Positions 1 to 64,000 of a DNA stretch of 64,000 nt are shown here, in pieces. Position 1 is the stretch's first letter. Every line of letters begins with the position of its first letter. Both the position numbers and the translations under genes were made by a program. Below the pieces are notes generated by a model. That model did no database searches and was not told the origin of the DNA. It worked only from the letters and a program-made list of their open reading frames with translations. The stretch is from Nocardioides marmorisolisilvae (GTDB lineage Bacteria; Actinomycetota; Actinomycetes; Propionibacteriales; Nocardioidaceae): contig NZ_CP134227.1 in the NCBI RefSeq assembly GCF_031656915.1, positions 3,720,001 to 3,784,000 of the forward strand, in the 5' to 3' direction.

Positions 1-489
1 GTTGCCGAAGGCGAAGGTGTTGGTGCGGTCGATGACGCCGTCGCCGTTGTCGTCCACTGTCTGCTGTTCGCTGGTTAGGTGGCCCTGCCGGTCGTAGTTG
101 GGCGTGTCGACAGCCGTGGAGGTCGGCCCCGGCCCGTCACCGTCCGAGTCGAAGGTGGACACCGTGTCGATGAGCTGGCCGCGAGCGTCGTACTCGGAGT
201 GACGGTCGCTCCGTTCGGTCACGGTGCCGGCCGCATCGGTGATCACCCGCGACTGACTCACCACGTGCCCCGAGGTGTCGTAGACGGTGGTGACCGTCGC
301 CCGCTGGACCCGTCCGTCCATGGCCTTGACGTCCGTGGTGGTGGTGACCACGGCCCCACGCAGCTCGGCCGGTGAGAGGGTGAGCGCCGCGTAGGGGTCC
401 GGAGTCGCTGACGCTGGCGCCATCGGAACGAGGAGAAGCGCGGCTGGCAGGACCGAGGCGAGGCGCAGCAAATTCCGACGGGCAGCCAT
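1..489 (-). CDS. Secreted YD-repeat-like protein, N-terminal part (continues beyond window)
   Basis: The frame is open from an ATG at 489 down to base 1, giving the first 163 residues. AGGAG sits just upstream of the ATG. The N-terminus (MAARRNLLRLASVLPAALLL, then VPMAPASA) is a signal peptide with an arginine pair and an ASA cleavage-like site. After it come degenerate repeats of the YDxxGxL type: YDTSGHVVSQ, YDARGQLIDT and YDRQGHLTSE, the last two followed by DSDGDG or DDNGDGVID. These resemble RHS/YD wall-protein repeats with calcium-binding-like DxDGDG insertions. A role as an exported, perhaps polymorphic, surface protein is inference, because the C-terminal part is outside the window. 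It is divergent from the LAL regulator. Confidence 0.6.
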   Translation of the reverse strand, partial: MAARRNLLRLASVLPAALLLVPMAPASATPDPYAALTLSPAELRGAVVTTTTDVKAMDGRVQRATVTTVYDTSGHVVSQSRVITDAAGTVTERSDRHSEYDARGQLIDTVSTFDSDGDGPGPTSTAVDTPNYDRQGHLTSEQQTVDDNGDGVIDRTNTFAFGN

Positions 490-508
490 GAGTGCTCCTG
501 CTTTCGTG

Positions 509-795
509 CCCGGCGCGGGTCGCCGGACACCTCCACCGTGGCCCGGAATCATCGGTAAGGGAACGTCGGGCACTACCGGGGTTTGCGCTTCCGGTACCGG
601 GTTTTCCGGCCGACCTCAGTGGGCGCATCGACTCCGGGCCAAACCGAGATGCATTCGGGTCAGCAGTGCATGTTGGTCGTGATCGGATCCCGGCGCGGGT
701 CGCCGCGCACCTCCACGGTGGCGTGGAGACATCGGAAAAGGGAAGGGCAGACACCACCGGTGTTTCCGGTGCCGACACTGGGGTTTTCTTGTGGT
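509..795. repeat. Imperfect direct duplication in the divergent upstream region
   Basis: Two copies of roughly 105 bp begin at 509 and 689, exactly 180 bp apart. Both start CCCGGCGCGGGTCGCCG and then carry ACCTCCAC(C/G)GTGG, ATCGG(T/A)AAGGGAA, an ACCGG tract and GGGTTTTC. The two copies drift apart downstream. Each contains the small palindrome CCAC-N-GTGG. The pair occupies most of the 408 bp between the YD-repeat gene (start 489) and the LAL regulator (start 898), so they may be duplicated promoter or operator modules. Confidence 0.6.
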
Positions 796-897
796 GTGAC
801 CTGTCCGAGGGGGACCGGTTCGGCGGTTTCCGAGACACGGTGCGCCCAGCGAGGCACAGTGGAAGCGTCTGTCGTCCTGTCACCCCAGGAGCTCCCG

Positions 898-3531
898 TTG
901 CACAGTCCGGTTCGATGTGTGCGCTACCGGGAGGTGAAGGTGATCGAGGGGGCTCTCGCGGCGGTCTCTGGTGGCACCTCGAAACTGGTCCTGGTCGAGG
1001 GTGGGATGGGCAGCGGCAAGACGGCGCTTCTAGCGGCGGCGGCCGAGGCGGCGACCAGGCTCGGTCTCCCCGTCATTCATCGGCGCGGAGACGAGTTCGA
1101 TCTCGGATCGCCCATTGCCGACTTGGAGCCGGAGCTCCATGCACACGACGGGGATGTCGCCATCGTGCTCCTCGTCGACGATGCGCACTGGATCGACTCC
1201 CGCTCCCTGCTTCGCCTGCGACGATGGGTTCAGGACGGTCCGGGCCACACCTGTATGGTCATCGCGGTCCGGGCGGCTGAGTTGGTGGGAACCTCCGAAC
1301 GCGTCATCCACGAGCTGATGGTGACCTCCGACGCCGAGGCGATTGAGCTGGCACCCCTCTGCCATGACTCCGCTGCGTCGCTCATCGCGGGGATCCGTGG
1401 GCGCCCGCCGTCATCCGAGGAAGCGCGGGAGTTGTGCACTCGGACGGGAGGCAATCCTTTCCTTCTGGCCGCAGTCGCGCAGGCTGACCACACCAATGCG
1501 TGCGCAGAGGTGCCGCGAGAGATCGTCCGCTGGGTGCGCACGGAGCTGACGCGGCAGGGTGATGACGCCGTGGTGCTCGCTCGGGCGGTGGCTGTGTTGG
1601 GGATGCATGCCTCGCTTCCCCACGCGGCGCGGGTCGCGCGGCTCTCGATCGAGGCTGCTGCCGAGGCGGCCGATGGTCTTGCGGTGGGCGAGATCCTGGC
1701 ACCGCCGTCCGCGGTGGGAGATCGGCTCGACTTCGTCGCGTCCGTGGTGCGGGAGGCGGTGCTGGTGGACATGCCGCCGTTCGGCCGAGCCGAGTTGCAC
1801 CACCGGTCGGCGGAGGTGCTGCACGGCGAGGGCGCACCAGCCGGTGACATCGCGACACATCTTCTGTCCTCGGTCTGCCGTGACGACGCGTGGGCCGCCG
1901 AGAGCCTGCTAAGCGCTGGTCGCCAGTGCAACGATGCAGGCGAGCCGACCAGGGCCATCGACCTGCTGCGTCGGGCGCTGGCCGAGCCGCCCCCGTCGGC
2001 CCTCACTGCGCAGGTGCTGCTCGAGCTGGGCCGTGCCGAGGCGTTGACCGGATCGGTCGACGCGGTGCAACGGCTGAGCCGGCTCATCGTGGGTGATTTC
2101 GACCCGGACATCCGGCGTACGGCGGCACGGTTGCTCGGTTCCTACAACTTCGCCGCCGGGCAGCCGGCGGAGGCCGGCCGGGCGTTCAACCAGGCCGTGG
2201 AGGAGGCCGCCGGGGCGGCGCCGGGAGGCCGCGGGGTCGAGATCGACCGGCTGGGGGCACTCTTCTTCGTCACCGAGAACCGTGTCGCCTTTGACCAGGA
2301 CGTCAGGGCCATCCTGGACTCGGCCCGCGAGCAGGGCTCGGCGCCCGAGCCCGGGCTGCTCGCCATATGGGCGTGCTGCCTGGCCGTTACCCGACAGGAT
2401 CGGGAAGCAGTGCGCATCGCCGCCGAGCAGGCGATGGCAGCGGGGCCTCTGCACGGCGCCCCTCCCTGGGACTGCGGGTTCTCCTGGGCCGTCGGGTCGC
2501 TGGTCTACAGCGATCACCTGTCCCTTGCGCGGCAGGTGATCGACGAGGTGTACGCCGACGTCGGGGAGGAGCCACCGCCGGCGACACTGGGCATGCTGCA
2601 GATGTGGCAGGCCATGGTGGCCTACCACGAGGGTCGTCTTCCTGAGGCCGCAGCGTATGCGAGAGCCGCGACGGACCTGGCCCGCGCCACTGGACTGCAC
2701 ATGTGGCTGCCGTGGAGTGCGACCTATGAGGTGCTGTGCGCCATCGAGGCCGACGAGCCCGCGCTGGCGCAGCGGGCACTCGATCTGGCTGTCGATCTCG
2801 ATGACACCATCCTCGGCGAGGCGTGCCTGCTCTTCGCCCGTGGTCGGCTGCAGCTGGAGTCCGACGATCCGATCCGCGCCCTAGAGACGTTCCGTGCCAC
2901 CGGCAGGAGTCTCGAGCGCAGCGGTCTCGATGATTGGCCGGAGGTCCCGTGGCGGCTCTGGGCCGCGCTGGCGGCCTCCGAGACGGGCGCTGACGGCGAG
3001 GCCGCGGCCCTGGCCGAGACCGAGCTCGCCGCCGCCCGCCGCTCGGGGGCGCCACGCCTGATCGGTGCAGCATTGCGCGCGGCCGGGCTGGTCAAGGGCG
3101 GAGGACTGGACCTACTAGAGGAGGCCGTTGCCGTCCTCGAGGAGACCTCGGCCCGGCTCGAACGGGTCCGGGCCCGCTGCGATCTCGGAGCGGCGCTGCG
3201 TACGGCAGATCGTGACGCCGAGGCGACCGCCATGCTCATGGAAGCGTTGGAGGAGGCCGAAGCCTGCGGCTCTAGGATCGTGGCTGCCCGGGCCCGCCGC
3301 GAGCTGCGTGCGCTCGGGCGGCGCCCTCGTCGGGCGGCCGTCTCGGGCCCGGCCTCCCTCACCTCCGCGGAAGCCAGGGTGGCCACCCTGGCTGCGCAGG
3401 GGCTGAGCAACGCGGCGGTCGCCGAGGTGCTGAGTGTCTCGGTACGCACCGTCGAGTGGCACCTGCGCTCGGTCTTCCGCAAGCTCGGCATCCGCGAGCG
3501 ATCAGCCCTCGGCCCCGTACTGCGCGACTAG
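898..3531 (+). CDS. Large ATP-binding LuxR-family (LAL) transcriptional regulator
   Basis: An 877-residue protein. A P-loop (GGMGSGKT, residues 35-42) and a Walker B segment (VAIVLLVDD, near residue 90) form an STAND/AAA ATPase domain. A long helical TPR-like middle follows. The last ~60 residues are a LuxR/FixJ helix-turn-helix (LTSAEARVATLAAQGLSN, then SVRTVEWHLRSVFRKLGI). This is the MalT/LAL layout, in which ATP and an inducer switch DNA binding. I chose the TTG at 898 because AGGAG lies six bases before it and because the P-loop then falls at the usual distance from the N-terminus. The frame is open further upstream, but that stretch is the duplicated non-coding region. The target is unknown; the divergent YD-repeat gene is a candidate. 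Confidence 0.85.
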   Translation: MHSPVRCVRYREVKVIEGALAAVSGGTSKLVLVEGGMGSGKTALLAAAAEAATRLGLPVIHRRGDEFDLGSPIADLEPELHAHDGDVAIVLLVDDAHWIDSRSLLRLRRWVQDGPGHTCMVIAVRAAELVGTSERVIHELMVTSDAEAIELAPLCHDSAASLIAGIRGRPPSSEEARELCTRTGGNPFLLAAVAQADHTNACAEVPREIVRWVRTELTRQGDDAVVLARAVAVLGMHASLPHAARVARLSIEAAAEAADGLAVGEILAPPSAVGDRLDFVASVVREAVLVDMPPFGRAELHHRSAEVLHGEGAPAGDIATHLLSSVCRDDAWAAESLLSAGRQCNDAGEPTRAIDLLRRALAEPPPSALTAQVLLELGRAEALTGSVDAVQRLSRLIVGDFDPDIRRTAARLLGSYNFAAGQPAEAGRAFNQAVEEAAGAAPGGRGVEIDRLGALFFVTENRVAFDQDVRAILDSAREQGSAPEPGLLAIWACCLAVTRQDREAVRIAAEQAMAAGPLHGAPPWDCGFSWAVGSLVYSDHLSLARQVIDEVYADVGEEPPPATLGMLQMWQAMVAYHEGRLPEAAAYARAATDLARATGLHMWLPWSATYEVLCAIEADEPALAQRALDLAVDLDDTILGEACLLFARGRLQLESDDPIRALETFRATGRSLERSGLDDWPEVPWRLWAALAASETGADGEAAALAETELAAARRSGAPRLIGAALRAAGLVKGGGLDLLEEAVAVLEETSARLERVRARCDLGAALRTADRDAEATAMLMEALEEAEACGSRIVAARARRELRALGRRPRRAAVSGPASLTSAEARVATLAAQGLSNAAVAEVLSVSVRTVEWHLRSVFRKLGIRERSALGPVLRD

Positions 3532-3759
3532 GGCGTGCGGAGACACGCATCGCCGACGCAGGTGGACGCGGTGGCGGAGGCATCAACGTGCATCGCCGGC
3601 CCTCCACCTCGATCGACCAGCACTCGGGGTCGCTCACCGAAGGCCCGCCACCTGTACCTAGGGCCGGTTTTCGCAACCATCGGGCCGAAGTGCCTCAAGG
3701 CCCTGCAATGCACGTGATTTGGTCCCGCTCATCGTCGAATGTGAGGAGCCCGTTCAGCG

Positions 3760-3895
3760 CGCGGCCGCCGGGCCTTGCCGTTGCTGATCCTGGCGCGCTC
3801 GCTGCAGGGCGTCGGACTGGCGTTGGTGCCGGTCGGCATCGCGATCATGCGCGATGACCTGCCACGGGACCGGGGGGCGGGCATGGGGTCAGGTT
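3760..3895 (+). pseudogene. MFS transporter fragment
   Basis: About 35 codons in the frame of 3775 read LLILARSLQGVGLALVPVGI followed by AIMRDDLPRDRGA. This is the typical middle segment of a drug:H+ antiporter (RALQGVG...P...ARD.LP.ER). Nothing upstream or downstream continues the family, so this is an internal scrap. The preceding bases 3532-3759 follow the LAL stop and hold no gene I can recognise. Confidence 0.5.
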
Positions 3896-4377
3896 CGCCG
3901 TCTCCGGGATCAACATCGACACCACCGACCCGAGCGTCAGCTATGCCAGCCACCCGGCCGGCTACGCGGTCGACCAACAACATCCACATCGGGTGTACCG
4001 CCTCCGACCCTCTCGGAATCCTGGCGGGGTGCACGGGCATCGACGTCGATGCATCCGATCTGCCGCCAGGCACCAACACCTTCAGGACGACGGCCACTGA
4101 CCGCGCCGACAACACGCGGATGGCCTCGACCAGCTTCACGGTGGAGGTGACCTACGCCAGCCTCTGCACCCTGACCCAACGCTGGGTAGCGAAGGACGGC
4201 GTCACTCACTCGCTGTGCAGCAAGCTCGACGGAGCCGAACGAGCCGACGCACGAGGTAATCACAACGCAAGCGCCGGGATCCGCGCCGCCTACCGCCATC
4301 AGCTGGACGCTCAGGCCGGCCGAAGCGTGACCCGTCAGCATGCAGACACCCTTGAGAACCTGTCACGGCAGTTGTGA
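3896..4377 (+). pseudogene. 3' remnant of a secreted Ig-like/HYR-domain protein, frameshifted
   Basis: One frame begins VRFAVSGINIDTTDPSVSYA and runs to GYAVDQQ. The sense then moves to another frame at about 3980: IHIGCTASDPLGILAGCTGI, TNTFRTTATDRADNTRMAST, SFTVEV, then a Cys-containing tail (LCTLTQRWV, SLCSKLDGAERADARGN) to a TGA at 4375-4377. The order (IDTTDP, YAVDQ, CTASD, GTNTFxxTATDxADN, SFTVxV, then a helical tail ending near LENLSRQL) matches the C-terminus of actinobacterial surface proteins with Ig-like domains. The 5' end is missing and abuts the MFS scrap. A frameshift plus truncation makes it a pseudogene. Confidence 0.6.
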
Positions 4378-4552
4378 TTGACCATCGGCCGCCGAATTGC
4401 GGCGGCGGCCTCTTCCTTGCTGGTCGGCTCGACGATCCGAGCCGACACTCTCCGGGAGGCCGCCCCGTCGATCCTAGGAAGGCTCGATATCTCCTGCCAA
4501 AGAAGCCCACGCCACGGCACAACGGTTGTCGCCTACTGCGCGACGTCTTGCT
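4378..4552. other. No recognisable gene; flank interrupted by the two IS21 insertions
   Basis: This stretch ends with the 6-bp target TCTTGC of the first element. Removing both insertion sequences joins it to 7110-7153 and then to 9798 onward as one uninterrupted original sequence. An open frame (GTG 4374, through CRLLRDVLHAYAMTCRSG) crosses both repaired sites to a stop near 9925. Its translation matches no family I know, and open frames of this size arise by chance at this GC content. Confidence 0.4.
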
Positions 4553-4717
4553 GTCCGTGGCCATGAAAAAGTCCCCACTGGTGGCCAGGTTCGGGTCCCC
4601 GCTGGTGGCCGGATAGAAGTCCCCACCCTTCGCGTCGTGTCGTAGCCGACGGTGAGGGCCCTGCGTGGTGACGGTGGCGGTGCCAACCAGTCACCGAGCA
4701 CCACGCAGGGGTCTCCA

Positions 4718-6262
4718 TTGAAGAACGCGAAGGAACGAATGGACGTGATTGCCGCCTACCGAGACGTGGGCACTTACCGGGGAGCGGCCGCGATCTGCGG
4801 CACGACCCACAAGACCGTGCGACGGATCATCGAGGCCCACGAGGCCAGCGGTGTGGGCTCGGCGCCGCCGGTGCGGGTCCAGCGGAGCAGGAACTACGAG
4901 AGCGTGGCCGAGCTGGTCGCGGAGAAGGTCGCCAAGACTGCTGGGAGGATCAGCGCGAAGCGGCTGCTGCCGACCGCCCGGGCGGCGGGCTATGAAGGGT
5001 CGGACCGCAACTTCCGGCGCCTGGTCGCCCAGGCGAAGCGGGAGTGGCGTCAGGGTCAGGTCCGTGCGGGTGGCCGCCGTCCGGCTGTCTGGTCGCCCGG
5101 CGAGGTCCTCGCGATCGACTGGGGTGAGAAGGTCCTCGCGGGCCGCAAGGTCCACGTCTTCTGCGCGGTGCTGGCGTGGTCGCGGTTCCGGTTCGTCCGG
5201 TTCGCCGCCGATGAGCAGCAGGCCACCACGCTGGCGATGCTGGCGGAGTGCTTCGAGGCCCTCGGCGGCGTCCCGAAGGTCGTGCTCGCCGACCGGATGG
5301 CCTGCTTGAAGGGTGGCGTGGTCGCGAACGTTGTCGTCCCGTCGCCGGACTACGTCCGGTTCGCGACCCACTACCGGTTCCGGCCCGACTTCTGTCATGC
5401 CGCTGACCCGGAGTCCAAGGGGATCGTGGAGAACCTGGTCGGCTACGCCAAGGACGACCTGCTGGTCCCGCTCGAGCTCGACGACGACCCGTGGGCCGGT
5501 GGCCTGGCAGGTCTGAACGAGCGGGCCGTCGCCTGGTGCGATGAGGTCAACGCGGCGGTGCACTCGGAGATCCACGCGGTTCCGGTCCAGCGGCTGGCCA
5601 CCGAGGTCGAGTTGCTGGGCGAGTTGCCGTCGTTGCGGCTGGAGGTCGGTCCGAAGCCGACCACCCGGAAGGTCGACAAGCTGTCCTGCATCCGGTTCGG
5701 CTCGGCCCGCTACTCGGTGCCGAACCGGCTGATCGGCACCGTCGTCACGGTGCTGGTCGACGAACGCGACCGGATCCTGCGGGTGGTCGAGCCGGTCACC
5801 GGCGAGGTCCACGCCGAACACGGGCTGGTGGCGCCGGGCGAGGTCAGCATCGAGGATGCTCACTACGACCGGCCACGCCCCACCACGCCGGCCCGGGGAG
5901 CACGCGCCAGGACGCCTGCCGAGCGGGAGTTCCTCGCACTGGGAGGAGTCGCGGAGCAGTTCCTGACCGGGGCCGCAGCGGCCGGGGTCACCAAGCTGGG
6001 CACCGAGATCGCCGAGGTCCTCACCCTGGGTGCCGCGCACGGCACCGGCCCGCTCCTCGCGGCACTCGAGCGAGCGGTCGCGTTCGGCCGCTGGCGCGCC
6101 GACGACGTCCGCTCGATCCTGGCCACCAACGGACATGGCCCCAGGCCCACACCCGCGGGTCAGGCGCTGGTGATGACCCTGCCCACGGTGCCCACCAGGT
6201 CGCTGGACGCCTACGCCATCCAGCCGCCGATCGAGGGGCTCGAGGGCGGTGAGGTGTCGTGA
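4718..6262 (+). CDS. istA: IS21-family transposase IstA (copy A)
   Basis: A 514-residue DDE transposase with an N-terminal helix-turn-helix (GTYRGAAAICGTTHKTVRRI, about residues 17-36) and an rve core. The acidic triad is visible as AIDWGEK (Asp), VVLADRMA (Asp) and KGIVENLVG (Glu). It nicks and joins the IS ends and is assisted by IstB. I chose TTG 4718, which gives the MKNAKERMDVI-type N-terminus of the family and the same length as IstA of the neighbouring element. ATG 4739, preceded by GAAGGA, is the alternative. The stop overlaps the istB start. Confidence 0.92.
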   Translation: MKNAKERMDVIAAYRDVGTYRGAAAICGTTHKTVRRIIEAHEASGVGSAPPVRVQRSRNYESVAELVAEKVAKTAGRISAKRLLPTARAAGYEGSDRNFRRLVAQAKREWRQGQVRAGGRRPAVWSPGEVLAIDWGEKVLAGRKVHVFCAVLAWSRFRFVRFAADEQQATTLAMLAECFEALGGVPKVVLADRMACLKGGVVANVVVPSPDYVRFATHYRFRPDFCHAADPESKGIVENLVGYAKDDLLVPLELDDDPWAGGLAGLNERAVAWCDEVNAAVHSEIHAVPVQRLATEVELLGELPSLRLEVGPKPTTRKVDKLSCIRFGSARYSVPNRLIGTVVTVLVDERDRILRVVEPVTGEVHAEHGLVAPGEVSIEDAHYDRPRPTTPARGARARTPAEREFLALGGVAEQFLTGAAAAGVTKLGTEIAEVLTLGAAHGTGPLLAALERAVAFGRWRADDVRSILATNGHGPRPTPAGQALVMTLPTVPTRSLDAYAIQPPIEGLEGGEVS

Positions 6263-7038
6263 CCGCGACGACTCCGCCGCCGCTGCCCGCGGACCTGAAC
6301 GAGGGTCTGAAGCGGTTGAAGATGGCCGCGATGCGCCGACTGGCACCCGAGCTGCTGGTGACCGCGAAGACCCAACGATGGAAGCCCGAGGAGTTCCTCC
6401 GCACCCTGGTCGAGGCCGAGATCGCCTCCCGCGACGAGTCCAACGTCCGCACCCGGATGCGACAAGCCGCCTTCCCGGTCGCCAAACGCCTGGAGGACTT
6501 CGACGTCGCCGCCTCCTCGATCCCGGCCGCGACGTTCGACTACCTCTCCTCCTTGGAGTGGATCCGCGCTGCGGAGAACGCCTGCCTGATCGGGCCCGCC
6601 GGCACCGGGAAGTCCCACACGCTCATCGCCTTGGGGATCGCCGCGGTCGAGGCCGGGCACCGGGTCCGGTACTTCACCGCCGCAGAGCTCGTCGAGACCC
6701 TCTACCGAGGGTTGGCCGACAACTCGGTCGGGAAACTCATCGAGAACCTGCTGCGCCATGACCTCGTGCTCGTCGACGAGCTCGGGTTCGCCCCGCTGGA
6801 CGACACCGGGGCACAGCTGCTGTTCCGCTTCGTCGCGGCCGCCTACGAGCGCCGCTCGCTGGGGATCGCGTCGCACTGGCCGTTTGAGTCCTGGGGACGG
6901 TTCCTGCCCGAGCACACCACCGCGGTCAGCATGCTCGACCGGCTCCTGCACCACTGCCACACCGTCGTCACCGACGGCGACTCCTACCGGATGAAACAGG
7001 CCCGAGCGAACGGAGGAACACGACTCAAGACCAGCTGA
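6259..7038 (+). CDS. istB: IS21-family helper ATPase IstB (copy A)
   Basis: A 259-residue AAA+ protein related to DnaC. It has Walker A GPAGTGKSHT, Walker B LVLVDELGF and the family ending of HHCHTVVTDGDSYRMK type. IstB selects target DNA and activates the IstA transposase. The GTG start at 6259 overlaps the istA stop (GTGA), so the two are translationally coupled. It is full length, with no disruption. Confidence 0.93.
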   Translation: MTATTPPPLPADLNEGLKRLKMAAMRRLAPELLVTAKTQRWKPEEFLRTLVEAEIASRDESNVRTRMRQAAFPVAKRLEDFDVAASSIPAATFDYLSSLEWIRAAENACLIGPAGTGKSHTLIALGIAAVEAGHRVRYFTAAELVETLYRGLADNSVGKLIENLLRHDLVLVDELGFAPLDDTGAQLLFRFVAAAYERRSLGIASHWPFESWGRFLPEHTTAVSMLDRLLHHCHTVVTDGDSYRMKQARANGGTRLKTS

Positions 7039-7327
7039 ACTCACCGCGAAGGGTGGGGACTTTCAGTTGGCCACCAGCGGGGACCGCAACTTGGCCGTTG
7101 ACATCTTGCATGCCTACGCGATGACCTGCAGATCCGGCGTAGGTGAACCCAACTGACAGCGGACAGTCCAAGATCCCTGTAGGCGGACACTTCATCTCCC
7201 TCTCCGCGGACAGCTGATCTCCCTTCCACGGACTACGGGGCCGGTCGTGTCGGTCCGAAATTGAAGGTCCCTCCGGGGCAACGCTCGAGGTCTCTAACCA
7301 CGCTCGAGCTGCCTCACCGGAGGGACT

Positions 7328-8872
7328 GTGAAGAAGTCTGACAGGGAAATCATGGAGATTCTGGAAGCGTTTGATGCCACCGGGTGTGCGCACTCGGCGG
7401 CGCTGTTGGCGGGGGTAGACCCCAAGACCGTGCGCCGGTATGTCGCCAAGCGTGATGCTGGTGAGCCGGTCGATGCGCCGGTGCAGCGTCCGAAGTTGAT
7501 CGACCCGTTCCTGCCGAAGATCGAGGAACTGGTCGAGCAGTCCGAGGGCACGGTCCGTGCCGATGTGCTGCACGAGCGGCTGGCCGCGATGGGATTCACC
7601 GGCGACGAGCGGACCACCCGGCGCGCGGTCGCGAACGCCAAGCAGGCCTGGCGCAACGGGCACCGCCGTCAGTACCGGCCCTGGATCACCGAGCCTGGTT
7701 TGTGGTTGCAGTTCGACTGGGGCCACGGGCCGGTCGTCTTCGGTCCTGATGGTCGACCACGGCAGACGCTGCTGTTCTGCGCGTGGTTGGCCTGGTCGCG
7801 ATTCCGGGTCGTCCTGCCGACCTGGGACCGCAAACTCGAGACCCTGCTGACGTGTCTGGACACCACCTTGCGCAGGGTGGGTGGGGCGCCGACGTATGCG
7901 TTGACCGACAACGAGAAGACCGTGACGGTCGAGCACATCGCCCGGGTTCCGGTCCGGCATCCGATGATCGTGGCCGCGGGCCGCCACTACGGGCTGACGA
8001 TCCATACCTGTGTCCCGTTCGACCCTGAGTCCAAGGGTGGGTCCGAAGCCACCGTGCGGATCGCGAAGGCAGACCTGGTCCCGACCAAGGCGAACCTGCT
8101 GACCGGCTACAACTCGTTCGCCGAACTGGACGAGGCGTGTGAGGCGTTCTGCGTCAAGGTCAACAACCGGATCCACCGTGAGACCGCACGCATCCCGGCC
8201 GAGGCGCTGGTCATCGAGCAGGCACGGTTGCATCCGATACCGGTGGCACCATTCACCGCAGCGCTCGGTGAGACCCGCATGGTCAACACCGACCAGACAA
8301 TTCGGTTCGGGTCGGTGCGCTACTCCACCCCGTCGGGCCTGGTGGGTCGTGAGGTCTGGGTCCGTGCCGACGGCGACGAGCTCGTCATCACTGCCAACCT
8401 CCAGGCAGGGCTCACCGAAGTCGCCCGGCACCGGCTCTCGACGCCGGGGAACCCGCGGATCGACCTGTCCCACTATCCCGACCATCCCCAACAGCCCGAC
8501 GGGTCCCCGAAGCCACCGCAGCCGAAGGGCCGCAGTGACCAGGAGAAAGCGTTCCTCGGGTTGGGACCGGGCGCGCACTCGTGGCTGATCGAAGCTGCAG
8601 CCGTGGGTGCGCAACGCGTTCGGTCGAAGATGACCGCCGCGCTCGAGCTCGCCGCCCTGGTCGGGACCGGACCGGTCGACGCTGCGTTGGGTGTTGCTGC
8701 CGCAGCCGGCCGGTTCGCCGAGGGCGACCTCCTCGCGATCGTGACCCACCGCGCGAACGGTGCCTCGATCGCCAGCATGGTCGTCGCCGACGACGCTCAC
8801 TCGGTCCAACCCGGCACCAGCGGCTGGGCAACCTTCGGTGCCCGCCCAGAGGGTCTAGAAGAGGAACAGTGA
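7328..8872 (+). CDS. istA: IS21-family transposase IstA (copy B)
   Basis: A 514-residue transposase starting at GTG 7328 (KKSDREIMEILEAFDATG, the typical IstA N-terminus). A helix-turn-helix (AALLAGVDPKTVRRYV) precedes the rve domain. The catalytic acids are seen in LQFDWGHGP, TDNEKT and ESKGGSEATV. It is the same length as copy A IstA but clearly diverged in sequence, so the two elements are separate lineages. Its stop shares one base with the istB start (TGATG). Confidence 0.92.
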   Translation: MKKSDREIMEILEAFDATGCAHSAALLAGVDPKTVRRYVAKRDAGEPVDAPVQRPKLIDPFLPKIEELVEQSEGTVRADVLHERLAAMGFTGDERTTRRAVANAKQAWRNGHRRQYRPWITEPGLWLQFDWGHGPVVFGPDGRPRQTLLFCAWLAWSRFRVVLPTWDRKLETLLTCLDTTLRRVGGAPTYALTDNEKTVTVEHIARVPVRHPMIVAAGRHYGLTIHTCVPFDPESKGGSEATVRIAKADLVPTKANLLTGYNSFAELDEACEAFCVKVNNRIHRETARIPAEALVIEQARLHPIPVAPFTAALGETRMVNTDQTIRFGSVRYSTPSGLVGREVWVRADGDELVITANLQAGLTEVARHRLSTPGNPRIDLSHYPDHPQQPDGSPKPPQPKGRSDQEKAFLGLGPGAHSWLIEAAAVGAQRVRSKMTAALELAALVGTGPVDAALGVAAAAGRFAEGDLLAIVTHRANGASIASMVVADDAHSVQPGTSGWATFGARPEGLEEEQ

Positions 8873-9690
8873 TGACCACGCCGACCACGCGAGGTCCCCA
8901 GTCGACCGCCCTCAGCACCCAGTCGGCCTCGGCGCCGGAGCTGCCCGAGGAACTCCTCGCGGTCTTGAAACGGATGCGGTTGCCCTACCTTCGCAACGTC
9001 GCACCCGAAGTGTTGGCCACCGCACGGGCGCAACGCTGGGACCCCGCCGAGGTCCTGCGGGTCCTGATCACCGAGGAGATCCGCGGCCGTGATGACGCCA
9101 CCAGGAGGATGCGACGCAAAGCCGCCGGCCTGCCCGCCGGGAAGACGTTCGAGTCCTGGCGCGAGACCGACTCCTCCATCCCACCCGGCACCCAGACCGG
9201 CCTCGCCACCCTGGAATGGGTCGGCCGGGCCGAGAACCTCGCCGTCGCTGGCCCCAGCGGCACCGGGAAGACGCACTTCGTTGAAGCCCTGGCCCACAAG
9301 GTCATCGACGAGGGCATGCGCGTCTCCTGGTTCAGCCTCGAATCGCTGACCACAGCGATCGGTCGCGCGAGCGTCGATGGATCCGTCGCCAAGACCATCG
9401 CCCGGATCACCAGGGCCGAGCTCATCGTGATTGATGACATCGGCATGCTCCCCGCTGGCCAAGCAGCCGGCGAGGCGTTCTACCGCGTCGTCGACGCTGC
9501 CTACGAACGCCGCTCCATCGCCGTCACCAGCAACCTGCACCCCTCCGGGTTCGACACGATCATGCCCAAGACTCTGGCCACAGCCACCGTCGACAGGCTG
9601 CTCCACCACGCACACGTCGTGCTCACCGAGGGCACCTCACTGCGCCTCTCCGAAGCCACCGCCGGACGAGGAGTGGTGCCTCTGACCTAA
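8872..9690 (+). CDS. istB: IS21-family helper ATPase IstB (copy B)
   Basis: A 272-residue AAA+ ATPase with Walker A GPSGTGKTHF and Walker B LIVIDDIGM, ending in the family tail (VDRLLHHAHVVLTEGTSLRL). ATG 8872 follows the istA stop with a one-base overlap, which fixes the start; the open frame runs further upstream but inside istA. Function as for other IstB: target capture and stimulation of IstA. Confidence 0.92.
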   Translation: MTTPTTRGPQSTALSTQSASAPELPEELLAVLKRMRLPYLRNVAPEVLATARAQRWDPAEVLRVLITEEIRGRDDATRRMRRKAAGLPAGKTFESWRETDSSIPPGTQTGLATLEWVGRAENLAVAGPSGTGKTHFVEALAHKVIDEGMRVSWFSLESLTTAIGRASVDGSVAKTIARITRAELIVIDDIGMLPAGQAAGEAFYRVVDAAYERRSIAVTSNLHPSGFDTIMPKTLATATVDRLLHHAHVVLTEGTSLRLSEATAGRGVVPLT

Positions 9691-9797
9691 CCAACGCAGG
9701 GAGATCAGTTGTCCGTGGACAGGGATATCAACTGTCCGCCAGCAAGGAGATCACCTGACCGCCCACAGGGAAGTCCCGCTGTCCGTTGACACCCAAC

Positions 9798-10054
9798 GCA
9801 CGTGCCTTGCGGCTCACGGCCGCGTCGTTCAGTGCAGTGGCTGCAATGTCCGCCCGTGACTCTGTTGGGGTCGTGCATGCCGCCGCCGCACTTCTGTCCT
9901 CCAGCCTTCGTTTGGCGCGTGACTGACCGGATCAGGTCTGCCTGACGACGCACTCGGCAGCGAGGGCCCCGACGGTCAATGCAGCAGACCCTGTCCCGGA
10001 AGTCGGTAAGGCCCCGTGCCGTCTCCGAGAGTTGAGCCGACAGCTGGCCGAGCG
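9798..10054. other. No gene recognised between copy B and the XRE operon
   Basis: These 257 bp hold no family-like reading frame on either strand. The first ~130 bp continue the pre-insertion sequence described for 4378-4552. The promoter of the next operon begins at about 10055. Confidence 0.4.
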
Positions 10055-10087
10055 TTAGATGCACGATAAGTGCACTATCATGCACTT
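10055..10087 (+). promoter_or_regulatory. Leaderless promoter with a perfect operator palindrome
   Basis: A perfect inverted repeat AAGTGCA-CTATCA-TGCACTT occupies 10068-10087 and touches the ATG at 10088. A third half-site TGCAC lies at 10060-10064. A -10-like TATCAT (10076-10081) ends six bases before the ATG, leaving no room for a ribosome site, so the mRNA is probably leaderless. The palindrome covers the -10, which fits autorepression by the XRE protein it precedes. Confidence 0.6.
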
Positions 10088-10711
10088 ATGGACGAGAGTA
10101 CGGCTTCGCTGGCGTCCGCTATCGGCGGTCGCGTGCGCCACGAACGGCAGTCGCGACGGTGGACGCTTGACCAGCTGGCCGAGGTGGCAGGGGTGAGCCG
10201 TCGGATGCTGGTGAATGTCGAGCAGGGTACGGCCAACCCGAGCGTGGGCACGTTGTTGCGCCTCAGCGACGCCCTCGGCGTCGGGCTGCCAGCACTGGTG
10301 GAACCTCCGAAGACCGCACAGCTGACGGTGACCCGCAGCGGGGAGGGCGCGGCGCTGTGGACCGGCGATGCCGGCGGCCGTGGCGTGCTGGTGGCTGGCA
10401 CCCAGCCGCCGGATGTCCTCGAGCTGTGGGACTGGAGCCTTGGGGTCGGGGACGCCCACACAAGCGAGGCTCACCTCGCTGGGACCCGCGAGCTCCTGCA
10501 GGTTCACGAAGGCAGGGTCACCGTGAAGGTCGGCGATCAAGCCGCCACACTCAACGCCGGGGACGCTGTCGGCTTCGCCGGGGACGTCGACCACGGGTAC
10601 GCCAACGCCGGTACGGAGCCGGCCCGATTCTCCTTGACGGTCTTCGAGCCCGGCGTCGGAACCTCACCGAAGTCGAGCAGGTCCGGCAGGGCGGGTGGGA
10701 GCGATGCCTGA
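10088..10711 (+). CDS. XRE-family regulator with C-terminal cupin domain
   Basis: 207 residues. An N-terminal Cro/C1-type helix-turn-helix (about residues 10-65: VRHERQSRRWTLDQLAEVAG, then VSRRMLVNVEQGTANPSVGT) is joined to a C-terminal cupin barrel (about 120-185: LLQVHEGRVTVKVGDQAATL, GDAVGFAGDVDHGYANAG). Such proteins usually repress a neighbouring operon and sense a small molecule in the cupin pocket. I use ATG 10088; an in-frame GTG at 10070 lies inside the palindrome. The 3' end overlaps the next start by 8 bases. It heads a four-gene run ending in a PLP enzyme, so an amino-acid-like inducer is plausible (inference). Confidence 0.85.
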   Translation: MDESTASLASAIGGRVRHERQSRRWTLDQLAEVAGVSRRMLVNVEQGTANPSVGTLLRLSDALGVGLPALVEPPKTAQLTVTRSGEGAALWTGDAGGRGVLVAGTQPPDVLELWDWSLGVGDAHTSEAHLAGTRELLQVHEGRVTVKVGDQAATLNAGDAVGFAGDVDHGYANAGTEPARFSLTVFEPGVGTSPKSSRSGRAGGSDA

Positions 10712-11414
10712 CCTCGGGTCGTTCCTCAAGGGTGCCCACGTCGACCGTTCCGTTTTCGAGTTGCGCCCGGACTATCGCGCCATGCTGCTGGCTGTCGACG
10801 GCATCAGACCCGGTGCGGGCGACGAGGACAGCGAGGCCCTGCTCGTCGCCGCGGAGGCGTCGGTGCGTGAGCCGGCCGACCGACCGGTCGAGGAGTTGCC
10901 CCACATCGCGTCGTGGCGCGAGGCCTATCGGGCGTTCGGCGCCAAGCCGCAACGCACCCGCAACAGCCTCGAAGCACTGACGCGACGTGCCGGCTCGGAG
11001 GCAGGTCTGCCCCGGGTCAACCGGCTCACTGACATCTACAACGCGATCTCAGTCATCCACCAGGTGCCGCTTGGTGGTGAGGACCTGAACCGGTACGTCG
11101 GATCACCGCGGCTGATCCGGGCGACCGGTGAAGAGCCGTTCGACACGGTCGCGGACGGAGCCGACGTCGTGGTGCACCCCGAGGCCGGCGAGGTGGTGTG
11201 GTGTGACGAGATCGGCGTGACCTGCCGACGCTGGAACTGGCGCCAAGCCACCCGCACCCGGCTCCACGACGGCACCACCGCTGCACTGTTCATCCTCGAT
11301 GCCCTCGACCCGATGACCGATCAGGACCTCGACGGTGTGGCCGACGACCTGCTCACCAACGTCGCGAGGCTCGGTCCGAACGTGCACTCCGCCCGGCGAG
11401 TCATCCGCCCTTGA
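10704..11414 (+). CDS. B3/B4 (PheRS beta editing-like) domain protein
   Basis: A 236-residue free-standing B3/B4 domain protein (COG3382-like). Recognisable segments are LPHIASWREAYRAFGAKPQR, LPRVNRLTDIYNAISVIHQV and the C-terminal CRRWNWRQATRTRLHDGTT. In phenylalanyl-tRNA synthetase this fold hydrolyses mischarged tRNA, and stand-alone members may edit tRNAs in trans. ATG 10704 is preceded by a GGGAG stretch and overlaps the XRE gene. Pairing with an XRE-cupin regulator and a PLP enzyme suggests protection against, or use of, an unusual amino acid. That is inference. Confidence 0.75.
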   Translation: MPDLGSFLKGAHVDRSVFELRPDYRAMLLAVDGIRPGAGDEDSEALLVAAEASVREPADRPVEELPHIASWREAYRAFGAKPQRTRNSLEALTRRAGSEAGLPRVNRLTDIYNAISVIHQVPLGGEDLNRYVGSPRLIRATGEEPFDTVADGADVVVHPEAGEVVWCDEIGVTCRRWNWRQATRTRLHDGTTAALFILDALDPMTDQDLDGVADDLLTNVARLGPNVHSARRVIRP

Positions 11415-11478
11415 CCAAGCTCCGTCCACCCAGACCCCCCATGAACTCACCCGTACGACGGCGACCAGGAGATCACCG

Positions 11479-11802
11479 ATGATGTGCTGCCAGTTCATCT
11501 TCAGGCCGGGAACCTACGACGATGACTTCCACCGGCTCGACGCCCAGATCGACGACTACGCCCGCAGCCTTCCCGGTTTCCAGCGGGTCGAGAAGTGGCT
11601 GGCTCCCGAGGACGGCATGGTCAACGCGATGTACTACTTCGCCGACAAGACCGACGTCGCCAAGCTCGCTCGCCTCCCCGCCCATCTCGAGGCCAAGGCC
11701 GGGGTTGCCCGCTGGTACGACGGGTACCGCATCGTCATCAGTCAGGTCACCGGCACCTATGGCGACGGCCGACTCCCCGCCGACGAGGGCCGCGTGGACT
11801 GA
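11479..11802 (+). CDS. ABM-like (dimeric alpha-beta barrel) small protein
   Basis: 107 residues starting MMCCQFIFRPGTYDDDFHRL, with RSLPGFQRVEKWLAPED and MYYFADKTDVAKLARLPAHL. The pattern of a short beta-alpha-beta-beta protein with xxPGFxxxExW resembles the antibiotic-biosynthesis-monooxygenase-like superfamily (heme-free oxygenases, isomerases and dehydratases). AGGAG lies 7 bases before ATG 11479. It ends two bases before the next gene, so it belongs to the operon. Its chemistry cannot be read from sequence. The Met-Met-Cys-Cys start is odd and might bind a metal or thiol. Confidence 0.6.
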   Translation: MMCCQFIFRPGTYDDDFHRLDAQIDDYARSLPGFQRVEKWLAPEDGMVNAMYYFADKTDVAKLARLPAHLEAKAGVARWYDGYRIVISQVTGTYGDGRLPADEGRVD

Positions 11803-11804
11803 AG

Positions 11805-13028
11805 ATGACCACCAAGCAGACCAGCCGGCCGGACAAGCACGACCCCGGCACCGTCGCCGACAACACCTGGTTCGTCCACGGCGGCAACCGTTGCGACGAC
11901 ACCACCGGCGCCATCCGCACCCCCATCGTGATGGCCAACAGCTACCAGCTCCCCGAAGACCCCACGACTCTCGACGACTCCGACTATGGCGGCCTGGTCT
12001 ACACCCGCGAGCACGGCGCCAATCAGCTCGGCCTCGAACGCAAGCTCGCTGCGCTCGACCACGGCGAAGCCGCCGCCGTCTTTGGCACTGGCATGGCCGC
12101 CCTGCACGCCGCGTTCTTCACCATCCTCAACCCCGGCGACCACGCCATCGTCTCCAACGTCACCTATATGCGCGTGTGGGGTCTGTTCGACTCCCTACTG
12201 CCCGCCAAGCTCGGCATCGTCGTCGACTTCGTCAACATCACCGACCTCGACGCCGTCCGCGCAGCAGTTCGTCCGAACACCCGCCTGATCCACACCGAGG
12301 TCATCGCCAACCCCGACCTCCGCGTCTCCGACATCGCCGCCCTGGCCGACATCGCCCACGCCGCCGGCGCAACGCTCACCGTCGACGCCACCTTCACCCC
12401 GCCGCCCCTGTTCCGGCCCCTCGACCGCGGAGCCGATCTGACATTGCACTCGCTGACCAAGTACTACAGCGGTCACGGTGACGCCATGGGCGGCGCCGTC
12501 GTCGGCGCCAGCGCGTCGATCGAGGCGATCCGCACGGGCGCGCTGCACCACGTGGGCGGGGCCATCTCGCCGTTCAACGCCTGGCTCATCATGCGCGGCA
12601 CCATCACCCTGCCGCTGCGCATCGAACGGCACAGTGCCAACGCCCAAGCCATCGCCGAGTTCCTCGCCGCCGACCCGCGCATCGCCCACGTCGCCTACCC
12701 CGGCCTGCCCGGCGACCCCCACCACGCCCGCGCCAGCGCCCAGCTCCGCGGGGGCGCCGGGGGCGTCGTGTCCTTCGCCATCGCGGGCCTTCACCAGGAC
12801 CGCGTCCGGTTCGTCAACGACCTGCGCGTGATCACCTCCGCCGTCTCCCTGGGCCACGACGAAACGCTCGTCGCCTACGAGAACTACGCCGAAGCCCGCG
12901 CCTCCGCGTTCGACGCCCCCTTCCGTGACCACGGCCTCATCCGCCTCGCCGTCGGGCTCGAGGCAGCAGACGACCTCATCGCCGATCTAGACGCAGCCCT
13001 GACCACGGTTTACGGTCCCGCCGAATAG
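11805..13028 (+). CDS. Cys/Met-metabolism PLP-dependent enzyme (gamma-synthase/gamma-lyase family)
   Basis: 407 residues, the usual length for the trans-sulfuration family. Key parts are YTREHGANQLGLERKLAALD, the FGTGMAALHAAF cofactor loop, VDATFTPP (Asp for the pyridine nitrogen) and LHSLTKYYSGHGDAMGG with Lys219 as the PLP lysine. Members make or break C-gamma-S bonds (cystathionine gamma-synthase, methionine gamma-lyase) or eliminate O-acyl groups, and the exact reaction cannot be chosen. ATG 11805 is two bases after the ABM-like stop. As last gene of an operon with a tRNA-editing-like protein, destruction of a toxic sulfur or gamma-substituted amino acid is one possible job (inference). 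Confidence 0.85.
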   Translation: MTTKQTSRPDKHDPGTVADNTWFVHGGNRCDDTTGAIRTPIVMANSYQLPEDPTTLDDSDYGGLVYTREHGANQLGLERKLAALDHGEAAAVFGTGMAALHAAFFTILNPGDHAIVSNVTYMRVWGLFDSLLPAKLGIVVDFVNITDLDAVRAAVRPNTRLIHTEVIANPDLRVSDIAALADIAHAAGATLTVDATFTPPPLFRPLDRGADLTLHSLTKYYSGHGDAMGGAVVGASASIEAIRTGALHHVGGAISPFNAWLIMRGTITLPLRIERHSANAQAIAEFLAADPRIAHVAYPGLPGDPHHARASAQLRGGAGGVVSFAIAGLHQDRVRFVNDLRVITSAVSLGHDETLVAYENYAEARASAFDAPFRDHGLIRLAVGLEAADDLIADLDAALTTVYGPAE

Positions 13029-13410
13029 CTCCACGAAGGTCCATCCAGCCGTGGGACGTGGCCCCCGACAGCGACGCCGCGGGGCGTGGTTCGACTGGCT
13101 CGCACCCTCCGACCATGTCGGAGTCCTGGCTGTCGACCACCGCGAGCGAACCCACCCATCGCTGGTCATCGCGACCACGTCACCGCAGTCAGCGCTGACG
13201 ATCTGCTCCTCCACTGAGCGTGACCGCGGCCCAACCGGTCGAGCGGATCGCCGACTCGCGTGCGGACCCGCGGCGGCGTTCACCGATCTGCGCGCCATGC
13301 TCAAACGCGAGGGCCCTCGTAGAGTCCGCCCCTGCAGTGCGACCCCGAGGCGGGCGGCTCCACGCGCGTCGCGACAGCGGGACCCTTCGGATGTACGGCG
13401 AGCGCGGCGT
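13029..13410. other. No gene recognised (382 bp)
   Basis: The PLP gene (plus) and the GNAT gene (minus) converge here. Several arginine-rich frames are open, but none resembles a protein family. I saw no clear terminator stem with a U run. Confidence 0.35.
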
Positions 13411-13968
13411 TCACACGTGGTTCAAAGCGCGCCAGTCATCCGCGGTGATCGACCACACCTCGGCGTCATGTGAGGGTCCACCAGGAACGGGGACGAAGTT
13501 CTTTCGAAGCACACCCTCGAGAGTGAAGCCCAAACGCTTGGCGACAGCGCGGCTGCGTTCGTTATCGAGGAGGTTCGTCCATTGAACCCGAGCCATTCCG
13601 CGTTCTCTGAACGCCCAATCGAGAGCATGCCAAGCCGCACGCTTGATCAGGCCCCGGCCCTCGAAGTCCGCGCAGATCCACACGCCGATCTCACAGCGGC
13701 GCATCGCAACGCTGAACTCGGGAAACCCCACTATCCCGATCAGACGATCGCCATGCCACAAGCCAGCAAGATGCCGGGCGTCGCTGGCGTGTGCATCGGC
13801 GAAGCGCTGCAGGAACGTTCTGGATTCATCGACCGTCCGCACGTGATAGGCAAAGGCCAGTTGCTTGATATGCGTGCGATCTCCGTCGACAGCCGCCAAG
13901 AACTGCTCCGCATGCCAGGGCTCGAGTGGCCCGAGTGCAGCCCCACCGCCCAGGTCATAGACGAACAC
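13411..13968 (-). CDS. RimJ/RimL-type GNAT N-acetyltransferase
   Basis: 185 residues from a GTG at 13968 (VFVYDLGGGAALGPLEPWHA). The GNAT core is clear: HLAGLWHGDRLIGIVGFPEF, EIGVWICADFEGRGLIKRAA (acetyl-CoA loop) and RVQWTNLLDNERSRAVAKRL, then GFTLEGVLR. RimL relatives acetylate ribosomal protein or other N-termini, or small molecules. The frame is open to 14064, but GAGAGGGG seven bases before the GTG and the family N-terminus favour the short form. It converges with the PLP enzyme. Confidence 0.8.
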   Translation of the reverse strand: MFVYDLGGGAALGPLEPWHAEQFLAAVDGDRTHIKQLAFAYHVRTVDESRTFLQRFADAHASDARHLAGLWHGDRLIGIVGFPEFSVAMRRCEIGVWICADFEGRGLIKRAAWHALDWAFRERGMARVQWTNLLDNERSRAVAKRLGFTLEGVLRKNFVPVPGGPSHDAEVWSITADDWRALNHV

Positions 13969-14297
13969 ACATCTGCCCCTCTCGCTCAGCTTCACGCGAA
14001 CTGTGGCACCGTGACAACCATCAGGCAAGAGGCGTTCCCCGGGCCGGATCTGCGCGGACGCCACCTGAACCGACGTGCGTTGTCATGCCGCGAACCGTGA
14101 GCGTGCGTCCCTCACCCAAGACGGTCAGGTCGTAGCGAGGCCACGTCGCAGATCCGATGGAGCGCGGCGAGTGGGTCGCGTCGGCCCGCCTCGCCAGCGG
14201 CCATGGCTCGGATCAGCATCTCCCGACTGAGCGGGCGCCGGCGTACTCTGGAAGGCACTCCCTCGGATGCGCGAGGGCTCTCGATTGGAGGGCTCCC
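13969..14297. other. Intergenic region upstream of the MreB-like gene, with a hairpin
   Basis: The region lies between divergent genes. A perfect 6-bp hairpin CCCTCG-GATGCG-CGAGGG at 14260-14277 lies in the probable 5' leader, ten bases before the GGAGG ribosome site of the MreB-like gene. A TACTCT hexamer near 14244 could be a -10. I see no reading frame that looks like a protein. Confidence 0.4.
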
Positions 14298-15308
14298 ATG
14301 ACCGGATTCGGTATCGATCTCGGCACGGCCAACACGGTCGTCTGCGACCAGAGACACGGCGTCGTCCTCGACGAGCCGTCGGTGATGGTCGTGCCCAACG
14401 CGCAGGGCCGCTCGAAGCGAGTCCATCCCTTGCTCGTGGGCACAGAGGCACGCGCGCTGATCGGTCGCTGCCCGGTCGGTCTGACCGCCGTACGACCACT
14501 ACGAGACGGCGTGATCGTGGATCTCGAAGCCGCCCGCGCCTTCGTCGTGGGCGTGCTCGGCAAGCTGTCGATGTCACGACGGATACGCCCTCACGCGGTC
14601 ATCGGTGTACCGGCAGGCGCCACCGCGCTCGAGCGTCGCGCGTTGCTCGAGGTCGCCGATGAGGCCGGCATCCGACGCGCCGCGCTGGTGCCCGAGCCGA
14701 TCGCCGGAGCCATGGGCTGCGGCATCGACCCGCTGGAGGCCCGCGCCCACATGGTGGTCGACGTCGGCGGGGGTACGTCGGAGGTGACGAGCTTCTGCTT
14801 CGGCGGGATCCTGTCCCATCGCTCCACCCGGGTCGCCGGTGACGAGATGACGCTGGCGCTCTACCACCACCTGCGTACCGAGCATCACCTCCTGGTCGGG
14901 GAGCTCACCGCCGAGGCACTCAAGTGCAGCCTCGCGACTGACGACGCGCTCTCGGCGGTGGTGCAGGGCATCGATCTCGCCACCGGCCGGCCCCGGTTGC
15001 TGACTCTGGACTCCGCAGAGGTGCTGGAGGCATTGCGGCCCACCGTGGAGACGATCATCGCCGATCTCGGAGGCGCGCTGGAGGACCTACCTCCTCAGGC
15101 GGCCGACGACATCTTGGAGGAGGGCATCACGGTCTTCGGCGGCTGCAGTCTGCTGCGCGGCTTCGACAAGCTGCTGGAGTCCTCCTTCGCCTTCCCGGTC
15201 AAGATGGCCGAACGGCCGCTGACCTGTGTGGCCGAGGGCGCAGCTCTGTGCCTGGCGAACCCCGCGGTGCACCACGCCTTCGAGAACGCCTTCATCGAGG
15301 CCGCCTGA
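14298..15308 (+). CDS. MreB/Mbl-like actin homologue
   Basis: 336 residues, close to MreB length. The actin/Hsp70 phosphate loops are present: phosphate-1 GIDLGTANTVV, the interdomain segment PEPIAGAMGCGIDP, phosphate-2 MVVDVGGGTSEVTSF and the adenosine motif ITVFGGCSLLRGFDKLL. MreB filaments organise the elongation machinery, normally with RodA and PBP2. GGAGG at 14287-14291 precedes ATG 14298. It converges on a gene coding a fused RodA-PBP2, which supports a cell-wall role. Several residues differ from canonical MreB, so it may be a divergent accessory paralogue (inference). Confidence 0.85.
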   Translation: MTGFGIDLGTANTVVCDQRHGVVLDEPSVMVVPNAQGRSKRVHPLLVGTEARALIGRCPVGLTAVRPLRDGVIVDLEAARAFVVGVLGKLSMSRRIRPHAVIGVPAGATALERRALLEVADEAGIRRAALVPEPIAGAMGCGIDPLEARAHMVVDVGGGTSEVTSFCFGGILSHRSTRVAGDEMTLALYHHLRTEHHLLVGELTAEALKCSLATDDALSAVVQGIDLATGRPRLLTLDSAEVLEALRPTVETIIADLGGALEDLPPQAADDILEEGITVFGGCSLLRGFDKLLESSFAFPVKMAERPLTCVAEGAALCLANPAVHHAFENAFIEAA

Positions 15309-15332
15309 ACCTGTCCGGCTCCCGGGGCTCGG

Positions 15333-18227
15333 CTACCTTCCCGTGCGCAGAATCGCGGCCCGGTGGGCGAAGAAGTACTCCATCGCGGGCAGCACCACCC
15401 GGCCGGAGGTGGTGACGCCCTCGCCACCACCACGCACGAAGCCAGTGGCCACAATGTCGGGTCGGTGCAACGGAGCGGCGGCGGTGAACCACGAGTCGGT
15501 GCCACCGCTGGGTGCGGCCGGATCCTGCGCCGAGCCGGTCTTTCCGCCGGCGGCGACCGGGAGCGCGGCCAGGATGGATGCCGTGCCACTCGTCGCGGCG
15601 GCCCGCATCCCGGCACGGACGAGGCCGAGCTTGTCGGCGAAGGACAGTGGATGCGCGCCCGGCATCGGCAGCCGCGTGAACCCGCTGCCGCTCCGATAGG
15701 AGAGGCCGAGGTGCGGCGTCACGAGCGCGCCGGTGGTGACGCCCGCGGTCCACAGGGCGTCCTGCAGGGGAGTGACGTCGAGGTAGCCCTGACCGATCCC
15801 GAGGACCACGGTCGAGCCCGGGTACCAGGTGCCGCCGGCCTTCGCCACGCTGCTCGGCGTACCCAGGAAGCCGCTGGACTCCCCGGGCAGGTCGATGCCG
15901 GTGGCGGCGCCCACGCCGAGTTGGCGTGCGGTGGTGATGATCGGCTGCGGGCCCATCGCCCAGGCGAGCTGGTAGAAGTACACGTCGTTCGACCACGCCA
16001 GCGCCTGCACGAGGTTCTGCGGCGGCAGCACCATCCAGTTGTGGAAGGTGTGATCGCCCAGTGTCCAGGAGCCGCCGGTCGGGATCACCTCCTCCGGTTG
16101 GATCGCCGGATGCTTGAGATCCGCCGAGGCGACCACGAGCTTGAAGGTCGAGCCGGGTGGCGCCACCACCTGAGTGACGTGCTCCAGCACCGGGTTGCCC
16201 TGCTGTTTCGACAGTGTCGCGAGGGCGCGCTGGTGCACCGGCGGGCCGAACACGTTGTCGTCGTACGACGGCAGGCTGGCCATCGCATAGACCTGACCGT
16301 TCTTGGGATTCATCACCACGGCGCCGCCCAGGTCGCCGCGCGGCTGGCCAGGCTCGCCCCTCAGGGCGCTGGCCAGCTGCCGGGTGAGCTCGCGCTGGAG
16401 GCCGAGGTCGAGCGTCAGTCGCAGACGACTGCCGGGCACCGGCGGGGTGGAGGGCCCCATCGCGACCGGCCGTCCCGCCGGATCGACGTACACGCACTGC
16501 CTGCCGTCCCGACCGCGCAGGATCGGGTCGTAGGTCTCCTCCAATCCGGTTCGGCCGACGATCGCACCGGAGGGCAGGTCAGGCCAGCGCTTGACGTCTG
16601 CGGGCGTTGCCACTCCCGTCCAGCCCAGGACCGGACCGAGCAGCGCGCCCTCGGGATACACCCGCCGGGTCGTCGGCGCGAGGAACACGCCAGCCAGATG
16701 GGCTGCTCGTACCCGGGCCGCCGTCGCTGGCGGCAGTGTGGCGACGACCACCGTCAGTCCGTGCGCCCGGTGCAGCTGCCGGACGACCGCGGTCCGGCTG
16801 CGCGCGGTGAGGGCGGCCAAGGTGCGGACCTGGGCCGATCGCACCAGCGCGGGCACGGCGTCCACCTGCTCCTGGCGTACATCGATGGCAAGCGGGGCGC
16901 CGTGCCGGTCGGTGATCTCGCCGCGGGGCGCGGGGATCCGCACGCATCGCATCATCTGGGTCAGGCCCGCGCGCCTGAGCTGGGGGCCGTGATCGGCCTG
17001 CAGGTTCCATGCGAAACCGGTCATCGCCATCAGGCAGCCGGTCACCAGCAGCGCGGCCGGGCCGAGCAGCCGGGGCAGCTGAGGCATCTGCCGGTGCCAC
17101 AGCCGGTGCTTCTCGCCCTCGGCGCGCAGCCCGAGCACCAGTCCCAGGGTGGCGATGTGCACCGCGGCCGCCGTACCTCCGTAGCTGAGCAGCGGGAAGG
17201 GAACACCTGCGGTCGGGATCAGCCCAAGGTTTCCCGCGACTGAGACGACCACCTCGATGCCCACCAGCGCCGCAAAGCCCCCGGCGGTCAACCCTGCGGT
17301 CCGCGTGCGGGCGTGCCGAGCCGACAGCACGACGCGCCAGATCAGCACTGCCGCAGCCAGCACGGCCACGACGCCCGCGATCATGCCGTGCTGTTCGACC
17401 AGGCTGGCGAAGGCGAGGTCGGTCTCGCGGTCGGGCAGGTACTCGGAGACGAGCGCATGCAAGTGTCCGGCTCCGTGGCCGGTCAACCCACCCCAGGCCA
17501 GCGCGATGTGCATCTGCAGGATCGCCCAGCCCGGGCCGTTGGCGCTGGTCGACCCGCTGAGGAACGCATGGAGCCGATCCGCCTGGTAGGGACGCAGCAG
17601 GTGCTCGCCAAGCGGGGCAGCGAGGGCGGCGACGAGGACAAAGCCGCCGAGCACGCGCAGCGGAATGCGACCGATCACCAGCATCGCCACCGTGACCCCG
17701 CAGAGAACGGCCGCAGTCGACAGGTCGGGCTCGTTGACCACGAGCCCGATCGGTATGACTGAGACGACGAGCGCTGCCCCGAGCCGTCGTCGCCAGCCCC
17801 GCTCGGTGGCCAGCACCTGGGCCAGCACGAGCAGCATCCCGAGCTTGGCCAGCTCCGAGGGCTGCACGGTCAGCGAGTCGAGGGCGAGCCAGCGCCGCGC
17901 GCCGTTGACCGACTCACCCACGGCGACCACGGCCAGCAGCAGCACCACACTGACCAGGTAGCAGCTCCAGCCCAGCCACCGAAGGCCGTCCGCCCGCAGG
18001 CGTCGTAGCCAACAGAACAGCGCTACGCCGGCGAGGTCGACTGCGACCTGGTGATAGAGGATCGAACGGTCACCGAGCGACTGGAGGTTGAGCAGACCGA
18101 GGCCGACGAGGACGGCAACCGCCAGTACGGCGGGTACGTCGGGTGCTGCCCTCGGCCGGTGCACGAGCCTGTCCAGCCCGGCGTGTGCCCGGGGCGGCCC
18201 GCTCAATCCACGCTCGACGCTCAGCAC
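15333..18227 (-). CDS. SEDS (RodA/FtsW) glycosyltransferase fused to a PBP2-like transpeptidase
   Basis: One uninterrupted 964-residue frame. Residues ~30-370 are a multi-pass SEDS protein with GESVNGARRWL, QPSELAKLG, the PDRETDLAF loop (Asp270 as candidate catalytic acid) and PFPLLSYGG. Residues ~388-408 are a further TM helix. Then comes a class B PBP: APRGEITDRHGAPLA (dimerisation domain start) and a transpeptidase with S693-T-F-K696, S746-N-D ending in DVYFYQ, and K896-T-G. The S-x-D...YFYQ form is PBP2-like, so this is a RodA-PBP2 rather than FtsW-PBP3 pair. It should polymerise and crosslink peptidoglycan in one chain. The GTG start at 18227 is six bases after the upstream gene's stop. 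Confidence 0.92.
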   Translation of the reverse strand: MLSVERGLSGPPRAHAGLDRLVHRPRAAPDVPAVLAVAVLVGLGLLNLQSLGDRSILYHQVAVDLAGVALFCWLRRLRADGLRWLGWSCYLVSVVLLLAVVAVGESVNGARRWLALDSLTVQPSELAKLGMLLVLAQVLATERGWRRRLGAALVVSVIPIGLVVNEPDLSTAAVLCGVTVAMLVIGRIPLRVLGGFVLVAALAAPLGEHLLRPYQADRLHAFLSGSTSANGPGWAILQMHIALAWGGLTGHGAGHLHALVSEYLPDRETDLAFASLVEQHGMIAGVVAVLAAAVLIWRVVLSARHARTRTAGLTAGGFAALVGIEVVVSVAGNLGLIPTAGVPFPLLSYGGTAAAVHIATLGLVLGLRAEGEKHRLWHRQMPQLPRLLGPAALLVTGCLMAMTGFAWNLQADHGPQLRRAGLTQMMRCVRIPAPRGEITDRHGAPLAIDVRQEQVDAVPALVRSAQVRTLAALTARSRTAVVRQLHRAHGLTVVVATLPPATAARVRAAHLAGVFLAPTTRRVYPEGALLGPVLGWTGVATPADVKRWPDLPSGAIVGRTGLEETYDPILRGRDGRQCVYVDPAGRPVAMGPSTPPVPGSRLRLTLDLGLQRELTRQLASALRGEPGQPRGDLGGAVVMNPKNGQVYAMASLPSYDDNVFGPPVHQRALATLSKQQGNPVLEHVTQVVAPPGSTFKLVVASADLKHPAIQPEEVIPTGGSWTLGDHTFHNWMVLPPQNLVQALAWSNDVYFYQLAWAMGPQPIITTARQLGVGAATGIDLPGESSGFLGTPSSVAKAGGTWYPGSTVVLGIGQGYLDVTPLQDALWTAGVTTGALVTPHLGLSYRSGSGFTRLPMPGAHPLSFADKLGLVRAGMRAAATSGTASILAALPVAAGGKTGSAQDPAAPSGGTDSWFTAAAPLHRPDIVATGFVRGGGEGVTTSGRVVLPAMEYFFAHRAAILRTGR

Positions 18228-18233
18228 GGGGGC

Positions 18234-19553
18234 TCACCGCGACCGTCCGCAGTGCGCGGGTCCGGCCGGCACCAGCACCGGCGGTGACTGGGTACGTGCC
18301 GGACTCGTCGTCTCGGCGACCAGCGCCAAGGAGTGCGCGTGCGGCAGCGACACGCTCGTCGGGGCGAAGACCCTGGTCCAGCCGGGGTCGGGTGCCATGG
18401 TCGTCGCCGGGACCCAGCGGGCAGTACCACGACAACGGTTCACGATGCCGATCCGCCAGCGCACGACCTCGCCGGCGACGGCGGGCTGCAGCAGCACGGT
18501 GACCTGGATCGGACACGCCATGCCCGGTGCGCAGGTGGCCAGCTGCTTGACAGTCGTCCCGGTGACCGCGCCGGCCGACGCCGGGGCGAAGGTCCGCAAC
18601 GGTCGCGGTGTCTTCGCCGCCCTGCGAGGCACGACCGTGGGCTGGGACGGGGTCGGCGAGGGCGGGGTGACCGCTGTCGAGGCGGCCGAGTCGCCACGCA
18701 ACCGGGCAAGCTGCCCGCCGGGCCCCAGCACGATCGCCGCCGCGACCACGAGCATCAGCGCGGCGAGGGTGACGAGCAGCCTGCGCCGGGTGCGGTGACG
18801 CAGCCCCTTCCAGCCGCGGCGGCGCCAGGGCTGGGCGCGCAGCGTGACCATCGGATCGGCCAGGTGTCCCGGTGCGGTCTGGGTCGGGTAGGGCGACCGA
18901 TGGGGAGGGTCGATGCGGCCGAACGCGCGGACCAGCGCGGACAGCTCGTGGCGAAGCCGCTCGGCGTCGGCGGCGCCGCTGCCCTGCTGGAGAGCGAGGG
19001 CCGCGCGCAGTCGATGCGCCGCGGTGGCCGACTCGAACAGCTCCTCCTCGGCGATCCCTTCCAGGGTGCGCAGCAGCAACGCAGCCTCGGCGGGGCGACG
19101 TGCCATCCCGCTGCGGGTGTTGCCCAGCAGGAGCTCCGCCACTCCCCGGGCTGCGGCAAGGTCTGCCTCCGGTGAGGACGATGCGGGCGTTGTCTCGGCC
19201 GCCCAGTCCACCTCACCATCCCCGGAGACCGTGAGGGTCTCGGCCGAGGGCACCGGCCCGCGGCCGTTGTGCGCGTGCCGGCTGGCCAACAGCCCGAATA
19301 TCTCGGCGGCCAGGAAGACCGCTTGGTACGGCGTGAGCACTGCCACCCGAAGCAGCTGGCCGAGGCGTACGACGGGCACCGGCGGTCCGGCCGGTTCCTC
19401 GGTGAGCCGGGTCTGCTGCACCGGCAGCACGAAACCGTCTGCGAGCCCACCCTGCGGAGGTGGGAGAACCTCGTGCGCCACGCGATCACCAGCCTCAGAA
19501 ACCGACAACCGAACCAGTCGCCTGGCCGAGAGTGCGCACCAAGGGGCGACCAC
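18234..19553 (-). CDS. Single-pass membrane protein of unknown function, upstream of the SEDS-PBP fusion
   Basis: 439 residues; I do not recognise the family. The cytoplasmic N-terminal part (~1-270) is helical and charged. It contains LTPYQAVFLAAEIFGLLASR and an ALLLRTLEGIAEEELFESAT segment. An arginine-rich stretch (RRRGWKGLRHRTRRR) precedes one TM helix (LLVTLAALMLVVAAAIVLGP, ~280-300). Then come a Pro/Ser/Thr linker and an outside domain with four cysteines (TCAPGMACPIQVTVLLQPAV, VNRCRGTARW, HCGRSR). The end is six bases before the SEDS-PBP start, so the two are co-transcribed and may work together. The start is uncertain. Confidence 0.6.
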   Translation of the reverse strand: MVAPWCALSARRLVRLSVSEAGDRVAHEVLPPPQGGLADGFVLPVQQTRLTEEPAGPPVPVVRLGQLLRVAVLTPYQAVFLAAEIFGLLASRHAHNGRGPVPSAETLTVSGDGEVDWAAETTPASSSPEADLAAARGVAELLLGNTRSGMARRPAEAALLLRTLEGIAEEELFESATAAHRLRAALALQQGSGAADAERLRHELSALVRAFGRIDPPHRSPYPTQTAPGHLADPMVTLRAQPWRRRGWKGLRHRTRRRLLVTLAALMLVVAAAIVLGPGGQLARLRGDSAASTAVTPPSPTPSQPTVVPRRAAKTPRPLRTFAPASAGAVTGTTVKQLATCAPGMACPIQVTVLLQPAVAGEVVRWRIGIVNRCRGTARWVPATTMAPDPGWTRVFAPTSVSLPHAHSLALVAETTSPARTQSPPVLVPAGPAHCGRSR

Positions 19554-19654
19554 CTTTCAGTGTGGCGCGGTCGGCCCCGGCAGCCAAGACGTCGCTGCCC
19601 GCTGTGGGAGAACTCCGGGTCGGATCGGCCGGCCGGCGGCGATGGTGCTCTCCC

Positions 19655-20425
19655 TCAGGAGGTGCGGATCGTCAGGGTCTGCGACAGCGTGCCGAGGGCA
19701 CCCCGCTCGTCATGCAGGACGCTGCTGGTCACGCCGAGGCCGGACGGCCCGAACGAGACGGTGGCGTCGAAGCCGACCCAGCCGGCGACCGGCTCACGGA
19801 TCAGGTGGGCGGTGAGGTCGAGGTTCGGGAACGCGACCTCGCGCGGGTCGGCGCGCACCGTCATGCCGTTGACGATGTCGAACAGCCCGGTCGCTCGAGC
19901 AAGGTTGCTCACCGGCTCGTCATCGACGAGCGGCACGTCCGTATGCGCCCAGATCACCGCCCGACCGGGTTCGGCCTGCTGCCGGCGTACCTCTGCGGAG
20001 GCGATGAAGCCGCCGGGCCAGACGGTGGTCGGGTCCCAGGCCGGCAGCCGGTCGGGCGGCGGTACGGCGGCCAGCTGGGTGCCGGCGATGGCGGCGGTGT
20101 CGTTGGCGCGCATGAGCCACGCGCGCAGGGTCACCACCGTGCGATGCGCCTGGCTGAGCGTTGCCTCGACCAGCTCGATGCTTCGGCCGGGGCGCAGGAC
20201 GCGCACGGCGGTGCCGACCTCGGCCATGGCCACGGTGCCCCAGATGTCGAAGGACAGCCGGGCCACGACGAGCCCGTCGTCGCGACGCGCGGCCAGGTCC
20301 CGTTCGAGGACGTGGACGAGCAGCCCCAGCGCGGGTGCGATGTGCTGCTCGTCGGGGTTCCATGCCCCGCTGACATGGTCGGTGGGGTGGTAGGTCGCGG
20401 GGCCGGTGCGGCGGAAGTAGGCCAC
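19655..20425 (-). CDS. TesB-like acyl-CoA thioesterase family protein
   Basis: 256 residues with a double-hotdog pattern: DHVSGAWNPDEQHIAPALGL near the N-terminus, LSFDIWGTVAMAEVGTAVRV, LVEATLSQAHRTVVTLRAWL and the second half VAGWVGFDATVSFGPSGLGV ending SVLHDERGALGTLSQTLTIR. This is the actinobacterial thioesterase-family layout with the active-site Asp/Gln region in the second hotdog. It would hydrolyse acyl-CoAs. It lies 106 bp downstream of the lipase on the same strand, so it may be the end of the AraC-MBL-SDR-lipase unit. Confidence 0.75.
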   Translation of the reverse strand: MAYFRRTGPATYHPTDHVSGAWNPDEQHIAPALGLLVHVLERDLAARRDDGLVVARLSFDIWGTVAMAEVGTAVRVLRPGRSIELVEATLSQAHRTVVTLRAWLMRANDTAAIAGTQLAAVPPPDRLPAWDPTTVWPGGFIASAEVRRQQAEPGRAVIWAHTDVPLVDDEPVSNLARATGLFDIVNGMTVRADPREVAFPNLDLTAHLIREPVAGWVGFDATVSFGPSGLGVTSSVLHDERGALGTLSQTLTIRTS

Positions 20426-20531
20426 GAGAAGCGCTCTCCTGTCAGCGGGTGATGACGGTCGGCAGCGAGCTCAGTGTCCGATCAAGGGACCGGTGGCTGC
20501 TCCGGTCATCGTTCCACCCTGGCACGCCGCC

Positions 20532-21887
20532 TCAGGAGCGACCGCCGGGGGACGCGGGTCCGGCTGGGTCATCGTGGTGGGACGACTGGCCGGCACGCCC
20601 GAAGATCACCCGTGTCGCCGCGCGCAGCATGCGGGCATATCCCGGCCACGACCGCGGGGACAGCGCAGGGGAGGTGACCCTGCGGGTGTGGGTGGTTGGC
20701 TCCTCGACGCCGGCGAACCGATCCTCGAGCCAGCCGAGCATCGCCGGCATGGCGAGGACCATGAGCGTGATGTGCCCGCTGAGTCGGTCCCGTAGGTAGC
20801 TGACCCTTGCGCCACCCTCGACGTACGTGGCGACCAGGGTGTCGATGTCTCGGACGTCGATGATCTGGTCATGGGTGGCCTGGACGACCAGCAGGGGGCA
20901 CTGCGGGGTCTCGACGCCGAGGCGGAGGTCATCGAAGACCGCGAGGACCTCGGGCTCGGCGAGGACGTCGGCCAGTGGCGACTCGAGGAAGTCGTCGAAG
21001 TCGTCGAACGCGTAGCGCACCACGGCGCCGACCGTGGTCATCTGCTGGAGTGCCTCGAGCCTTCGGATGCCGGCCGCGGTGGCATGCCGGCGGAGTGTCT
21101 CGGCGAGCCCGGGATAGGCATGCCGGAGCCCCGAGACCACCAGGGCGGGCAGGCCCGCGTTGAGGCCGCCGTTCAACTTGATGAAGGCTTCTGCAGGATC
21201 GCCGACAGGTGAGCCGAGCACGGCGCCGACCAGTGGGAGCTCGGCTGCGTAGTGCGGGGCCATCTCCACCGCCCACGCGGATGCCATGCCGCCGCCCGAG
21301 TAGCCGAACAGACCGACCGGGGTCGTGGGTCCCAGCCCGAGCGGTGGGAAGGCCATGGCAGCGCGGATCCCGTCGAGGACCCGATAGCCGGGCTCCCGCG
21401 GGGCGGCGAAGTACCCGTGTCGGCCCTCGTGGTCGCTCATCGTGACGACGAACCCGCGATCGAGCAGTCCGCCGATCAGCATCAGCTCGAGCTGCGGCAG
21501 CGCGCCCCATGCCCGGGCGCCCAGACGCAGGGCATAGGAGGGGAAGCATCGGTCGGACACGGCGTCGATCGCGCACTGGTAGGCGACCAGGCGCTGCGGC
21601 CCCGCCGGGTCCTGGGAGTGCGGCACCACCACGGTGGTGACGGCGACCTCGGGTGCATCGTCGAGGTCGGTGCTGCGGTAGGCCAGCTGCCACGCATCGA
21701 GGCCACGCTGGGTCACCAGGCCGAGGAAGGCGAGCCGGACCTGCCGGCTGCGGATCACCGTCCCGGGGCTCAGGCTCGCCAGTCCGTCCGGGGCGTCGAA
21801 GAACGGGTCCGCCTCCGCGCGCAGCGGGCGTCGGATCGCCCGGTCGTCGCGGTGCGGCGCCGACCATGCGGACGCTGCCTCGGTCAC
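20532..21887 (-). CDS. Secretory-lipase-family alpha/beta hydrolase
   Basis: 451 residues. The family pattern (LIP/triacylglycerol lipase) is seen in DPFFDAPDGLASLSPGTVIR, LPQLELMLIGGLLDRGFVVT, DHEGRHGYFAAPREPGYRVL, the nucleophile elbow GLFGYSGGGMASAW (Ser), LLVVQATHDQIIDV (Asp) and LRDRLSGHITLM (His). No convincing signal peptide is present despite the family name, so it may act inside the cell. GTG 21887 overlaps the SDR stop by four bases, giving coupled translation. Probable substrates are acylglycerols or other carboxyl esters. Confidence 0.85.
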   Translation of the reverse strand: MTEAASAWSAPHRDDRAIRRPLRAEADPFFDAPDGLASLSPGTVIRSRQVRLAFLGLVTQRGLDAWQLAYRSTDLDDAPEVAVTTVVVPHSQDPAGPQRLVAYQCAIDAVSDRCFPSYALRLGARAWGALPQLELMLIGGLLDRGFVVTMSDHEGRHGYFAAPREPGYRVLDGIRAAMAFPPLGLGPTTPVGLFGYSGGGMASAWAVEMAPHYAAELPLVGAVLGSPVGDPAEAFIKLNGGLNAGLPALVVSGLRHAYPGLAETLRRHATAAGIRRLEALQQMTTVGAVVRYAFDDFDDFLESPLADVLAEPEVLAVFDDLRLGVETPQCPLLVVQATHDQIIDVRDIDTLVATYVEGGARVSYLRDRLSGHITLMVLAMPAMLGWLEDRFAGVEEPTTHTRRVTSPALSPRSWPGYARMLRAATRVIFGRAGQSSHHDDPAGPASPGGRS

Positions 21888-22711
21888 GACGTCCCGCTGC
21901 GTGTCGAGAGCCTTCGTTGAGTACGCCGGCCGTGCGCGAGGACGAGTGGCACACCGGCCAGCCCCAGCCGGGGAGCAGCGTCCGCGATCCGCGCCAAGAC
22001 GCCTCTCCAGGCCGGGACGGCGGTCACCAGGCGTGGCTTGTCGAGCACCCGGCCCACCGCGGTGACGACGTCCTCGGGTTGCAGCAGCTTGCCCGAGAAC
22101 GACATGGCCGAGGCGGGGTCGGCGAGCTTGTCGTGGAGCATCGGTGTCCAGATGCCGTCCGGGCAGACACAGGAGATGGTGACGTCCTTGATGCCGGCGA
22201 GCCGGAGGTCGGCCATGGTGCTCAGGCTGAAGCCCAGCGCTGCGTGCTTGGATGCGGCGTAGACCGCCTCGCCCGCGACCGCTGTCAGCCCGGCCAGGGA
22301 CACGATGTTGACGATGTGACCTCCGCCCGTCCCACGCATCGCGTCGACGGCAGCGATGGTCCCGTTGATCGTGCCCAGGGCGTTGACCTCGATCATCAGC
22401 CGGCGGCTGCGCTCCTCCTGGTCCCACGCGGCGCCGGTCATCAGCACTCCGGCGTTGTTCACCCACACGTCGAGTCGGCCCGCCCGATCCAGGATGGCGT
22501 CGCGGGCCTCCTCGACCTGGGCATGGTCCCGGACGTCGACGGCACGTGCTGTGGCGGCATCGCCGAGCTCATTGGCGGTCGCCTCGGCGGTGATGGGGTC
22601 GACGTCGGTGACGAGCACCTGGTGTCCGCGCTCGACCAGGAGGGCGGCGATGAGCTTGCCCAGACCGCGCCCGGCACCGGTGACGACGGCGCCCCCACGG
22701 GCGGCGGTCAA
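21884..22711 (-). CDS. Short-chain dehydrogenase/reductase
   Basis: 275 residues from TTG 22711, which overlaps the metallo-hydrolase stop (TTGA) and puts the dinucleotide loop at its normal place (GGAVVTGAGRGLGK near residue 10). NNAG appears in VWVNNAGVLM. The catalytic Ser and Tyr-x3-Lys are in NIVSLAGLTAVAGEAVYAAS followed by KHAALGF. It is a classical SDR oxidising or reducing a carbonyl/alcohol with NAD(P). The frame stays open upstream inside the neighbouring gene. A C-terminal basic tail (GRRTQRRLSTRSG) suggests membrane association, as in other lipid-linked SDRs (inference). Confidence 0.85.
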   Translation of the reverse strand: MTAARGGAVVTGAGRGLGKLIAALLVERGHQVLVTDVDPITAEATANELGDAATARAVDVRDHAQVEEARDAILDRAGRLDVWVNNAGVLMTGAAWDQEERSRRLMIEVNALGTINGTIAAVDAMRGTGGGHIVNIVSLAGLTAVAGEAVYAASKHAALGFSLSTMADLRLAGIKDVTISCVCPDGIWTPMLHDKLADPASAMSFSGKLLQPEDVVTAVGRVLDKPRLVTAVPAWRGVLARIADAAPRLGLAGVPLVLAHGRRTQRRLSTRSGTS

Positions 22712-23844
22712 CGTCGGCCGGCCCGGATCGTGCCGTACTCGATCCCGCCGTGGAGGTAGGTCGGCACCACGGGCCAGAACCGCTTCCACGGCACAAGCTC
22801 GGTCGACGGCAGGATCTGCAGCCACCGCGGATCGGCCGTGCAGGGGTCCGCGAGGGTCTTCTCCTTGACCATGGAGTCGTACTGGTCCAGCGAGTCCTCG
22901 AGGGTGTTGGCGTTCGGGCAGATCTCCCGGCCGAGCTGCTCGTGGTATCTGCGCACCCCGGGGATCTTGGACAGCTCGGGTTGCCAGTTGTCCAGGGAGA
23001 TGCCGTTCTCCGAGGACACCCAGACACCATCAGGGGTGTTGATCACCAGCGAGTGGTTGCCGTCGGTGTGGCCCGGCGTCCACAGCAGGGCGACGCCCGG
23101 CCCGAGCTCGATGTCGCCGTCGAACGTCACGAACTTGTCCGGATCCACCCCGCCGAGCCCGCCCTCGACGTACCACGCCCACTGCATCGGGTGCAGCGAC
23201 TGGAGCGTCGCCAGCTCCCGGCTGTGGACGAGCATCCGCGCATCGCCGAACAGCGGGGTGCGCGGTGCGGTCTCGCCCTCGATGACCTCGGACGAGCCGA
23301 GGATCATCCGGGGGTCCTGCACGTGCAGGTGGTCGAACGTGCAGTAGTCGATGTCGTCGGGGGAGAGGCCGAGCTTCTCGAGCACCGTGTCGGGCTCGTT
23401 GAAGTACTTCAGCACGACCTTCTCCATGAGCCTGCCTCCGGGCACCTTCCCGATGAGGGCCTGGAGGTTCCGGTAGAACGGCGCCTCAGCGGATCCGGCC
23501 GGCACCGTGGGCTCGAAGACGAGCGTGCGCGGCGTGCCGTTCCAGTCGTCGTACTGCACCACGATCATCCGGTTGATCATCGAGATCAACGGCAGGGTGG
23601 GCACCGACACCGCGTCGTGGAAGGCGTAGTTGACCGGGTACGGCGCCGCCGCGATGTCCACCGACCTCACCGCGTCGACCGTGCCCTGCTCCTTGAACCG
23701 CGTCTTGTACGCCGCTGCCGCCTCGCGCACGGCCCGCAGCCGGTCGCCTCGGGGCCACACGTCGTGCACGCCGTCGAACTCGGGTATCGATCGGATCCCG
23801 AGCTCCGTGAGGTCTGTTCGGGTCCGCTCTGCCTGCTGCACCAT
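22708..23844 (-). CDS. Metallo-beta-lactamase-fold hydrolase with variant metal motif
   Basis: 378 residues from ATG 23844 with AAGGAGGAG upstream. The fold is indicated by CTFDHLHVQDPRMI, LLWTPGHTDGNHSLVINT and FDGDIELGPGVA, similar to lactonase-like MBL enzymes. The usual H-x-H-x-D-H reads H-L-H-V-Q-D, so the Asp and third His positions are changed. The PGHTDGNHS loop is kept. The substrate is unknown; the neighbours (lipase, SDR, thioesterase) suggest an ester or lactone. It is the first structural gene after the AraC regulator, 65 bp away on the same strand. Confidence 0.8.
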   Translation of the reverse strand: MVQQAERTRTDLTELGIRSIPEFDGVHDVWPRGDRLRAVREAAAAYKTRFKEQGTVDAVRSVDIAAAPYPVNYAFHDAVSVPTLPLISMINRMIVVQYDDWNGTPRTLVFEPTVPAGSAEAPFYRNLQALIGKVPGGRLMEKVVLKYFNEPDTVLEKLGLSPDDIDYCTFDHLHVQDPRMILGSSEVIEGETAPRTPLFGDARMLVHSRELATLQSLHPMQWAWYVEGGLGGVDPDKFVTFDGDIELGPGVALLWTPGHTDGNHSLVINTPDGVWVSSENGISLDNWQPELSKIPGVRRYHEQLGREICPNANTLEDSLDQYDSMVKEKTLADPCTADPRWLQILPSTELVPWKRFWPVVPTYLHGGIEYGTIRAGRR

Positions 23845-23909
23845 GAGTGCGCTCCTCCTTGGGTCTGCCCCGGATCGATACTGCGTGTCGAACGCGGCAG
23901 AAACTTGTT

Positions 23910-24950
23910 TCAGAGCGACAACTCTCCGAATCGCCGGGGACCATGTGCGGTGCGTCGCAGCTCGCGCGGGGCGAGGCCGAACCAGCGGCGTACTGCGTGG
24001 CTGAGGGTGGACTGCTCGGTGAAGCCGACCAATGCGGCCACCTGACCCAGGGGCAGGTCGGTCGTGGTCAGGTAGCGGTGCGCGGCGTCGCGGCGTACCT
24101 GGTCGAGCACCGCCTCGAACGTGGTGCCCTCCGCCGCGAGCTGGCGTTGCAGCGTCCTCGGGTGGACGGCGAACAGTCGGGCGACGTTGGTGATCGCCGG
24201 GCGGGTGGTGCGCAGGCTCTCCGAGAGGGCACCACGTACCCGCGCCGAGGTCTCCCGACCGGGGTCGGTGAAGTTGTCGGAGAGGTACTCCACGGCGAGC
24301 CGCCGGATCGCGTCGTTCGCGGTGGCGAACCCGCTGTCGAGAACGCGACGCTCCACCCGAAGGGCTGCGGTGGGACGGCCGAACTTCACGTCGACGCCGA
24401 AGAAGTCGGTGTAGCGGGACACCGGCGAGAGCGGCTGGTGCGGGATCTCCACCGTCCGGAGCCCGGTGCGACCGCCGATCATCATCACCGCGATGCGGTG
24501 GAAGACGCCGAGCCCGAGCTCGAGGGCCTGCGGGGAGTACGGCGACTCGGTGAGGTCCTTGCGGTAGGTCAGGGCGACGATGCTCCCATGACCCCACGGG
24601 TCGGGCTCGACCCCGATGCTGAGCGCGGGACTGTGCACGAAGAGGAAGTGGGACACGCACTCCAGGGCTGCGGCAACCGTCGACGACGCCTCGATCGCCA
24701 CCGAGAGGGGTCCGAGGATCCCGAGGTCCTGGCGCTCCGCGAGTCGCAGCCCGAGATCAGGGCAGCCGAGCTGCTCGGCCGCGGCGTCGAGCATCTGGTC
24801 GTGGGCGGTGATCGACACCAGACCGTCCTCGTCGGCCAGGGCCGCGCGCGGGATCTCGAACGCATCCAGCAGTGCGCGGCCATCGCCGCCGAGGGACTCC
24901 ACCAGAGACTCGAAGCCGCGCAGGCTCGCCGCACGAATCATCGGCCCCAT
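23910..24950 (-). CDS. AraC-family transcriptional regulator (OruR/ArgR-like sensor domain)
   Basis: 346 residues. Residues ~10-200 match the AraC-type arabinose-binding-like domain of fatty-acid or amino-acid-responsive members (ITAHDQMLDAAAEQLGCPDL, HFLFVHSP, SRYTDFFGVDVKFGRPTAAL). The C-terminus has the two-helix AraC DNA-binding domain (NVARLFAVHPRTLQRQLAAE, VAALVGFTEQSTLSHAVRRW, FGLAPRELRR). Such proteins usually activate an adjacent operon, here the MBL-SDR-lipase set directly downstream. ATG 24950 is used; ATG 24938 is an alternative, as neither has a strong ribosome site. Confidence 0.85.
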   Translation of the reverse strand: MGPMIRAASLRGFESLVESLGGDGRALLDAFEIPRAALADEDGLVSITAHDQMLDAAAEQLGCPDLGLRLAERQDLGILGPLSVAIEASSTVAAALECVSHFLFVHSPALSIGVEPDPWGHGSIVALTYRKDLTESPYSPQALELGLGVFHRIAVMMIGGRTGLRTVEIPHQPLSPVSRYTDFFGVDVKFGRPTAALRVERRVLDSGFATANDAIRRLAVEYLSDNFTDPGRETSARVRGALSESLRTTRPAITNVARLFAVHPRTLQRQLAAEGTTFEAVLDQVRRDAAHRYLTTTDLPLGQVAALVGFTEQSTLSHAVRRWFGLAPRELRRTAHGPRRFGELSL

Positions 24951-24997
24951 GACTCAGCAGAGTAGGGGAGCCGTTTCGCCCGGGGTGGCCGCGGACG

Positions 24998-25450
24998 TCA
25001 GGAGCCGGCCGCCCGCTTGACCAGGGCCACCAGCTTCTTCTCCACCGCGGGGGTGATCGCGGTGACGGCGTAGGCCGTGGGCCACATCTCCCCGTCGTCG
25101 AGCTGGGCCCACTCGTTGAATCCGACCTCGCTGTAGCGCATCTTGAACTTCGCAGCGTTCTTGAAGAAGACGACGGCCTTGCCGTCCTTCGCGTACGCCG
25201 GCATGCCGTACCACGTCTTCGCGGCCAACTCGGGGGCGTGGGTGGTGACGATGGCGTGCAGCCTCTCGGCGATGGCACGCTCGTCGTCGGGCATCGCGGC
25301 GATCTTCTCGAGCGCGTCGTCCAGGTCGGCCGCCGCCTTCTTGGCCGCGGATCCGCCCCTGCTTGCGGCTGCCTTGAGCTCGGCCGCGCGCTCCTTCATC
25401 GCAGCGCGCTCCTCCTCGCTGAACCCCTCCTGCGCCGTGCCCTTCGCCAT
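24998..25450 (-). CDS. DUF1801 (YdhG-like) small protein
   Basis: 150 residues. The N-terminal half is Ala/Lys/Glu-rich and probably helical. The C-terminal half is a DUF1801/YdhG-type domain: HAPELAAKTWYGMPAYAKDG, KAVVFFKNAAKFKMRYSEVG and TPAVEKKLVALVKRAAGS. The biochemical role is unclear; some relatives are annotated as iron chaperones on slender evidence. AAGGGG six bases before ATG 25450 supports this start. It is divergent from the TSUP permease. Confidence 0.75.
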   Translation of the reverse strand: MAKGTAQEGFSEEERAAMKERAAELKAAASRGGSAAKKAAADLDDALEKIAAMPDDERAIAERLHAIVTTHAPELAAKTWYGMPAYAKDGKAVVFFKNAAKFKMRYSEVGFNEWAQLDDGEMWPTAYAVTAITPAVEKKLVALVKRAAGS

Positions 25451-25589
25451 CGTCAGCCCCTTGTCCATGTCGGTGTGCACCGATCGTAGGCGGGATCGGG
25501 GTCGGGGTGCTTCTCCGATCCTGACCGGCTCAGCGGCTCCTCTGGAGCCCGGGACCGGGTCCGCCCCGGACACGGCGTACCGTCCCGGC

Positions 25590-26315
25590 GTGACACCCGA
25601 CCTGCTGCCGCTGCTGGCGACCGGCCTCGTCGCCTTCGGGCTCGCAGCGGTGGCGCAGGCGGTCACCGGGTTCGGGTCGGCCCTGGTCTCGGTGCCGCTG
25701 CTCACCCTCGTGGTGCACCCGGCCGAGGCGGTCGTGGCGGCCACTCTTCTCGGGCTGGTGCTGGCCGGCTGGGGCGCGAGTCGCGAGCGCGCTCACGCTG
25801 ACCGGCCCCGAGCGGGACGGCTGGTGCTGACTGGAGCGCTCGGCATTCCGATCGGGCTGGCTCTGCTGCTGGTGCTGGACGAGCGCGTCCTGCAGCTGGT
25901 CATCGGCAGCACCGTTCTGGTGCTGGTCGCCCTGCTCGCCGCCGGGCTGCGGATCCGGTCGACGAGCACCACGCTCACCGTCGCCGGACTGACCAGTGGC
26001 GCGCTGCTCACCTCGACGGGGATGAACGGCCCGCCGCTGGTGATGGTGCTCAGGGGACTGTCGCCCAGGACGTCCCGGGCCACCCTGCAAGTGGTCTTCT
26101 GCGTCCAGGACGCGGTTGCGGTCGTCGGGTTCGGCGTCGTCGGCCGGCTCACCGCACCGACGCTGGCGCTGGCCGCTGCGGGTGCCCTTGCCGTTCCCGT
26201 CGGGTGGCGCATCGGGGATGGCCTGTTCCATCGGTTGCCCGCTCGCGCCCTGCACTGGCTCGTCCTCGGCGGTCTCGCGGCGTCGGGGTGCGCCGCCGTG
26301 CTCGCGGCCCGCTGA
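25590..26315 (+). CDS. TSUP (TauE/SafE) family permease
   Basis: 241 residues with about eight TM segments. The first half has GLAAVAQAVTGFGSALVSVP (the TGFG family signature) and the second the matching STGMNGPPLVMVL loop. The family moves sulfite, sulfonates or other small organic anions across the membrane. GTG 25590 has no ribosome site, but a TACCGT -10-like hexamer ends six bases before it, so a leaderless transcript is likely. The substrate is not evident from the neighbours. Confidence 0.85.
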   Translation: MTPDLLPLLATGLVAFGLAAVAQAVTGFGSALVSVPLLTLVVHPAEAVVAATLLGLVLAGWGASRERAHADRPRAGRLVLTGALGIPIGLALLLVLDERVLQLVIGSTVLVLVALLAAGLRIRSTSTTLTVAGLTSGALLTSTGMNGPPLVMVLRGLSPRTSRATLQVVFCVQDAVAVVGFGVVGRLTAPTLALAAAGALAVPVGWRIGDGLFHRLPARALHWLVLGGLAASGCAAVLAAR

Positions 26316-26359
26316 CCGAAGGGGTGCCGCCGCGTCGGGGCGGTGACTAGGGTCTGTCC

Positions 26360-27736
26360 ATGGCGTACATGGTCAAGCCCCGCGATCGTGCGCCGGCGGT
26401 CACCGAGGTGGTCGTTCCCGACCTGTCCCTGCCCCGCGTGTGCGTGATCGGCGCCGGATCGTCCGGGATCGCCGCGGCCAAGGCGCTCTACCTCGCCCGG
26501 GTGCCGTTCGACTGCTTCGAGAAGGGCACCTCGATCGGCGGCAACTGGCTCTACGACAACCCCAACGGGCAGTCTGCCTGCTACGAGACCCTGGAGATCA
26601 ACACCTCCTGTCCACGGATGGCCTTCTCCGACTTCCCGATGCCCGAGGACTACCCGCCCTACGCCCGGCACGATCAGGTGCAGCGCTACTTCGAGGCGTA
26701 CGTCGACTACTTCGGCTTCCGGCACACGATCACCTTCGACACGACCGTCGAGTCGGTCAGCCGCAGCGGCGACGGTGGCTGGCTGGTCCGCATCGCTGGG
26801 CGTGACGGCACACAGACCCGGCGGTACGACGCCGTCCTGGTCGCCAACGGCCACCACTGGGATGCGCGCTGGCCCGATCCGCCGTACCCCGGATCCTTCG
26901 ACGGCGAGCAGATCCACGCCCACGACTACCGGTGCGGTGACCAGCTCGCGGGCCGGGACGTGCTGGTCGTCGGAGCGGGCAACTCTGCCATGGACATCGC
27001 CGTCGAGGCGTCCTACCGGGCACGGAGCGCGACCCTGTCGATCCGGCGCGGGCAGTGGGTGCTCCGCAAGATGGCGCTGGGCAGGCCGTCGGACCAGGTG
27101 GCGCTGCCCGGCTGGATGCCGTGGTGGGTCACCGGGGTGCGGCTCCGGATCGGTGCGTTGCTCTCGGGCAGCCTGACGAAGTACGGCCTGCCGCGGCCCG
27201 AGCACAAGCCCGGGCAGTCCCATCCGGTGCAGTCCGACCAGATCAGGTCGCGGATCCGGGCCGGGGCGATCACCGTGCGGCCGGCGATCGAGAGACTCGA
27301 CGGCGACCGGGTCAGGTTCGTGGACGGCAGCAGCGCGGTTGCCGATCTGATCGTGTGGGCGACCGGCTACCGGGTCAGCTTCCCGTTCCTGGACGCCGGC
27401 CTGGTCTCGGCCCGCGACAACGAGCTTCCGCTGTGGAAGCGGACCGTGCATCCGGACCTGCCAGGGCTCTACTTCATCGGCCTGGTGCAGCCCGTGGGTG
27501 CGGTGATGCCGCTCGCCGAGGCCCAGGGCGCCTGGATCGCGGAGATGATGACCGGCCGGTACGTCGCACCGCCGGCCGCAGAGATCCGCAAGCAGATGCT
27601 GGCCGACCACGAGCGCAACAAGCGGCACTTCTACGCCTCGCCGCGGCACACCATGGAGGTCGACTTCGACCACTACCTGTGGGCCCTCGACCGCGAGCGC
27701 AGGCGCGGTCGCAAGCGAGTGTCGTCCGCGCCGTAG
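26360..27736 (+). CDS. Flavin-containing monooxygenase (FMO/BVMO type)
   Basis: 458 residues. The FAD loop is VCVIGAGSSGIAAAKALYLA, the FMO signature FxGxxxHxxxY reads FDGEQIHAHDY, the NADPH loop is VLVVGAGNSAMDIAVEAS, and the C-terminal ATG-type segment is LIVWATGYRVSFPF. The enzyme adds one oxygen from O2 to a nucleophilic N or S, or to a ketone, using NADPH. ATG 26360 lies six bases after a TAGGGT -10-like hexamer, again suggesting leaderless expression. No operon partner points to the substrate. Confidence 0.88.
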   Translation: MAYMVKPRDRAPAVTEVVVPDLSLPRVCVIGAGSSGIAAAKALYLARVPFDCFEKGTSIGGNWLYDNPNGQSACYETLEINTSCPRMAFSDFPMPEDYPPYARHDQVQRYFEAYVDYFGFRHTITFDTTVESVSRSGDGGWLVRIAGRDGTQTRRYDAVLVANGHHWDARWPDPPYPGSFDGEQIHAHDYRCGDQLAGRDVLVVGAGNSAMDIAVEASYRARSATLSIRRGQWVLRKMALGRPSDQVALPGWMPWWVTGVRLRIGALLSGSLTKYGLPRPEHKPGQSHPVQSDQIRSRIRAGAITVRPAIERLDGDRVRFVDGSSAVADLIVWATGYRVSFPFLDAGLVSARDNELPLWKRTVHPDLPGLYFIGLVQPVGAVMPLAEAQGAWIAEMMTGRYVAPPAAEIRKQMLADHERNKRHFYASPRHTMEVDFDHYLWALDRERRRGRKRVSSAP

Positions 27737-27766
27737 CGCGAGGGGACGCTGCCGCGTTGGAGGGGC

Positions 27767-29239
27767 ATGCGGTGCCGACGGTGGTGGACAGGACTGATGG
27801 CTGCGGGCGCGATCGTCGCCGTACTGGTCGGGGGTGCGCCACCCGGAACCGCGGCGACCCAGCCCCCGCCACCGCCCTCGCCGACGGCCCCGTGTGACGC
27901 GCTCAGCCCGATCGCGATCCCGTGCACGCTGCTCGGCAAGACCGCCGATGCGGTGGCCGCCGAGTGCCGTCGCGCCGGCGTGCCCGACGAGCGCTGCACG
28001 GTGCCGCTGGCGCACAAGGTGACCCAGGCAGCGCGGGATGCCTACCTGAAGTCATGGGTGCACCAGGCAGCCGAGTTCCAGTACGCCCTGGGTGGCTCGC
28101 TGCCGCTGCGGGACGCCCAGTGGATCGGCACGCACAACTCCTTCAACAGCCCGAGCGACTCGCTGACCCTCTCCCACGAGGACTCCAACCAACAGCTCAC
28201 GCTGACCCAGCAGCTCGACATCGACGTGCGCGCCCTCGAGCTGGACCTGCACTGGATCCCGCGGCTGGAGCGCCTCGGGCAACGGGCGGTCACGGTCTGT
28301 CATGGAGAAAGCCCGAGCGAGGCCGACCTGGGCTGCACGAACGAACCGCTGTTCAGCACGGTGCTGCCGAAGATCGCGGACTGGCTCGATGGGCACAGCG
28401 ATCAGGTGATCCTGTTGTACCTCGAGGACCAGATGCAGAAGCCTGCGGCGTACGCCTCGACGATCGCGACCCTGGACACGGTCCTGCGGCGGCCGGACGG
28501 AAGCAGCATGATCTACCGTCCCGACCCGTCCAAGCGGGCCGCCAACGGCTGCACGCCGCTGCCGCTCGGCGTCTCACGCGACCAGGTCCGCGCCTCCGGA
28601 GCCCAGGTGATCCTGGTCGGCTCGTGCGCCCCCGGATGGTCCGCGGACGTCTTCGACTGGAACGCGGACCACGTGGAGAGTGGGTCGACCTCGGCGTACC
28701 AGCCCTACCCGGCGTGCGACGCGACGTACGACGCGAGCGTCTACGCCACCAAGCTCGTCCGCTACTTCGAGGACTCCACCCTGGTCGCGAACCTGCTGGA
28801 CCCGACCCGCCCACCGGCCGACCCGAACGCGCTGACGCCCGCGAAGGTGCAGTCGATGACCGACTGCGGGGTCAACCTCTTCGGCTTCGACCAGCTGCTC
28901 CCCGAGGACGGTCGGATCCAGGCCACCGTGTGGAGCTGGGCGCCCGACGAGCCACGCGTCGACGGGGGCGGCTGCACCCTGCAGCGCGCCGACGGTCGAT
29001 GGGTCGCGGCACCGTGCGCCGACAGGCACCCGGCCGCCTGCCGGTCCGGCAGCACCTGGACGGTCACCGCGCCGGTTCCCTACGCTGCCGCCGCGGCGGC
29101 ATGCGCCTCCTCCGGCTCGACCTTCGCGCTGCCGCGGTCGGGGGACCAGAACGCAGCGCTGCAGGCCGTCGCCGGGACCAGCGGTGGGGCCAGCCCTGGT
29201 GCCGGCGGCGCCTGGCTCCGCTACCGGATCACGTCGTAG
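27767..29239 (+). CDS. Secreted PI-PLC X-domain-like phosphodiesterase with a lectin-like tail
   Basis: 490 residues with a signal peptide (WWTGLMAAGAIVAVLVGGAP). The PI-PLC-like barrel shows RDAQWIGTHNSFNSPSDS (first catalytic His), LDIDVRALELDLHWIP and VTVCHGES (second His), then QVILLYLEDQM. The last ~90 residues (GGCTLQRADGRWVAAPCADR, then CRSGSTWTV, AAAAACASSGSTFALPRSGD, AWLRYRI) resemble the end of a C-type-lectin-like fold. It would act outside the cell on a phosphodiester or a glycolipid. Cysteine pairs fit export. It stands alone on the plus strand. Confidence 0.75.
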   Translation: MRCRRWWTGLMAAGAIVAVLVGGAPPGTAATQPPPPPSPTAPCDALSPIAIPCTLLGKTADAVAAECRRAGVPDERCTVPLAHKVTQAARDAYLKSWVHQAAEFQYALGGSLPLRDAQWIGTHNSFNSPSDSLTLSHEDSNQQLTLTQQLDIDVRALELDLHWIPRLERLGQRAVTVCHGESPSEADLGCTNEPLFSTVLPKIADWLDGHSDQVILLYLEDQMQKPAAYASTIATLDTVLRRPDGSSMIYRPDPSKRAANGCTPLPLGVSRDQVRASGAQVILVGSCAPGWSADVFDWNADHVESGSTSAYQPYPACDATYDASVYATKLVRYFEDSTLVANLLDPTRPPADPNALTPAKVQSMTDCGVNLFGFDQLLPEDGRIQATVWSWAPDEPRVDGGGCTLQRADGRWVAAPCADRHPAACRSGSTWTVTAPVPYAAAAAACASSGSTFALPRSGDQNAALQAVAGTSGGASPGAGGAWLRYRITS

Positions 29240-29240
29240 G

Positions 29241-29528
29241 TCAGGCCTGCTGGTCGAGAGCGAACTGCACGTTGCCGTTGTCGTCGAGCCCGGCGTCGAG
29301 GACCTTGTCGTCGAGCTGCTGCGCAGCGGTGGTGGTGAGGTAGACGGTGGCGCCGTCCTCCTCGACGACCTGGTCGCCCTCCTGCGGCTGCTCGGCCGGG
29401 GTGACCACGAACGAGGGCTGGCCGGCGTCGTCGTCGGCGCTGATCCGCAGCGCGTTGATGTCCTCGGCACCGGGCTGGCTGGTCAGCGTGTTCAGGATCG
29501 TACGGGCGTTCTCGGTGAGGGTAAGCAT
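29241..29528 (-). CDS. HesB/IscA-like small protein without cysteines
   Basis: 95 residues from ATG 29528 with GGAAGGA upstream. The fold pattern of A-type Fe-S carriers is seen: MLTLTENARTILNTLTSQPG, ALRISADDDAGQPSFVVTPA and QLDDKVLDAGLDDNGNVQFA. No cysteine exists anywhere in the chain, whereas true IscA/ErpA proteins need three. It therefore cannot bind a cluster in the usual way, and its role is unknown. The end of the PI-PLC-like gene lies one base away on the opposite strand. Confidence 0.75.
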   Translation of the reverse strand: MLTLTENARTILNTLTSQPGAEDINALRISADDDAGQPSFVVTPAEQPQEGDQVVEEDGATVYLTTTAAQQLDDKVLDAGLDDNGNVQFALDQQA

Positions 29529-29616
29529 GGATTCCTTCCGTCGAGATGAGTCATCCACCGTTGCTCGCTGGGGCCGAGGAATCAAATCGTGGCGCGCTCG
29601 GAAATGCTCGGGCAGG

Positions 29617-30966
29617 TCAGGCGAGGCCGGGCAGCGCGCGCACCGCGTCGAGCAGGCCCTTGGTGGGCACCGTGCCGTTGCAGACCACCACATTGCACGT
29701 CGGACTCGCGAGCAGGTCGCGGCGCAGCACGAACGGGCTCAGATAGTTCATCGGGTCGGCGTCGAGGTCGATCGGGTCGCCCGGGTAGGGGCCGGGGTCC
29801 GGTACGTCGACGTCCTCGACCGCGCTCATCAGGGTGCGGAAGAAGGTGTACTGCATGTCGCCCGGTGTGGCCCCCAACAGGATCGACGGGTCCGGGGAAC
29901 GGTCGCCGAAGTAGCCGGTCGTCGTGACCGTCATGTGCAGGCTCGGGATCATCACGTTGAGCTGGCCGCCGGTGCCGTTCATCTCGTAGGCGTCCGACGG
30001 TGCGGTCGGGATCATCCGGCGGTGCACGGTCTGTGCCGCCGGGATGTTCGCGCCGGTGCACGACGTACCGGCGTTGGTCCAGAACAGCAGGCCGTAGCAG
30101 CCGTTGGTCGCAGTGGCCCGGCCGACCTCGTCGACGTACGCAGCGGGCACCACCTGGCGACCGTTCCAGCGGCCGCCGTCCTGCATCAGCAGGCCGAGCC
30201 GGGCGAGCTGGGTGGGGGTGAGGAACAGGTTCGAATAGCCGTACGGCGTGCCGGAGCGGTCCTCCAGCCACAGGTAGCTGCCTCGCGTGATCCCGATCGG
30301 CCCGAACAGCTCGCGCTGCGCGTAGGTGGCCAGGTTCTCGCCGACGGCCCGCTGGACGACGTAGGCCAGCAGCGCCGGCCCGAGCTGGCTGTACTCGAAG
30401 TGGGTGCCTGGAGCGTGCTTGATCGGCTGGGCGAGCGCCTCCTGCGGCAGGCTCGGGTCGAGGCCGGTGGTCGCGGCCTCGGCGAGGATCGACTCGTCGA
30501 TCCCCGAGGTCTGGGTGAGCAGCTGGCGCACGGTGATCGCACGGTGGGCGCGGTCGCCCCACCCGGGCCCGGTCGGCAGGTAGCGGCCGATCGGGGCGTC
30601 GAGGGTGAGCCTGCCCTGCCCGATCGCGATCCCGGTGAGCATCGACGTGACCGATTTCGTCACGCTCCACAGGTTGTTGTGCGCCGTGCCGGTCAGGGCA
30701 TCGAGCGGGTCGGCCGCCACCAGGCAGTCGTTGCGGAAGACCTGCACCGACAGCCGCATCCGGACGCTCAGCTGGTCCACCGCGGCCGTGACCCGGGCCC
30801 CGTCGAGGCGCTCCTGGGCCGGTGTCGCGGTCGTGAACGGCCGACCGGCGGCGGGCAGCCGGCAGTGCTTCACGACAGGAGCTGGTGCCGCCGTCGCGGT
30901 CGGGCCCATGAGCGCCGCCGCGCCGACGATCGCAACGGTGGCAAGCCGGGTGATGCGGCGGATCAT
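29617..30966 (-). CDS. Exported serine hydrolase of the beta-lactamase/class C PBP family
   Basis: 449 residues with a signal peptide (LATVAIVGAAALMGPTATAA). The beta-lactamase-type active site is visible: WSVTKSVTSM (Ser-x-x-Lys), FEYSQLGPALL (Tyr at the second motif), ITVRQLLTQTSGI and a C-terminal MNGTGGQ segment at the third motif. Relatives are esterases, D-aminopeptidases or 6-aminohexanoate hydrolases, so the substrate is open. GGAGG five bases before ATG 30966 sets the start. The tail of ~100 residues after the catalytic fold (DVPDPGPYPGDPIDLDADPM) is extra. It follows the AllG-like gene by 61 bp on the same strand. Confidence 0.85.
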   Translation of the reverse strand: MIRRITRLATVAIVGAAALMGPTATAAPAPVVKHCRLPAAGRPFTTATPAQERLDGARVTAAVDQLSVRMRLSVQVFRNDCLVAADPLDALTGTAHNNLWSVTKSVTSMLTGIAIGQGRLTLDAPIGRYLPTGPGWGDRAHRAITVRQLLTQTSGIDESILAEAATTGLDPSLPQEALAQPIKHAPGTHFEYSQLGPALLAYVVQRAVGENLATYAQRELFGPIGITRGSYLWLEDRSGTPYGYSNLFLTPTQLARLGLLMQDGGRWNGRQVVPAAYVDEVGRATATNGCYGLLFWTNAGTSCTGANIPAAQTVHRRMIPTAPSDAYEMNGTGGQLNVMIPSLHMTVTTTGYFGDRSPDPSILLGATPGDMQYTFFRTLMSAVEDVDVPDPGPYPGDPIDLDADPMNYLSPFVLRRDLLASPTCNVVVCNGTVPTKGLLDAVRALPGLA

Positions 30967-31027
30967 CAGACCTCCGGGTGGGCGCTGGCTGCACGTGCCA
31001 CCGCCAACGACCGATCCGGAGGGCGTG

Positions 31028-32446
31028 TTACGGCGACGGGGACCGGCGCCCCCGCGCCCGCGCCGCCAACGCGGAGAGCGCGGCCGGGAAGATCTCTGCG
31101 GGCGGGGTGACCAGGCCGGCGCCGACCTGGCCGGTGCCGGCGACCTTGCCGGCCATGCCAGTGTTGATCTGCGGCAGGATCCCGGTGCGGCAGACGAGCG
31201 AGACGTCGATGCCGGTCGGTGCGCCGCGGAAGTCGAGGACCGGGATCTGCCACCGGGGGTTCTCGGCGAGGGTGATCTCGTGCATCCGCCTGGTGGTGGC
31301 CAGCGCGTCGGGCACGGTGCCGCCGACGAAGCGCACGATGGCCGGCGCGGCGGCCATCGAGAACCCGCCGATGCCCGCGGTCTCGGTGATCGCCGAGTCG
31401 CCGATGTCAGGGTTCGCGTCGGCAGGACCGAAGTCCCCGAGGTAGAGCCCGTCGGCAACCTGGGCGGGGCCGGTGAACCACGCGTCGCCGGTGCCGGCCA
31501 CCTGGATGCCGAAGTCGGTGCCGTTGCGCGACATCGCCACGACCATGGTGGAGCCGTCGATGCCACGGGCAGCGTCCAGGGCCAGCTTGCACGCGGGCAT
31601 CGCGATGTTGAGGAAGAAGTGGTCGTTCCCGCCGATGAACGTGAGCGCCTCCGCGACGTCATCGGCGGAACGCCGGGACCGGGCCATCGCGGGCGACAGG
31701 TCGCGCAACAGCATCAGCGTTCCGGCGCGGTTGCGGTTGTGGGCCTCGTCGCCCATCTGCAGCATCTGGGTGAGGATGCCGGTGGCGTCGACAGGACCCG
31801 ACGCGTCCACCGCTTCGGCCAGCAGCGGGCCGAGCACGTCGCGCATCCAGCCGAGCCGGGTGAGCACCTCTGCGGAGTAGGCGCCGTACCTCAGCACCTT
31901 GCCCAGCCCCTCGTTCAGCGAGCAGAAGGTACGGCGCTCCGACGCGGGGTCCTCGAGCACATACATCCACATCGACGGGGAGACGACCCCGGCCATCGGA
32001 CCCACCGCGCCGCGGTGATGGCATGGCTCGAAGGTGAGCGCGCCGGACGCGAACAGACGCGCTGCGTCCTCCGGGTCCTCCACGATCCCCTCGAAGGCCG
32101 CCGCGCCCATCAGTGCACCGCGCATCGGGCCGGACGCGCGGTCCCAGGTCAGCGGCGGGCCCGCGTGCAGGAAGTGACCGCGCTCGAGATCGAGCAGGTC
32201 GGCCGCGGGCGCGAGACCGACCAGCATCGCCTGGACGCCCAGCACCCGCTCCACGGCGAGGGCGTTGGCATCCCGGCGCAGTGGGTCGCCCGCGACCTCG
32301 GCGAGGTCGTCGGCGGTCCCGGGCATCGGCGGCTGCCAGTCCACCTCGCTCACCGGCACCGCCTGCGACCGGAGGGCGTCGGCGAACAACCCGGCTCCGG
32401 CGGTCGTCACCGAGTCAGGCGGTCGGCTGGGCAGGGCCGGGGTCAT
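31028..32446 (-). CDS. DUF1116 protein, AllG (YlbE)-like carbamoyltransferase subunit
   Basis: 472 residues of the DUF1116/YlbE family: NALAVERVLGVQAMLVGLAP, ATWD-type loop PPLTWDRASGPMRGALMGAA, CHHRGAVGPMAGVVSPSMWM, QMGDEAHNRNRAGTLMLL and GFSMAAAPAIVRFVGG. In E. coli AllG acts with AllF (FdrA) and AllH as the oxamate/oxalurate carbamoyltransferase, cleaving oxalurate with phosphate to oxamate and carbamoyl phosphate. All three partners are here in consecutive, 4-base-overlapping genes (AllH, AllF, AllG order). ATG 32446 overlaps the fdrA-like stop. The substrate in this cluster is probably a related ureido acid such as ureidomalonate (inference). Confidence 0.85.
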   Translation of the reverse strand: MTPALPSRPPDSVTTAGAGLFADALRSQAVPVSEVDWQPPMPGTADDLAEVAGDPLRRDANALAVERVLGVQAMLVGLAPAADLLDLERGHFLHAGPPLTWDRASGPMRGALMGAAAFEGIVEDPEDAARLFASGALTFEPCHHRGAVGPMAGVVSPSMWMYVLEDPASERRTFCSLNEGLGKVLRYGAYSAEVLTRLGWMRDVLGPLLAEAVDASGPVDATGILTQMLQMGDEAHNRNRAGTLMLLRDLSPAMARSRRSADDVAEALTFIGGNDHFFLNIAMPACKLALDAARGIDGSTMVVAMSRNGTDFGIQVAGTGDAWFTGPAQVADGLYLGDFGPADANPDIGDSAITETAGIGGFSMAAAPAIVRFVGGTVPDALATTRRMHEITLAENPRWQIPVLDFRGAPTGIDVSLVCRTGILPQINTGMAGKVAGTGQVGAGLVTPPAEIFPAALSALAARARGRRSPSP

Positions 32447-33912
32447 CGACGCCCTCCGAGGATCGCGACCGCGCGCCGGACGGCCGCGGCGTTGGAGAGG
32501 TGCACCTCGGCGCCGGCGGCGGCGAGTGCGGCGGCCTGCCGGGACAGCACCTGTGGATCGCTCTCGGTCCCGACACAGGCGACCACCACGGGCGGCCCGC
32601 ACGCGGCGATGGCGGGCGCCAGCGCGGCGGCGGGGTCGGCCTCGGCGCCGTGGCCGAGCACGACGTCGAGAAGGACCACGCCGGTGCGCGGATCGGCGGC
32701 CGCGCGGGCGAGGTGGTCGAGGCGGACGGTCGGGTCGATCATCGGGTGCGCCCGTCCGCGGGTGAGGCTGTCGTCGCCGAAGTCCACCATCAGGTGGCCG
32801 TCAGCGGTCAGGGACGCGTCCAGTGCGAGCTCCGGCTCCAGCGGGATGTTGCTGCGGATCGGGCCGAGTGCCTCGGTGGCGATCAGCATTGCCTCGTCGC
32901 AGAGGGTTCCGCCGACGAACAGCCCGCGCAGCAGCGAGCCCGCGGTCTCGGTCGCGGGGTGACCACAGCTCGGCCAGGACGGGACCGGTACGCCGAGCCG
33001 GCCCAGCAGGCCCTCCACGGCGCTGGTCAGGTCGGGCTGGCCGGGGCCCAGCAGTGCGAGGTCGATGGGCGTGGCCAAGGAGGCGGCGTACTCCTCCAGC
33101 GCAGTGGCGACCTCCGGTGCCGGCGGCTTGGAAACCACCAGCACGCGCTCGATCGCGGGGTCGGAGTCGAGTCGCAGCAACGCCGTACGGGTGGAGATCG
33201 CGCCGACCTCTGTCGACAGGTCCCGCCCGCCCACGCCGAGGGCGGCACCGACCCCCACGCCGGCAGCCTCCAGCAGGCACATCACCTGCTGGCAGCCGGT
33301 CCCGGACGCGGCGACGATGCCCACGGGGCCGGGCCGGACGGTGTTCGCGAAGCCCAGCCCGACGCCGCCGATCGCAGCGGTGCCGCAGTCCGGGCCCATC
33401 ACCAGGAGCCCGCGGTCAACGGCCACCTGCTTGAGTGCCACCTCCTGCTCGAGGGACACGTTGTCGCTGAACACCATCACGTCGCAGCCGGCGTCGAGCG
33501 CGTCGATTGCCTCCACGAAGGCATGCGCGCCGGGGACGGAGACCAGGGCCAGCACGGCCTGCGTTCCCGATGCCGGGAGGGAGGTCCGGGTGGTGCGGGG
33601 TGGCGCCACGGCCGTGCTGCGGTCTGCTCGGCCGGCCCGGGCGGCGGCCAGTGCCGCGTCGACGGCGCCCCGCGCGGCCTCGAGCCCGTCAGGGTCGGCC
33701 AGCCGTAGCGCCACGACCAGGTCGTTGGGGGAGCAGTCCGGCACGGCGAACCCCATCGAGCCGAGGACCTCGACGTTGAGCGGGGTCGCCATCGCGACCT
33801 GGGCGGCGACGACGCCCGGTGTGGCCGCGACGTCGCGGCTGACCTGCAGCAGGGTGACGGAGTCGGCGTAGGCGCCGGGCCGGATCTCGACGTGGTCCGT
33901 GGGGCTGGTCAT
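32443..33912 (-). CDS. fdrA: FdrA/AllF-like carbamoyltransferase subunit (succinyl-CoA synthetase fold)
   Basis: 489 residues. The N-terminal part has YADSVTLLQVSRDVAATPGV and the family motif MATPLNVEVLGSMGF. The CoA-ligase-like Rossmann region has VMVFSDNVSLEQEVALKQVA, LLVMGPDCGTAAIGGVGLGF and GIVAASGTGCQQVMCLLEAA. A C-terminal flavodoxin-like part includes LFVGGTLCDEAMLIA. FdrA proteins share the succinyl-CoA synthetase alpha/beta fold and form the carbamoyl-phosphate-making enzyme with DUF1116 and DUF2877 partners. It is slightly shorter than the E. coli protein. ATG 33912 overlaps the upstream stop (ATGA). Confidence 0.88.
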   Translation of the reverse strand: MTSPTDHVEIRPGAYADSVTLLQVSRDVAATPGVVAAQVAMATPLNVEVLGSMGFAVPDCSPNDLVVALRLADPDGLEAARGAVDAALAAARAGRADRSTAVAPPRTTRTSLPASGTQAVLALVSVPGAHAFVEAIDALDAGCDVMVFSDNVSLEQEVALKQVAVDRGLLVMGPDCGTAAIGGVGLGFANTVRPGPVGIVAASGTGCQQVMCLLEAAGVGVGAALGVGGRDLSTEVGAISTRTALLRLDSDPAIERVLVVSKPPAPEVATALEEYAASLATPIDLALLGPGQPDLTSAVEGLLGRLGVPVPSWPSCGHPATETAGSLLRGLFVGGTLCDEAMLIATEALGPIRSNIPLEPELALDASLTADGHLMVDFGDDSLTRGRAHPMIDPTVRLDHLARAAADPRTGVVLLDVVLGHGAEADPAAALAPAIAACGPPVVVACVGTESDPQVLSRQAAALAAAGAEVHLSNAAAVRRAVAILGGRR

Positions 33913-34802
33913 CCCGCGACTTCCGCACCCGTGGCGACACCCGCGACAGCGAGCCGGCAGCCGAGCAGCAGGCCGGTCCCGGAGGTGTGCCCGACGGCGC
34001 GGAGCCCGTCGATCGCGCGGGCGAGGGCGGCCCGGTCGCCCGCCGCGAGCGCCGCGAGGACGATCCGCAGTGGGGGTGGTGCCTCGCCGTCGCAAGCGCA
34101 GCGAAGCAGCTCCGCCGACAGTGTGGTGGTACGACGAGCCAGCTGGCCGATCCGACCGGCGACGGACTCGAGGCCAGGATGCCCGACGCACCGGGCCGTC
34201 ACCAGCCAGCCGGACAGCACGTCGTCACCCAGTGGGGTGAGCCCGCTTCCCCGACCCAGCAGCGAGCCCACCGAGTCCGGGTCGCCGGCGGTCAGCCCGA
34301 CCAGCGCCTCGGCCGGCAGCTCTGTGGTCCGCACGGGCCCGTCGGCGAGCAGGTCCGCGTGTGCCCGTTCCGCGTCCTCGATCGACCAGGGGATGTCGAG
34401 CTCCACGAGCCGGGCAACGACCACGACCAGTCCCGCGACCTGCAGCCGACCGTGCCCGGTGGCGGCCGGGTCGCCCACGCTGACGCGCGCGGCGGTCGCG
34501 CCCGCGATGGTCCGGATGCCGCACGGCACGTGCACGGCGTTGCTCGAGAGCAGTCCGATGCACCGGTCCCGGATCTGGACGTAGACAGCGTCGTCGCCGA
34601 CGTGGATCACCCGCCCGTGCCGGGACGGGCCGGTGAGCTGGTCGCGTACGCGTCGGGTTGCCGCACCCGGCTGCGGCAGGTCAGTCTGGTAGCGGCTGTG
34701 CTCGTCCGTCGGTCGCGCCGCGGGAAGGTGCTGTGCCGGACCGCGCCGGACCGGGGCGGCAGGGGCCGGCTGCAGGGCCGTCGATGACCGTGACAGCGGC
34801 AC
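33909..34802 (-). CDS. DUF2877 protein, AllH (YlbF)-like carbamoyltransferase subunit
   Basis: 297 residues. The DUF2877 hallmarks are LLGRGSGLTPLGDDVLSGWL, the nucleotide- or phosphate-binding-like loop, and VGHTSGTGLLLGCRLA near the C-terminus. It is the third component of the AllFGH-type carbamoyltransferase. The start is GTG 34802, five bases after a strong AGGAGGAGGG (34808-34817). The first ~60 residues are Pro/Ala/Arg-rich and not family-like. It leads the minus-strand operon and is divergent from the PucR regulator, with only 60 bp between them. Confidence 0.83.
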   Translation of the reverse strand: MPLSRSSTALQPAPAAPVRRGPAQHLPAARPTDEHSRYQTDLPQPGAATRRVRDQLTGPSRHGRVIHVGDDAVYVQIRDRCIGLLSSNAVHVPCGIRTIAGATAARVSVGDPAATGHGRLQVAGLVVVVARLVELDIPWSIEDAERAHADLLADGPVRTTELPAEALVGLTAGDPDSVGSLLGRGSGLTPLGDDVLSGWLVTARCVGHPGLESVAGRIGQLARRTTTLSAELLRCACDGEAPPPLRIVLAALAAGDRAALARAIDGLRAVGHTSGTGLLLGCRLAVAGVATGAEVAG

Positions 34803-34840
34803 GAGTGCCCTCCTCCTACGCCTTCAGGAGACACACGCTA

Positions 34841-34867
34841 ACCATTGGGCTACGGTCAGCCGATGGT
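34841..34867 (+). promoter_or_regulatory. Interrupted palindrome over the pucR-like start
   Basis: ACCATTGG (34841-34848) and CCGATGGT (34860-34867) form an inverted repeat ACCATNGG-N11-CCNATGGT that includes the ATG at 34863. A TACGGT -10-like hexamer (34851-34856) lies inside it, six bases before the ATG, so the transcript may be leaderless. Its position between divergent genes fits autoregulation of the regulator and control of the carbamoyltransferase operon. Confidence 0.5.
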
Positions 34868-36134
34868 GAGGATTGCCAACATCGGCGGGAAGCAGGCACA
34901 AGAGTTGATAACCGACGACGCCTACGCTTTGCACGACGGGCTGGCCGAGATGGTGCTCGCCGGCGAGGACGTGGGTCGGATCCTGGCCGAGCTCGCCGAC
35001 ACCCTCGGGGTCGGGGTGGTGCTCACCTCCACCGACGGCCGGGAGCGGGCCGCGGCGCTCGACGACGCCCTGCGCGACCGGCTGGCGAGTGCCCACCTGG
35101 TGGACGAGACCGGACGGCTCCGGGTCGAGCGGCTCGGCGAGCCGCGGGCCCTGGGCAAGGGCGAGGCTCGGCTGCTTCCCGTGCGGGCGCCGGGAAACGA
35201 TCTGGCCCGGATGCTCGCGGTGAGCCCGCGCAGCCCGCTGACGACCGCGGACGTGCGCGCCCTGGAGAGGTCGGCGACGGTGGTCGCGCTGTGGATCACC
35301 CGTGAGCGGGCGGTCTCGGCGGTGGAGCACAAGTACCGCGGCGACTTCCTGCGTGACGTCCTCCTGGGTCGTGCCGGCGGCGGCGAGTTCGTCCTCGAGC
35401 ATGCCGCCGACTTCGGCTGGGTGCTCGCCCGACCGATGGTGGTGCTGTCCGCCCAGATCGACCCGCAGCCGCCCGACGAGGAGCCGGCCGGCGAGCAGCA
35501 GCGTCGGCAGTGGCAGGAGCGGTTCGCCGCGGCCTGGCGGCAGGTGGTCGCGACGGTGGATCCGACCAGTCCCACCGCGGACTTCAGCTCGGAGGTGGTG
35601 GCGGTGCTCCCGGCCGGCGGCGCCGACGCGGACAGCGTGGTGCGCCGGGTGGTGCACGACGTAGCCGGCGACAAGGGCGGCGGCCGACGGTCGTTCTCGG
35701 TCGGGGTGAGCCGGGTGGTCGACGGCGTGGGCGGCTATCCCGAGGCCTACGCCCAGGCACGCCGCGCGGTCGACGTCGGACGCCGGGTACACGGGCACGG
35801 CTCGACCACGTGGTTCGACCAGCTGGGTCTGCACCGGCTGCTGGCGATGGTGCCCGACACCAGCGAGCTGGAGGCGTTCGTGACCGACGTGCTCGGCGAC
35901 CTTGCCGGCGACACCGAGGAGGCCGCGACGCTGCGACACACGCTGCAGGTGCTGCTGGACACGAACTTCAACGTCGCCGAGGCCTCCCGGACCCAGTTCT
36001 TCCACTACAACACGATGCGTTACCGGGTCGGCAAGCTCGAGCGGCTCCTCGGCCCGCTCGGGACCGACCCCAACCTGCGCCTCGACGTCGCGGTCGCCCT
36101 CAAGGCACTTGAGGTGACCGGGCCGCGCGGCTGA
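34863..36134 (+). CDS. PucR-family transcriptional regulator
   Basis: 423 residues. A GAF-like N-terminal sensor region (ALHDGLAEMVLAGEDVGRIL, LADTLGVGVVLTSTDGRERA) is followed by a GGDEF-like middle (GGYPEAYAQARRAVDVGRRV) and the C-terminal PucR helix-turn-helix (TLQVLLDTNFNVAEASRTQF, FHYNTMRYRVGKLERLLG). PucR-type proteins activate purine, allantoin and other N-heterocycle catabolic genes. Location between the AllHFG-like operon and the permease makes it the likely pathway regulator. ATG 34863 is chosen; no ribosome site precedes it. TTG 34845 is an alternative. Confidence 0.88.
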   Translation: MVRIANIGGKQAQELITDDAYALHDGLAEMVLAGEDVGRILAELADTLGVGVVLTSTDGRERAAALDDALRDRLASAHLVDETGRLRVERLGEPRALGKGEARLLPVRAPGNDLARMLAVSPRSPLTTADVRALERSATVVALWITRERAVSAVEHKYRGDFLRDVLLGRAGGGEFVLEHAADFGWVLARPMVVLSAQIDPQPPDEEPAGEQQRRQWQERFAAAWRQVVATVDPTSPTADFSSEVVAVLPAGGADADSVVRRVVHDVAGDKGGGRRSFSVGVSRVVDGVGGYPEAYAQARRAVDVGRRVHGHGSTTWFDQLGLHRLLAMVPDTSELEAFVTDVLGDLAGDTEEAATLRHTLQVLLDTNFNVAEASRTQFFHYNTMRYRVGKLERLLGPLGTDPNLRLDVAVALKALEVTGPRG

Positions 36135-36143
36135 CGGCGCGCA

Positions 36144-36156
36144 GACAACCCTTGCC
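36144..36156 (+). promoter_or_regulatory. Candidate operator upstream of the permease (degenerate copy)
   Basis: GACAACCCTTGCC matches the palindrome GGCAA-N3-TTGCC at 9 of 10 defined bases. The same motif is better conserved before hyuA, the carbamate kinase and the CoA-transferase. It lies 118 bp before the permease ATG and about 75-80 bp before a plausible start site set by TATCTT at 36217-36222. Confidence 0.4.
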
Positions 36157-36273
36157 AGCCCTCCTCGGCATCCTTAGGCACCTCTCGCCGTCGTACCGCT
36201 GTGAGCGGCGTCACTATCTTGAGGCCACCTCGGGCACATGGACGCGTGTGACCAGACGCAGGGAGGACCCGCA

Positions 36274-37713
36274 ATGTCAGGGATGTTCAAGTGGGATGTT
36301 GTCTACGGAGGCAAGACGCCACCGCCGGGCAAGGCGGTCGGTCCGCATGAGCGGTTGAGCTGGGGCCGCACGATCGGCCTCGGCGCCCAGCACGTGGTCG
36401 CGATGTTCGGCGCGACCTTCGTCTTCCCGATCGTGATGGGCCTGGATCCCAACCTGGCCATCCTCTTCTCGGGCATCTGCACGATCCTGTTCCTTCTGGT
36501 CGTCAAGGGCCACGTGCCCAGCTACCTGGGCACCAGCGGCTCCTTCGTCGCCGGCGTCACGGCCATCCGGCTCCAAGGCGGTGACTCCGCCGATGTCACC
36601 GGCGCGATCCTCGTGTCGGGCCTGGTGCTCGCGCTGGTCGGTGTCCTGGTGCACTTCGCGGGCGCCAACGTGCTGAAGAAGGTCCTGCCGCCGGCCGTGA
36701 CCGGTGCGGTGGTGATGCTCATCGGCTTCAACCTGGCGCCCGTCGTCGCCAACGTGTACTGGCCCCAGGACCAGTGGATCGCGCTGATGGTGGCCGCGTT
36801 CGTCGTCTTCGCGACGGTCCGCTTCCCCGGCTTCTGGGCACGGATCTCGGTCTTCCTGGGCCTGGTGTTCGGCTACCTGATCTCCTGGTTCTCCGATGAG
36901 GTGTTCGGCAAGATCACCTCGTTCAGCGCCGCGGCGAACAAGGTCACCACCCACGACCGGATCGACCTCTCCGGGCTGTCCCAGGCCAAGTGGATCGGCC
37001 TGCCGTCAATGCATCTCAGGGACGGAGTCCCGGCGGTGCACGGACCCAGCATCTCGCTGACCTTCGTCCTGCTGATCCTGCCGGCGGTGATCGCGCTGAT
37101 CGCCGAGAACACCGGCCACGTCCGCGCGGTCGCCGAGATGACCGGCGAGGACCTCGACCCCTACATGGGCCGCGCGCTGGCGGCAGACGGCATCGCCACC
37201 GCCCTGGCCAGCACCTTCGGCGCATCGCCCACCACGACGTACGCCGAGAACATCGGAGTGATGTCGGCGACCCGGATCTACTCCACGGCGGCCTATTACG
37301 TGGCCGCCTTCGTGGCGATCATCCTGGGGCTGTGCCCGAAGTTCGGCGTGGTCGTGAACGCGATCCCGGGCGGCGTGCTCGGCGGCATCACGGTCGTGCT
37401 CTACGGCATGATCGGCCTGATCGGCGCCAAGATCTGGGTCGACAACGGGGTCAGCTTCGCCGACCCGTTGAACATGGCGCCGCTTGCCGCCGGACTGATC
37501 GCGGGCATCGGCAACGTCTCGCTGAAGATCACCCACAGCTTCGAGCTCGGAGGCATCGCCCTGGGCACGATCGTGGTGATCGCGTTCTACCACCTCGTCA
37601 ACGTCAGACGCACCGGCGGCCCGTCGCCCGCACTGGCATCGTTCGGCGACATCCCTCCCACCCACGAGGGTCGGCGGTCCGGCGACGACGATCCGGCTCC
37701 GGCCTCGGTGTAG
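36274..37713 (+). CDS. NCS2 nucleobase permease, UraA-like
   Basis: 479 residues with about 14 TM segments. Substrate-site regions match the uracil permease UraA closely: LIAENTGHVRAV with Glu278 and TTYAENIGVMSATRIYST with Glu325. Xanthine/urate members instead have a SQNVGL-type loop. It should import uracil or a related pyrimidine with protons. GGGAGGA (36261-36267) precedes ATG 36274. The polar C-terminal tail is unremarkable. The UraA-type signature is the best single clue that the locus handles pyrimidines. Confidence 0.9.
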   Translation: MSGMFKWDVVYGGKTPPPGKAVGPHERLSWGRTIGLGAQHVVAMFGATFVFPIVMGLDPNLAILFSGICTILFLLVVKGHVPSYLGTSGSFVAGVTAIRLQGGDSADVTGAILVSGLVLALVGVLVHFAGANVLKKVLPPAVTGAVVMLIGFNLAPVVANVYWPQDQWIALMVAAFVVFATVRFPGFWARISVFLGLVFGYLISWFSDEVFGKITSFSAAANKVTTHDRIDLSGLSQAKWIGLPSMHLRDGVPAVHGPSISLTFVLLILPAVIALIAENTGHVRAVAEMTGEDLDPYMGRALAADGIATALASTFGASPTTTYAENIGVMSATRIYSTAAYYVAAFVAIILGLCPKFGVVVNAIPGGVLGGITVVLYGMIGLIGAKIWVDNGVSFADPLNMAPLAAGLIAGIGNVSLKITHSFELGGIALGTIVVIAFYHLVNVRRTGGPSPALASFGDIPPTHEGRRSGDDDPAPASV

Positions 37714-37800
37714 GAGTGCGCCCGGATCCAGGCTGCCCAGCGGTTCGTGCGGGGCGGCCGGGATGACCAGGCACCTGGACAGGCCACGTAGAAAGGCATC

Positions 37801-38676
37801 GTGAAACCAGCACCCTTCCGCTACTGCAGGCCTGCCGACCTGGGCGCGGCGCTGCAGGCGTTGGCGGACGACCCGGAGGCCAAGGTGCTGGCGGGCGGCC
37901 AGAGCCTGGTGCCGCTGCTCTCCATGCGGCTCGCCGCACCGTCGATGCTGGTGGACATCAATGGGCTGCCCGACCTCGACCAGGTGCGGGTGGGCACGGA
38001 CGGCGTGCGGGTCGGGGCCCTGTCTCGGCACAGCCAGGTGCTGGCCTGCGTGCAGGCGGCCCAGGTGCAGCCGCTGCTGTGCCTGGCCGTGGCCAAGGTC
38101 GCGCATCCGACGATCCGCAACCGCGGCACCACGGTGGGCTCGCTGGTCCACGCCGACCCCGCGGCCGAGCTCCCCGCCGTGCTCCTGGTCCTCGGCGGCA
38201 CGCTGACGGTCGCCTCCACGTCGGGGCGGCGGACGATCGCGGCAGGCGACCTGTTCGCCGGACCGATGGAGTCGACCCTGGCGCACGACGAGATCGCGGT
38301 CGAGGCGTTCTTCCCCGCACTGCCCGCCGGAGGCGGGGTCGCCTTCGATGAGGTCGCCCGACGCAACGGTGACTACGCGTTGTGCGGGATTGCGGTCACG
38401 ATGCGGCTCGACGGTGACCGGGTGGTCGACGCCCGGGCCGGGTACCTCTCGGTCGCGGAGGTGCCCACCGCCGTGGACCTGACCGTCGCGCTCGGCGGCA
38501 CGGTCGACTCGGACGCGCTCGGGCGAGCGGGGGAGGCCGCTCTGGCTGTGCTCGACCCACAAGACGACATCCATGCGACGGCCGCCTACCGGGCCCAGCT
38601 CGTCCGGGTGCTGACCAGCCGGGCGGTGCGCGCGGCGTACGACGACGCCAGGGCACGAGGGAGGGTGGACCCGTGA
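37801..38676 (+). CDS. FAD-binding medium subunit of a xanthine-dehydrogenase-family hydroxylase (CoxM-like)
   Basis: 291 residues. FAD-binding motifs of CoxM/XdhB: AKVLAGGQSLVPLLSMRLAA (AGGQS) and HPTIRNRGTTVGSLVHADPA (TxGG-like). It carries electrons from the Fe-S subunit to the terminal acceptor. GTG 37801 follows a GAAAGG site; the gene is 87 bp after the permease. It overlaps the small-subunit start by four bases, so the M-S-L order is a coupled operon. Confidence 0.9.
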   Translation: MKPAPFRYCRPADLGAALQALADDPEAKVLAGGQSLVPLLSMRLAAPSMLVDINGLPDLDQVRVGTDGVRVGALSRHSQVLACVQAAQVQPLLCLAVAKVAHPTIRNRGTTVGSLVHADPAAELPAVLLVLGGTLTVASTSGRRTIAAGDLFAGPMESTLAHDEIAVEAFFPALPAGGGVAFDEVARRNGDYALCGIAVTMRLDGDRVVDARAGYLSVAEVPTAVDLTVALGGTVDSDALGRAGEAALAVLDPQDDIHATAAYRAQLVRVLTSRAVRAAYDDARARGRVDP

Positions 38677-39182
38677 GCGAGGAACTGCACGCAGTCCGGC
38701 TGCGGGTCAACGGCACGTCGTACGACGTCCGGGTGCCCGCGCGGCGGCTGCTCTCGGACGCGCTGCGTCACGACCTCGGTCTGACCGGCACCCACGTCGG
38801 CTGCGAGCACGGGGTCTGTGGGGCCTGCACCGTGCTGCTGGACGGGACGCCGGTGCGCAGCTGCCTGATGTTCGCGGTCTCGGCGATCGATGCCGAGATC
38901 ACCACCGTTGAGGGACTGACCAACGACGACGGCAGTCTCGGCCCGGTGCAGCAGGCCTTCAAGGAGTGCCACGGGCTGCAGTGCGGGTTCTGCACGCCCG
39001 GCTTCCTGACCACGGTCACGGCCGGCCTCGCGGCCAACCCCGACCCGAGCCGGGAGGAGGCCCGCGAGATCGTGGCGGGCAATCTCTGCCGCTGCACCGG
39101 CTACCAGAACATCGTGGCCGCCGTGCAGCGCGCGGCCGCCCTTCGACAGGCTCAGGGACCGGCCGAGGGGGTCGCGCCGTGA
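38673..39182 (+). CDS. 2Fe-2S small subunit of the hydroxylase (CoxS-like)
   Basis: 169 residues with all eight cluster cysteines: plant-type C44, C49, C52, C64 and helical-domain C104, C107, C139, C141 (CGFCTPGF, CRCTGYQN). It transfers electrons between the molybdenum centre and the FAD subunit. The end of the protein (ALRQAQGPAEGVAP) comes from a dispersed repeat element inserted at the 3' end of the gene, seen again in the large subunit. The GTG start overlaps the upstream stop, and the stop overlaps the large-subunit start. Confidence 0.93.
   Translation: MSEELHAVRLRVNGTSYDVRVPARRLLSDALRHDLGLTGTHVGCEHGVCGACTVLLDGTPVRSCLMFAVSAIDAEITTVEGLTNDDGSLGPVQQAFKECHGLQCGFCTPGFLTTVTAGLAANPDPSREEAREIVAGNLCRCTGYQNIVAAVQRAAALRQAQGPAEGVAP
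39139..39162 (+). repeat. 24-bp dispersed element, copy 1 (3' end of small-subunit gene)
   Basis: The core TTCGACAGGCTCAGGGACC within CCCT...CCGG differs from copy 2 at 41577-41600 by one base. Both copies are in the same reading frame and encode LRQAQGP. I recognise the core TTCGACAAGCTCAGG as a repeat scattered through many high-GC environmental genomes (established only from memory). Confidence 0.7.
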
Positions 39183-41746
39183 CCACCAAGCTGTTCGGCG
39201 CCAAGGTCCAGCGCGTCGAGGACGACCGGCTGCTGCGGGGTGCCGGCCGCTACGTCGACGACCTCGCGGTCGGGCCGCAGGCCGGCACGCTGCACGCGGC
39301 GGTGCTGCGCAGCCCGCACGCGCACGCGCGGATCCGCGACATCGACGTCGAGGCGGTGCTCGACCTCGACGGCGTGCATGCGGTCTGGACCTACGACGAC
39401 CTCGTCGAGATGGCGGCGCAGACCTCCGCACCGCTCGCCGAGCCGCTGCCGCTGCTGATCCCGCACCCTGCGCTCACCCACGGCCGCACCCAGTACGCCC
39501 TGGCCCGAGACGAGGTCAACCACGTCGGCGAGGCGATCGCCTTCGTGGTCGCCGACGACCGCTACCTCGCGGAGGATGCACTCTCGCTGATCCGGGTCGA
39601 CTACGAGTTCCTGCCACCGGTGGTCGGCATCGAGGCGTCGCGTGCCGCTGAGCACCTGGTCCACGACGACGTACCCGGGAACATCGGGGCGCGACTCGAG
39701 CAGGGCACCGGCGACGCGGCCGGAGCGATCGCGGCCGCGCCGCACCGGCTCGAGCTCGACCTGACCGTCGAGCGCAGCGCCAGCATGCCGCTCGAGGGGC
39801 GCGGTGTGGTCGCCCGCTGGGATCCCGACCAGGGGCGACTCCAGGTGTGGAGCTCCACCCAGACCTCGACCGGCGTGCGGGCCGCGGTGGCGGCCAAGCT
39901 CGGGCTCGACCTGGGCAGCGTGGACGTCATCACTCCCGACGTCGGCGGCGGCTTCGGGGTGAAGATCAACCATCCCTGGCCCGAGGAGGTGCTGGTCCCG
40001 CTGGCCGCCCGCGTGCTGGGGCGCCCGGTGAAGTTCGTCGAGGACCGGCGCGAGCACTTCGTCTCGGCCGCCCACGAGCGGGCGCAGGTGCACCACGTCG
40101 AGGTCGGATTCGACGACGACGGCCGGTTGCTCGGCCTGGACGTCACCTTCTGGCACGACCATGGCGCCTACACGCCGTACGGGCTGATCGTGCCGATCAT
40201 CACCTCGACCCAGCTGCTCGGTCCCTACAAGCCGCAGAACTACCACGTGGTCTTCGAGTCGCTCTACACCAACACCGTGATGGTGACGCCGTACCGCGGC
40301 GCGGGTCGTCCGCAGGGCTGCTTCGTGATGGAGCGGACCATGGACGCGATCGCGACGTACCTGGGCAAGGATCGCGCCGACGTCAGGGCCGCCAACTTCA
40401 TCCAGCCCGACGAGTTCCCCTACGACCAGGGGCTGATCTTCCAGGACGGCCGCGAGCTGGAGTACGACTCCGGCGACTACCCGGCGTCGTTGGCCAAGAT
40501 CAAGGCCCTGGTCGGCTGGGACGAGTTCGAGGCCTTCCGCGCCGACATGGCGGCACAAGGTCGACGGGTCGGGATCGGCCTGGCCTGCTACGTCGAGGGA
40601 ACCGGCGTCGGTCCCTACGAGGGCGCGCACATCCATGTCGAGACCTCCGGCAAGGTCAAGGTCGCCACCGGGCTGACCACGCAGGGGCAGGGGCACCAGA
40701 CCGCGTTCGCCCAGATCGTCGCCGACGCGCTCGGCGTGCCGTTGGAGGACGTCGAGGTCACCACCGGGGACACCCGTCGGATGCCGTACGCCGTGGGCAC
40801 CTTCGCCTCCCGCGCTGCGGTGATGAGCGGCTCGGCGGTGCACCTTGCTGCCGGGAAGGTCCGGGAGAAGGCGCTGCGGATCGCCGCGGATGCCCTCGAG
40901 GCGTCGGTCGATGACCTCGAGATCGTCGACGGAGTGATCGGCGTCAAGGGCTCGCCGGGCGCCACCATCGACCTGGGCACGATCGCGGTGCTGTCCAACC
41001 CGCTGCGCTATGCCTTCGACGAGAAGTCCGCGCTGGCCACCCAGTTCACCGTCGGCGACCCGGGCAAGCCCCCGGTGGCCGAGGACGACGAGCCGGGGCT
41101 GGAGGGCCGGGACTTCTACTCGCCCGAGCGGTCGACGTTCGCGTCCGGCATGCACTCCGTCGTGGTCGAGACCGATCCGGACACCGCCGAGATCCGGATC
41201 CTGCGGTACGCCGTCGTGCACGACTGCGGCCATCTGATCAACCCGATGATCGTCGAGGGCCAGATCCACGGCGGCGTGGCGCAGGGCGTGGGCGGAGCGC
41301 TCTACGAGCGGATGGTCTACGACGACGCCGGGCAGCTGCTCAACGCCTCGTTCATGGACTTCCTGATGCCCTACGTGACCGAGGTGCCCGAGTCGATCGA
41401 GATCGACCATCTCGAGACGCCCTCGCCCTTGAACCCGTTGGGCATCAAGGGCGCCGGCGAGGCCGGCGTGATCCCGTCCGCGGCGGTCTTCGCGTCCGCG
41501 ATCGAGGACGCCGAGCGCGGCGGCGGTGGTGGCCTGACCATCACCTCGATGCCGATCTCACCGTCGGAGCTCTTCGCCCTTCGACAAGCTCAGGGACCGG
41601 TCGGCGAGGGGACGGTCGTCGAGGGGCCGATCGGCGAGGGGACGGTCGTCGAGGGGCCGATCGGTGAGGGCGTTGAGGGGCCGATCGCCGAGGGGCCGAT
41701 CGCCGGGGGACCGATCGTCGAGACAGCAGGGAAGGACAGGCCATGA
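39179..41746 (+). CDS. Molybdopterin large subunit of the hydroxylase (XDH family, not CO dehydrogenase)
   Basis: 855 residues. Molybdopterin-binding segments include DVGGGFGVKINHPWPEEVLV, the active-site loop PYRGAGRPQG (372-380), TGLTTQGQGHQTAFAQIVAD and the catalytic Glu761 in IKGAGEAGVI. The loop lacks the Cys of CO dehydrogenase (AYRCSFR), so this is a hydroxylase of an N-heterocycle or aldehyde. With a UraA-like permease and a barbiturase-family enzyme nearby, uracil/thymine to barbiturate is the best guess. Residues 801-855 are an odd Gly/Glu/Pro/Ile-rich tail made by a repeat insertion and tandem expansion. Confidence 0.9.
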   Translation: MTTKLFGAKVQRVEDDRLLRGAGRYVDDLAVGPQAGTLHAAVLRSPHAHARIRDIDVEAVLDLDGVHAVWTYDDLVEMAAQTSAPLAEPLPLLIPHPALTHGRTQYALARDEVNHVGEAIAFVVADDRYLAEDALSLIRVDYEFLPPVVGIEASRAAEHLVHDDVPGNIGARLEQGTGDAAGAIAAAPHRLELDLTVERSASMPLEGRGVVARWDPDQGRLQVWSSTQTSTGVRAAVAAKLGLDLGSVDVITPDVGGGFGVKINHPWPEEVLVPLAARVLGRPVKFVEDRREHFVSAAHERAQVHHVEVGFDDDGRLLGLDVTFWHDHGAYTPYGLIVPIITSTQLLGPYKPQNYHVVFESLYTNTVMVTPYRGAGRPQGCFVMERTMDAIATYLGKDRADVRAANFIQPDEFPYDQGLIFQDGRELEYDSGDYPASLAKIKALVGWDEFEAFRADMAAQGRRVGIGLACYVEGTGVGPYEGAHIHVETSGKVKVATGLTTQGQGHQTAFAQIVADALGVPLEDVEVTTGDTRRMPYAVGTFASRAAVMSGSAVHLAAGKVREKALRIAADALEASVDDLEIVDGVIGVKGSPGATIDLGTIAVLSNPLRYAFDEKSALATQFTVGDPGKPPVAEDDEPGLEGRDFYSPERSTFASGMHSVVVETDPDTAEIRILRYAVVHDCGHLINPMIVEGQIHGGVAQGVGGALYERMVYDDAGQLLNASFMDFLMPYVTEVPESIEIDHLETPSPLNPLGIKGAGEAGVIPSAAVFASAIEDAERGGGGGLTITSMPISPSELFALRQAQGPVGEGTVVEGPIGEGTVVEGPIGEGVEGPIAEGPIAGGPIVETAGKDRP
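41577..41600 (+). repeat. 24-bp dispersed element, copy 2 (3' end of large-subunit gene)
   Basis: The core TTCGACAAGCTCAGGGACC lies within CCCT...CCGG and again reads LRQAQGP in frame. It sits exactly where the conserved XDH fold ends, immediately before the tandem repeats at 41601. Confidence 0.7.
41601..41714 (+). repeat. In-frame tandem repeats in the large-subunit tail
   Basis: Two perfect 30-bp units (41601-41630, 41631-41660) are followed by related 24-, 15- and 15-bp units to 41714. All are built on a 15-bp motif TCGNCGAGGGGNCGA that encodes (E/A)GPI(G/A/V)-type pentapeptides. Lengths are multiples of three, so the frame is kept. It is too short and too degenerate to be a CRISPR array. 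Confidence 0.85.
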
Positions 41747-42360
41747 AGATCGGCGGAGAGGCGACCTTGGTCGCACCGGTGGAGCGGGTCTGGGAGGCGA
41801 TCTTGGACCCGCGGGTCCTGGTCGCCACCATTCCGGGCTGCGAGCGGCTGGAGCAGACCGGGGAGAACACCTATGACATGACCGTGACGGCCGGGGTCGC
41901 CGCGATCCGGGGCACCTACTCGGGGACGTGCGCGCTGAGCGACCTCGCCGAGCGGGAGTCGCTGGTGCTGTCGGTGCAGGGCGCGGGTGCGCCCGGCACG
42001 ATCGGGGCGAAGGTCGATGTCCGCTTCGAGGACAACCGCGACGGCACCACCACGCTGCTCTACGACGCCGACGCGGTCGTCGGCGGCATGGTCGGTGGCG
42101 TCGGCCAGCGGATGCTGACGTCGGTGAGCAGGCGGATGGCGACCGAGTTCTTCAGCAATATCGAGCGGGCGATCAACGGGGTGCCGGCGCACGAGGAGCC
42201 GGTCGAGGGCCTAGCCGCGACGGCGCCTGAGGTGTTCACCGCATCACCCAGGGCGGGGGCCGGCCTCGATCAGGACAGCTTCCTCAAGGGAGTCGCGCTC
42301 GGCGCCGGCCTGGTGCTGCTCGGGGTCGCCGCCGGCTCGTTGTTCGGCCGGCGGAAGTAG
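41743..42360 (+). CDS. CoxG-like SRPBCC protein with C-terminal membrane anchor
   Basis: 205 residues. Residues ~1-145 are a CoxG/SRPBCC lipid-binding-fold domain (MKIGGEATLVAPVERVWEAI, LVATIPGCERLEQTGENTYD, GGMVGGVGQRMLTSVSRRMA). A linker and a C-terminal TM helix follow (FLKGVALGAGLVLLGVAAGS, then FGRRK). In CO dehydrogenase systems CoxG tethers the enzyme to the membrane and is reported to hand quinone to it. By analogy this protein would couple the hydroxylase to menaquinone (inference). ATG 41743 overlaps the large-subunit stop (ATGA). Confidence 0.88.
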   Translation: MKIGGEATLVAPVERVWEAILDPRVLVATIPGCERLEQTGENTYDMTVTAGVAAIRGTYSGTCALSDLAERESLVLSVQGAGAPGTIGAKVDVRFEDNRDGTTTLLYDADAVVGGMVGGVGQRMLTSVSRRMATEFFSNIERAINGVPAHEEPVEGLAATAPEVFTASPRAGAGLDQDSFLKGVALGAGLVLLGVAAGSLFGRRK

Positions 42361-42362
42361 CC

Positions 42363-43748
42363 GTGCCGGATCTCTCCGTCGACTCGACGGCCCGCGCGAT
42401 GGTGGCGGCACTGCGGGCTCGTCGGATCTCCGCGCGCGAGCTGCTCGACCTGCACCTGGCGAGGATCGTCGCACGCAACCCGCAGCTCAACGCGCTCGTC
42501 TCGCTCGACGAGGACCGTGCCCGGGCCGCGGCGACCGCGGCCGACAAGGCGCTGGTCGCCGGCGGGGAGGTCGGTCCGCTCCACGGTCTGCCGTTCGCCT
42601 TCAAGGACACCCACGACGTCGCCGGCTGGCGGACGACGTACGGCTCGCCGATCTTCGCCGACCACGTGCCCGATGCTGACGAGCTCGTCGTGGAGCGGGT
42701 ACGTCGCGCCGGCGTGGTGGTCGTCGGCCGCAGTAACGTGCCTGAGTTCGCGGCCGGGTCGCACACCTTCAACCGGGTGTTCGGCACCACGCTGAACCCG
42801 GTCGACCCGACCCGGTCGGCCGGCGGCTCCAGCGGCGGCGCGGCCTGTGCGCTGGCGGCCGGGATGGTGCCGCTCGCGGACGGCTCCGACATGGGCGGAT
42901 CGCTGCGCAACCCGGCATCCTTCTGCGGGGTCGTCGGTTTCCGGCCGTCGCTCGGCCGGGTGCCGTCGTGGCCGACCGGCAACCACTGGGAGACCACTGC
43001 GGTGAGCGGTCCGCTGGCCCGCAACGTCGGCGACGTCGCGCTGCTGCTGTCGGTGATGGCCGGGCCGGACCCGCGCACCCCGCACGCGCTCGCCGATCCC
43101 GGCTCGGCGTTCGCCCCGCCGCTCGTCGGCAGCCTCGCCGGGCTGCGGGTCGCGCTCGCCCCCACCCTGGACGGACAGCTGGTCGTCGACGACCGGGTCG
43201 CTGCCGTGGTCGAGGCGAGTGGGGCCGTGTTCGCCGCTGCGGGCGCCCGGGTCACCGGCGCCGCACCCGACCTGGCGCTCGCCGAGGACACGTTCCGCAC
43301 CTTGCGGGCGTGGCTCTTCCAGGCCAGCTTCGGCGCGCTGCTCGCCGAGCGGCCCGACGACTTCAAGCAGTCGCTCGCCGACAACATCCGGGCCGGGGAG
43401 TCGCTCACCGGCGCGGACGTCGCCCGCGCCTACGCACAGCGCACCGCGCTCGCCGACACGATGCGGGTGTTCTTCGCCTCGCATGACCTGCTGGTGCTGC
43501 CCACGTCGCAAGTGCCGCCGTTCCCGGCCGACCAGGAGTATCCGGCCGAGATCAACGGGCAGCCGATGGAGACGTACCTGGACTGGATGCGATCGGCGTA
43601 CTTCATCACGGTCACGGGCTGCCCGGCGATCTCCGTGCCGGCCGGGACCACGCCCGAGGGCCTGCCGGTCGGGATCCAGGTCGTCGCGCCGCACGGCGCC
43701 GACCGGTTCCTGCTCGAGGTCGCGGCTGCCTTCGAGTCGGCGCGCTGA
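42363..43748 (+). CDS. Amidase-signature family amidohydrolase
   Basis: 461 residues. The Ser-Ser-Lys triad is visible: Lys81 in PFAFKDTHD, Ser156 in SAGGSSGGAACAL and the nucleophile Ser180 in DGSDMGGSLRNPASFCG. Amidase-signature enzymes hydrolyse linear amides, including ureido acids and malonamate-like compounds. GTG 42363 is two bases after the CoxG-like stop, so it is in the hydroxylase operon. Candidates are malonamate to malonate plus ammonia, or ureidomalonate hydrolysis. Which one cannot be read from sequence. Confidence 0.88.
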   Translation: MPDLSVDSTARAMVAALRARRISARELLDLHLARIVARNPQLNALVSLDEDRARAAATAADKALVAGGEVGPLHGLPFAFKDTHDVAGWRTTYGSPIFADHVPDADELVVERVRRAGVVVVGRSNVPEFAAGSHTFNRVFGTTLNPVDPTRSAGGSSGGAACALAAGMVPLADGSDMGGSLRNPASFCGVVGFRPSLGRVPSWPTGNHWETTAVSGPLARNVGDVALLLSVMAGPDPRTPHALADPGSAFAPPLVGSLAGLRVALAPTLDGQLVVDDRVAAVVEASGAVFAAAGARVTGAAPDLALAEDTFRTLRAWLFQASFGALLAERPDDFKQSLADNIRAGESLTGADVARAYAQRTALADTMRVFFASHDLLVLPTSQVPPFPADQEYPAEINGQPMETYLDWMRSAYFITVTGCPAISVPAGTTPEGLPVGIQVVAPHGADRFLLEVAAAFESAR

Positions 43749-43788
43749 CCTCCGGAGTCAAGACTTGCCGTGGAGAGCGGGTGGTGTC

Positions 43789-43801
43789 GGCAACTTGTGC
43801 C
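43789..43801 (+). promoter_or_regulatory. Candidate operator upstream of hyuA
   Basis: GGCAACTTGTGCC (complement GGCACAAGTTGCC) is a copy of the shared 13-bp palindrome. Its centre is 44 bp before the hyuA ATG. A TTGAAT -10-like hexamer (43826-43831) ends seven bases before that ATG and no ribosome site is seen, so the operator would sit near -44, the position of a class II activator site. Confidence 0.55.
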
Positions 43802-43838
43802 GTCGTCCGGTCCGACCGCGGCCGGTTGAATCGGGGCC

Positions 43839-45944
43839 ATGGCGGGCCAGCGGCGGATCCGGATCGGCATCGACACCGGCGGCACCTTCACCGACGTGGT
43901 CGCGCTCGACGAGGACACCGGCGCGCTGGTCACCACCAAGACGCCGTCGACACCGGCAGACCCGGCGGACGGCTTCATGGCCGGGGTCGAGAAGGTGCTC
44001 GCGCTCCTCGCAGTGGATGGCGGCGGCGCCACGGCCGCCGACCTGGTCGCCGTCAGCCACGGCACCACCGTCGCCACCAACCAGCTGCTCGAGGGGAAGG
44101 TGGGCCGGCTCGGCTTCATCACCAACACCGGCTACGAGGCGATGCTCGAGATCGCGCGCCAGTCGGTGCCGGACGGCTACGGCAACTCCTACTTCTGGGT
44201 GAAGCCGGACCGGATCGTCCCGCGCGACCTGGTCCGCGGCGTCGACGGCCGCCTCGACTTCACCGGCGCAGAGCTTCGACCGTTCGACGAGGACGGAGCC
44301 CGCACCGTCGCGCGCTGGTTCCGGGACCGCGGGATCGACACGCTCGGTGTCTGTTTCCTGCACGCCTACGCGAACCCCGCGCACGAGCTGGCGATGCGGG
44401 CCGTGCTGGCCGAGGAGCACCCGGACGCGGTGGTCAGCCTGAGCAGCGAGGTGCTGCGGGAGTATCGCGAGTACGAGCGCGCGATGACCACCCTGGTCGA
44501 CGCCGCCGTCAAGCCTCGGCTGTCGCGGTACGTCGCCGGCATCCGCGAGCGGCTCGACCACCTCACCGGCGAGGCCGGTCCGGTGCCCTTCCACGTGATG
44601 AAGTCCAACGGCGGGGTGCTCTCCGCGGAGGAGGTCGTGCACCAGCCGATCACCACGGTGCTCTCCGGCCCCGCTGCCGGGGCCCTGGGCGCCGCCCTGA
44701 TCGCCCGGGTGGCCGGGTTCGACCGGGTGCTCACCAGCGACGGCGGTGGCACCTCGACCGACGTGTCCGTGGTGATCGACGGCCAGCCCACGCTCACCAC
44801 CGAGGGCAGCGTGGGCGCCTACCCCAGCAAGATCCCGATGATCGACGTGGTCACGGTCGGGGCCGGCGGTGGCTCGATCGCATGGCTCTCGCCCGAGGGC
44901 AGCCTCAAGGTCGGCCCGCAGTCGGCCGGTGCCGAGCCGGGACCGATCTGTTACCGGCACGGGGGCACCGAGGTCACCGTCACCGACGCCCACGTCGTGC
45001 TGGGCCGGATCCCACCCCATCTCCTCGGCGGTGAGATCCCGCTGGACGTGCCCGCCGCCCGCCAGGGCGTGGAGGCTCTGGCGGAGCGGCTCGGGCTCTC
45101 CGCGGAGGCCTGTGCCACCGGCGTGCTGGAGATCTCTGCCTGGAACCAGGCGAACGCATTGCGACAGGTGACGGTCAAGCGTGGCCTCGACGTACGCGAC
45201 TTCACGCTGACTACATTCGGCGGCTCGGGTTCGCTGCTGCTCTGCCGGCTGATGGACGTCCTCGGGGTGCCGCGGGTGCTGGTGCCGCCGAACCCGGGCA
45301 ACGTCTCCGCGTTCGGGCTGCTGACGGTGGATGTCCGCAGCGACTACGTGCAGACCCACGTGCGGCTGGCGAGCGTGCTCGATCCGGTCGAGGTCGCCGA
45401 GATCCTCGGCGCGCTCACCGAGCGAGCCGCCGCAGCGCTGGTCGCGGAGGGGTTCGCCGCCGACCAGCACGAGTTCGCGAGGACGGCCGACCTGCGCTAC
45501 TTCGGTCAGGCCTTCGAGGTGCGGGTGCCGATCCCCGACGGGCCGGTGGACGACGGGTTGCTGGGCGAGGTCGGCAAGCGATTCCATGCCGAGCACCGGG
45601 CACTCTACGGCTACGACTTCGCCGGCGACCCGAGCCAGCAGGTGGAGTGGGTCAACCTGCGCGTGTCGGGGATCGGCCCGATCCAGCGCCCGGAGATCCG
45701 CGCTGCTCCTCGCCAGGTGGCCGCGGGGGCCGTGCCGAGCACCGGCTCGCGGCCGGTCTGCTTCGACGCCGCTGCCGGGTACGTCGACACGCCTGTGCAC
45801 TGGCGAGCCGCCCTCGGTCCCGGCACGGTCGTGTCCGGGCCTGCGGTGATCGAGGAGTTCGGCTCGACGGTGCCCATCCATCCCGGATTCACCGCCCGGG
45901 TCGACGACTGGCTGAACCTGGTCGTGACGAGGAGCGAGCAATGA
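43839..45944 (+). CDS. hyuA: HyuA/5-oxoprolinase-like subunit (ATP-dependent amidohydrolase or carboxylase family)
   Basis: 701 residues. Actin-fold ATP-binding loops are seen in IRIGIDTGGTFTDVVAL and TSDGGGTSTDVSVVIDG. SHGTTVATNQLLEGKVG and the conserved TVGAGGGSIAW and KVGPQSAGAEPGP are hydantoinase A signatures. With HyuB it forms enzymes that hydrolyse or carboxylate a substrate through an ATP-derived phosphate intermediate (N-methylhydantoinase, 5-oxoprolinase, acetone carboxylase). In this locus an ATP-driven cleavage of a cyclic or linear amide of the pyrimidine route is likely (inference). The stop overlaps hyuB. Confidence 0.88.
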   Translation: MAGQRRIRIGIDTGGTFTDVVALDEDTGALVTTKTPSTPADPADGFMAGVEKVLALLAVDGGGATAADLVAVSHGTTVATNQLLEGKVGRLGFITNTGYEAMLEIARQSVPDGYGNSYFWVKPDRIVPRDLVRGVDGRLDFTGAELRPFDEDGARTVARWFRDRGIDTLGVCFLHAYANPAHELAMRAVLAEEHPDAVVSLSSEVLREYREYERAMTTLVDAAVKPRLSRYVAGIRERLDHLTGEAGPVPFHVMKSNGGVLSAEEVVHQPITTVLSGPAAGALGAALIARVAGFDRVLTSDGGGTSTDVSVVIDGQPTLTTEGSVGAYPSKIPMIDVVTVGAGGGSIAWLSPEGSLKVGPQSAGAEPGPICYRHGGTEVTVTDAHVVLGRIPPHLLGGEIPLDVPAARQGVEALAERLGLSAEACATGVLEISAWNQANALRQVTVKRGLDVRDFTLTTFGGSGSLLLCRLMDVLGVPRVLVPPNPGNVSAFGLLTVDVRSDYVQTHVRLASVLDPVEVAEILGALTERAAAALVAEGFAADQHEFARTADLRYFGQAFEVRVPIPDGPVDDGLLGEVGKRFHAEHRALYGYDFAGDPSQQVEWVNLRVSGIGPIQRPEIRAAPRQVAAGAVPSTGSRPVCFDAAAGYVDTPVHWRAALGPGTVVSGPAVIEEFGSTVPIHPGFTARVDDWLNLVVTRSEQ

Positions 45945-47851
45945 GCGAGCGCGCACCCACCCAGTTCCCCTTCGGGACGCTGACCGACGACGCCGGCGCG
46001 AGCGCCGACCCGGTGCTCGTCGAGATCGTCCAGGGGTCGCTCGCCAGTGTCGAGCTCGAGGTCGAGACCGCCATCGCCCGCACCAGTCGGAGCCCGATGA
46101 TCCGCGACGCCCACGACTTCCGCGCCGGGATCCACGACCGGTTGCTGCGCAAGCTCACCGGGCGTTCCTACTCCGCGCTGGTGCACCCGGTCGCACGAGA
46201 CTTCCCGATCGACCAGATGCGCCCCGGCGATGTGTTCTTCCATAACGACGTCTACCGGTCCGAGGGCGGGATCGGACACCTGCCCGACCTGTGCGTGACC
46301 GTCCCCGTCTTCTCGGACGCCACGGTGGTGGCCTTCGTGCAGGCCTTCGGACACCACGATGACATCGGCGGCGCCGTACCCGGCTCGATGCCGTCGGCCG
46401 CCACCAGCGTCTTCGAGGAGGGCCTGATGGTCCCGCCGATCAAGCTGTGGGACGCCGGCGTGCCGAACCGCAGCGCGCTCGCGATCATGACCCGCAACAG
46501 CCGGATGCCGGAGTCGCTGGCCGCGGACCTCGACGCCGAGTGCTCGGCCTGTCTGATGGGTGCCGGGCGGCTGGGTGAGCTCTTCGACCGGTACGGCGTC
46601 GCGGCGGTGGAGTCCTGCTTCGACGCGATCATCGATCGCACCACACAGACCTACCGGCGCGAGATCCTCGGGCGGATCCCGGTGGGCAGCTGGGTGTGGG
46701 AGGACTACGCCGAGCATGACGGCGTCGACGAGCCGATGCTGCACACGCAGCGGATCACCCTGACCCGGACCGCCGCCGACGACCCCGAGGGCGAGCGGCT
46801 GGTGATCGACTTCGACGGCACCGGGCCGCAGGCCAAGGGACCGATCAACCACTGTGGCGACTACTCCGACGGCGTCTTCTTGAAGAAGTGGCTGGCCCCG
46901 ATCCTGCGCAACCTGGCCGAGACCCCGGAGCGGATGGCCGAGCTCGACGTCAACGAGGGCGTGGTACCCCTGATCGAGATGCGCTTCCCGCCTCCGGGCA
47001 CGTTGCTCACTCCGGTCTTCCCGGCCCCCACCAACGCGCGCACGTTCGTGATCCTGCGGCTGCTGGGCGTGCTCTCCGGCGTGCTCGCCAAGGCGGTCGA
47101 CGGTCGGATGCCAGCGGACCAGGAGACCATCCGCTACACCGGGGTGTACGGCGAGGACCTCGACGGCCGGCCCTACCTGATGCGCGAGGTGCTCGGCGGC
47201 GGCTCGGGCGGACGGCACTACGCCGACGGCGAGGACACCATCCATGTCGTTCCCGACTCGCGCAACCTGCCCACCGAGTTCACCGAGGCACGGTTCCCGT
47301 TCGTCGTGGAGAGCCTGTCGCTTGCCCTCGACTCCGGCGGCCCGGGGCAGTTCCGCGGCGGGCTGGGCTACGAGAAGCAGATCCGGATGTTGAAGGACGC
47401 CCACTTCATGTCGATCGCGGATCGGTCGATCTTGTCCTGCTGGGGGGTCCGAGGTGGCCGCGCGGGTCGGCCGTTCCAGGTGACGGTCGACCCGGGTGGC
47501 CCCGCGGAGCGCGAGGTCGACGCGCTGGCCGACGCCGAGCCGGTCCGGGCGGGCGAGGTGATCCGGATCCGCACGACCGGCGGGGGAGGGTGGGGCGATG
47601 CGCTCGCGCGCGATCCCGCCCTCGTCGTTCGCGACGTGGTGTGGCGCAAGGTCTCTGCTGAGTCGGCGCTCACGGACTACGGCGTGGTGCTGACCGGGTC
47701 GGTGGCGGACGACACTCTGGCGTACGACGAGGCCGCTACCGCCACCGAGCGATCCCGTCGGCCTGGTCCCGCGGACGCGTTCTTCGACCGTGGGCCCGGA
47801 TATGCACGGCTCTCGGGCGGGGCCTCGGCGGCCGCGGTGGACTTCGTCTGA
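45941..47851 (+). CDS. hyuB: HyuB/5-oxoprolinase-like subunit
   Basis: 636 residues. Hydantoinase B features: DPVLVEIVQGSLASVELEVE, TSRSPMIRDAHDFRAGIHDR, RPGDVFFHNDVYRSEGGIGH and the glycine-rich C-terminal GGPGQFRGGLGYEKQIRM and RTTGGGGWGDAL. It holds the substrate-hydrolysing half of the HyuAB complex. ATG 45941 overlaps the hyuA stop (ATGA), so the two are translated together. Length is normal for the family and no truncation is seen. A 118-bp gap with a candidate operator separates it from the carbamate kinase. Confidence 0.9.
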   Translation: MSERAPTQFPFGTLTDDAGASADPVLVEIVQGSLASVELEVETAIARTSRSPMIRDAHDFRAGIHDRLLRKLTGRSYSALVHPVARDFPIDQMRPGDVFFHNDVYRSEGGIGHLPDLCVTVPVFSDATVVAFVQAFGHHDDIGGAVPGSMPSAATSVFEEGLMVPPIKLWDAGVPNRSALAIMTRNSRMPESLAADLDAECSACLMGAGRLGELFDRYGVAAVESCFDAIIDRTTQTYRREILGRIPVGSWVWEDYAEHDGVDEPMLHTQRITLTRTAADDPEGERLVIDFDGTGPQAKGPINHCGDYSDGVFLKKWLAPILRNLAETPERMAELDVNEGVVPLIEMRFPPPGTLLTPVFPAPTNARTFVILRLLGVLSGVLAKAVDGRMPADQETIRYTGVYGEDLDGRPYLMREVLGGGSGGRHYADGEDTIHVVPDSRNLPTEFTEARFPFVVESLSLALDSGGPGQFRGGLGYEKQIRMLKDAHFMSIADRSILSCWGVRGGRAGRPFQVTVDPGGPAEREVDALADAEPVRAGEVIRIRTTGGGGWGDALARDPALVVRDVVWRKVSAESALTDYGVVLTGSVADDTLAYDEAATATERSRRPGPADAFFDRGPGYARLSGGASAAAVDFV

Positions 47852-47887
47852 GCTCTCCGCGGGCCGTCTGCCCGGTGAACGGCGGTT

Positions 47888-47900
47888 GGCAGAAATTGCC
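47888..47900 (+). promoter_or_regulatory. Candidate operator upstream of carbamate kinase
   Basis: GGCAGAAATTGCC matches the shared palindrome. The centre lies 76 bp before the ATG at 47970. TAGATT (47957-47962) ends seven bases before the ATG, so a leaderless transcript is possible and the operator would sit near -76. This is 32 bp, or three helical turns, further out than at hyuA. Confidence 0.55.
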
Positions 47901-47969
47901 GTGGTCGGTCACCGGGGTTGGTGGCTGTTGCTCATGCCTGCGCGGGGCTGGGCACCTAGATTCGAGGGC

Positions 47970-48905
47970 ATGCGCATCGTCATCGCTCTGGGTGGGAACG
48001 CGATGACCTCGAAGGACGGCCGGGCGCGGGTCGAGGACCAGCAGGTTGCGATCGCCGAGGCCTGCGAGCACGTCGCGGACCTGGTCGCGGCCGGCCACGA
48101 CGTACTCCTCACCCACGGCAACGGACCGCAGGTCGGCAACCTGCTGCTGAAGAACGAGCTTGCCGCCGCCGAGGTGCCGCCGGTCCCACTCGACTGGTGC
48201 GATGCATCGACGCAGGCGACGATCGGGGTGACCGTGATGGACGCGCTCGACGCCGCACTCGCCGTGCGCGGCGTCGACAAGCGCACGGCGACGCTGGTCT
48301 CGCGCACGTTGGTCGACGTCGACGACCCAGGCTTCGACAACCCGACCAAGCCGATCGGACGGCACCTGTCCCGCGAGGACGCTCAGGTCCTCATCGACCA
48401 CGGGCAGCGCTTCGTCGAGGTCGAGGGCAAGGGGTGGCGCCGCGTGGTCGCCTCACCCGAGCCACGGGAGTGCCTGGACGCACCGGCCGCCGACCGGCTG
48501 CTGGGCGACGGCTTCGTGGTGGTCTGCTCCGGCGGCGGCGGGATCCCGACGGTACGCCGGGCCGACGGCACCCTGGCCGGCGTCGAGGCGGTCATCGACA
48601 AGGACCTCACCGCAGCCCTGATCGCAGCACACGTCACCGCCGACGTGCTGGTGATCGCCACCGACGTGGAGGCCGCGGTCACCGGCTACGGCACCGACCA
48701 CGCCCGGCCGATCGGCGAGGTCACCGCAGCCGAGATGCGCAGGATCGCCGCCGAACAGCACTTTCCGGCCGGGTCGATGGGGCCGAAGGTCGAGGCGGTC
48801 ACCCGGTTCGCCGAGCGGGCCCACCGGCCCGGGGTGATCACGTCCCTGGCCCATATCGCCGACGCGGTCGAGGGCCGCGCCGGCACCCGCGTCGTACCCG
48901 ACTAG
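47970..48905 (+). CDS. arcC: Carbamate kinase
   Basis: 311 residues of the amino-acid-kinase fold. Signatures are MRIVIALGGNAM, LLTHGNGPQVGNLLLKNE, VVCSGGGGIPTV, EAVIDKDLTAALIA and PAGSMGPKVEAVTRF. It converts carbamoyl phosphate and ADP to ATP, CO2 and ammonia. No arginine deiminase or ornithine carbamoyltransferase is nearby. The only carbamoyl-phosphate source in the locus is the AllFGH-like set, as with AllK in the E. coli allantoin pathway. It is in an operon with the barbiturase-family gene, 24 bp downstream. Confidence 0.92.
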   Translation: MRIVIALGGNAMTSKDGRARVEDQQVAIAEACEHVADLVAAGHDVLLTHGNGPQVGNLLLKNELAAAEVPPVPLDWCDASTQATIGVTVMDALDAALAVRGVDKRTATLVSRTLVDVDDPGFDNPTKPIGRHLSREDAQVLIDHGQRFVEVEGKGWRRVVASPEPRECLDAPAADRLLGDGFVVVCSGGGGIPTVRRADGTLAGVEAVIDKDLTAALIAAHVTADVLVIATDVEAAVTGYGTDHARPIGEVTAAEMRRIAAEQHFPAGSMGPKVEAVTRFAERAHRPGVITSLAHIADAVEGRAGTRVVPD

Positions 48906-48929
48906 TCAACACCTGCCGAAAGGAACGTC

Positions 48930-50033
48930 ATGCCCTCTGCCATCGAAGTTCGCAAGATCCCGTTGCACTCCGTCTCGGACGCGAGCGAGCTTGCGAAGCT
49001 GATCGACGACCGGGTGATGGCCGCTGACCGGGTGATCGCGATCATCGGCAAGACCGAGGGCAACGGTGGGGTGAACGACTACACCCGGATCATCGCCGAC
49101 CGGGCCTTCCGGGAGGTGCTCGTCGAGAAGGGCGCCGACCCCGAGAAGGTCAAGGAGGTCCCGATCGTCTGGTCCGGCGGGACGGACGGCGTGATCAGCC
49201 CGCACGCGACGATCTTCGCCACCGTCCCCGAGGGCGACGTCGAGCCCACCGACGAGCCGCGGCTGACCGTCGGGTTCGCAATGAGCGAGCAACTGCTGCC
49301 CGAGGACATCGGCCGGACGGCGATGATCACCAAGGTGGCCGACGCGGTGAAGGTCGCGATGGAGCGGGCCGGCATCACCGACCCCGCGGAGGTGCATTAT
49401 GTGCAGACCAAGACCCCGCTGCTCACCATCGACACCATCCGGGACGCGAAGAGCCGAGGGCACGACGTCTTCACCGAGGACACGCTGACCTCGATGGACG
49501 TCTCCAACGGCGGTACGGCGCTCGGCATCGCGGTGGCGCTGGGCGAGATCGACATGCCGAAGGACGAGGACGTGCTGCGCGACCGGTCGCTGTACTCCTC
49601 GGTGGCCTCCTGCTCCTCGGGCGTGGAGCTCGATCGGGCGCAGGTGGTCGTGGTCGGCAACGCCCCCGGCGTCGGCGGCCGCTACCGGATCGGCCACTCG
49701 GTGATGAAGGACGCGCTCGACGCCGACGGCATCTGGGAGGCGATCCGCTCCGCCGGCCTCGACCTCCCCGAGCGGCCGCGGACCGAGGACCTCGACGGCC
49801 GGCTGGTCAACGTGTTCCTCAAGTGCGAGGCCTCCCAGGACGGCCAGGTCCGCGGTCGCCGCAACGCGATGCTGGACGACTCCGACGTGCATTGGCACCG
49901 CCAGATCAAGGCCTGTGTCGGCGGCGTCACCGCCGCGGTCACCGGCGATCCGGCGGTGTTCGTGTCGGTGTCGGCCGCGCACCAGGGCCCGGACGGCGGC
50001 GGTCCGGTCGCCGCGATCGTCGACCTCGGCTGA
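48930..50033 (+). CDS. Barbiturase/cyanuric acid amidohydrolase family ring-opening enzyme
   Basis: 367 residues, typical of the AtzD/barbiturase family. The three-fold repeated Lys-Ser active-site set is visible: Lys41 (IIGKTEGNG) with Ser82 ([12 protein letters not shown]), Lys161 (VQTKTPL) with Ser229/230 (SCSSGVEL), and Lys298 ([10 protein letters not shown]) with Ser346 ([15 protein letters not shown]). Barbiturase opens barbiturate to ureidomalonate; its relative opens cyanurate. The UraA-type permease and the molybdenum hydroxylase favour barbiturate here. GAAAGGA precedes ATG 48930. It converges on the CoA-transferase gene. Confidence 0.88.
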
Positions 50034-50365
50034 CGTCCGGCGGACGCGGTCGAGGACCGACGAGGAACGAGCGCCTGGACCGCCTGGACGGGACAAGGTG
50101 CGGGCCTACCCGGTTCGCTCCTGGATCCGAGCGGGACCGCCCTCAATAGTGCGGGGCCCGCTCAGGTCCGCGACCGTCCCGCTGCGGCCCGCACCACTGC
50201 CCGGACCCACGATCCGAACCACCTGTCCTGCCGGGCTCGGGCGGGTCGCCGCGGCGGACGGTGCTCGCGGTGCAGCGAGATGCTCTCCACCTCGATGGGC
50301 ACGCAGCCGCGCTGCGGTGGGACGACCATGCCTCGAATGTAGCCCCGCGCAGCACGTCGACCGGG
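50034..50365. other. No gene recognised (332 bp) between convergent genes
   Basis: The barbiturase-family gene and the CoA-transferase gene converge here. A 55-codon minus-strand frame (ATG 50329 to stop 50162) is open but has an Arg-rich ending and no clear ribosome site. No terminator stem with a U run was seen. Confidence 0.35.
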
Positions 50366-51532
50366 TCAGTCGCCAGCCAGCCAGGCCCGGACCGACTCGT
50401 TGTGCTGGCCCAGGGTTGGCGGCGGCAGGTTGTCGACGCGGCCGCCGGCGTATGCGTTGTCATCGAGCCGCAGCACCGGCCCCGGGAGCGACAGCGCGCC
50501 CAGCGTCGCGTGCTCGACCTCGATCAGCAGGCCCTGTGAGCGGGTCTGCTCCCAGGCGTAGACGTCGTCGATCGTGCGCACCTTGCCGGCGGGGACGCCG
50601 GCCTCGTCGAGCAGCGCGAGCCAATGCTCGGCGGGAGCGGTGGCGAAGACGGCCTCGATCCCCACGACCAGGTCGTCGCGGTGCCGCACCCGATCGGCGT
50701 TGCTGGCGAACCGCGGGTCGGTGGTGTCGAGTCCGAGCGCGCCGGCCAGCGCGCGCCACAGCGCCTCCGAGCCGCAGGCGAGCTGGACCGGAGCGGTGGC
50801 GGTGTGGAACAGCCCGTAGGGCGCGATCGCCGCGTGGTGTGCGCCCGACATCGTCGGCACCTCTCCGGCGACGGTCCAGCGGGTGCCCTGGAAGGCGTGC
50901 ACCCCGACGACGCCGGCCAGCAGGGAGGTGCGGATGACCCGGCCCCGTCCGGTGCGCTCCCGCTCGTAGAGGGCGGCCACCACGCCGAAGGCCCCGTTCA
51001 TCCCGGTGAGCAGGTCGGCGATCGGGACCCCCACCTTGGTGGGCTGGTCAGGATCGGAGCCGGTCACGCTCATCAGCCCGCCCTCGCCCTGGGCGATCTG
51101 GTCGTAGCCCGCCCGCTGCGCCTCCGGTCCGTCATGACCGAACCCGGACACCGACAGGATCACCAGCCGGGGATTGAGCTCGTGCAACCGGGCCACGTCG
51201 AAGCCGAGCCGGTCCAGGACGCCGACCCGGAAGTTCTCCATCAGCACGTCGGCGCGGCGGACCAGCTCCTCGAGCAGCGCCTTGTCGTCGGGGTCCTTCA
51301 GATCGAGGGTGATCGACTCCTTGTTGCGGTTGCAGGACATGAAGTACGTCGACTCGCGCGCATCGCCCTCCCCGAGGAAGGGCGGTCCCCAACCGCGGGT
51401 GTCGTCGCCACCGTACGGCGTCTCGACCTTGATCACCCGCGCGCCCATGTCGCCGAGCATCATTCCTGCCTGGGGGCCGGCCAGGGCCCGGGTGAGGTCG
51501 ACGACGGTGATGCCGTCCAGCGGAGCGCTCAT
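50366..51532 (-). CDS. CaiB/BaiF family CoA-transferase (class III)
   Basis: 388 residues. Family landmarks: LDGITVVDLTRALAGPQAGM, MGARVIKVETPYGGDDTRGW, FMSCNRNKESITLDLKDPD, the catalytic Asp in RAGYDQIAQGEGGLMSVTG and DLLTGMNGAFGVVAALYER. It moves CoA between carboxylic acids (for example succinyl-CoA to oxalate, carnitine or other acids). ATG 51532 lacks a ribosome site, but TACCGT ends eight bases before it. A copy of the locus palindrome lies 45 bp upstream. If the pathway ends in malonate, this enzyme could make malonyl-CoA (inference). Confidence 0.88.
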   Translation of the reverse strand: MSAPLDGITVVDLTRALAGPQAGMMLGDMGARVIKVETPYGGDDTRGWGPPFLGEGDARESTYFMSCNRNKESITLDLKDPDDKALLEELVRRADVLMENFRVGVLDRLGFDVARLHELNPRLVILSVSGFGHDGPEAQRAGYDQIAQGEGGLMSVTGSDPDQPTKVGVPIADLLTGMNGAFGVVAALYERERTGRGRVIRTSLLAGVVGVHAFQGTRWTVAGEVPTMSGAHHAAIAPYGLFHTATAPVQLACGSEALWRALAGALGLDTTDPRFASNADRVRHRDDLVVGIEAVFATAPAEHWLALLDEAGVPAGKVRTIDDVYAWEQTRSQGLLIEVEHATLGALSLPGPVLRLDDNAYAGGRVDNLPPPTLGQHNESVRAWLAGD

Positions 51533-51570
51533 GACCACCGACGGTAGCGGCCGGTGCAGGACTGTCCTAT

Positions 51571-51583
51571 GGCAGCAGTTGCC
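51571..51583 (-). promoter_or_regulatory. Candidate operator upstream of the CoA-transferase
   Basis: GGCAGCAGTTGCC on the plus strand is a copy of the shared palindrome. The centre is 45 bp before the CoA-transferase ATG (51532), the same distance as at hyuA. It lies in the 66-bp gap after the upstream exporter gene, which ends at 51599. Confidence 0.55.
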
Positions 51584-51598
51584 AGCCCGCTCAGGTGC

Positions 51599-53626
51599 TC
51601 AGTGCTGCGCGCTGCCGAACAGCGCATGACGACGCTCGGGGTCGTCGAGCAGATCACGGGCGAGCTCGTCCAGCTTCTCGGTGAGCCGGGCGTCGTGCTC
51701 GTCGGCCCAACTGCCGAGGCGCCCCTCCAGCCGTTCGCGTCGCGCCGCGACCAGCCGTTCGATGGCGGCGTGCCCGGCCGGTGTGACCGTGGTGGCCTCG
51801 CCGGACCTCGTGACCAGGCCGGCTGCGGTCAGCGGCGCAGCCAGGTCGTCGACCTGGGGCGGGCTGAATCCGAACCGCGCGGCCAGTTCGGCGAGGTCCA
51901 CGTCGCGCCGGCTGTCGAGACGGTAGAGGATCCACGTCGAGCGGGGGTCCAGGTCGAGGCCCGCCTCGGTGGCCAGCTCGCGATAGATCCGCTCGCGGTC
52001 GTCGCGGCTGGCCAGCACCGAGAGCACCCGGACGACCTCGTCGGCCGCGTCATCGCCTGCCGGCATCGCGGTCGGAGCCAGTGCCTGGGACTGGTCGGGC
52101 GCACTCGCGGTCTCGCGCAGCGGGACCTCCTTGAGCAGCCAGGTCAGCAGGAACGCGATCGCGGCGATCGGCACGGCCGCCAGGAACACCGTGTGCAGTG
52201 ACGCCGCGTAGGCGTGGATGAACCCGTTGTGCACGGCAGGCGGCAGCTGCTCGAGCGCGGCCGGGCTGGCGCCGGCCTCGGCGTTGAATCCGGGTGGCAC
52301 CGGGGTTCCGGCCAGGTAGTGAGCCAGGTTGCCGGTGAGCTGGTTGGCGAAGATCGCGCCGAACACCGCCGTGCCGAAGGAGCCGCCGATGGAGCGGAAG
52401 AAGGTGGCGCCGGACGTGGCCACCCCGAGGTCGCGGTAGGGCACCACGTTCTGCACCGCGATCACCAGCACCTGCATCACACCGCCGATGCCGATGCCCA
52501 GCACGAACATGAACAGGGTGTACTGCCAGGCGGGCGTGTCGACGGCGAGGTGCGAGAGCAGCCACATGCCGAGGGTCATCACGGCGGTACCCAGGATCGG
52601 GAAGATCTTGTAACGGCCCCACTTGGTGATCAGGATGCCGGTGAACGTCGAGGTGAGCAGCAGGCCGAGCATCAGCGGCAGCAGCTGCAGGCCGGAGCCG
52701 GTCGGGCTCTGGCCGCGGACCACCTGCATGTACTGCGGCAGGTAGGTGATCGCCCCGAACATCGCGAAGCCGACCACGAACCCGACCAGACTGGCCACCG
52801 TGAAGACCCGACTGCGGAACAGCCGCAGCGGCAGCACCGGCTCGACGGCGCGGCGCTCGGCGACGATGAACAGCGCGATCAGGACGACGCCGAGGACCGC
52901 AAGGGTGAAGATCGGCGCGGACGACCAGGCGTACGTCGTACCGCCCAGCGTGGTGAGCAGCACCAGCGACGTGGCCGCCCCCGCCAGCAGCGCCGTGCCC
53001 AGGTAGTCGATCACGTGGGAGACGCGTCCGGTCGCCGCCGGCAGGACCGCAGCGGTCACCACCAACGCCACCGCCCCGATCGGGAGGTTGATGTAGAAGA
53101 CCCAGCGCCAGGACAGATGGTCGACGAAGAAGCCGCCGAGCAGCGGGCCCAGCACGCTGCTGACCCCGAACACCGAGCCGAAGATCCCCTGGTAGCGCCC
53201 GCGGTCGCGCGGCGAGACGACGTCGCCGACGATGGCCTGGGCGCCGATCATCAGGCCGCCACCACCGATGCCCTGGATCGCGCGGAAGGCGATCAGCTCG
53301 ACCATCGACTGGCTGATCCCGGACAACACCGACCCGATCAGGAAGATCACGATGGCGGCCTGGAAGAACGTCTTGCGACCGTAGAGGTCGCCGAGCTTGC
53401 CCCACAGCGGCGTCGAGGCAGTGGAGGCGAGGATGTACGCCGTCACCACCCACGACAGCTCCGACAGCCCGTGCAGGTCTCCGGCGATGGTCGGCAGCGC
53501 CGTCGCCACGATGGTCTGGTCGAGGGCCGCCAGCAGCATGCCGCAGAGCAGTGCGCCGATGATGATCAGGATCCGCCGATGGCTGAGCTGCTCGCGCTGC
53601 GGAGCGGGTGTCGCGACCGTGCTCAC
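51599..53626 (-). CDS. DHA2-type MFS multidrug exporter with C-terminal MarR-like domain
   Basis: 675 residues. Residues ~1-520 form a 14-TM EmrB/QacA exporter: ALDQTIVATALPTIAGDLHG (motif D1), GKLGDLYGRKTFFQAAIVIF (motif A), RAIQGIGGGGLMIGAQAIVG (motif B) and VFGVSSVLGPLLGGFFVDHL (motif C). After the last helix, residues ~540-675 are a soluble winged-helix, MarR-like segment (ILYRLDSRRDVDLAELAARF, PLTAAGLVTRSGEATTVTPA, ARRERLEGRLGSWADEHDAR). GTG 53626 with GGAGG upstream sets the start. It follows the tetR gene by 46 bp on the same strand, so TetR likely controls it. Confidence 0.9.
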   Translation of the reverse strand: MSTVATPAPQREQLSHRRILIIIGALLCGMLLAALDQTIVATALPTIAGDLHGLSELSWVVTAYILASTASTPLWGKLGDLYGRKTFFQAAIVIFLIGSVLSGISQSMVELIAFRAIQGIGGGGLMIGAQAIVGDVVSPRDRGRYQGIFGSVFGVSSVLGPLLGGFFVDHLSWRWVFYINLPIGAVALVVTAAVLPAATGRVSHVIDYLGTALLAGAATSLVLLTTLGGTTYAWSSAPIFTLAVLGVVLIALFIVAERRAVEPVLPLRLFRSRVFTVASLVGFVVGFAMFGAITYLPQYMQVVRGQSPTGSGLQLLPLMLGLLLTSTFTGILITKWGRYKIFPILGTAVMTLGMWLLSHLAVDTPAWQYTLFMFVLGIGIGGVMQVLVIAVQNVVPYRDLGVATSGATFFRSIGGSFGTAVFGAIFANQLTGNLAHYLAGTPVPPGFNAEAGASPAALEQLPPAVHNGFIHAYAASLHTVFLAAVPIAAIAFLLTWLLKEVPLRETASAPDQSQALAPTAMPAGDDAADEVVRVLSVLASRDDRERIYRELATEAGLDLDPRSTWILYRLDSRRDVDLAELAARFGFSPPQVDDLAAPLTAAGLVTRSGEATTVTPAGHAAIERLVAARRERLEGRLGSWADEHDARLTEKLDELARDLLDDPERRHALFGSAQH

Positions 53627-53672
53627 GGGTGCCTCCAGATTCCTCCGGCGGTCCCGGTGGCCCGCCAACCGG

Positions 53673-54311
53673 TCACGCTACCGCGATCGGCGGTGCGTCC
53701 GGTCGCTCGCGGAGCCCGGCGACCAGGCTCGTCAGCGCGAGCTCGAAGCTGTCCTCGTCGATGCGCTCGGCGTGCTCGCCGATCCGATGCGCCTGGACCA
53801 GGTTGGGATAGCGGTTGAGGTAGACCGCGGTGTCGTCGGCGAACCCGCTGGCGAACGGGGTGGTCGCCGCGCCGACGACGAGGTACTTCACCGACCCCGA
53901 GATCAGCGTCGCCGTGCGCGGGGCCCAGCCGGCGCCGACGAGACCCCCGTGCACCGCGTCTGCCATCGCAAGGAAGTCCTGGCGGGCCCCGGTTCCCGCG
54001 GCGATGATCGGAGCGGCCCGCGGATGCGCGCCGAGCGCGGCGCGGTAGGACCGACCCCAGACCAGCAGGCCCGTCTCCCAGTCGTGGCCATCGAACCCTG
54101 AGGTGTCGATGTCCCGGGTGAGCAGGTTGGCGACCGCGTCGAGCAGCGCGTCCTTGGTCGGGTAGTGACCGTAGAGCGACTGGGCTCGCACCCCGAGCAC
54201 CTCGGCCAGCCCACGCATCGAGAGCGCCTCCAACCCGCGCTCGTCGATCAACCTCAACGCGGTGTCCCGGATCAGATCCCGGTCCAGCTTCGGGACGGTC
54301 GGGCGTGGCAT
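53673..54311 (-). CDS. TetR-family repressor
   Basis: 212 residues. The N-terminal helix-turn-helix reads ALRLIDERGLEALSMRGLAE, VLGVRAQSLYGHYPTKDALL. The C-terminal ligand domain (HPRAAPIIAAGTGARQDFLA, SVKYLVVGAATTPFASGFAD) resembles the TetR_C class. GGAGG precedes ATG 54311. The frame continues far upstream on this strand, but that part is antisense to the dehydrogenase gene. It lies between the exporter and the divergent acyl-CoA dehydrogenase and probably binds the long inverted repeat in the 97-bp gap. Confidence 0.88.
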   Translation of the reverse strand: MPRPTVPKLDRDLIRDTALRLIDERGLEALSMRGLAEVLGVRAQSLYGHYPTKDALLDAVANLLTRDIDTSGFDGHDWETGLLVWGRSYRAALGAHPRAAPIIAAGTGARQDFLAMADAVHGGLVGAGWAPRTATLISGSVKYLVVGAATTPFASGFADDTAVYLNRYPNLVQAHRIGEHAERIDEDSFELALTSLVAGLRERPDAPPIAVA

Positions 54312-54334
54312 GGCGCCTCCAGGCAGCGCAACGG

Positions 54335-54388
54335 TTGCAGAAACGAACGCTGTCAGGTTAGGGTACGCAAGGCAACTGACAGCGTTCG
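54335..54388 (+). promoter_or_regulatory. Promoter with 13-bp perfect inverted repeats, probable TetR operator
   Basis: CGAACGCTGTCAG (54344-54356) and its complement CTGACAGCGTTCG (54376-54388) are perfect 13-bp arms separated by 19 bp. A promoter toward the dehydrogenase, TTGCAG (54335-54340), 18 bp, TAGGGT (54359-54364), contains the first arm in its spacer. The arms are 32 bp (three turns) apart centre to centre, which fits two bound dimers or a DNA loop. Confidence 0.7.
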
Positions 54389-54408
54389 GTAATGATCGGA
54401 AGTCCTCC

Positions 54409-55590
54409 ATGGCCTCGCCACGCAAGCCGCTCGAGCTCTTCGCCACCGACAGCCTCGTCGGCCCTGACGACCTCGCGATCCGGGACACGGTGCGCCGGTA
54501 CGTCGCGGAGCAGGTCCGGCCCCACCTCGCGCAGTGGTACGACGACGCCACCATCCCCGCGCGTGAGCTCGCCGGCGAGCTGGGCCGGCTGGGGCTCCTC
54601 GGGATGCACCTGAAGGGGTACGGATGCGCGGGCACCTCCGCCACGGCATACGGCCTGGCCTGCATGGAGCTCGAGGCCGGTGACTCCGGGCTGCGCTCGC
54701 TGGTGTCGGTACAGGGTTCGCTGGCGATGTTCGCGATCTGGAAGCACGGCAGCGAGGAGCAGAAGCAGGAGTGGCTCCCCCCGATGGCCACCGGCGAGGC
54801 GATCGGCTGCTTCGGCCTGACCGAGCCCGACTTCGGCTCCAACCCGGCCGGCATGCGGACCAGCGCTCGACGCGACGGCGGCGGCTGGGTACTCAACGGC
54901 ACCAAGATGTGGATCACCAACGGCTCGGTCGCCGACGTGGCGGTCGTCTGGGCACGCACCGACGCGGACGACGGGCGGATCCGTGGCTTCGTCGTACCCA
55001 CCGACACCGTTGGATTCTCGGCCCCGGAGATCAAGCGGAAGCTGTCGCTGCGTGCCTCGGTCACCTCCGAGCTGGTGCTGGAGGACGTGCGGCTGCCCGG
55101 CTCGGCAGTCCTCCCCGAGGCGGTCGGCCTGTCGGGACCGCTCTCGTGCCTGGACGAGGCGCGCTTCGGGATCGTGTTCGGCGCCCTCGGAGCGGCCCGG
55201 GACTGCCTCGAGGTGGCGATCGAGTACGCCGGCGAGCGCGAGATCTTCGACCGTCCGCTCTCAGCGTTCCAGCTCACCCAGGCCAAGCTCGCTGACATGA
55301 CCGTCGAGCTCGGCAAGGGGATGCTGCTCGCGCTGCACCTCGGCCGGCTCAAGGACGCCGATCAGCTGGACGCCCGGCAGGTCAGCCTGGGCAAGCTGAA
55401 CAACGTCCGCGAGGCGATCGCGATCGCCCGGGAGTGCCGCACGATCCTGGGCGCCGCGGGGATCACCCAGGAGTTCCCGATCATGCGGCACGCGAACAAC
55501 CTCGAGTCAGTGCTCACCTACGAGGGCACCAGCGAGGTGCACCAGCTGGTGATCGGCCAGGCCCTCACCGGCCAGTCCGCCTTTCGCTGA
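54409..55590 (+). CDS. gcdH: Acyl-CoA dehydrogenase, glutaryl-CoA dehydrogenase-like
   Basis: 393 residues with strong glutaryl-CoA dehydrogenase features: GDSGLRSLVSVQGSLAMFAI, EAIGCFGLTEPDFGSNPAGM, KMWITNGSVADVAVVWARTD, KRKLSLRASVTSELVLEDVR, LGRLKDADQLDARQVSLGKL and the catalytic Glu in NLESVLTYEGTSEVHQL. The enzyme oxidises and decarboxylates glutaryl-CoA to crotonyl-CoA with FAD in lysine/tryptophan or aromatic breakdown. It is divergent from tetR and shares its operator. A related short acyl-CoA cannot be excluded. Confidence 0.88.
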   Translation: MASPRKPLELFATDSLVGPDDLAIRDTVRRYVAEQVRPHLAQWYDDATIPARELAGELGRLGLLGMHLKGYGCAGTSATAYGLACMELEAGDSGLRSLVSVQGSLAMFAIWKHGSEEQKQEWLPPMATGEAIGCFGLTEPDFGSNPAGMRTSARRDGGGWVLNGTKMWITNGSVADVAVVWARTDADDGRIRGFVVPTDTVGFSAPEIKRKLSLRASVTSELVLEDVRLPGSAVLPEAVGLSGPLSCLDEARFGIVFGALGAARDCLEVAIEYAGEREIFDRPLSAFQLTQAKLADMTVELGKGMLLALHLGRLKDADQLDARQVSLGKLNNVREAIAIARECRTILGAAGITQEFPIMRHANNLESVLTYEGTSEVHQLVIGQALTGQSAFR

Positions 55591-55607
55591 GCCCCGAGGC
55601 CCTCCGG

Positions 55608-55621
55608 GTTGAGCGCTCAAC
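55608..55621. promoter_or_regulatory. Perfect 14-bp palindrome between dehydrogenase and GNAT gene
   Basis: GTTGAGCGCTCAAC is a perfect palindrome 18 bp after the dehydrogenase stop and 36 bp before the GNAT GTG. It has no loop or U run, so it is more likely a protein-binding site than a terminator. Confidence 0.4.
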
Positions 55622-55656
55622 TTGCCGCGTCGGCCGTCAGCAGCGACGATGGGCCG

Positions 55657-55974
55657 GTGACGAGTGCGGACGACACAGACGACGGCATCACCCTGGTGCA
55701 CGTGCCCGAACGGCACCGCTACGAGGTGCGCGACGGTAACGCGGTCGCCGGGTTCGTGCAGTACACCGTCCCCGACGAGACGCATGTGGACCTGATCCAC
55801 ACCGAGGTCGATGACGCGTACGGCGGCCGCGGGCTGGCCGGCCGCGTGGTCGCCTTCGCCCTCGCGGACATCCGGGCGCGGGACCTGCGGATCATCCCGC
55901 ACTGCCCCTACGTCCAGTCCTGGCTGAAGAAGCACCCCGGCTACGCCGACGTGACCGACTGGCCCGAGGCCTGA
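55657..55974 (+). CDS. YjdJ-type GNAT acetyltransferase
   Basis: 105 residues: HRYEVRDGNAVAGFVQYTVP, HVDLIHTEVDDAYGGRGLAG and IIPHCPYVQSWLKKHPGY. This is the short YidJ/YjdJ-like GNAT subgroup with the acetyl-CoA loop YGGRGLAGRVV and the CPYVxxxxxxHP ending. The acceptor is unknown. GTG 55657 is preferred; a longer form from TTG 55609 would start inside the palindrome. No ribosome site is seen. Confidence 0.82.
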   Translation: MTSADDTDDGITLVHVPERHRYEVRDGNAVAGFVQYTVPDETHVDLIHTEVDDAYGGRGLAGRVVAFALADIRARDLRIIPHCPYVQSWLKKHPGYADVTDWPEA

Positions 55975-55983
55975 GCTCGCTCC

Positions 55984-56352
55984 TCAGTCGAGCAGGTCGA
56001 GCAGCCAGCTGGGGCTCATCACCCGGGCGCCGACGAGCTCGACCTGCTGCTGCAGGGCTCGGTCGGCGGTGATCACCACTGCTGGGCCCAGCTCGACCGC
56101 TGCCCGGCAGCACGCGACGATCGTGGAGTCACCGTCGCGCGGGGCATGCACGGTGACCAGGTGGCCGTCCCGGCCCGCGGGTACGCCGGCCCGCGCCTGA
56201 CCCTCGAGCACCAAGACGATCTCGTCGTACGACGTGTCCGCGACCGAGAGCTGTCCGTGCAGCCGACGGGCCGCGCCGGCTCGGTCCTTCCACCAACCGT
56301 CCGGGCGCGACCCGACCACGTTGGCGCCGTCGACGACGAGGGTGGTTGCCAC
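55984..56352 (-). CDS. NYN/PIN-like domain protein
   Basis: 122 residues: TTLVVDGANVVGSRPDGWWK with the first acidic residue, RRLHGQLSVADTSYDEIVLV, GDSTIVACCRAAVELGPAVV and ITADRALQQQVELVGARVMS. The acidic residues and the T-A-D-R-A-L segment are those of PIN-like/NYN nucleases, which act on RNA. The GTG start is at 56352. It is convergent with the GNAT gene. Confidence 0.75.
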   Translation of the reverse strand: MATTLVVDGANVVGSRPDGWWKDRAGAARRLHGQLSVADTSYDEIVLVLEGQARAGVPAGRDGHLVTVHAPRDGDSTIVACCRAAVELGPAVVITADRALQQQVELVGARVMSPSWLLDLLD

Positions 56353-56426
56353 CCCCGCATGGTGCCACCACGGGCACCACCGGGGGTCCGAGCGGGGGTG
56401 GCGAGTCCCGCCGCCGAGCGGTCAGC

Positions 56427-57011
56427 TCAGCTGGCCGCCTTCTGCAGGGCGTCCTTGGCGTGGTCGAGCAGCGAGGCGAACGGCCCGGCGATCCACTGCG
56501 CGGTGGGGGAGCCCGCAGCGCTGGGGTGCGGGTGGGTCGGAGCGGTCTTCTCGGCGGTGGTGAGCATCGTGCCCATCCGGACGCGGGCCTTCTCGTCGGC
56601 CGACGAGAGCACCTCGGGGAACTCCTGGGTCTCCTCGGCCTCCGCGTGGTCGGAGACGGACTTCTCGAACTCGGCCAGCTGGTGGTCGAAGTCGGGGCTG
56701 CTGACGTCGAGCTTCTCGAGCTCGACGAGCACCTTGTTGGCCTCCGCCTCCTCCTCGTTGCGGGCGTCGGTGACCTCCTTGCCGGCGGACTGGCTGGAGA
56801 CCGGACGCAGCACCATCTCCTCGGCGGTCTCGTGCATCGCCAGCAGGGCCCGCAGCTCGTCGAAGGTCTCGGACTTGTGCTGGGCGTCGGTGGCGGACTG
56901 GACCTCGGCGAAGAGGTCGCGGATCCGGGCATGCTGCTCGAGCAGGATCCGGATGACGTCTCCCTCCGGCAGCTCGGCTGCCCGGGCGCGCTCCTCGGCT
57001 GCTGTGCTCAT
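56427..57011 (-). CDS. Hemerythrin HHE-domain protein
   Basis: 194 residues. Iron ligands fit the pattern EQHARIRDLF, LLAMHETAEEMVLRPV and SVSDHAEAEETQEFPEV (HxxxE repeats), a DcrH/HHE four-helix bundle. Such proteins bind a di-iron centre and sense or handle O2, NO or iron. AGGAGGA precedes ATG 57011. The C-terminal segment (APTHPHPSAAGSPTAQWIAG) is a Pro/His-rich extension common in actinobacterial members. It is next to a small acidic protein and a cyclase on the same strand. Confidence 0.85.
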   Translation of the reverse strand: MSTAAEERARAAELPEGDVIRILLEQHARIRDLFAEVQSATDAQHKSETFDELRALLAMHETAEEMVLRPVSSQSAGKEVTDARNEEEAEANKVLVELEKLDVSSPDFDHQLAEFEKSVSDHAEAEETQEFPEVLSSADEKARVRMGTMLTTAEKTAPTHPHPSAAGSPTAQWIAGPFASLLDHAKDALQKAAS

Positions 57012-57099
57012 TGCTCCTCCTGGATGGATTCGGGGGCGATCGGCGGTTCCTGCCGCCGTACCCGGGGCCCGTCGGAGGCAAACCGCCGAAGGGCTTTGG

Positions 57100-57324
57100 T
57101 CAGCTCGGCTCGTCCTGGGTGTCCTTGGAGTCCGTCGCCTCGACGTCGGTCTGGTTGGGCTCCTCGTCGGGGTCCTTGTCGATGCGCTCCTCAAGATCGG
57201 CGTCGTCGACGCCCTCCTCCTCCGGGAGGCCTTCGACCGAGGTGTCCCGGGCCTGCTTGACCCGCTCCATGCCGCGGTTCTCGATCATGTTGTCGTTGAG
57301 GTTTCCCTCCGGCGGCTGGATCAT
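57100..57324 (-). CDS. Small acidic protein of unknown function
   Basis: 74 residues, highly acidic (EGLPEEEGVDDADLEERIDK, DPDEEPNQTDVEATDSKDTQ). No fold or family is recognised. It is probably disordered. GGGAGGA before ATG 57324 supports expression. It lies between the hemerythrin and the cyclase genes on the same strand. Confidence 0.6.
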   Translation of the reverse strand: MIQPPEGNLNDNMIENRGMERVKQARDTSVEGLPEEEGVDDADLEERIDKDPDEEPNQTDVEATDSKDTQDEPS

Positions 57325-57421
57325 CGTGAGCTCCTCCCAGGGCCTCGACCGCCCGGGGCGGCTCGCCCCTGGCTGGACCGCGCCGGTACCCCGTGGTCCC
57401 GCGCCGAAAACGGGTTCCGCG

Positions 57422-58258
57422 CTAGAGGAGAGCGACCTCCCAGAGGCGGTGCACGCCCGGCAGCCCCTTGAGCTCGGCCTCGCGGAAGTCGACCAGCACG
57501 ATGTCCTCGTTCCCGCGCAGCGCCTGGCGCAGCTCGTCGCTGACCAGGATCTCGCCGCCCTCGGCCTGCCCGGCCACCCGTGCTGCCATCGCCACATTGG
57601 TGCCGAAGAAGTCGCCGCCCTTCTCGATGGCGGTGCCGGAGTGGATGCCGACCCGGACCCGGATCGGGTTCCGCCGCAGCAACCGGTGGCTCCCCGAGCC
57701 GAGCGCGTCCTGGATCGCGATGCCGGCATGGACCGCGGCGGCGGGGTCGCTGAACACGATCATGAAGCCGTCGCCCTGCGACTTCACGATGTGGCCGTGA
57801 TGGCGCGTGACGCAGCCGCGCACCAGCTTGTCGTGAGCGGCCAGCAGCGCCACCCACTCGTCGTCGCCGAGCTGCTCGTTGATCGCGGTGGAGTCCTCGA
57901 TGTCGGAGAAGAGGATCGTCACGGTGCCGTCCTCGGCGGTGAAGCGGCTGATCGCGCTGCGGTCCTCGGCGGTCCACCGGGCCAGGTCCTCGATGGACGC
58001 GGCGAGCAGTCCGGTCACGCCACCCTCGCGCAACCGGACCGCGCTCTCGACAGCGGTCTCCATGACGGCCCTGACCGCACGGGCACCCCGCTGCCGGCCG
58101 GTGAGGGGCGCAGCCGCGGCGGCCGTGCGACGGGCCTCGACCTGGGCCTGCAGGCCGGTGAGCTCCGTGCTGACCTTCGCGAGACTGGTCCGGGCTCGCC
58201 ACCAGAGCACGGTCATGGCGACCAGGCACACCGCCAGCACGATGATCGAGGTGAGCAC
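57422..58258 (-). CDS. Membrane-anchored class III adenylate/guanylate cyclase
   Basis: 278 residues. An N-terminal TM helix ([20 protein letters not shown]) is followed by a coiled linker and one class III catalytic domain: [20 protein letters not shown] (first metal Asp), [20 protein letters not shown] (second metal Asp), [20 protein letters not shown] and [20 protein letters not shown]. It should make cAMP or cGMP as a homodimer. GTG 58258 is used; a TTG at 58276 would add six residues. Confidence 0.85.
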
Positions 58259-58335
58259 GGGACGAGCGTGGCACAACCCGCGGTCTCGTCGGGACCCGTG
58301 GCGGTGGGACCTCCGTCACGCCCTGTGCGACAATG

Positions 58336-58348
58336 AGAACCTGTTCTA
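58336..58348. promoter_or_regulatory. KstR-like operator upstream of the DUF35-thiolase pair
   Basis: AGAACCTGTTCTA contains a perfect AGAAC-CT-GTTCT palindrome. Including the preceding base, it matches the KstR consensus TNNAACNNGTTNNA at all but the first T. It lies 34 bp before the DUF35 ATG and near a GGAGG ribosome site. KstR represses sterol degradation genes in mycobacteria and rhodococci. Confidence 0.5.
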
Positions 58349-58381
58349 GTTCTGTCTCAGTCCGCTCCTGCTGGAGGCTCG

Positions 58382-58825
58382 ATGTCGGTACCCGCGATCG
58401 AGGGCTGGTTCACCAGTGGCGACGCGCCCGCGCTGGTCGGATCCCGCTGCACCACCTGCGCGACCGTCCACTTCCCGCGAACCGACGGGTTCTGCCGCAA
58501 CCCCCGCTGTGCCGGCGAGGAGTTCGCCGAGACCACGCTGGCCCGCCGGGGAACGGTGTGGTCCTACACGGACGCGCAGTACCAGCCGCCGCCGCCGTAC
58601 ATCCCGGCCGGCGACGACTACATCCCCTTCGCGCTGGCCGCGGTCGAGCTCCCCGAGGGCATCGTGGTCCTCGGTCAGGTGGCCGAGGGGTACGGCGTGG
58701 ACGACCTGCACGTCGGCGCGGAGGTGGAGCTCGTCGTCGAGCGGCTGTACACCGACGAGACCGGCGAGCGCACCATCTGGCGCTGGAAGCCGGTGGCCGA
58801 GCTGGGCGAGGAGGCCGACGCGTGA
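58382..58825 (+). CDS. DUF35 OB-fold/zinc-ribbon protein
   Basis: 147 residues. A zinc ribbon (LVGSRCTTCATVHFPRTDGF, then CRNPRCAGEEF; four Cys) is followed by an OB-fold (GTVWSYTDAQYQPPPPYIPA, PFALAAVELPEGIVVLGQVA). DUF35 proteins bind and activate thiolase-like partners, as in steroid side-chain removal (the DUF35 domain of ChsH2 with Ltp2). GGAGG precedes ATG 58382. The stop overlaps the thiolase start, so the pair is coupled. Confidence 0.88.
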   Translation: MSVPAIEGWFTSGDAPALVGSRCTTCATVHFPRTDGFCRNPRCAGEEFAETTLARRGTVWSYTDAQYQPPPPYIPAGDDYIPFALAAVELPEGIVVLGQVAEGYGVDDLHVGAEVELVVERLYTDETGERTIWRWKPVAELGEEADA

Positions 58826-60000
58826 GCGACGTCGTGGTGGCCGGGGTGGGCATGCACCCGTGGGGCAAGTGGGGCAGGAACTTCGTGAGCTACGGCGTCC
58901 ACGCCGCACGGGAGGCACTGGCCGACGCCGGGGTCAACTGGGCCGACGTGGACCTCGTGGTGGGCGGGGAGACGGTCCGCAACGGGTACGCCGGCTACGT
59001 GGCCGGCGCGACGTTCGCCCAGGCGCTGGGCTGGAACGGTGCCCGGGTGGCCACGTCGTACGCCGCCTGCGCGACCGGTGCCCAGGCGCTGGACACCGCC
59101 CGCGCGCGGATCCTCGCCGGGATGTCCGAGCTGGCGCTGGTGGTCGGCGCGGACACCACGCCGAAGGGCTTCCTCGCGCCCAACGCCGGCGAACGCTGGG
59201 ACGACCCGGACTGGCTGCGGTTCCGGCTGCTGGGGATGACCAACCCGGCCTACTTCGCGCTCTACGCGCGCCGCCGGATGGATCTCTACGGCGCGACCGC
59301 TGAGGACTTCGCCGCGGTCAAGGTCAAGAACTCCCGGCACGGACTGGCCAACCCCAACGCGCGCTACCGCAAGGAGGTCAGCCCGGCCGACGTGCTCGGG
59401 TCGGCGGTGGTCTGCGACCCGCTGCACCTGTTGGACATCTGCGCGACCTCCGACGGCGCCGCCGCGGTGCTGCTCTGCTCGGCCGACTATGCGCGCCGTC
59501 ATGGACTCGCCGATCCGGTGCGGGTGCGGGCCGTCTCGACGGTCACCCCGACCTTCCCCAACACGGTCATCGACATGCCGTTGCTGGCCACTGACGCCGG
59601 CACCCCGGGGCCGCGGACCTTCAAGGAGTCGATCGGCGACGCGGCGTACGAGGAGGCCGGGATCGGCCCGGACGACGTCGACGTGGCGGAGGTCTACGAC
59701 CTGTCGACCGCCCTGGAGCTCGACTGGATGGAGGACCTCGGGCTGTGCGGGCGCGGTGAGGCCGAGGCGCTTCTGCGTGCCGGGGAGACCACGCTCGGTG
59801 GCCGGATCCCGGTCAACCCCTCCGGGGGGCTGGCCTGCTTCGGCGAGGCGGTGCCCGCCCAGGCGCTCGCGCAGGTGTGCGAGCTCACCTGGCAGCTGCG
59901 TGGCCGGGCCCAGGGCCGCCAGGTCGAGGGCGCCCGGGTCGGGATCACCGCCAACCAGGGCCTGTTCGGACACGGCTCATCGGTGATTCTCAGCCTCTGA
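58822..60000 (+). CDS. Thiolase-superfamily lipid-transfer-protein (Ltp2-like aldolase/thiolase)
   Basis: 392 residues: VVVAGVGMHPWGKWGRNFVS, the Cys region VATSYAACATGAQALDTARA, VVGADTTPKGFLAPNAGERW, DICATSDGAAAVLLCSADYA, VYDLSTALELDWMEDLGLCG and NPSGGLACFGEAVPAQALAQ. This is the SCP-x/Ltp2 type. With its DUF35 partner it may act as an aldolase removing propionyl-CoA or as a thiolase on steroid or fatty acyl-CoA. GTG 58822 overlaps the DUF35 stop (GTGA). The substrate is not determined by the window. Confidence 0.88.
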   Translation: MSDVVVAGVGMHPWGKWGRNFVSYGVHAAREALADAGVNWADVDLVVGGETVRNGYAGYVAGATFAQALGWNGARVATSYAACATGAQALDTARARILAGMSELALVVGADTTPKGFLAPNAGERWDDPDWLRFRLLGMTNPAYFALYARRRMDLYGATAEDFAAVKVKNSRHGLANPNARYRKEVSPADVLGSAVVCDPLHLLDICATSDGAAAVLLCSADYARRHGLADPVRVRAVSTVTPTFPNTVIDMPLLATDAGTPGPRTFKESIGDAAYEEAGIGPDDVDVAEVYDLSTALELDWMEDLGLCGRGEAEALLRAGETTLGGRIPVNPSGGLACFGEAVPAQALAQVCELTWQLRGRAQGRQVEGARVGITANQGLFGHGSSVILSL

Positions 60001-60126
60001 GCGGGTCCGCTCTTGGATTGGCTTCACCCTCCTGCAAGGTTCGCCGGGGATCGTCGTGTCTCGTCTGCCGCGTCCGCCCGCCGGGGAGCGTTGACGGCGG
60101 AGCCCGATCACGACGAGAGGAAGCGC

Positions 60127-60936
60127 GTGTCCGCCCACAAGAGTGTCTCCACCACCGACCTGTCCTACGCCGCCGCCAAGGTGCCGGCGATCACCGTCGT
60201 CTTCTGGGTGATCAAGGTCCTCACGACCGGGATGGGGGAGGCGGCGTCGGACTACCTCGGCAACACCAACCTCGCGCTCGCCGGCGTGGTCGGGGTGGGC
60301 GGGCTGGTGCTGAGCCTGCGCTGGCAGTTGCGGACCACCCGGTACCAAGCGGCGGCGTACTGGTCCGCGGTCGCCATGGTGGCCGTCTTCGGGACCATGG
60401 CCGCTGACCTGGTGCATGTGATCCTGGGGGTGCCCTACGTCGCCTCGACCACCTTCTACGGCATCGTCCTCGCGGTGGTGCTCGTCCTCTGGTACCGCTC
60501 CGAGGGCACCTTGTCGATCCACTCGATCACCACCCGCCGCCGCGAGCTGTTCTATTGGGCCACGGTGCTGGCCAGCTTCGCGCTCGGCACCGCCGCCGGC
60601 GACCTGACCGCCGCTTCGCTGCACATGGGCTTCTTCAGGTCCGGCCTGCTGTTCGGCGCGATGATCCTGGTCCCGCTGGTCGCGTGGTGGCGCTTCGGCC
60701 TCAACGAGGTGACCGCCTTCTGGACGGCCTACATCCTGACCCGGCCGCTGGGTGCGTCGTTCGCCGACTGGTTCGGCAAGCCGCCGCGGATCACCGGCCT
60801 GGGGTACGGCGACGGCACCGTCACCTGGATCCTGGTGGCGGCGATCGTGGTGCTGGTCGGCTGGGTGGCGACGACCGAGCACGGCGTTCAGAGCGCCTCG
60901 GTCGGCGAGCCGGATCTGGAGACCGAGCCGGCCTGA
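60127..60936 (+). CDS. COG4705-type multi-pass membrane protein
   Basis: 269 residues with about seven TM helices. Recognisable repeats are AAKVPAITVVFWVIKVLTTG followed by MGEAASDYLG, STTFYGIVLAVVLVLWYRSE, ELFYWATVLASFALGTAAGD and TAFWTAYILTRPLGASFADW. This is the uncharacterised COG4705 family. Function is unknown. A GAGAGGAAG site precedes GTG 60127. The stop codon at 60934-60936 is covered by the target duplication of the IS1380 element just downstream. Confidence 0.8.
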   Translation: MSAHKSVSTTDLSYAAAKVPAITVVFWVIKVLTTGMGEAASDYLGNTNLALAGVVGVGGLVLSLRWQLRTTRYQAAAYWSAVAMVAVFGTMAADLVHVILGVPYVASTTFYGIVLAVVLVLWYRSEGTLSIHSITTRRRELFYWATVLASFALGTAAGDLTAASLHMGFFRSGLLFGAMILVPLVAWWRFGLNEVTAFWTAYILTRPLGASFADWFGKPPRITGLGYGDGTVTWILVAAIVVLVGWVATTEHGVQSASVGEPDLETEPA

Positions 60937-60937
60937 G

Positions 60938-62611
60938 CCTCAAATCACCGATCTGAGGCGGGTTAGGCGCACTCGGGCCGTTGAGGGGTTGCTGACCAGC
61001 CTCTGACGTCGGTGGTCGGGTGGAGGGCAGGAGTGTCCTGCCGGTCTGTCCGGCTTCTCCTGGGTCCTCGGGTCGTGGCGGGCGGGATGCGGGAGGTCAG
61101 CCGCTGGCGGCTGGTAGGGCGCGTAGCCGTTCGATGGCAGCGGTGATCAGTGCGGCCCAAGGCCATCGGCGGGGTAGGCGCAGGACAAGTCGTCGCCCGG
61201 TGCGGACCAGGCGGCCGGTGACGTTGTAGATCCGGCGGCGGATCTTCTTGGTCATCACCGGTGCGGTGGCCAGGCCGAGCCGGGTTGCCCATCGGGTGAG
61301 GTTGTGGGCGATGGTGTTGAGGATCAGCCAGGCTGCGTTCCCGCCGAAGCTCTTGGTCGGGAAGTGGTTCATCGCCATGTCGTGCTTGAGGTCGCGGATA
61401 GTGAGCTCGACCTCGGCGTGGCGGCGGTGGTCGGCCTCGATCTCGACGATCTCGCCGGTTCGGTCGGTGATCATCGGGTGGTAGTCGTAGATCGGGAACA
61501 GCGCTGGTTGATCGGGGTCCTGGCCGCGGTTGATTGCTTGAGCGTCGGTGAGTGGGGTGCGACGCACGATCAGCCGGACGGGATGGATTTCGCCGCGCTC
61601 GGCCAGCAGCTTGCCGCGGGGACCGCTCGCGAACGGGATGAAGGTGAATTCCGCGACCCCGGCTCCGGGCAGGAAGTAGTCGATCGGGGTCCACTCGGAT
61701 TCGGCGATCGCTGCGATCTTGTCCTTCACAGCGGAGCCGATCATGCGAGCGGTGATGGAGAAGCGCACGTCGTTGTTGCGGCAGGCGGTGACCACATCGG
61801 ACAGGTAGAACCCCGAGTCGGCGCGGAGCACGATCTCACCGGCCGCGCCCGCGCTGCGGAGTCGGCTGATGGTCTCCTTGATGAACACCGGTGCGCTGGT
61901 GGAGTCGCTCGACCGGCCCCGACGCATCCGGGCGTGTGCCACGACGCCGGCGATGTCAGGTGTTCCCGCGATAACGGCGAGCAGCGGGTGATAGCCCCGC
62001 AGCCCGGTGCGCATCACGCCGCGAGCACCGTCCTTCTTCAACCCGTAGGTCTCGCAGAGGGTGGAGTCGATGTCGACCGTGACCGACTCGCTGAATCCGG
62101 GATGTGCGCCGGCGGTGACGGCGCGGGCGAGCAGGCGCCGAGTCACGGCGTCGAGTTGGCGGGCGTGGCCGAACCCGAACGAGCGTAGGAAGGTGCCGAC
62201 CGTCGAGGAGGCGGCGACCTTGTGCCCCAGGACCGCGCCAGTGGACCCGGCCCGTAGGGCGTTGACGTCCTCGATGCAGTCCCCACCCGCCAGGAGCGAA
62301 TGGATCAACGTCAGGCACTTCCGGTCCGGGTTCGCGCCAGCGCTGCCCGGGACGGTGAGGTGTTCACGCAGCAACGGACCGAGCCCGAGCCGGTCCCCCA
62401 GGGTGGCCGCGATCAGGAGTCCGGCGTCGGACACGCCGTTCTCATCATCGGCTGTCACCCGGATGCGGTCGAGCGTGCAAGACTTCGTCACCAAGAGGGT
62501 GCTCCTTTGAAACTGCTCTGATCAAGGCGTGGTAACCATGATCGTGCAGGTCAGGAGCACCCTCTTCGCTCAGCCGCACCGACCAACGCCGTACGAATCG
62601 GTGATTTGAGG
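60938..62611 (-). mobile_element. IS1380-family insertion sequence, 1674 bp
   Basis: A 15-bp perfect terminal inverted repeat CCTCAAATCACCGAT lies at 60938-60952 and as complement at 62597-62611. The flanking 5-bp duplication is CTGAG (60933-60937 and 62612-62616). One minus-strand transposase gene fills it. Before insertion the site read GAGCCGGCCTGAGCCGGCCT, a short direct duplication around the stop codon of the COG4705 gene. Confidence 0.9.
61097..62494 (-). CDS. IS1380-family transposase
   Basis: 465 residues of the IS1380 DDE group: TLIHSLLAGGDCIEDVNALR, FGHARQLDAVTRRLLARAVT, the first Asp in SVTVDIDSTLCETYGLKKDG, GEIVLRADSGFYLSDVVTAC (second Asp), and the C-terminal YDYHPMITDRTGEIVEIEAD with AEVELTIRDLKHDMAMNHF (Glu). 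It looks intact. GGAGCA-type bases and 44-bp spacing from the right terminal repeat support ATG 62494. Confidence 0.9.
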   Translation of the reverse strand: MVTKSCTLDRIRVTADDENGVSDAGLLIAATLGDRLGLGPLLREHLTVPGSAGANPDRKCLTLIHSLLAGGDCIEDVNALRAGSTGAVLGHKVAASSTVGTFLRSFGFGHARQLDAVTRRLLARAVTAGAHPGFSESVTVDIDSTLCETYGLKKDGARGVMRTGLRGYHPLLAVIAGTPDIAGVVAHARMRRGRSSDSTSAPVFIKETISRLRSAGAAGEIVLRADSGFYLSDVVTACRNNDVRFSITARMIGSAVKDKIAAIAESEWTPIDYFLPGAGVAEFTFIPFASGPRGKLLAERGEIHPVRLIVRRTPLTDAQAINRGQDPDQPALFPIYDYHPMITDRTGEIVEIEADHRRHAEVELTIRDLKHDMAMNHFPTKSFGGNAAWLILNTIAHNLTRWATRLGLATAPVMTKKIRRRIYNVTGRLVRTGRRLVLRLPRRWPWAALITAAIERLRALPAASG

Positions 62612-62634
62612 CTGAGCCGGCCTGAACCGCGGAG

Positions 62635-63903
62635 TCAGCGCAGCGGGTCGAAGGACCGCAGCAGGTCGTCGGTGCGGCCGTGGACGAGCTGGTCGGCGAG
62701 CAGCCGACCGGTCAGCGGGCCGAGCGCGATGCCCCACATGCCGTGGCCGCCCGCGACGTACACCCGGTCCGAGCGGGTGCGGCCGACCAGCGGGAGCCCG
62801 TCGGCTGTGCACGGCCGGGACCCGACCCACTCGTCGGTGCGCGCGGACCAGTCGACTCCGGCGAACATCGGCTTCGCGGCGTCCACGATCGCCGCGATCC
62901 GCCGCGGGTCGAGGGGTGCGCCGGGCTTGCGGAACTCCATCATCCCTGCGACCCGCAGTCCGTCCCCGGGGCCGCCGAGCGGGGTGCAGGCGACGCGCTG
63001 GGTGGGCAGGTAGATCGGGTTCGCCGGTGCCTGCTCGGGACGGACGGTGAAGCTGTAGCCGCGGCCCGCCTGCACCAGGGTGCGGACGCCGTGCCGGCGG
63101 GCCAGACCACCCAGCCAGGTGCCGGTGGCCACCACGACGGCATCCGCCTCGATCTCGGTGGTGTCGGCGAACCGGACGACGGCGCGGCTGCCGTGCTGCA
63201 CCACGTCGGCCACCTCGCGGCCGGTGAGGATCTCGCCGCCGGCGTGCTTGACGGCGTCGGCGAGCGCGTGCACGAAGTCGCCCGGGTTGATGTACCGCTG
63301 CCCGGCGAGGCTGATCCCGCAGTCCACTCCGGCGCCGAGCGCGGGCTCAAGAGCGTGCACGGCGTCACGGTCCAGGAGGGTGTGGTCGACGGAGCCGCCG
63401 GCCTCGTTGACCCGCCGGAACTCCTCGACCAGCACCGCCCGGTCGGACTCGGACGCGAACGCCGCCAGGAACGGCGTGGCGGGCTTGGTGGGGGCTGCCA
63501 CCGGCGACCGGGTCGAGCCGGTCAGCTCGTCGTAGGCGTCGAGGGCGACGGCGTTGGCCCGGTTGAACACGCCCATCGCCTGCTGCCAGTGCCGGTCGGT
63601 GCAGTGCCGGGCGAATCCGGTGAGGAAGCGCAGCAGGCGAGGGTTCGCGGTGAGCGGGACGTAGACCGGTGACTTCGGGCTCAGCGCGGCCCGGATGCCG
63701 GTGGACAGGATCGCCGGCTCGGGCAGCGGCAGGGTGAGCGCGGGGGAGAGCCATCCCGCGTTGCCCCAGGACGAGCCCGCCGCCACGTCGTACTTGTCGA
63801 CGACCGTGACCTCGACTCCCTCGCGTTGCAGGAACCAGGCGGTGGAGAGCCCCACCATGCCGGCACCGACCACGACCACGCGCTGTGCACTCATGGTGTC
63901 CAT
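62635..63903 (-). CDS. DadA-like FAD-dependent D-amino-acid dehydrogenase/oxidase
   Basis: 422 residues. The FAD loop is VVVVGAGMVGLSTAWFLQRE. The DadA-like segments SSWGNAGWLSPALTLPLPEP, DCGISLAGQRYINPGDFVHA, DAVVVATGTWLGGLARRHGV and SRPCTADGLPLVGRTRSDRV, VYVAGGHGMWGIALGPLTGR complete a DAO-family fold. It would oxidise a D-amino acid or an N-methyl amine. The start at 63903 is used; ATG 63894 is an alternative. The gene originally followed the COG4705 gene tail-to-tail, before the IS1380 insertion. Confidence 0.85.
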   Translation of the reverse strand: MDTMSAQRVVVVGAGMVGLSTAWFLQREGVEVTVVDKYDVAAGSSWGNAGWLSPALTLPLPEPAILSTGIRAALSPKSPVYVPLTANPRLLRFLTGFARHCTDRHWQQAMGVFNRANAVALDAYDELTGSTRSPVAAPTKPATPFLAAFASESDRAVLVEEFRRVNEAGGSVDHTLLDRDAVHALEPALGAGVDCGISLAGQRYINPGDFVHALADAVKHAGGEILTGREVADVVQHGSRAVVRFADTTEIEADAVVVATGTWLGGLARRHGVRTLVQAGRGYSFTVRPEQAPANPIYLPTQRVACTPLGGPGDGLRVAGMMEFRKPGAPLDPRRIAAIVDAAKPMFAGVDWSARTDEWVGSRPCTADGLPLVGRTRSDRVYVAGGHGMWGIALGPLTGRLLADQLVHGRTDDLLRSFDPLR

Positions 63904-64000
63904 GGTCCGTGACCACGCTCACCAGGGCACTGCCCGTCAGGCCATCGTTCCAGTCACCGGGTTGTGCGATCCCACAACCCCTGCTGGGCGGCCGGCTCTC

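Follow-up and report, generated by a model that had tools for sequence, protein, structure and literature searches.

A 64,000-nucleotide stretch of the Nocardioides marmorisolisilvae genome (contig NZ_CP134227.1, positions 3,720,001 to 3,784,000; hereafter the window) carries the gene for a natural one-chain fusion with intact catalytic residues, predicted to be a SEDS-PBP2-type elongation synthase that both polymerises and cross-links the wall. The fusion is accompanied by a divergent MreB paralogue, here MreB2, and by an upstream gene for a single-span membrane protein. The three genes are kept together in two bacterial families, and this set, for which no earlier description was found in the accessible portions of the open literature searched, is the new part and an interesting prospect for experiment. 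With a probability of about 0.6 we read it as a compact Rod-like elongation module in which MreB2, a membrane regulator and a one-chain RodA-PBP2 act beside, or without, canonical MreBCD.

Results

The fusion occupies 15333..18227 of the window on the minus strand as a single open frame of 964 residues, with a GTG start at 18227, 6 bp past the stop of the upstream gene, and a stop at 15333; the plus strand of the region contains stops in the frame read. The initial annotation had described a SEDS protein joined to a complete class B PBP, which Pfam and motif alignment bear out at the coordinates it gave, although it left the minus strand unstated. The N-terminal half belongs to the SEDS family, with FTSW_RODA_SPOVE (PF01098) at residues 54-369 (17121..18068, minus strand; 219.8 bits against a cut-off of 26.4). 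A linker of about 17 residues follows (about 370-386; 17070..17120, minus strand, from the fusion alignments), close to the junction near 17050 first proposed, and then a hydrophobic PBP anchor helix placed by hydropathy scan (about 387-405; 17013..17069, minus strand). The C-terminal half is a class B PBP, comprising a PBP_dimer dimerisation/pedestal domain at residues 431-588 (16464..16937, minus strand; 83 bits against 24.4) and a Transpeptidase domain at 634-945 (15393..16328, minus strand; 138.9 bits against 22.1) with SxxK, SxN/D and KTG motifs. The presence of SEDS and a complete class B PBP in one chain fixes the 1:1 stoichiometry that had been suggested. The orientation may, as was also suggested, be set by the joining helix, which here follows the linker of about 17 residues. 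An AlphaFold model of the fusion built from 13 sequences has a pLDDT of 34.5, and no structural reading is drawn from it.

The motifs named at the outset are all present, namely PDRETD at 265-270, STFK at 693-696, SND at 746-748 followed by VYFYQ, and KTG at 896-898, and they align with E. coli RodA and PBP2. Asp270 (17418-17420, minus strand) corresponds to D262 of E. coli MG1655 RodA and is invariant across 16 aligned fusions, as expected of the catalytic aspartate of a SEDS polymerase. Ser693, K696, S746 and D748 correspond to S330, K333, S387 and D389 of E. coli PBP2, and K896/T897/G898 to K544/S545/G546. These catalytic residues are likewise invariant across the 16 fusions, except that the third residue of SxD is either D or N. 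The linker is in frame in all 16 aligned fusions and in three further frames from a second family (f89).

Both halves are of elongation type, as initially proposed. A profile of 13 fusions matches the RodA-PBP2 chains of 8TJ3 first (MrdA, 8TJ3_C, 3.8e-58; MrdB, 8TJ3_B, 6.3e-47), with the division pair ranked after them (FtsI, 1e-28; FtsW, 7.9e-34), and the best NCBIfam models are pbp2_mrdA and rodA_shape. Since the fusion scores below both equivalog cut-offs (234.4 bits against 336.7 for RodA, TIGR02210; 363.1 against 455 for PBP2/MrdA, TIGR03423), the halves are named RodA-like and PBP2-like. The fusion thus has the domain types and catalytic residues of the RodA-PBP2 complex of the Rod system (8TJ3, 6PL5), which in nature consists of two proteins, whereas here there is one chain with both halves under the equivalog cut-offs.

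Full-length homologues occur in at least 13 of 341 genomes of the family to which the window genome belongs, itself included, and the fusions of the 12 further genomes are 65-68% identical to that of the window. At genus level the window genome alone carries the fusion (1/24, among the matches listed). Sampling of the order gives at least nine of 391 genomes, all in the same family, and that of the class at least six of 394, three of which belong to f89 and encode fusions 48-50% identical to the window's; in a phylum sample of 296 the window genome has the only full-length match among the matches listed (by E). These surveys used E limits of 1e-30 to 1e-60 and scored few candidates per genome (all of them at genus level alone), so that fusions with other types of sequence may have escaped them. 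Three Rhodococcus plasmids (pRB29, pRWAY03 and R79 unnamed4) also carry the fusion; their matches cover 92-94% of the query at 46-48% identity, and in each record the annotation is a single FtsW/RodA/SpoVE CDS. The other listed plasmid matches with more than 80% coverage consist of two or three pieces and, where annotated, are separate mrdA and mrdB. The survey for the same fusion that the initial annotation called for therefore finds it in at least 13 family genomes, three f89 genomes and three Rhodococcus plasmids. Two sequences have particular boundaries: in G933 the match contains two stops and extends past the C-terminal stop, yet 958 residues are read without a break, and the L050 fusion is taken from residue 37 onward, there being no usual start codon further up. 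The patchy distribution, with one carrier among 24 in the genus, may reflect loss as well as transfer.

An assembly slip or chance joining is excluded by the single contig of 4,228,226 bases on which the fusion lies and by the 12 relatives with the same fusion, none of which has internal stops; the lower rate of non-synonymous change described below also speaks against a frameshift artefact. A viral origin was considered and rejected. No relative was confirmed in viral_contigs. Matches occur in 69 phage records, but all of them cover less than 80% of the query, and those inspected are pieces of PBPs.

MreB2 lies on the plus strand at 14298..15308, within an open frame from 14157 for which a start at 14298 is proposed, and is convergent with the fusion at a distance of 24 bp. 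It belongs to MreB by PF06723 (298.6 bits against 27) and NF010539 (299.4 against 293), falls below TIGR00904 (285.6 against 365.75), and retains the phosphate and adenosine motifs of actin-fold ATPases. MreB2 shares 39% identity with the MreB of its own host, 38% with that of E. coli and 58% with an f89 copy. Ten MreB2 rows form one clade in the MreB tree, from which five of 15 loci (L084-L087, L093) were excluded for want of a full ORF by the motif filter, and in which the MreB2 of G539 is without a locus. Plasmids apart, all 16 fusion genomes have MreB2 (277-300 bits) facing the fusion. The distance is mostly no more than about 100 bases, but about 0.9 to 1.5 kb in G501 and in two of the three f89 loci (G869 and G933). 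No MreB2 adjoins the fusion in the Rhodococcus plasmid loci, where L064 gives one insignificant match (E 0.018); among the 15 best rows of the plasmid search, the top MreB is 41-42% identical and does not come from Rhodococcus.

The upstream partner gene lies at 18234..19481 on the minus strand, its stop 6 bp before the fusion. The frame extends to 19553 (439 residues), and a GTG start at 19481 is proposed from alignment. The protein matches none of the Pfam and NCBIfam families at E 0.001 and has no relative of solved structure by sequence (best E 0.39). It is predicted to comprise a cytoplasmic helical domain (about 35-191), one transmembrane helix (229-252), a disordered linker (255-303) and an extracellular β-sandwich with conserved Cys (304-411), in an AlphaFold model from 14 sequences with a mean pLDDT of 73 and folded parts mostly at 75-95. 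The ten best VIA-align rows for the helical domain are KIND domains and protein kinases, among them the Spire KIND domain (3rbw; Z 13.6 over 145 residues, rmsd 3.7), where the tool itself warns that Z up to about 13-14 can be unspecific for helical domains. Comparison with two host kinases by hhalign aligns residues 39-96, weakly, with a segment that precedes and spans the catalytic loop of the kinases (E 0.0048 for one comparison, probability 7.4%). A KIND-like or kinase-C-lobe-like cytoplasmic domain is therefore a lead from the predicted fold, and the likeness to Spire KIND is one of modelled structure with no firm sequence relationship. By VIA-align and Foldseek the β domain resembles Ig, FN3 and arrestin-like sandwiches at an unspecific Z of about 8-10. 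The mycobacterial pseudokinase MviN likewise combines a kinase-like fold, a single span and an outer β domain, again with no firm sequence relationship to the upstream protein. Identification as RodZ finds no Pfam support: 14 upstream proteins were searched up to an E of 1, and none matches a RodZ or HTH family. That the VIA-align list lacks RodZ-type folds does not count as evidence against RodZ.

Tblastn finds the upstream protein in 12 of 12 loci tested from the window genome's family, ORF and alignment find it in the thirteenth (L048), and it is present in all three f89 loci, hence in 16 of 16 fusion genomes. L066 and L050 have tblastn matches and are absent from the protein alignment because the filter yielded no ORF. 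Among the Rhodococcus plasmids R79 alone has a faint trace before the fusion (40 residues, E 0.004). The basic reading of the initial annotation thus holds, although it overlooked two conserved partner genes: the fusion, MreB2 and the upstream gene occur together in 16 of 16 fusion genomes of two families, plasmids apart. Beyond these three genes, none of the eight other loci compared has an ORF in common with the window. Within the family of the window genome 13 of 15 pairs of loci share none, L012/L103 and L102/L103 having one match each; among the three f89 loci the flanks are shared. Some upstream-protein pairs are not recovered even under the loose settings of this neighbour comparison.

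Separate wall genes persist in the window genome, which has four SEDS matches and seven transpeptidase-domain matches, the fusion counted in both. By position and neighbours, on which their naming rests, the three unfused SEDS genes are read as follows. The one at 1.32 Mb, next to a PBP, would be the RodA of an mre cluster; the one around the contig ends would be a dcw-type FtsW, accompanied by FtsI; and the one at 2.83 Mb, where kinase ORFs are seen, would be the RodA of a kinase cluster, accompanied by PbpA. The 1.32-Mb cluster encodes canonical MreB (495.2 bits) and MreC (119.6 bits), together with ORFs that match MreD, PBP2 and RodA in size and order, so that a separate elongation pair, whose loss the initial annotation proposed to check for, has been kept. 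All 13 fusion genomes of the family encode a canonical MreB (495 to 510 bits) and an MreC (PF04085), the latter always far from the fusion or on another contig. As MreC is not encoded with MreB2 and the fusion, the locus is not a canonical Rod (MreBCD) set. The three f89 genomes have no match to MreC (PF04085) and, besides MreB2, no MreB match above 64 bits. In G539 the canonical set is doubled; that genome is 9% contaminated.

In trees of the SEDS (48 rows) and PBP (53 rows) halves, 19 fusions form one clade with support of 100/100, and SH-aLRT is 100 for the clade in a quicker PBP tree. Repeated rows (L006 and L007 from the SEDS set; L001 and L003 from the PBP set) were excluded, and the host PBP loci L009-L011, without a profile match at 1e-8, are absent. 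Both trees have the same main split, between the window genome's family and f89 with Rhodococcus. As both halves form a single clade, one fusion event is the simplest reading. The attachment of this clade among unfused proteins is by a long branch with weak supports. In six of six pairs measured dN is below dS in both halves and in the linker-plus-helix stretch, for example 0.064/0.387 (SEDS) and 0.038/0.325 (PBP) for the pair L054/L057.

Discussion

RodA-type SEDS proteins polymerise lipid II with a partner PBP. From the fusion, its intact catalytic residues, its conservation and the co-occurrence of the three genes, we infer the activity, interactions, filament guidance, sensing and timing of the following model. 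The RodA-like N-terminal domain would polymerise lipid II and pass the strand to the PBP2-like C-terminal transpeptidase, which the short cytoplasmic linker and the PBP anchor helix would hold beside the SEDS domain. MreB2 would form the cytoplasmic filament that orients the synthase, in place of MreB. The upstream single-span protein, probably cotranscribed with the fusion, may link filament to synthase and sense the wall, replacing RodZ and MreC. In the window genome the module would be an addition to canonical MreBCD-PBP2-RodA, probably for a special growth state or site, while in a lineage without MreC such as f89 it would be the sole MreB-guided system. The co-occurrence, and the presence of MreB2 without MreC in the f89 genomes, are most simply read as replacement of MreB by MreB2 and of RodZ and MreC by the single-span protein.

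Alternatively, the fusion may be an accessory SEDS-PBP synthase that acts on its own, such as a stress or β-lactam-tolerant spare, with MreB2 and the membrane gene mere old neighbours. The Rhodococcus plasmids are the main fact against a module, since their copies, with no adjoining MreB2, imply that the fusion can persist without it; the presence of canonical Rod genes in the window genome also favours a spare. Mere neighbours would, however, hardly be expected to stay with the fusion in all 16 genomes of two families when the window's other neighbours are common to none of the eight loci compared, nor MreB2 to remain 58% identical between those families, and we consider a stand-alone enzyme rather unlikely.

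Cleavage in the linker after translation, or an inactive enzyme, would leave the fusion without functional meaning, and the available text of PMC6207328 does describe an engineered RodA-PBP2 fusion of E. coli that was cleaved to a minor extent. Against this, the linker is kept in frame throughout the aligned fusions and the f89 frames, dN is below dS across the linker-plus-helix stretch in the six pairs, and the catalytic residues are invariant save for the D/N position of SxD, all of which make a meaningless fusion very improbable. The same enzyme types exist separately in the window genome, and its RodA and PBP2 might have been duplicated recently, the copies happening to fuse. This origin is hardly credible given that the fusion profiles give higher scores to RodA and PBP2 from other families of actinobacteria (up to 196 and 253 bits) than to those of the host (157 and 142 bits), that the fusions sit on their own long branch and group with neither host protein, and that their order, RodA then PBP2, is opposite to that of the host mre cluster; neither profile scores nor trees support it.

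The initial annotation overstated the novelty of the fusion itself. Within the open literature searched and as far as its text was accessible, natural single-ORF SEDS-PBP fusions appear in one sentence of PMC10449877, which cites the Rhodococcus RHA1 genome paper, so that the fusion alone, one ORF with SEDS and PBP as here, is of an already known kind. The accessible part of PMC10449877 mentions no MreB paralogue or membrane partner for it. The fusions on the three Rhodococcus plasmids and that of the window belong to one family. Engineered RodA-PBP2 fusions of the same order with linkers of 12 and 8 residues are described as active in the portions of PMC6207328 and PMC10449877 consulted, and one of them largely restored rod shape. 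Against those lengths, the topology and the spacing of about 17 residues here would fit a working synthase.

If the module works as proposed, it would represent a minimal Rod system and reveal the components required for an actin filament to be coupled to wall synthesis. It would imply that MreC is dispensable when polymerase and cross-linker are one chain, offer structural biologists a native 1:1 RodA-PBP2 chain, and allow the function of MreB to be tested cleanly where a lineage has no other MreB. A bolder version, which we hold tentatively and at somewhat less than even odds, is that the three genes are a new MreB-guided machine of about 5 kb, consisting of a divergent MreB, a membrane-spanning pseudokinase-like scaffold and a one-chain RodA-PBP2 synthase, which works without MreC and has been passed between actinobacterial lineages, one of them otherwise without MreB. 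Partial texts of PMC3296230 and PMC8262863 describe mycobacteria and corynebacteria as lacking MreB and growing at the poles.

With the canonical MreBCD-RodZ-RodA-PBP2 elongasome the module has in common an MreB, a single-span protein and a SEDS-bPBP synthase. It differs in that its MreB is divergent, its single-span protein has no RodZ-type domain by Pfam, and MreC is elsewhere in the genome or absent. In the spore-wall synthesising complex of Streptomyces PBP2 and SEDS are separate, unlike the one-chain fusion here. That complex, from the part of PMC4416010 available, is nonetheless alike in being an actinobacterial elongasome-like assembly devoted to a special wall.

The upstream single-span membrane protein

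The gene upstream of the RodA-PBP2 fusion (18234–19481, reverse strand) encodes a single-span membrane protein without a Pfam match. Its outer portion is modelled as a beta-sandwich with conserved cysteines, and its cytoplasmic domain is predicted to resemble a KIND domain or kinase C-lobe.

Variation among fusions and their loci

Motif variation was observed in both halves of the fusion. In the SEDS half, SQGG takes the place of SYGG in two fusions (L051 and L053), and in the PBP half the SxD motif becomes SxN in some. PBP2-like matches at one further locus (L042, G207:C2) and in three genomes of the phylum-level sample (G037, G095 and G180) each read through one TAG, and for G207 and G037 the alignment begins within the SEDS part. 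These matches possibly represent adjacent gene pairs.

The three fusion genomes of family f89 (G933, G869 and G999, with loci L080, L081 and L082 respectively) have no strong MreB match other than the divergent paralogue MreB2, and no MreC match. In a Nocardioides MAG (L012), an ORF for a lipoprotein-type penicillin-binding protein (195–2102, reverse strand) lies ~4 kb from the cassette. The three Rhodococcus fusions (L062, L063 and L064) are carried on large plasmids, where MreB2 is absent beside the fusion. Multicopper oxidase and metal-transporter genes lie within 9 kb of the fusion at L062 and L063, and arsenic genes ~7 kb from it at L064.
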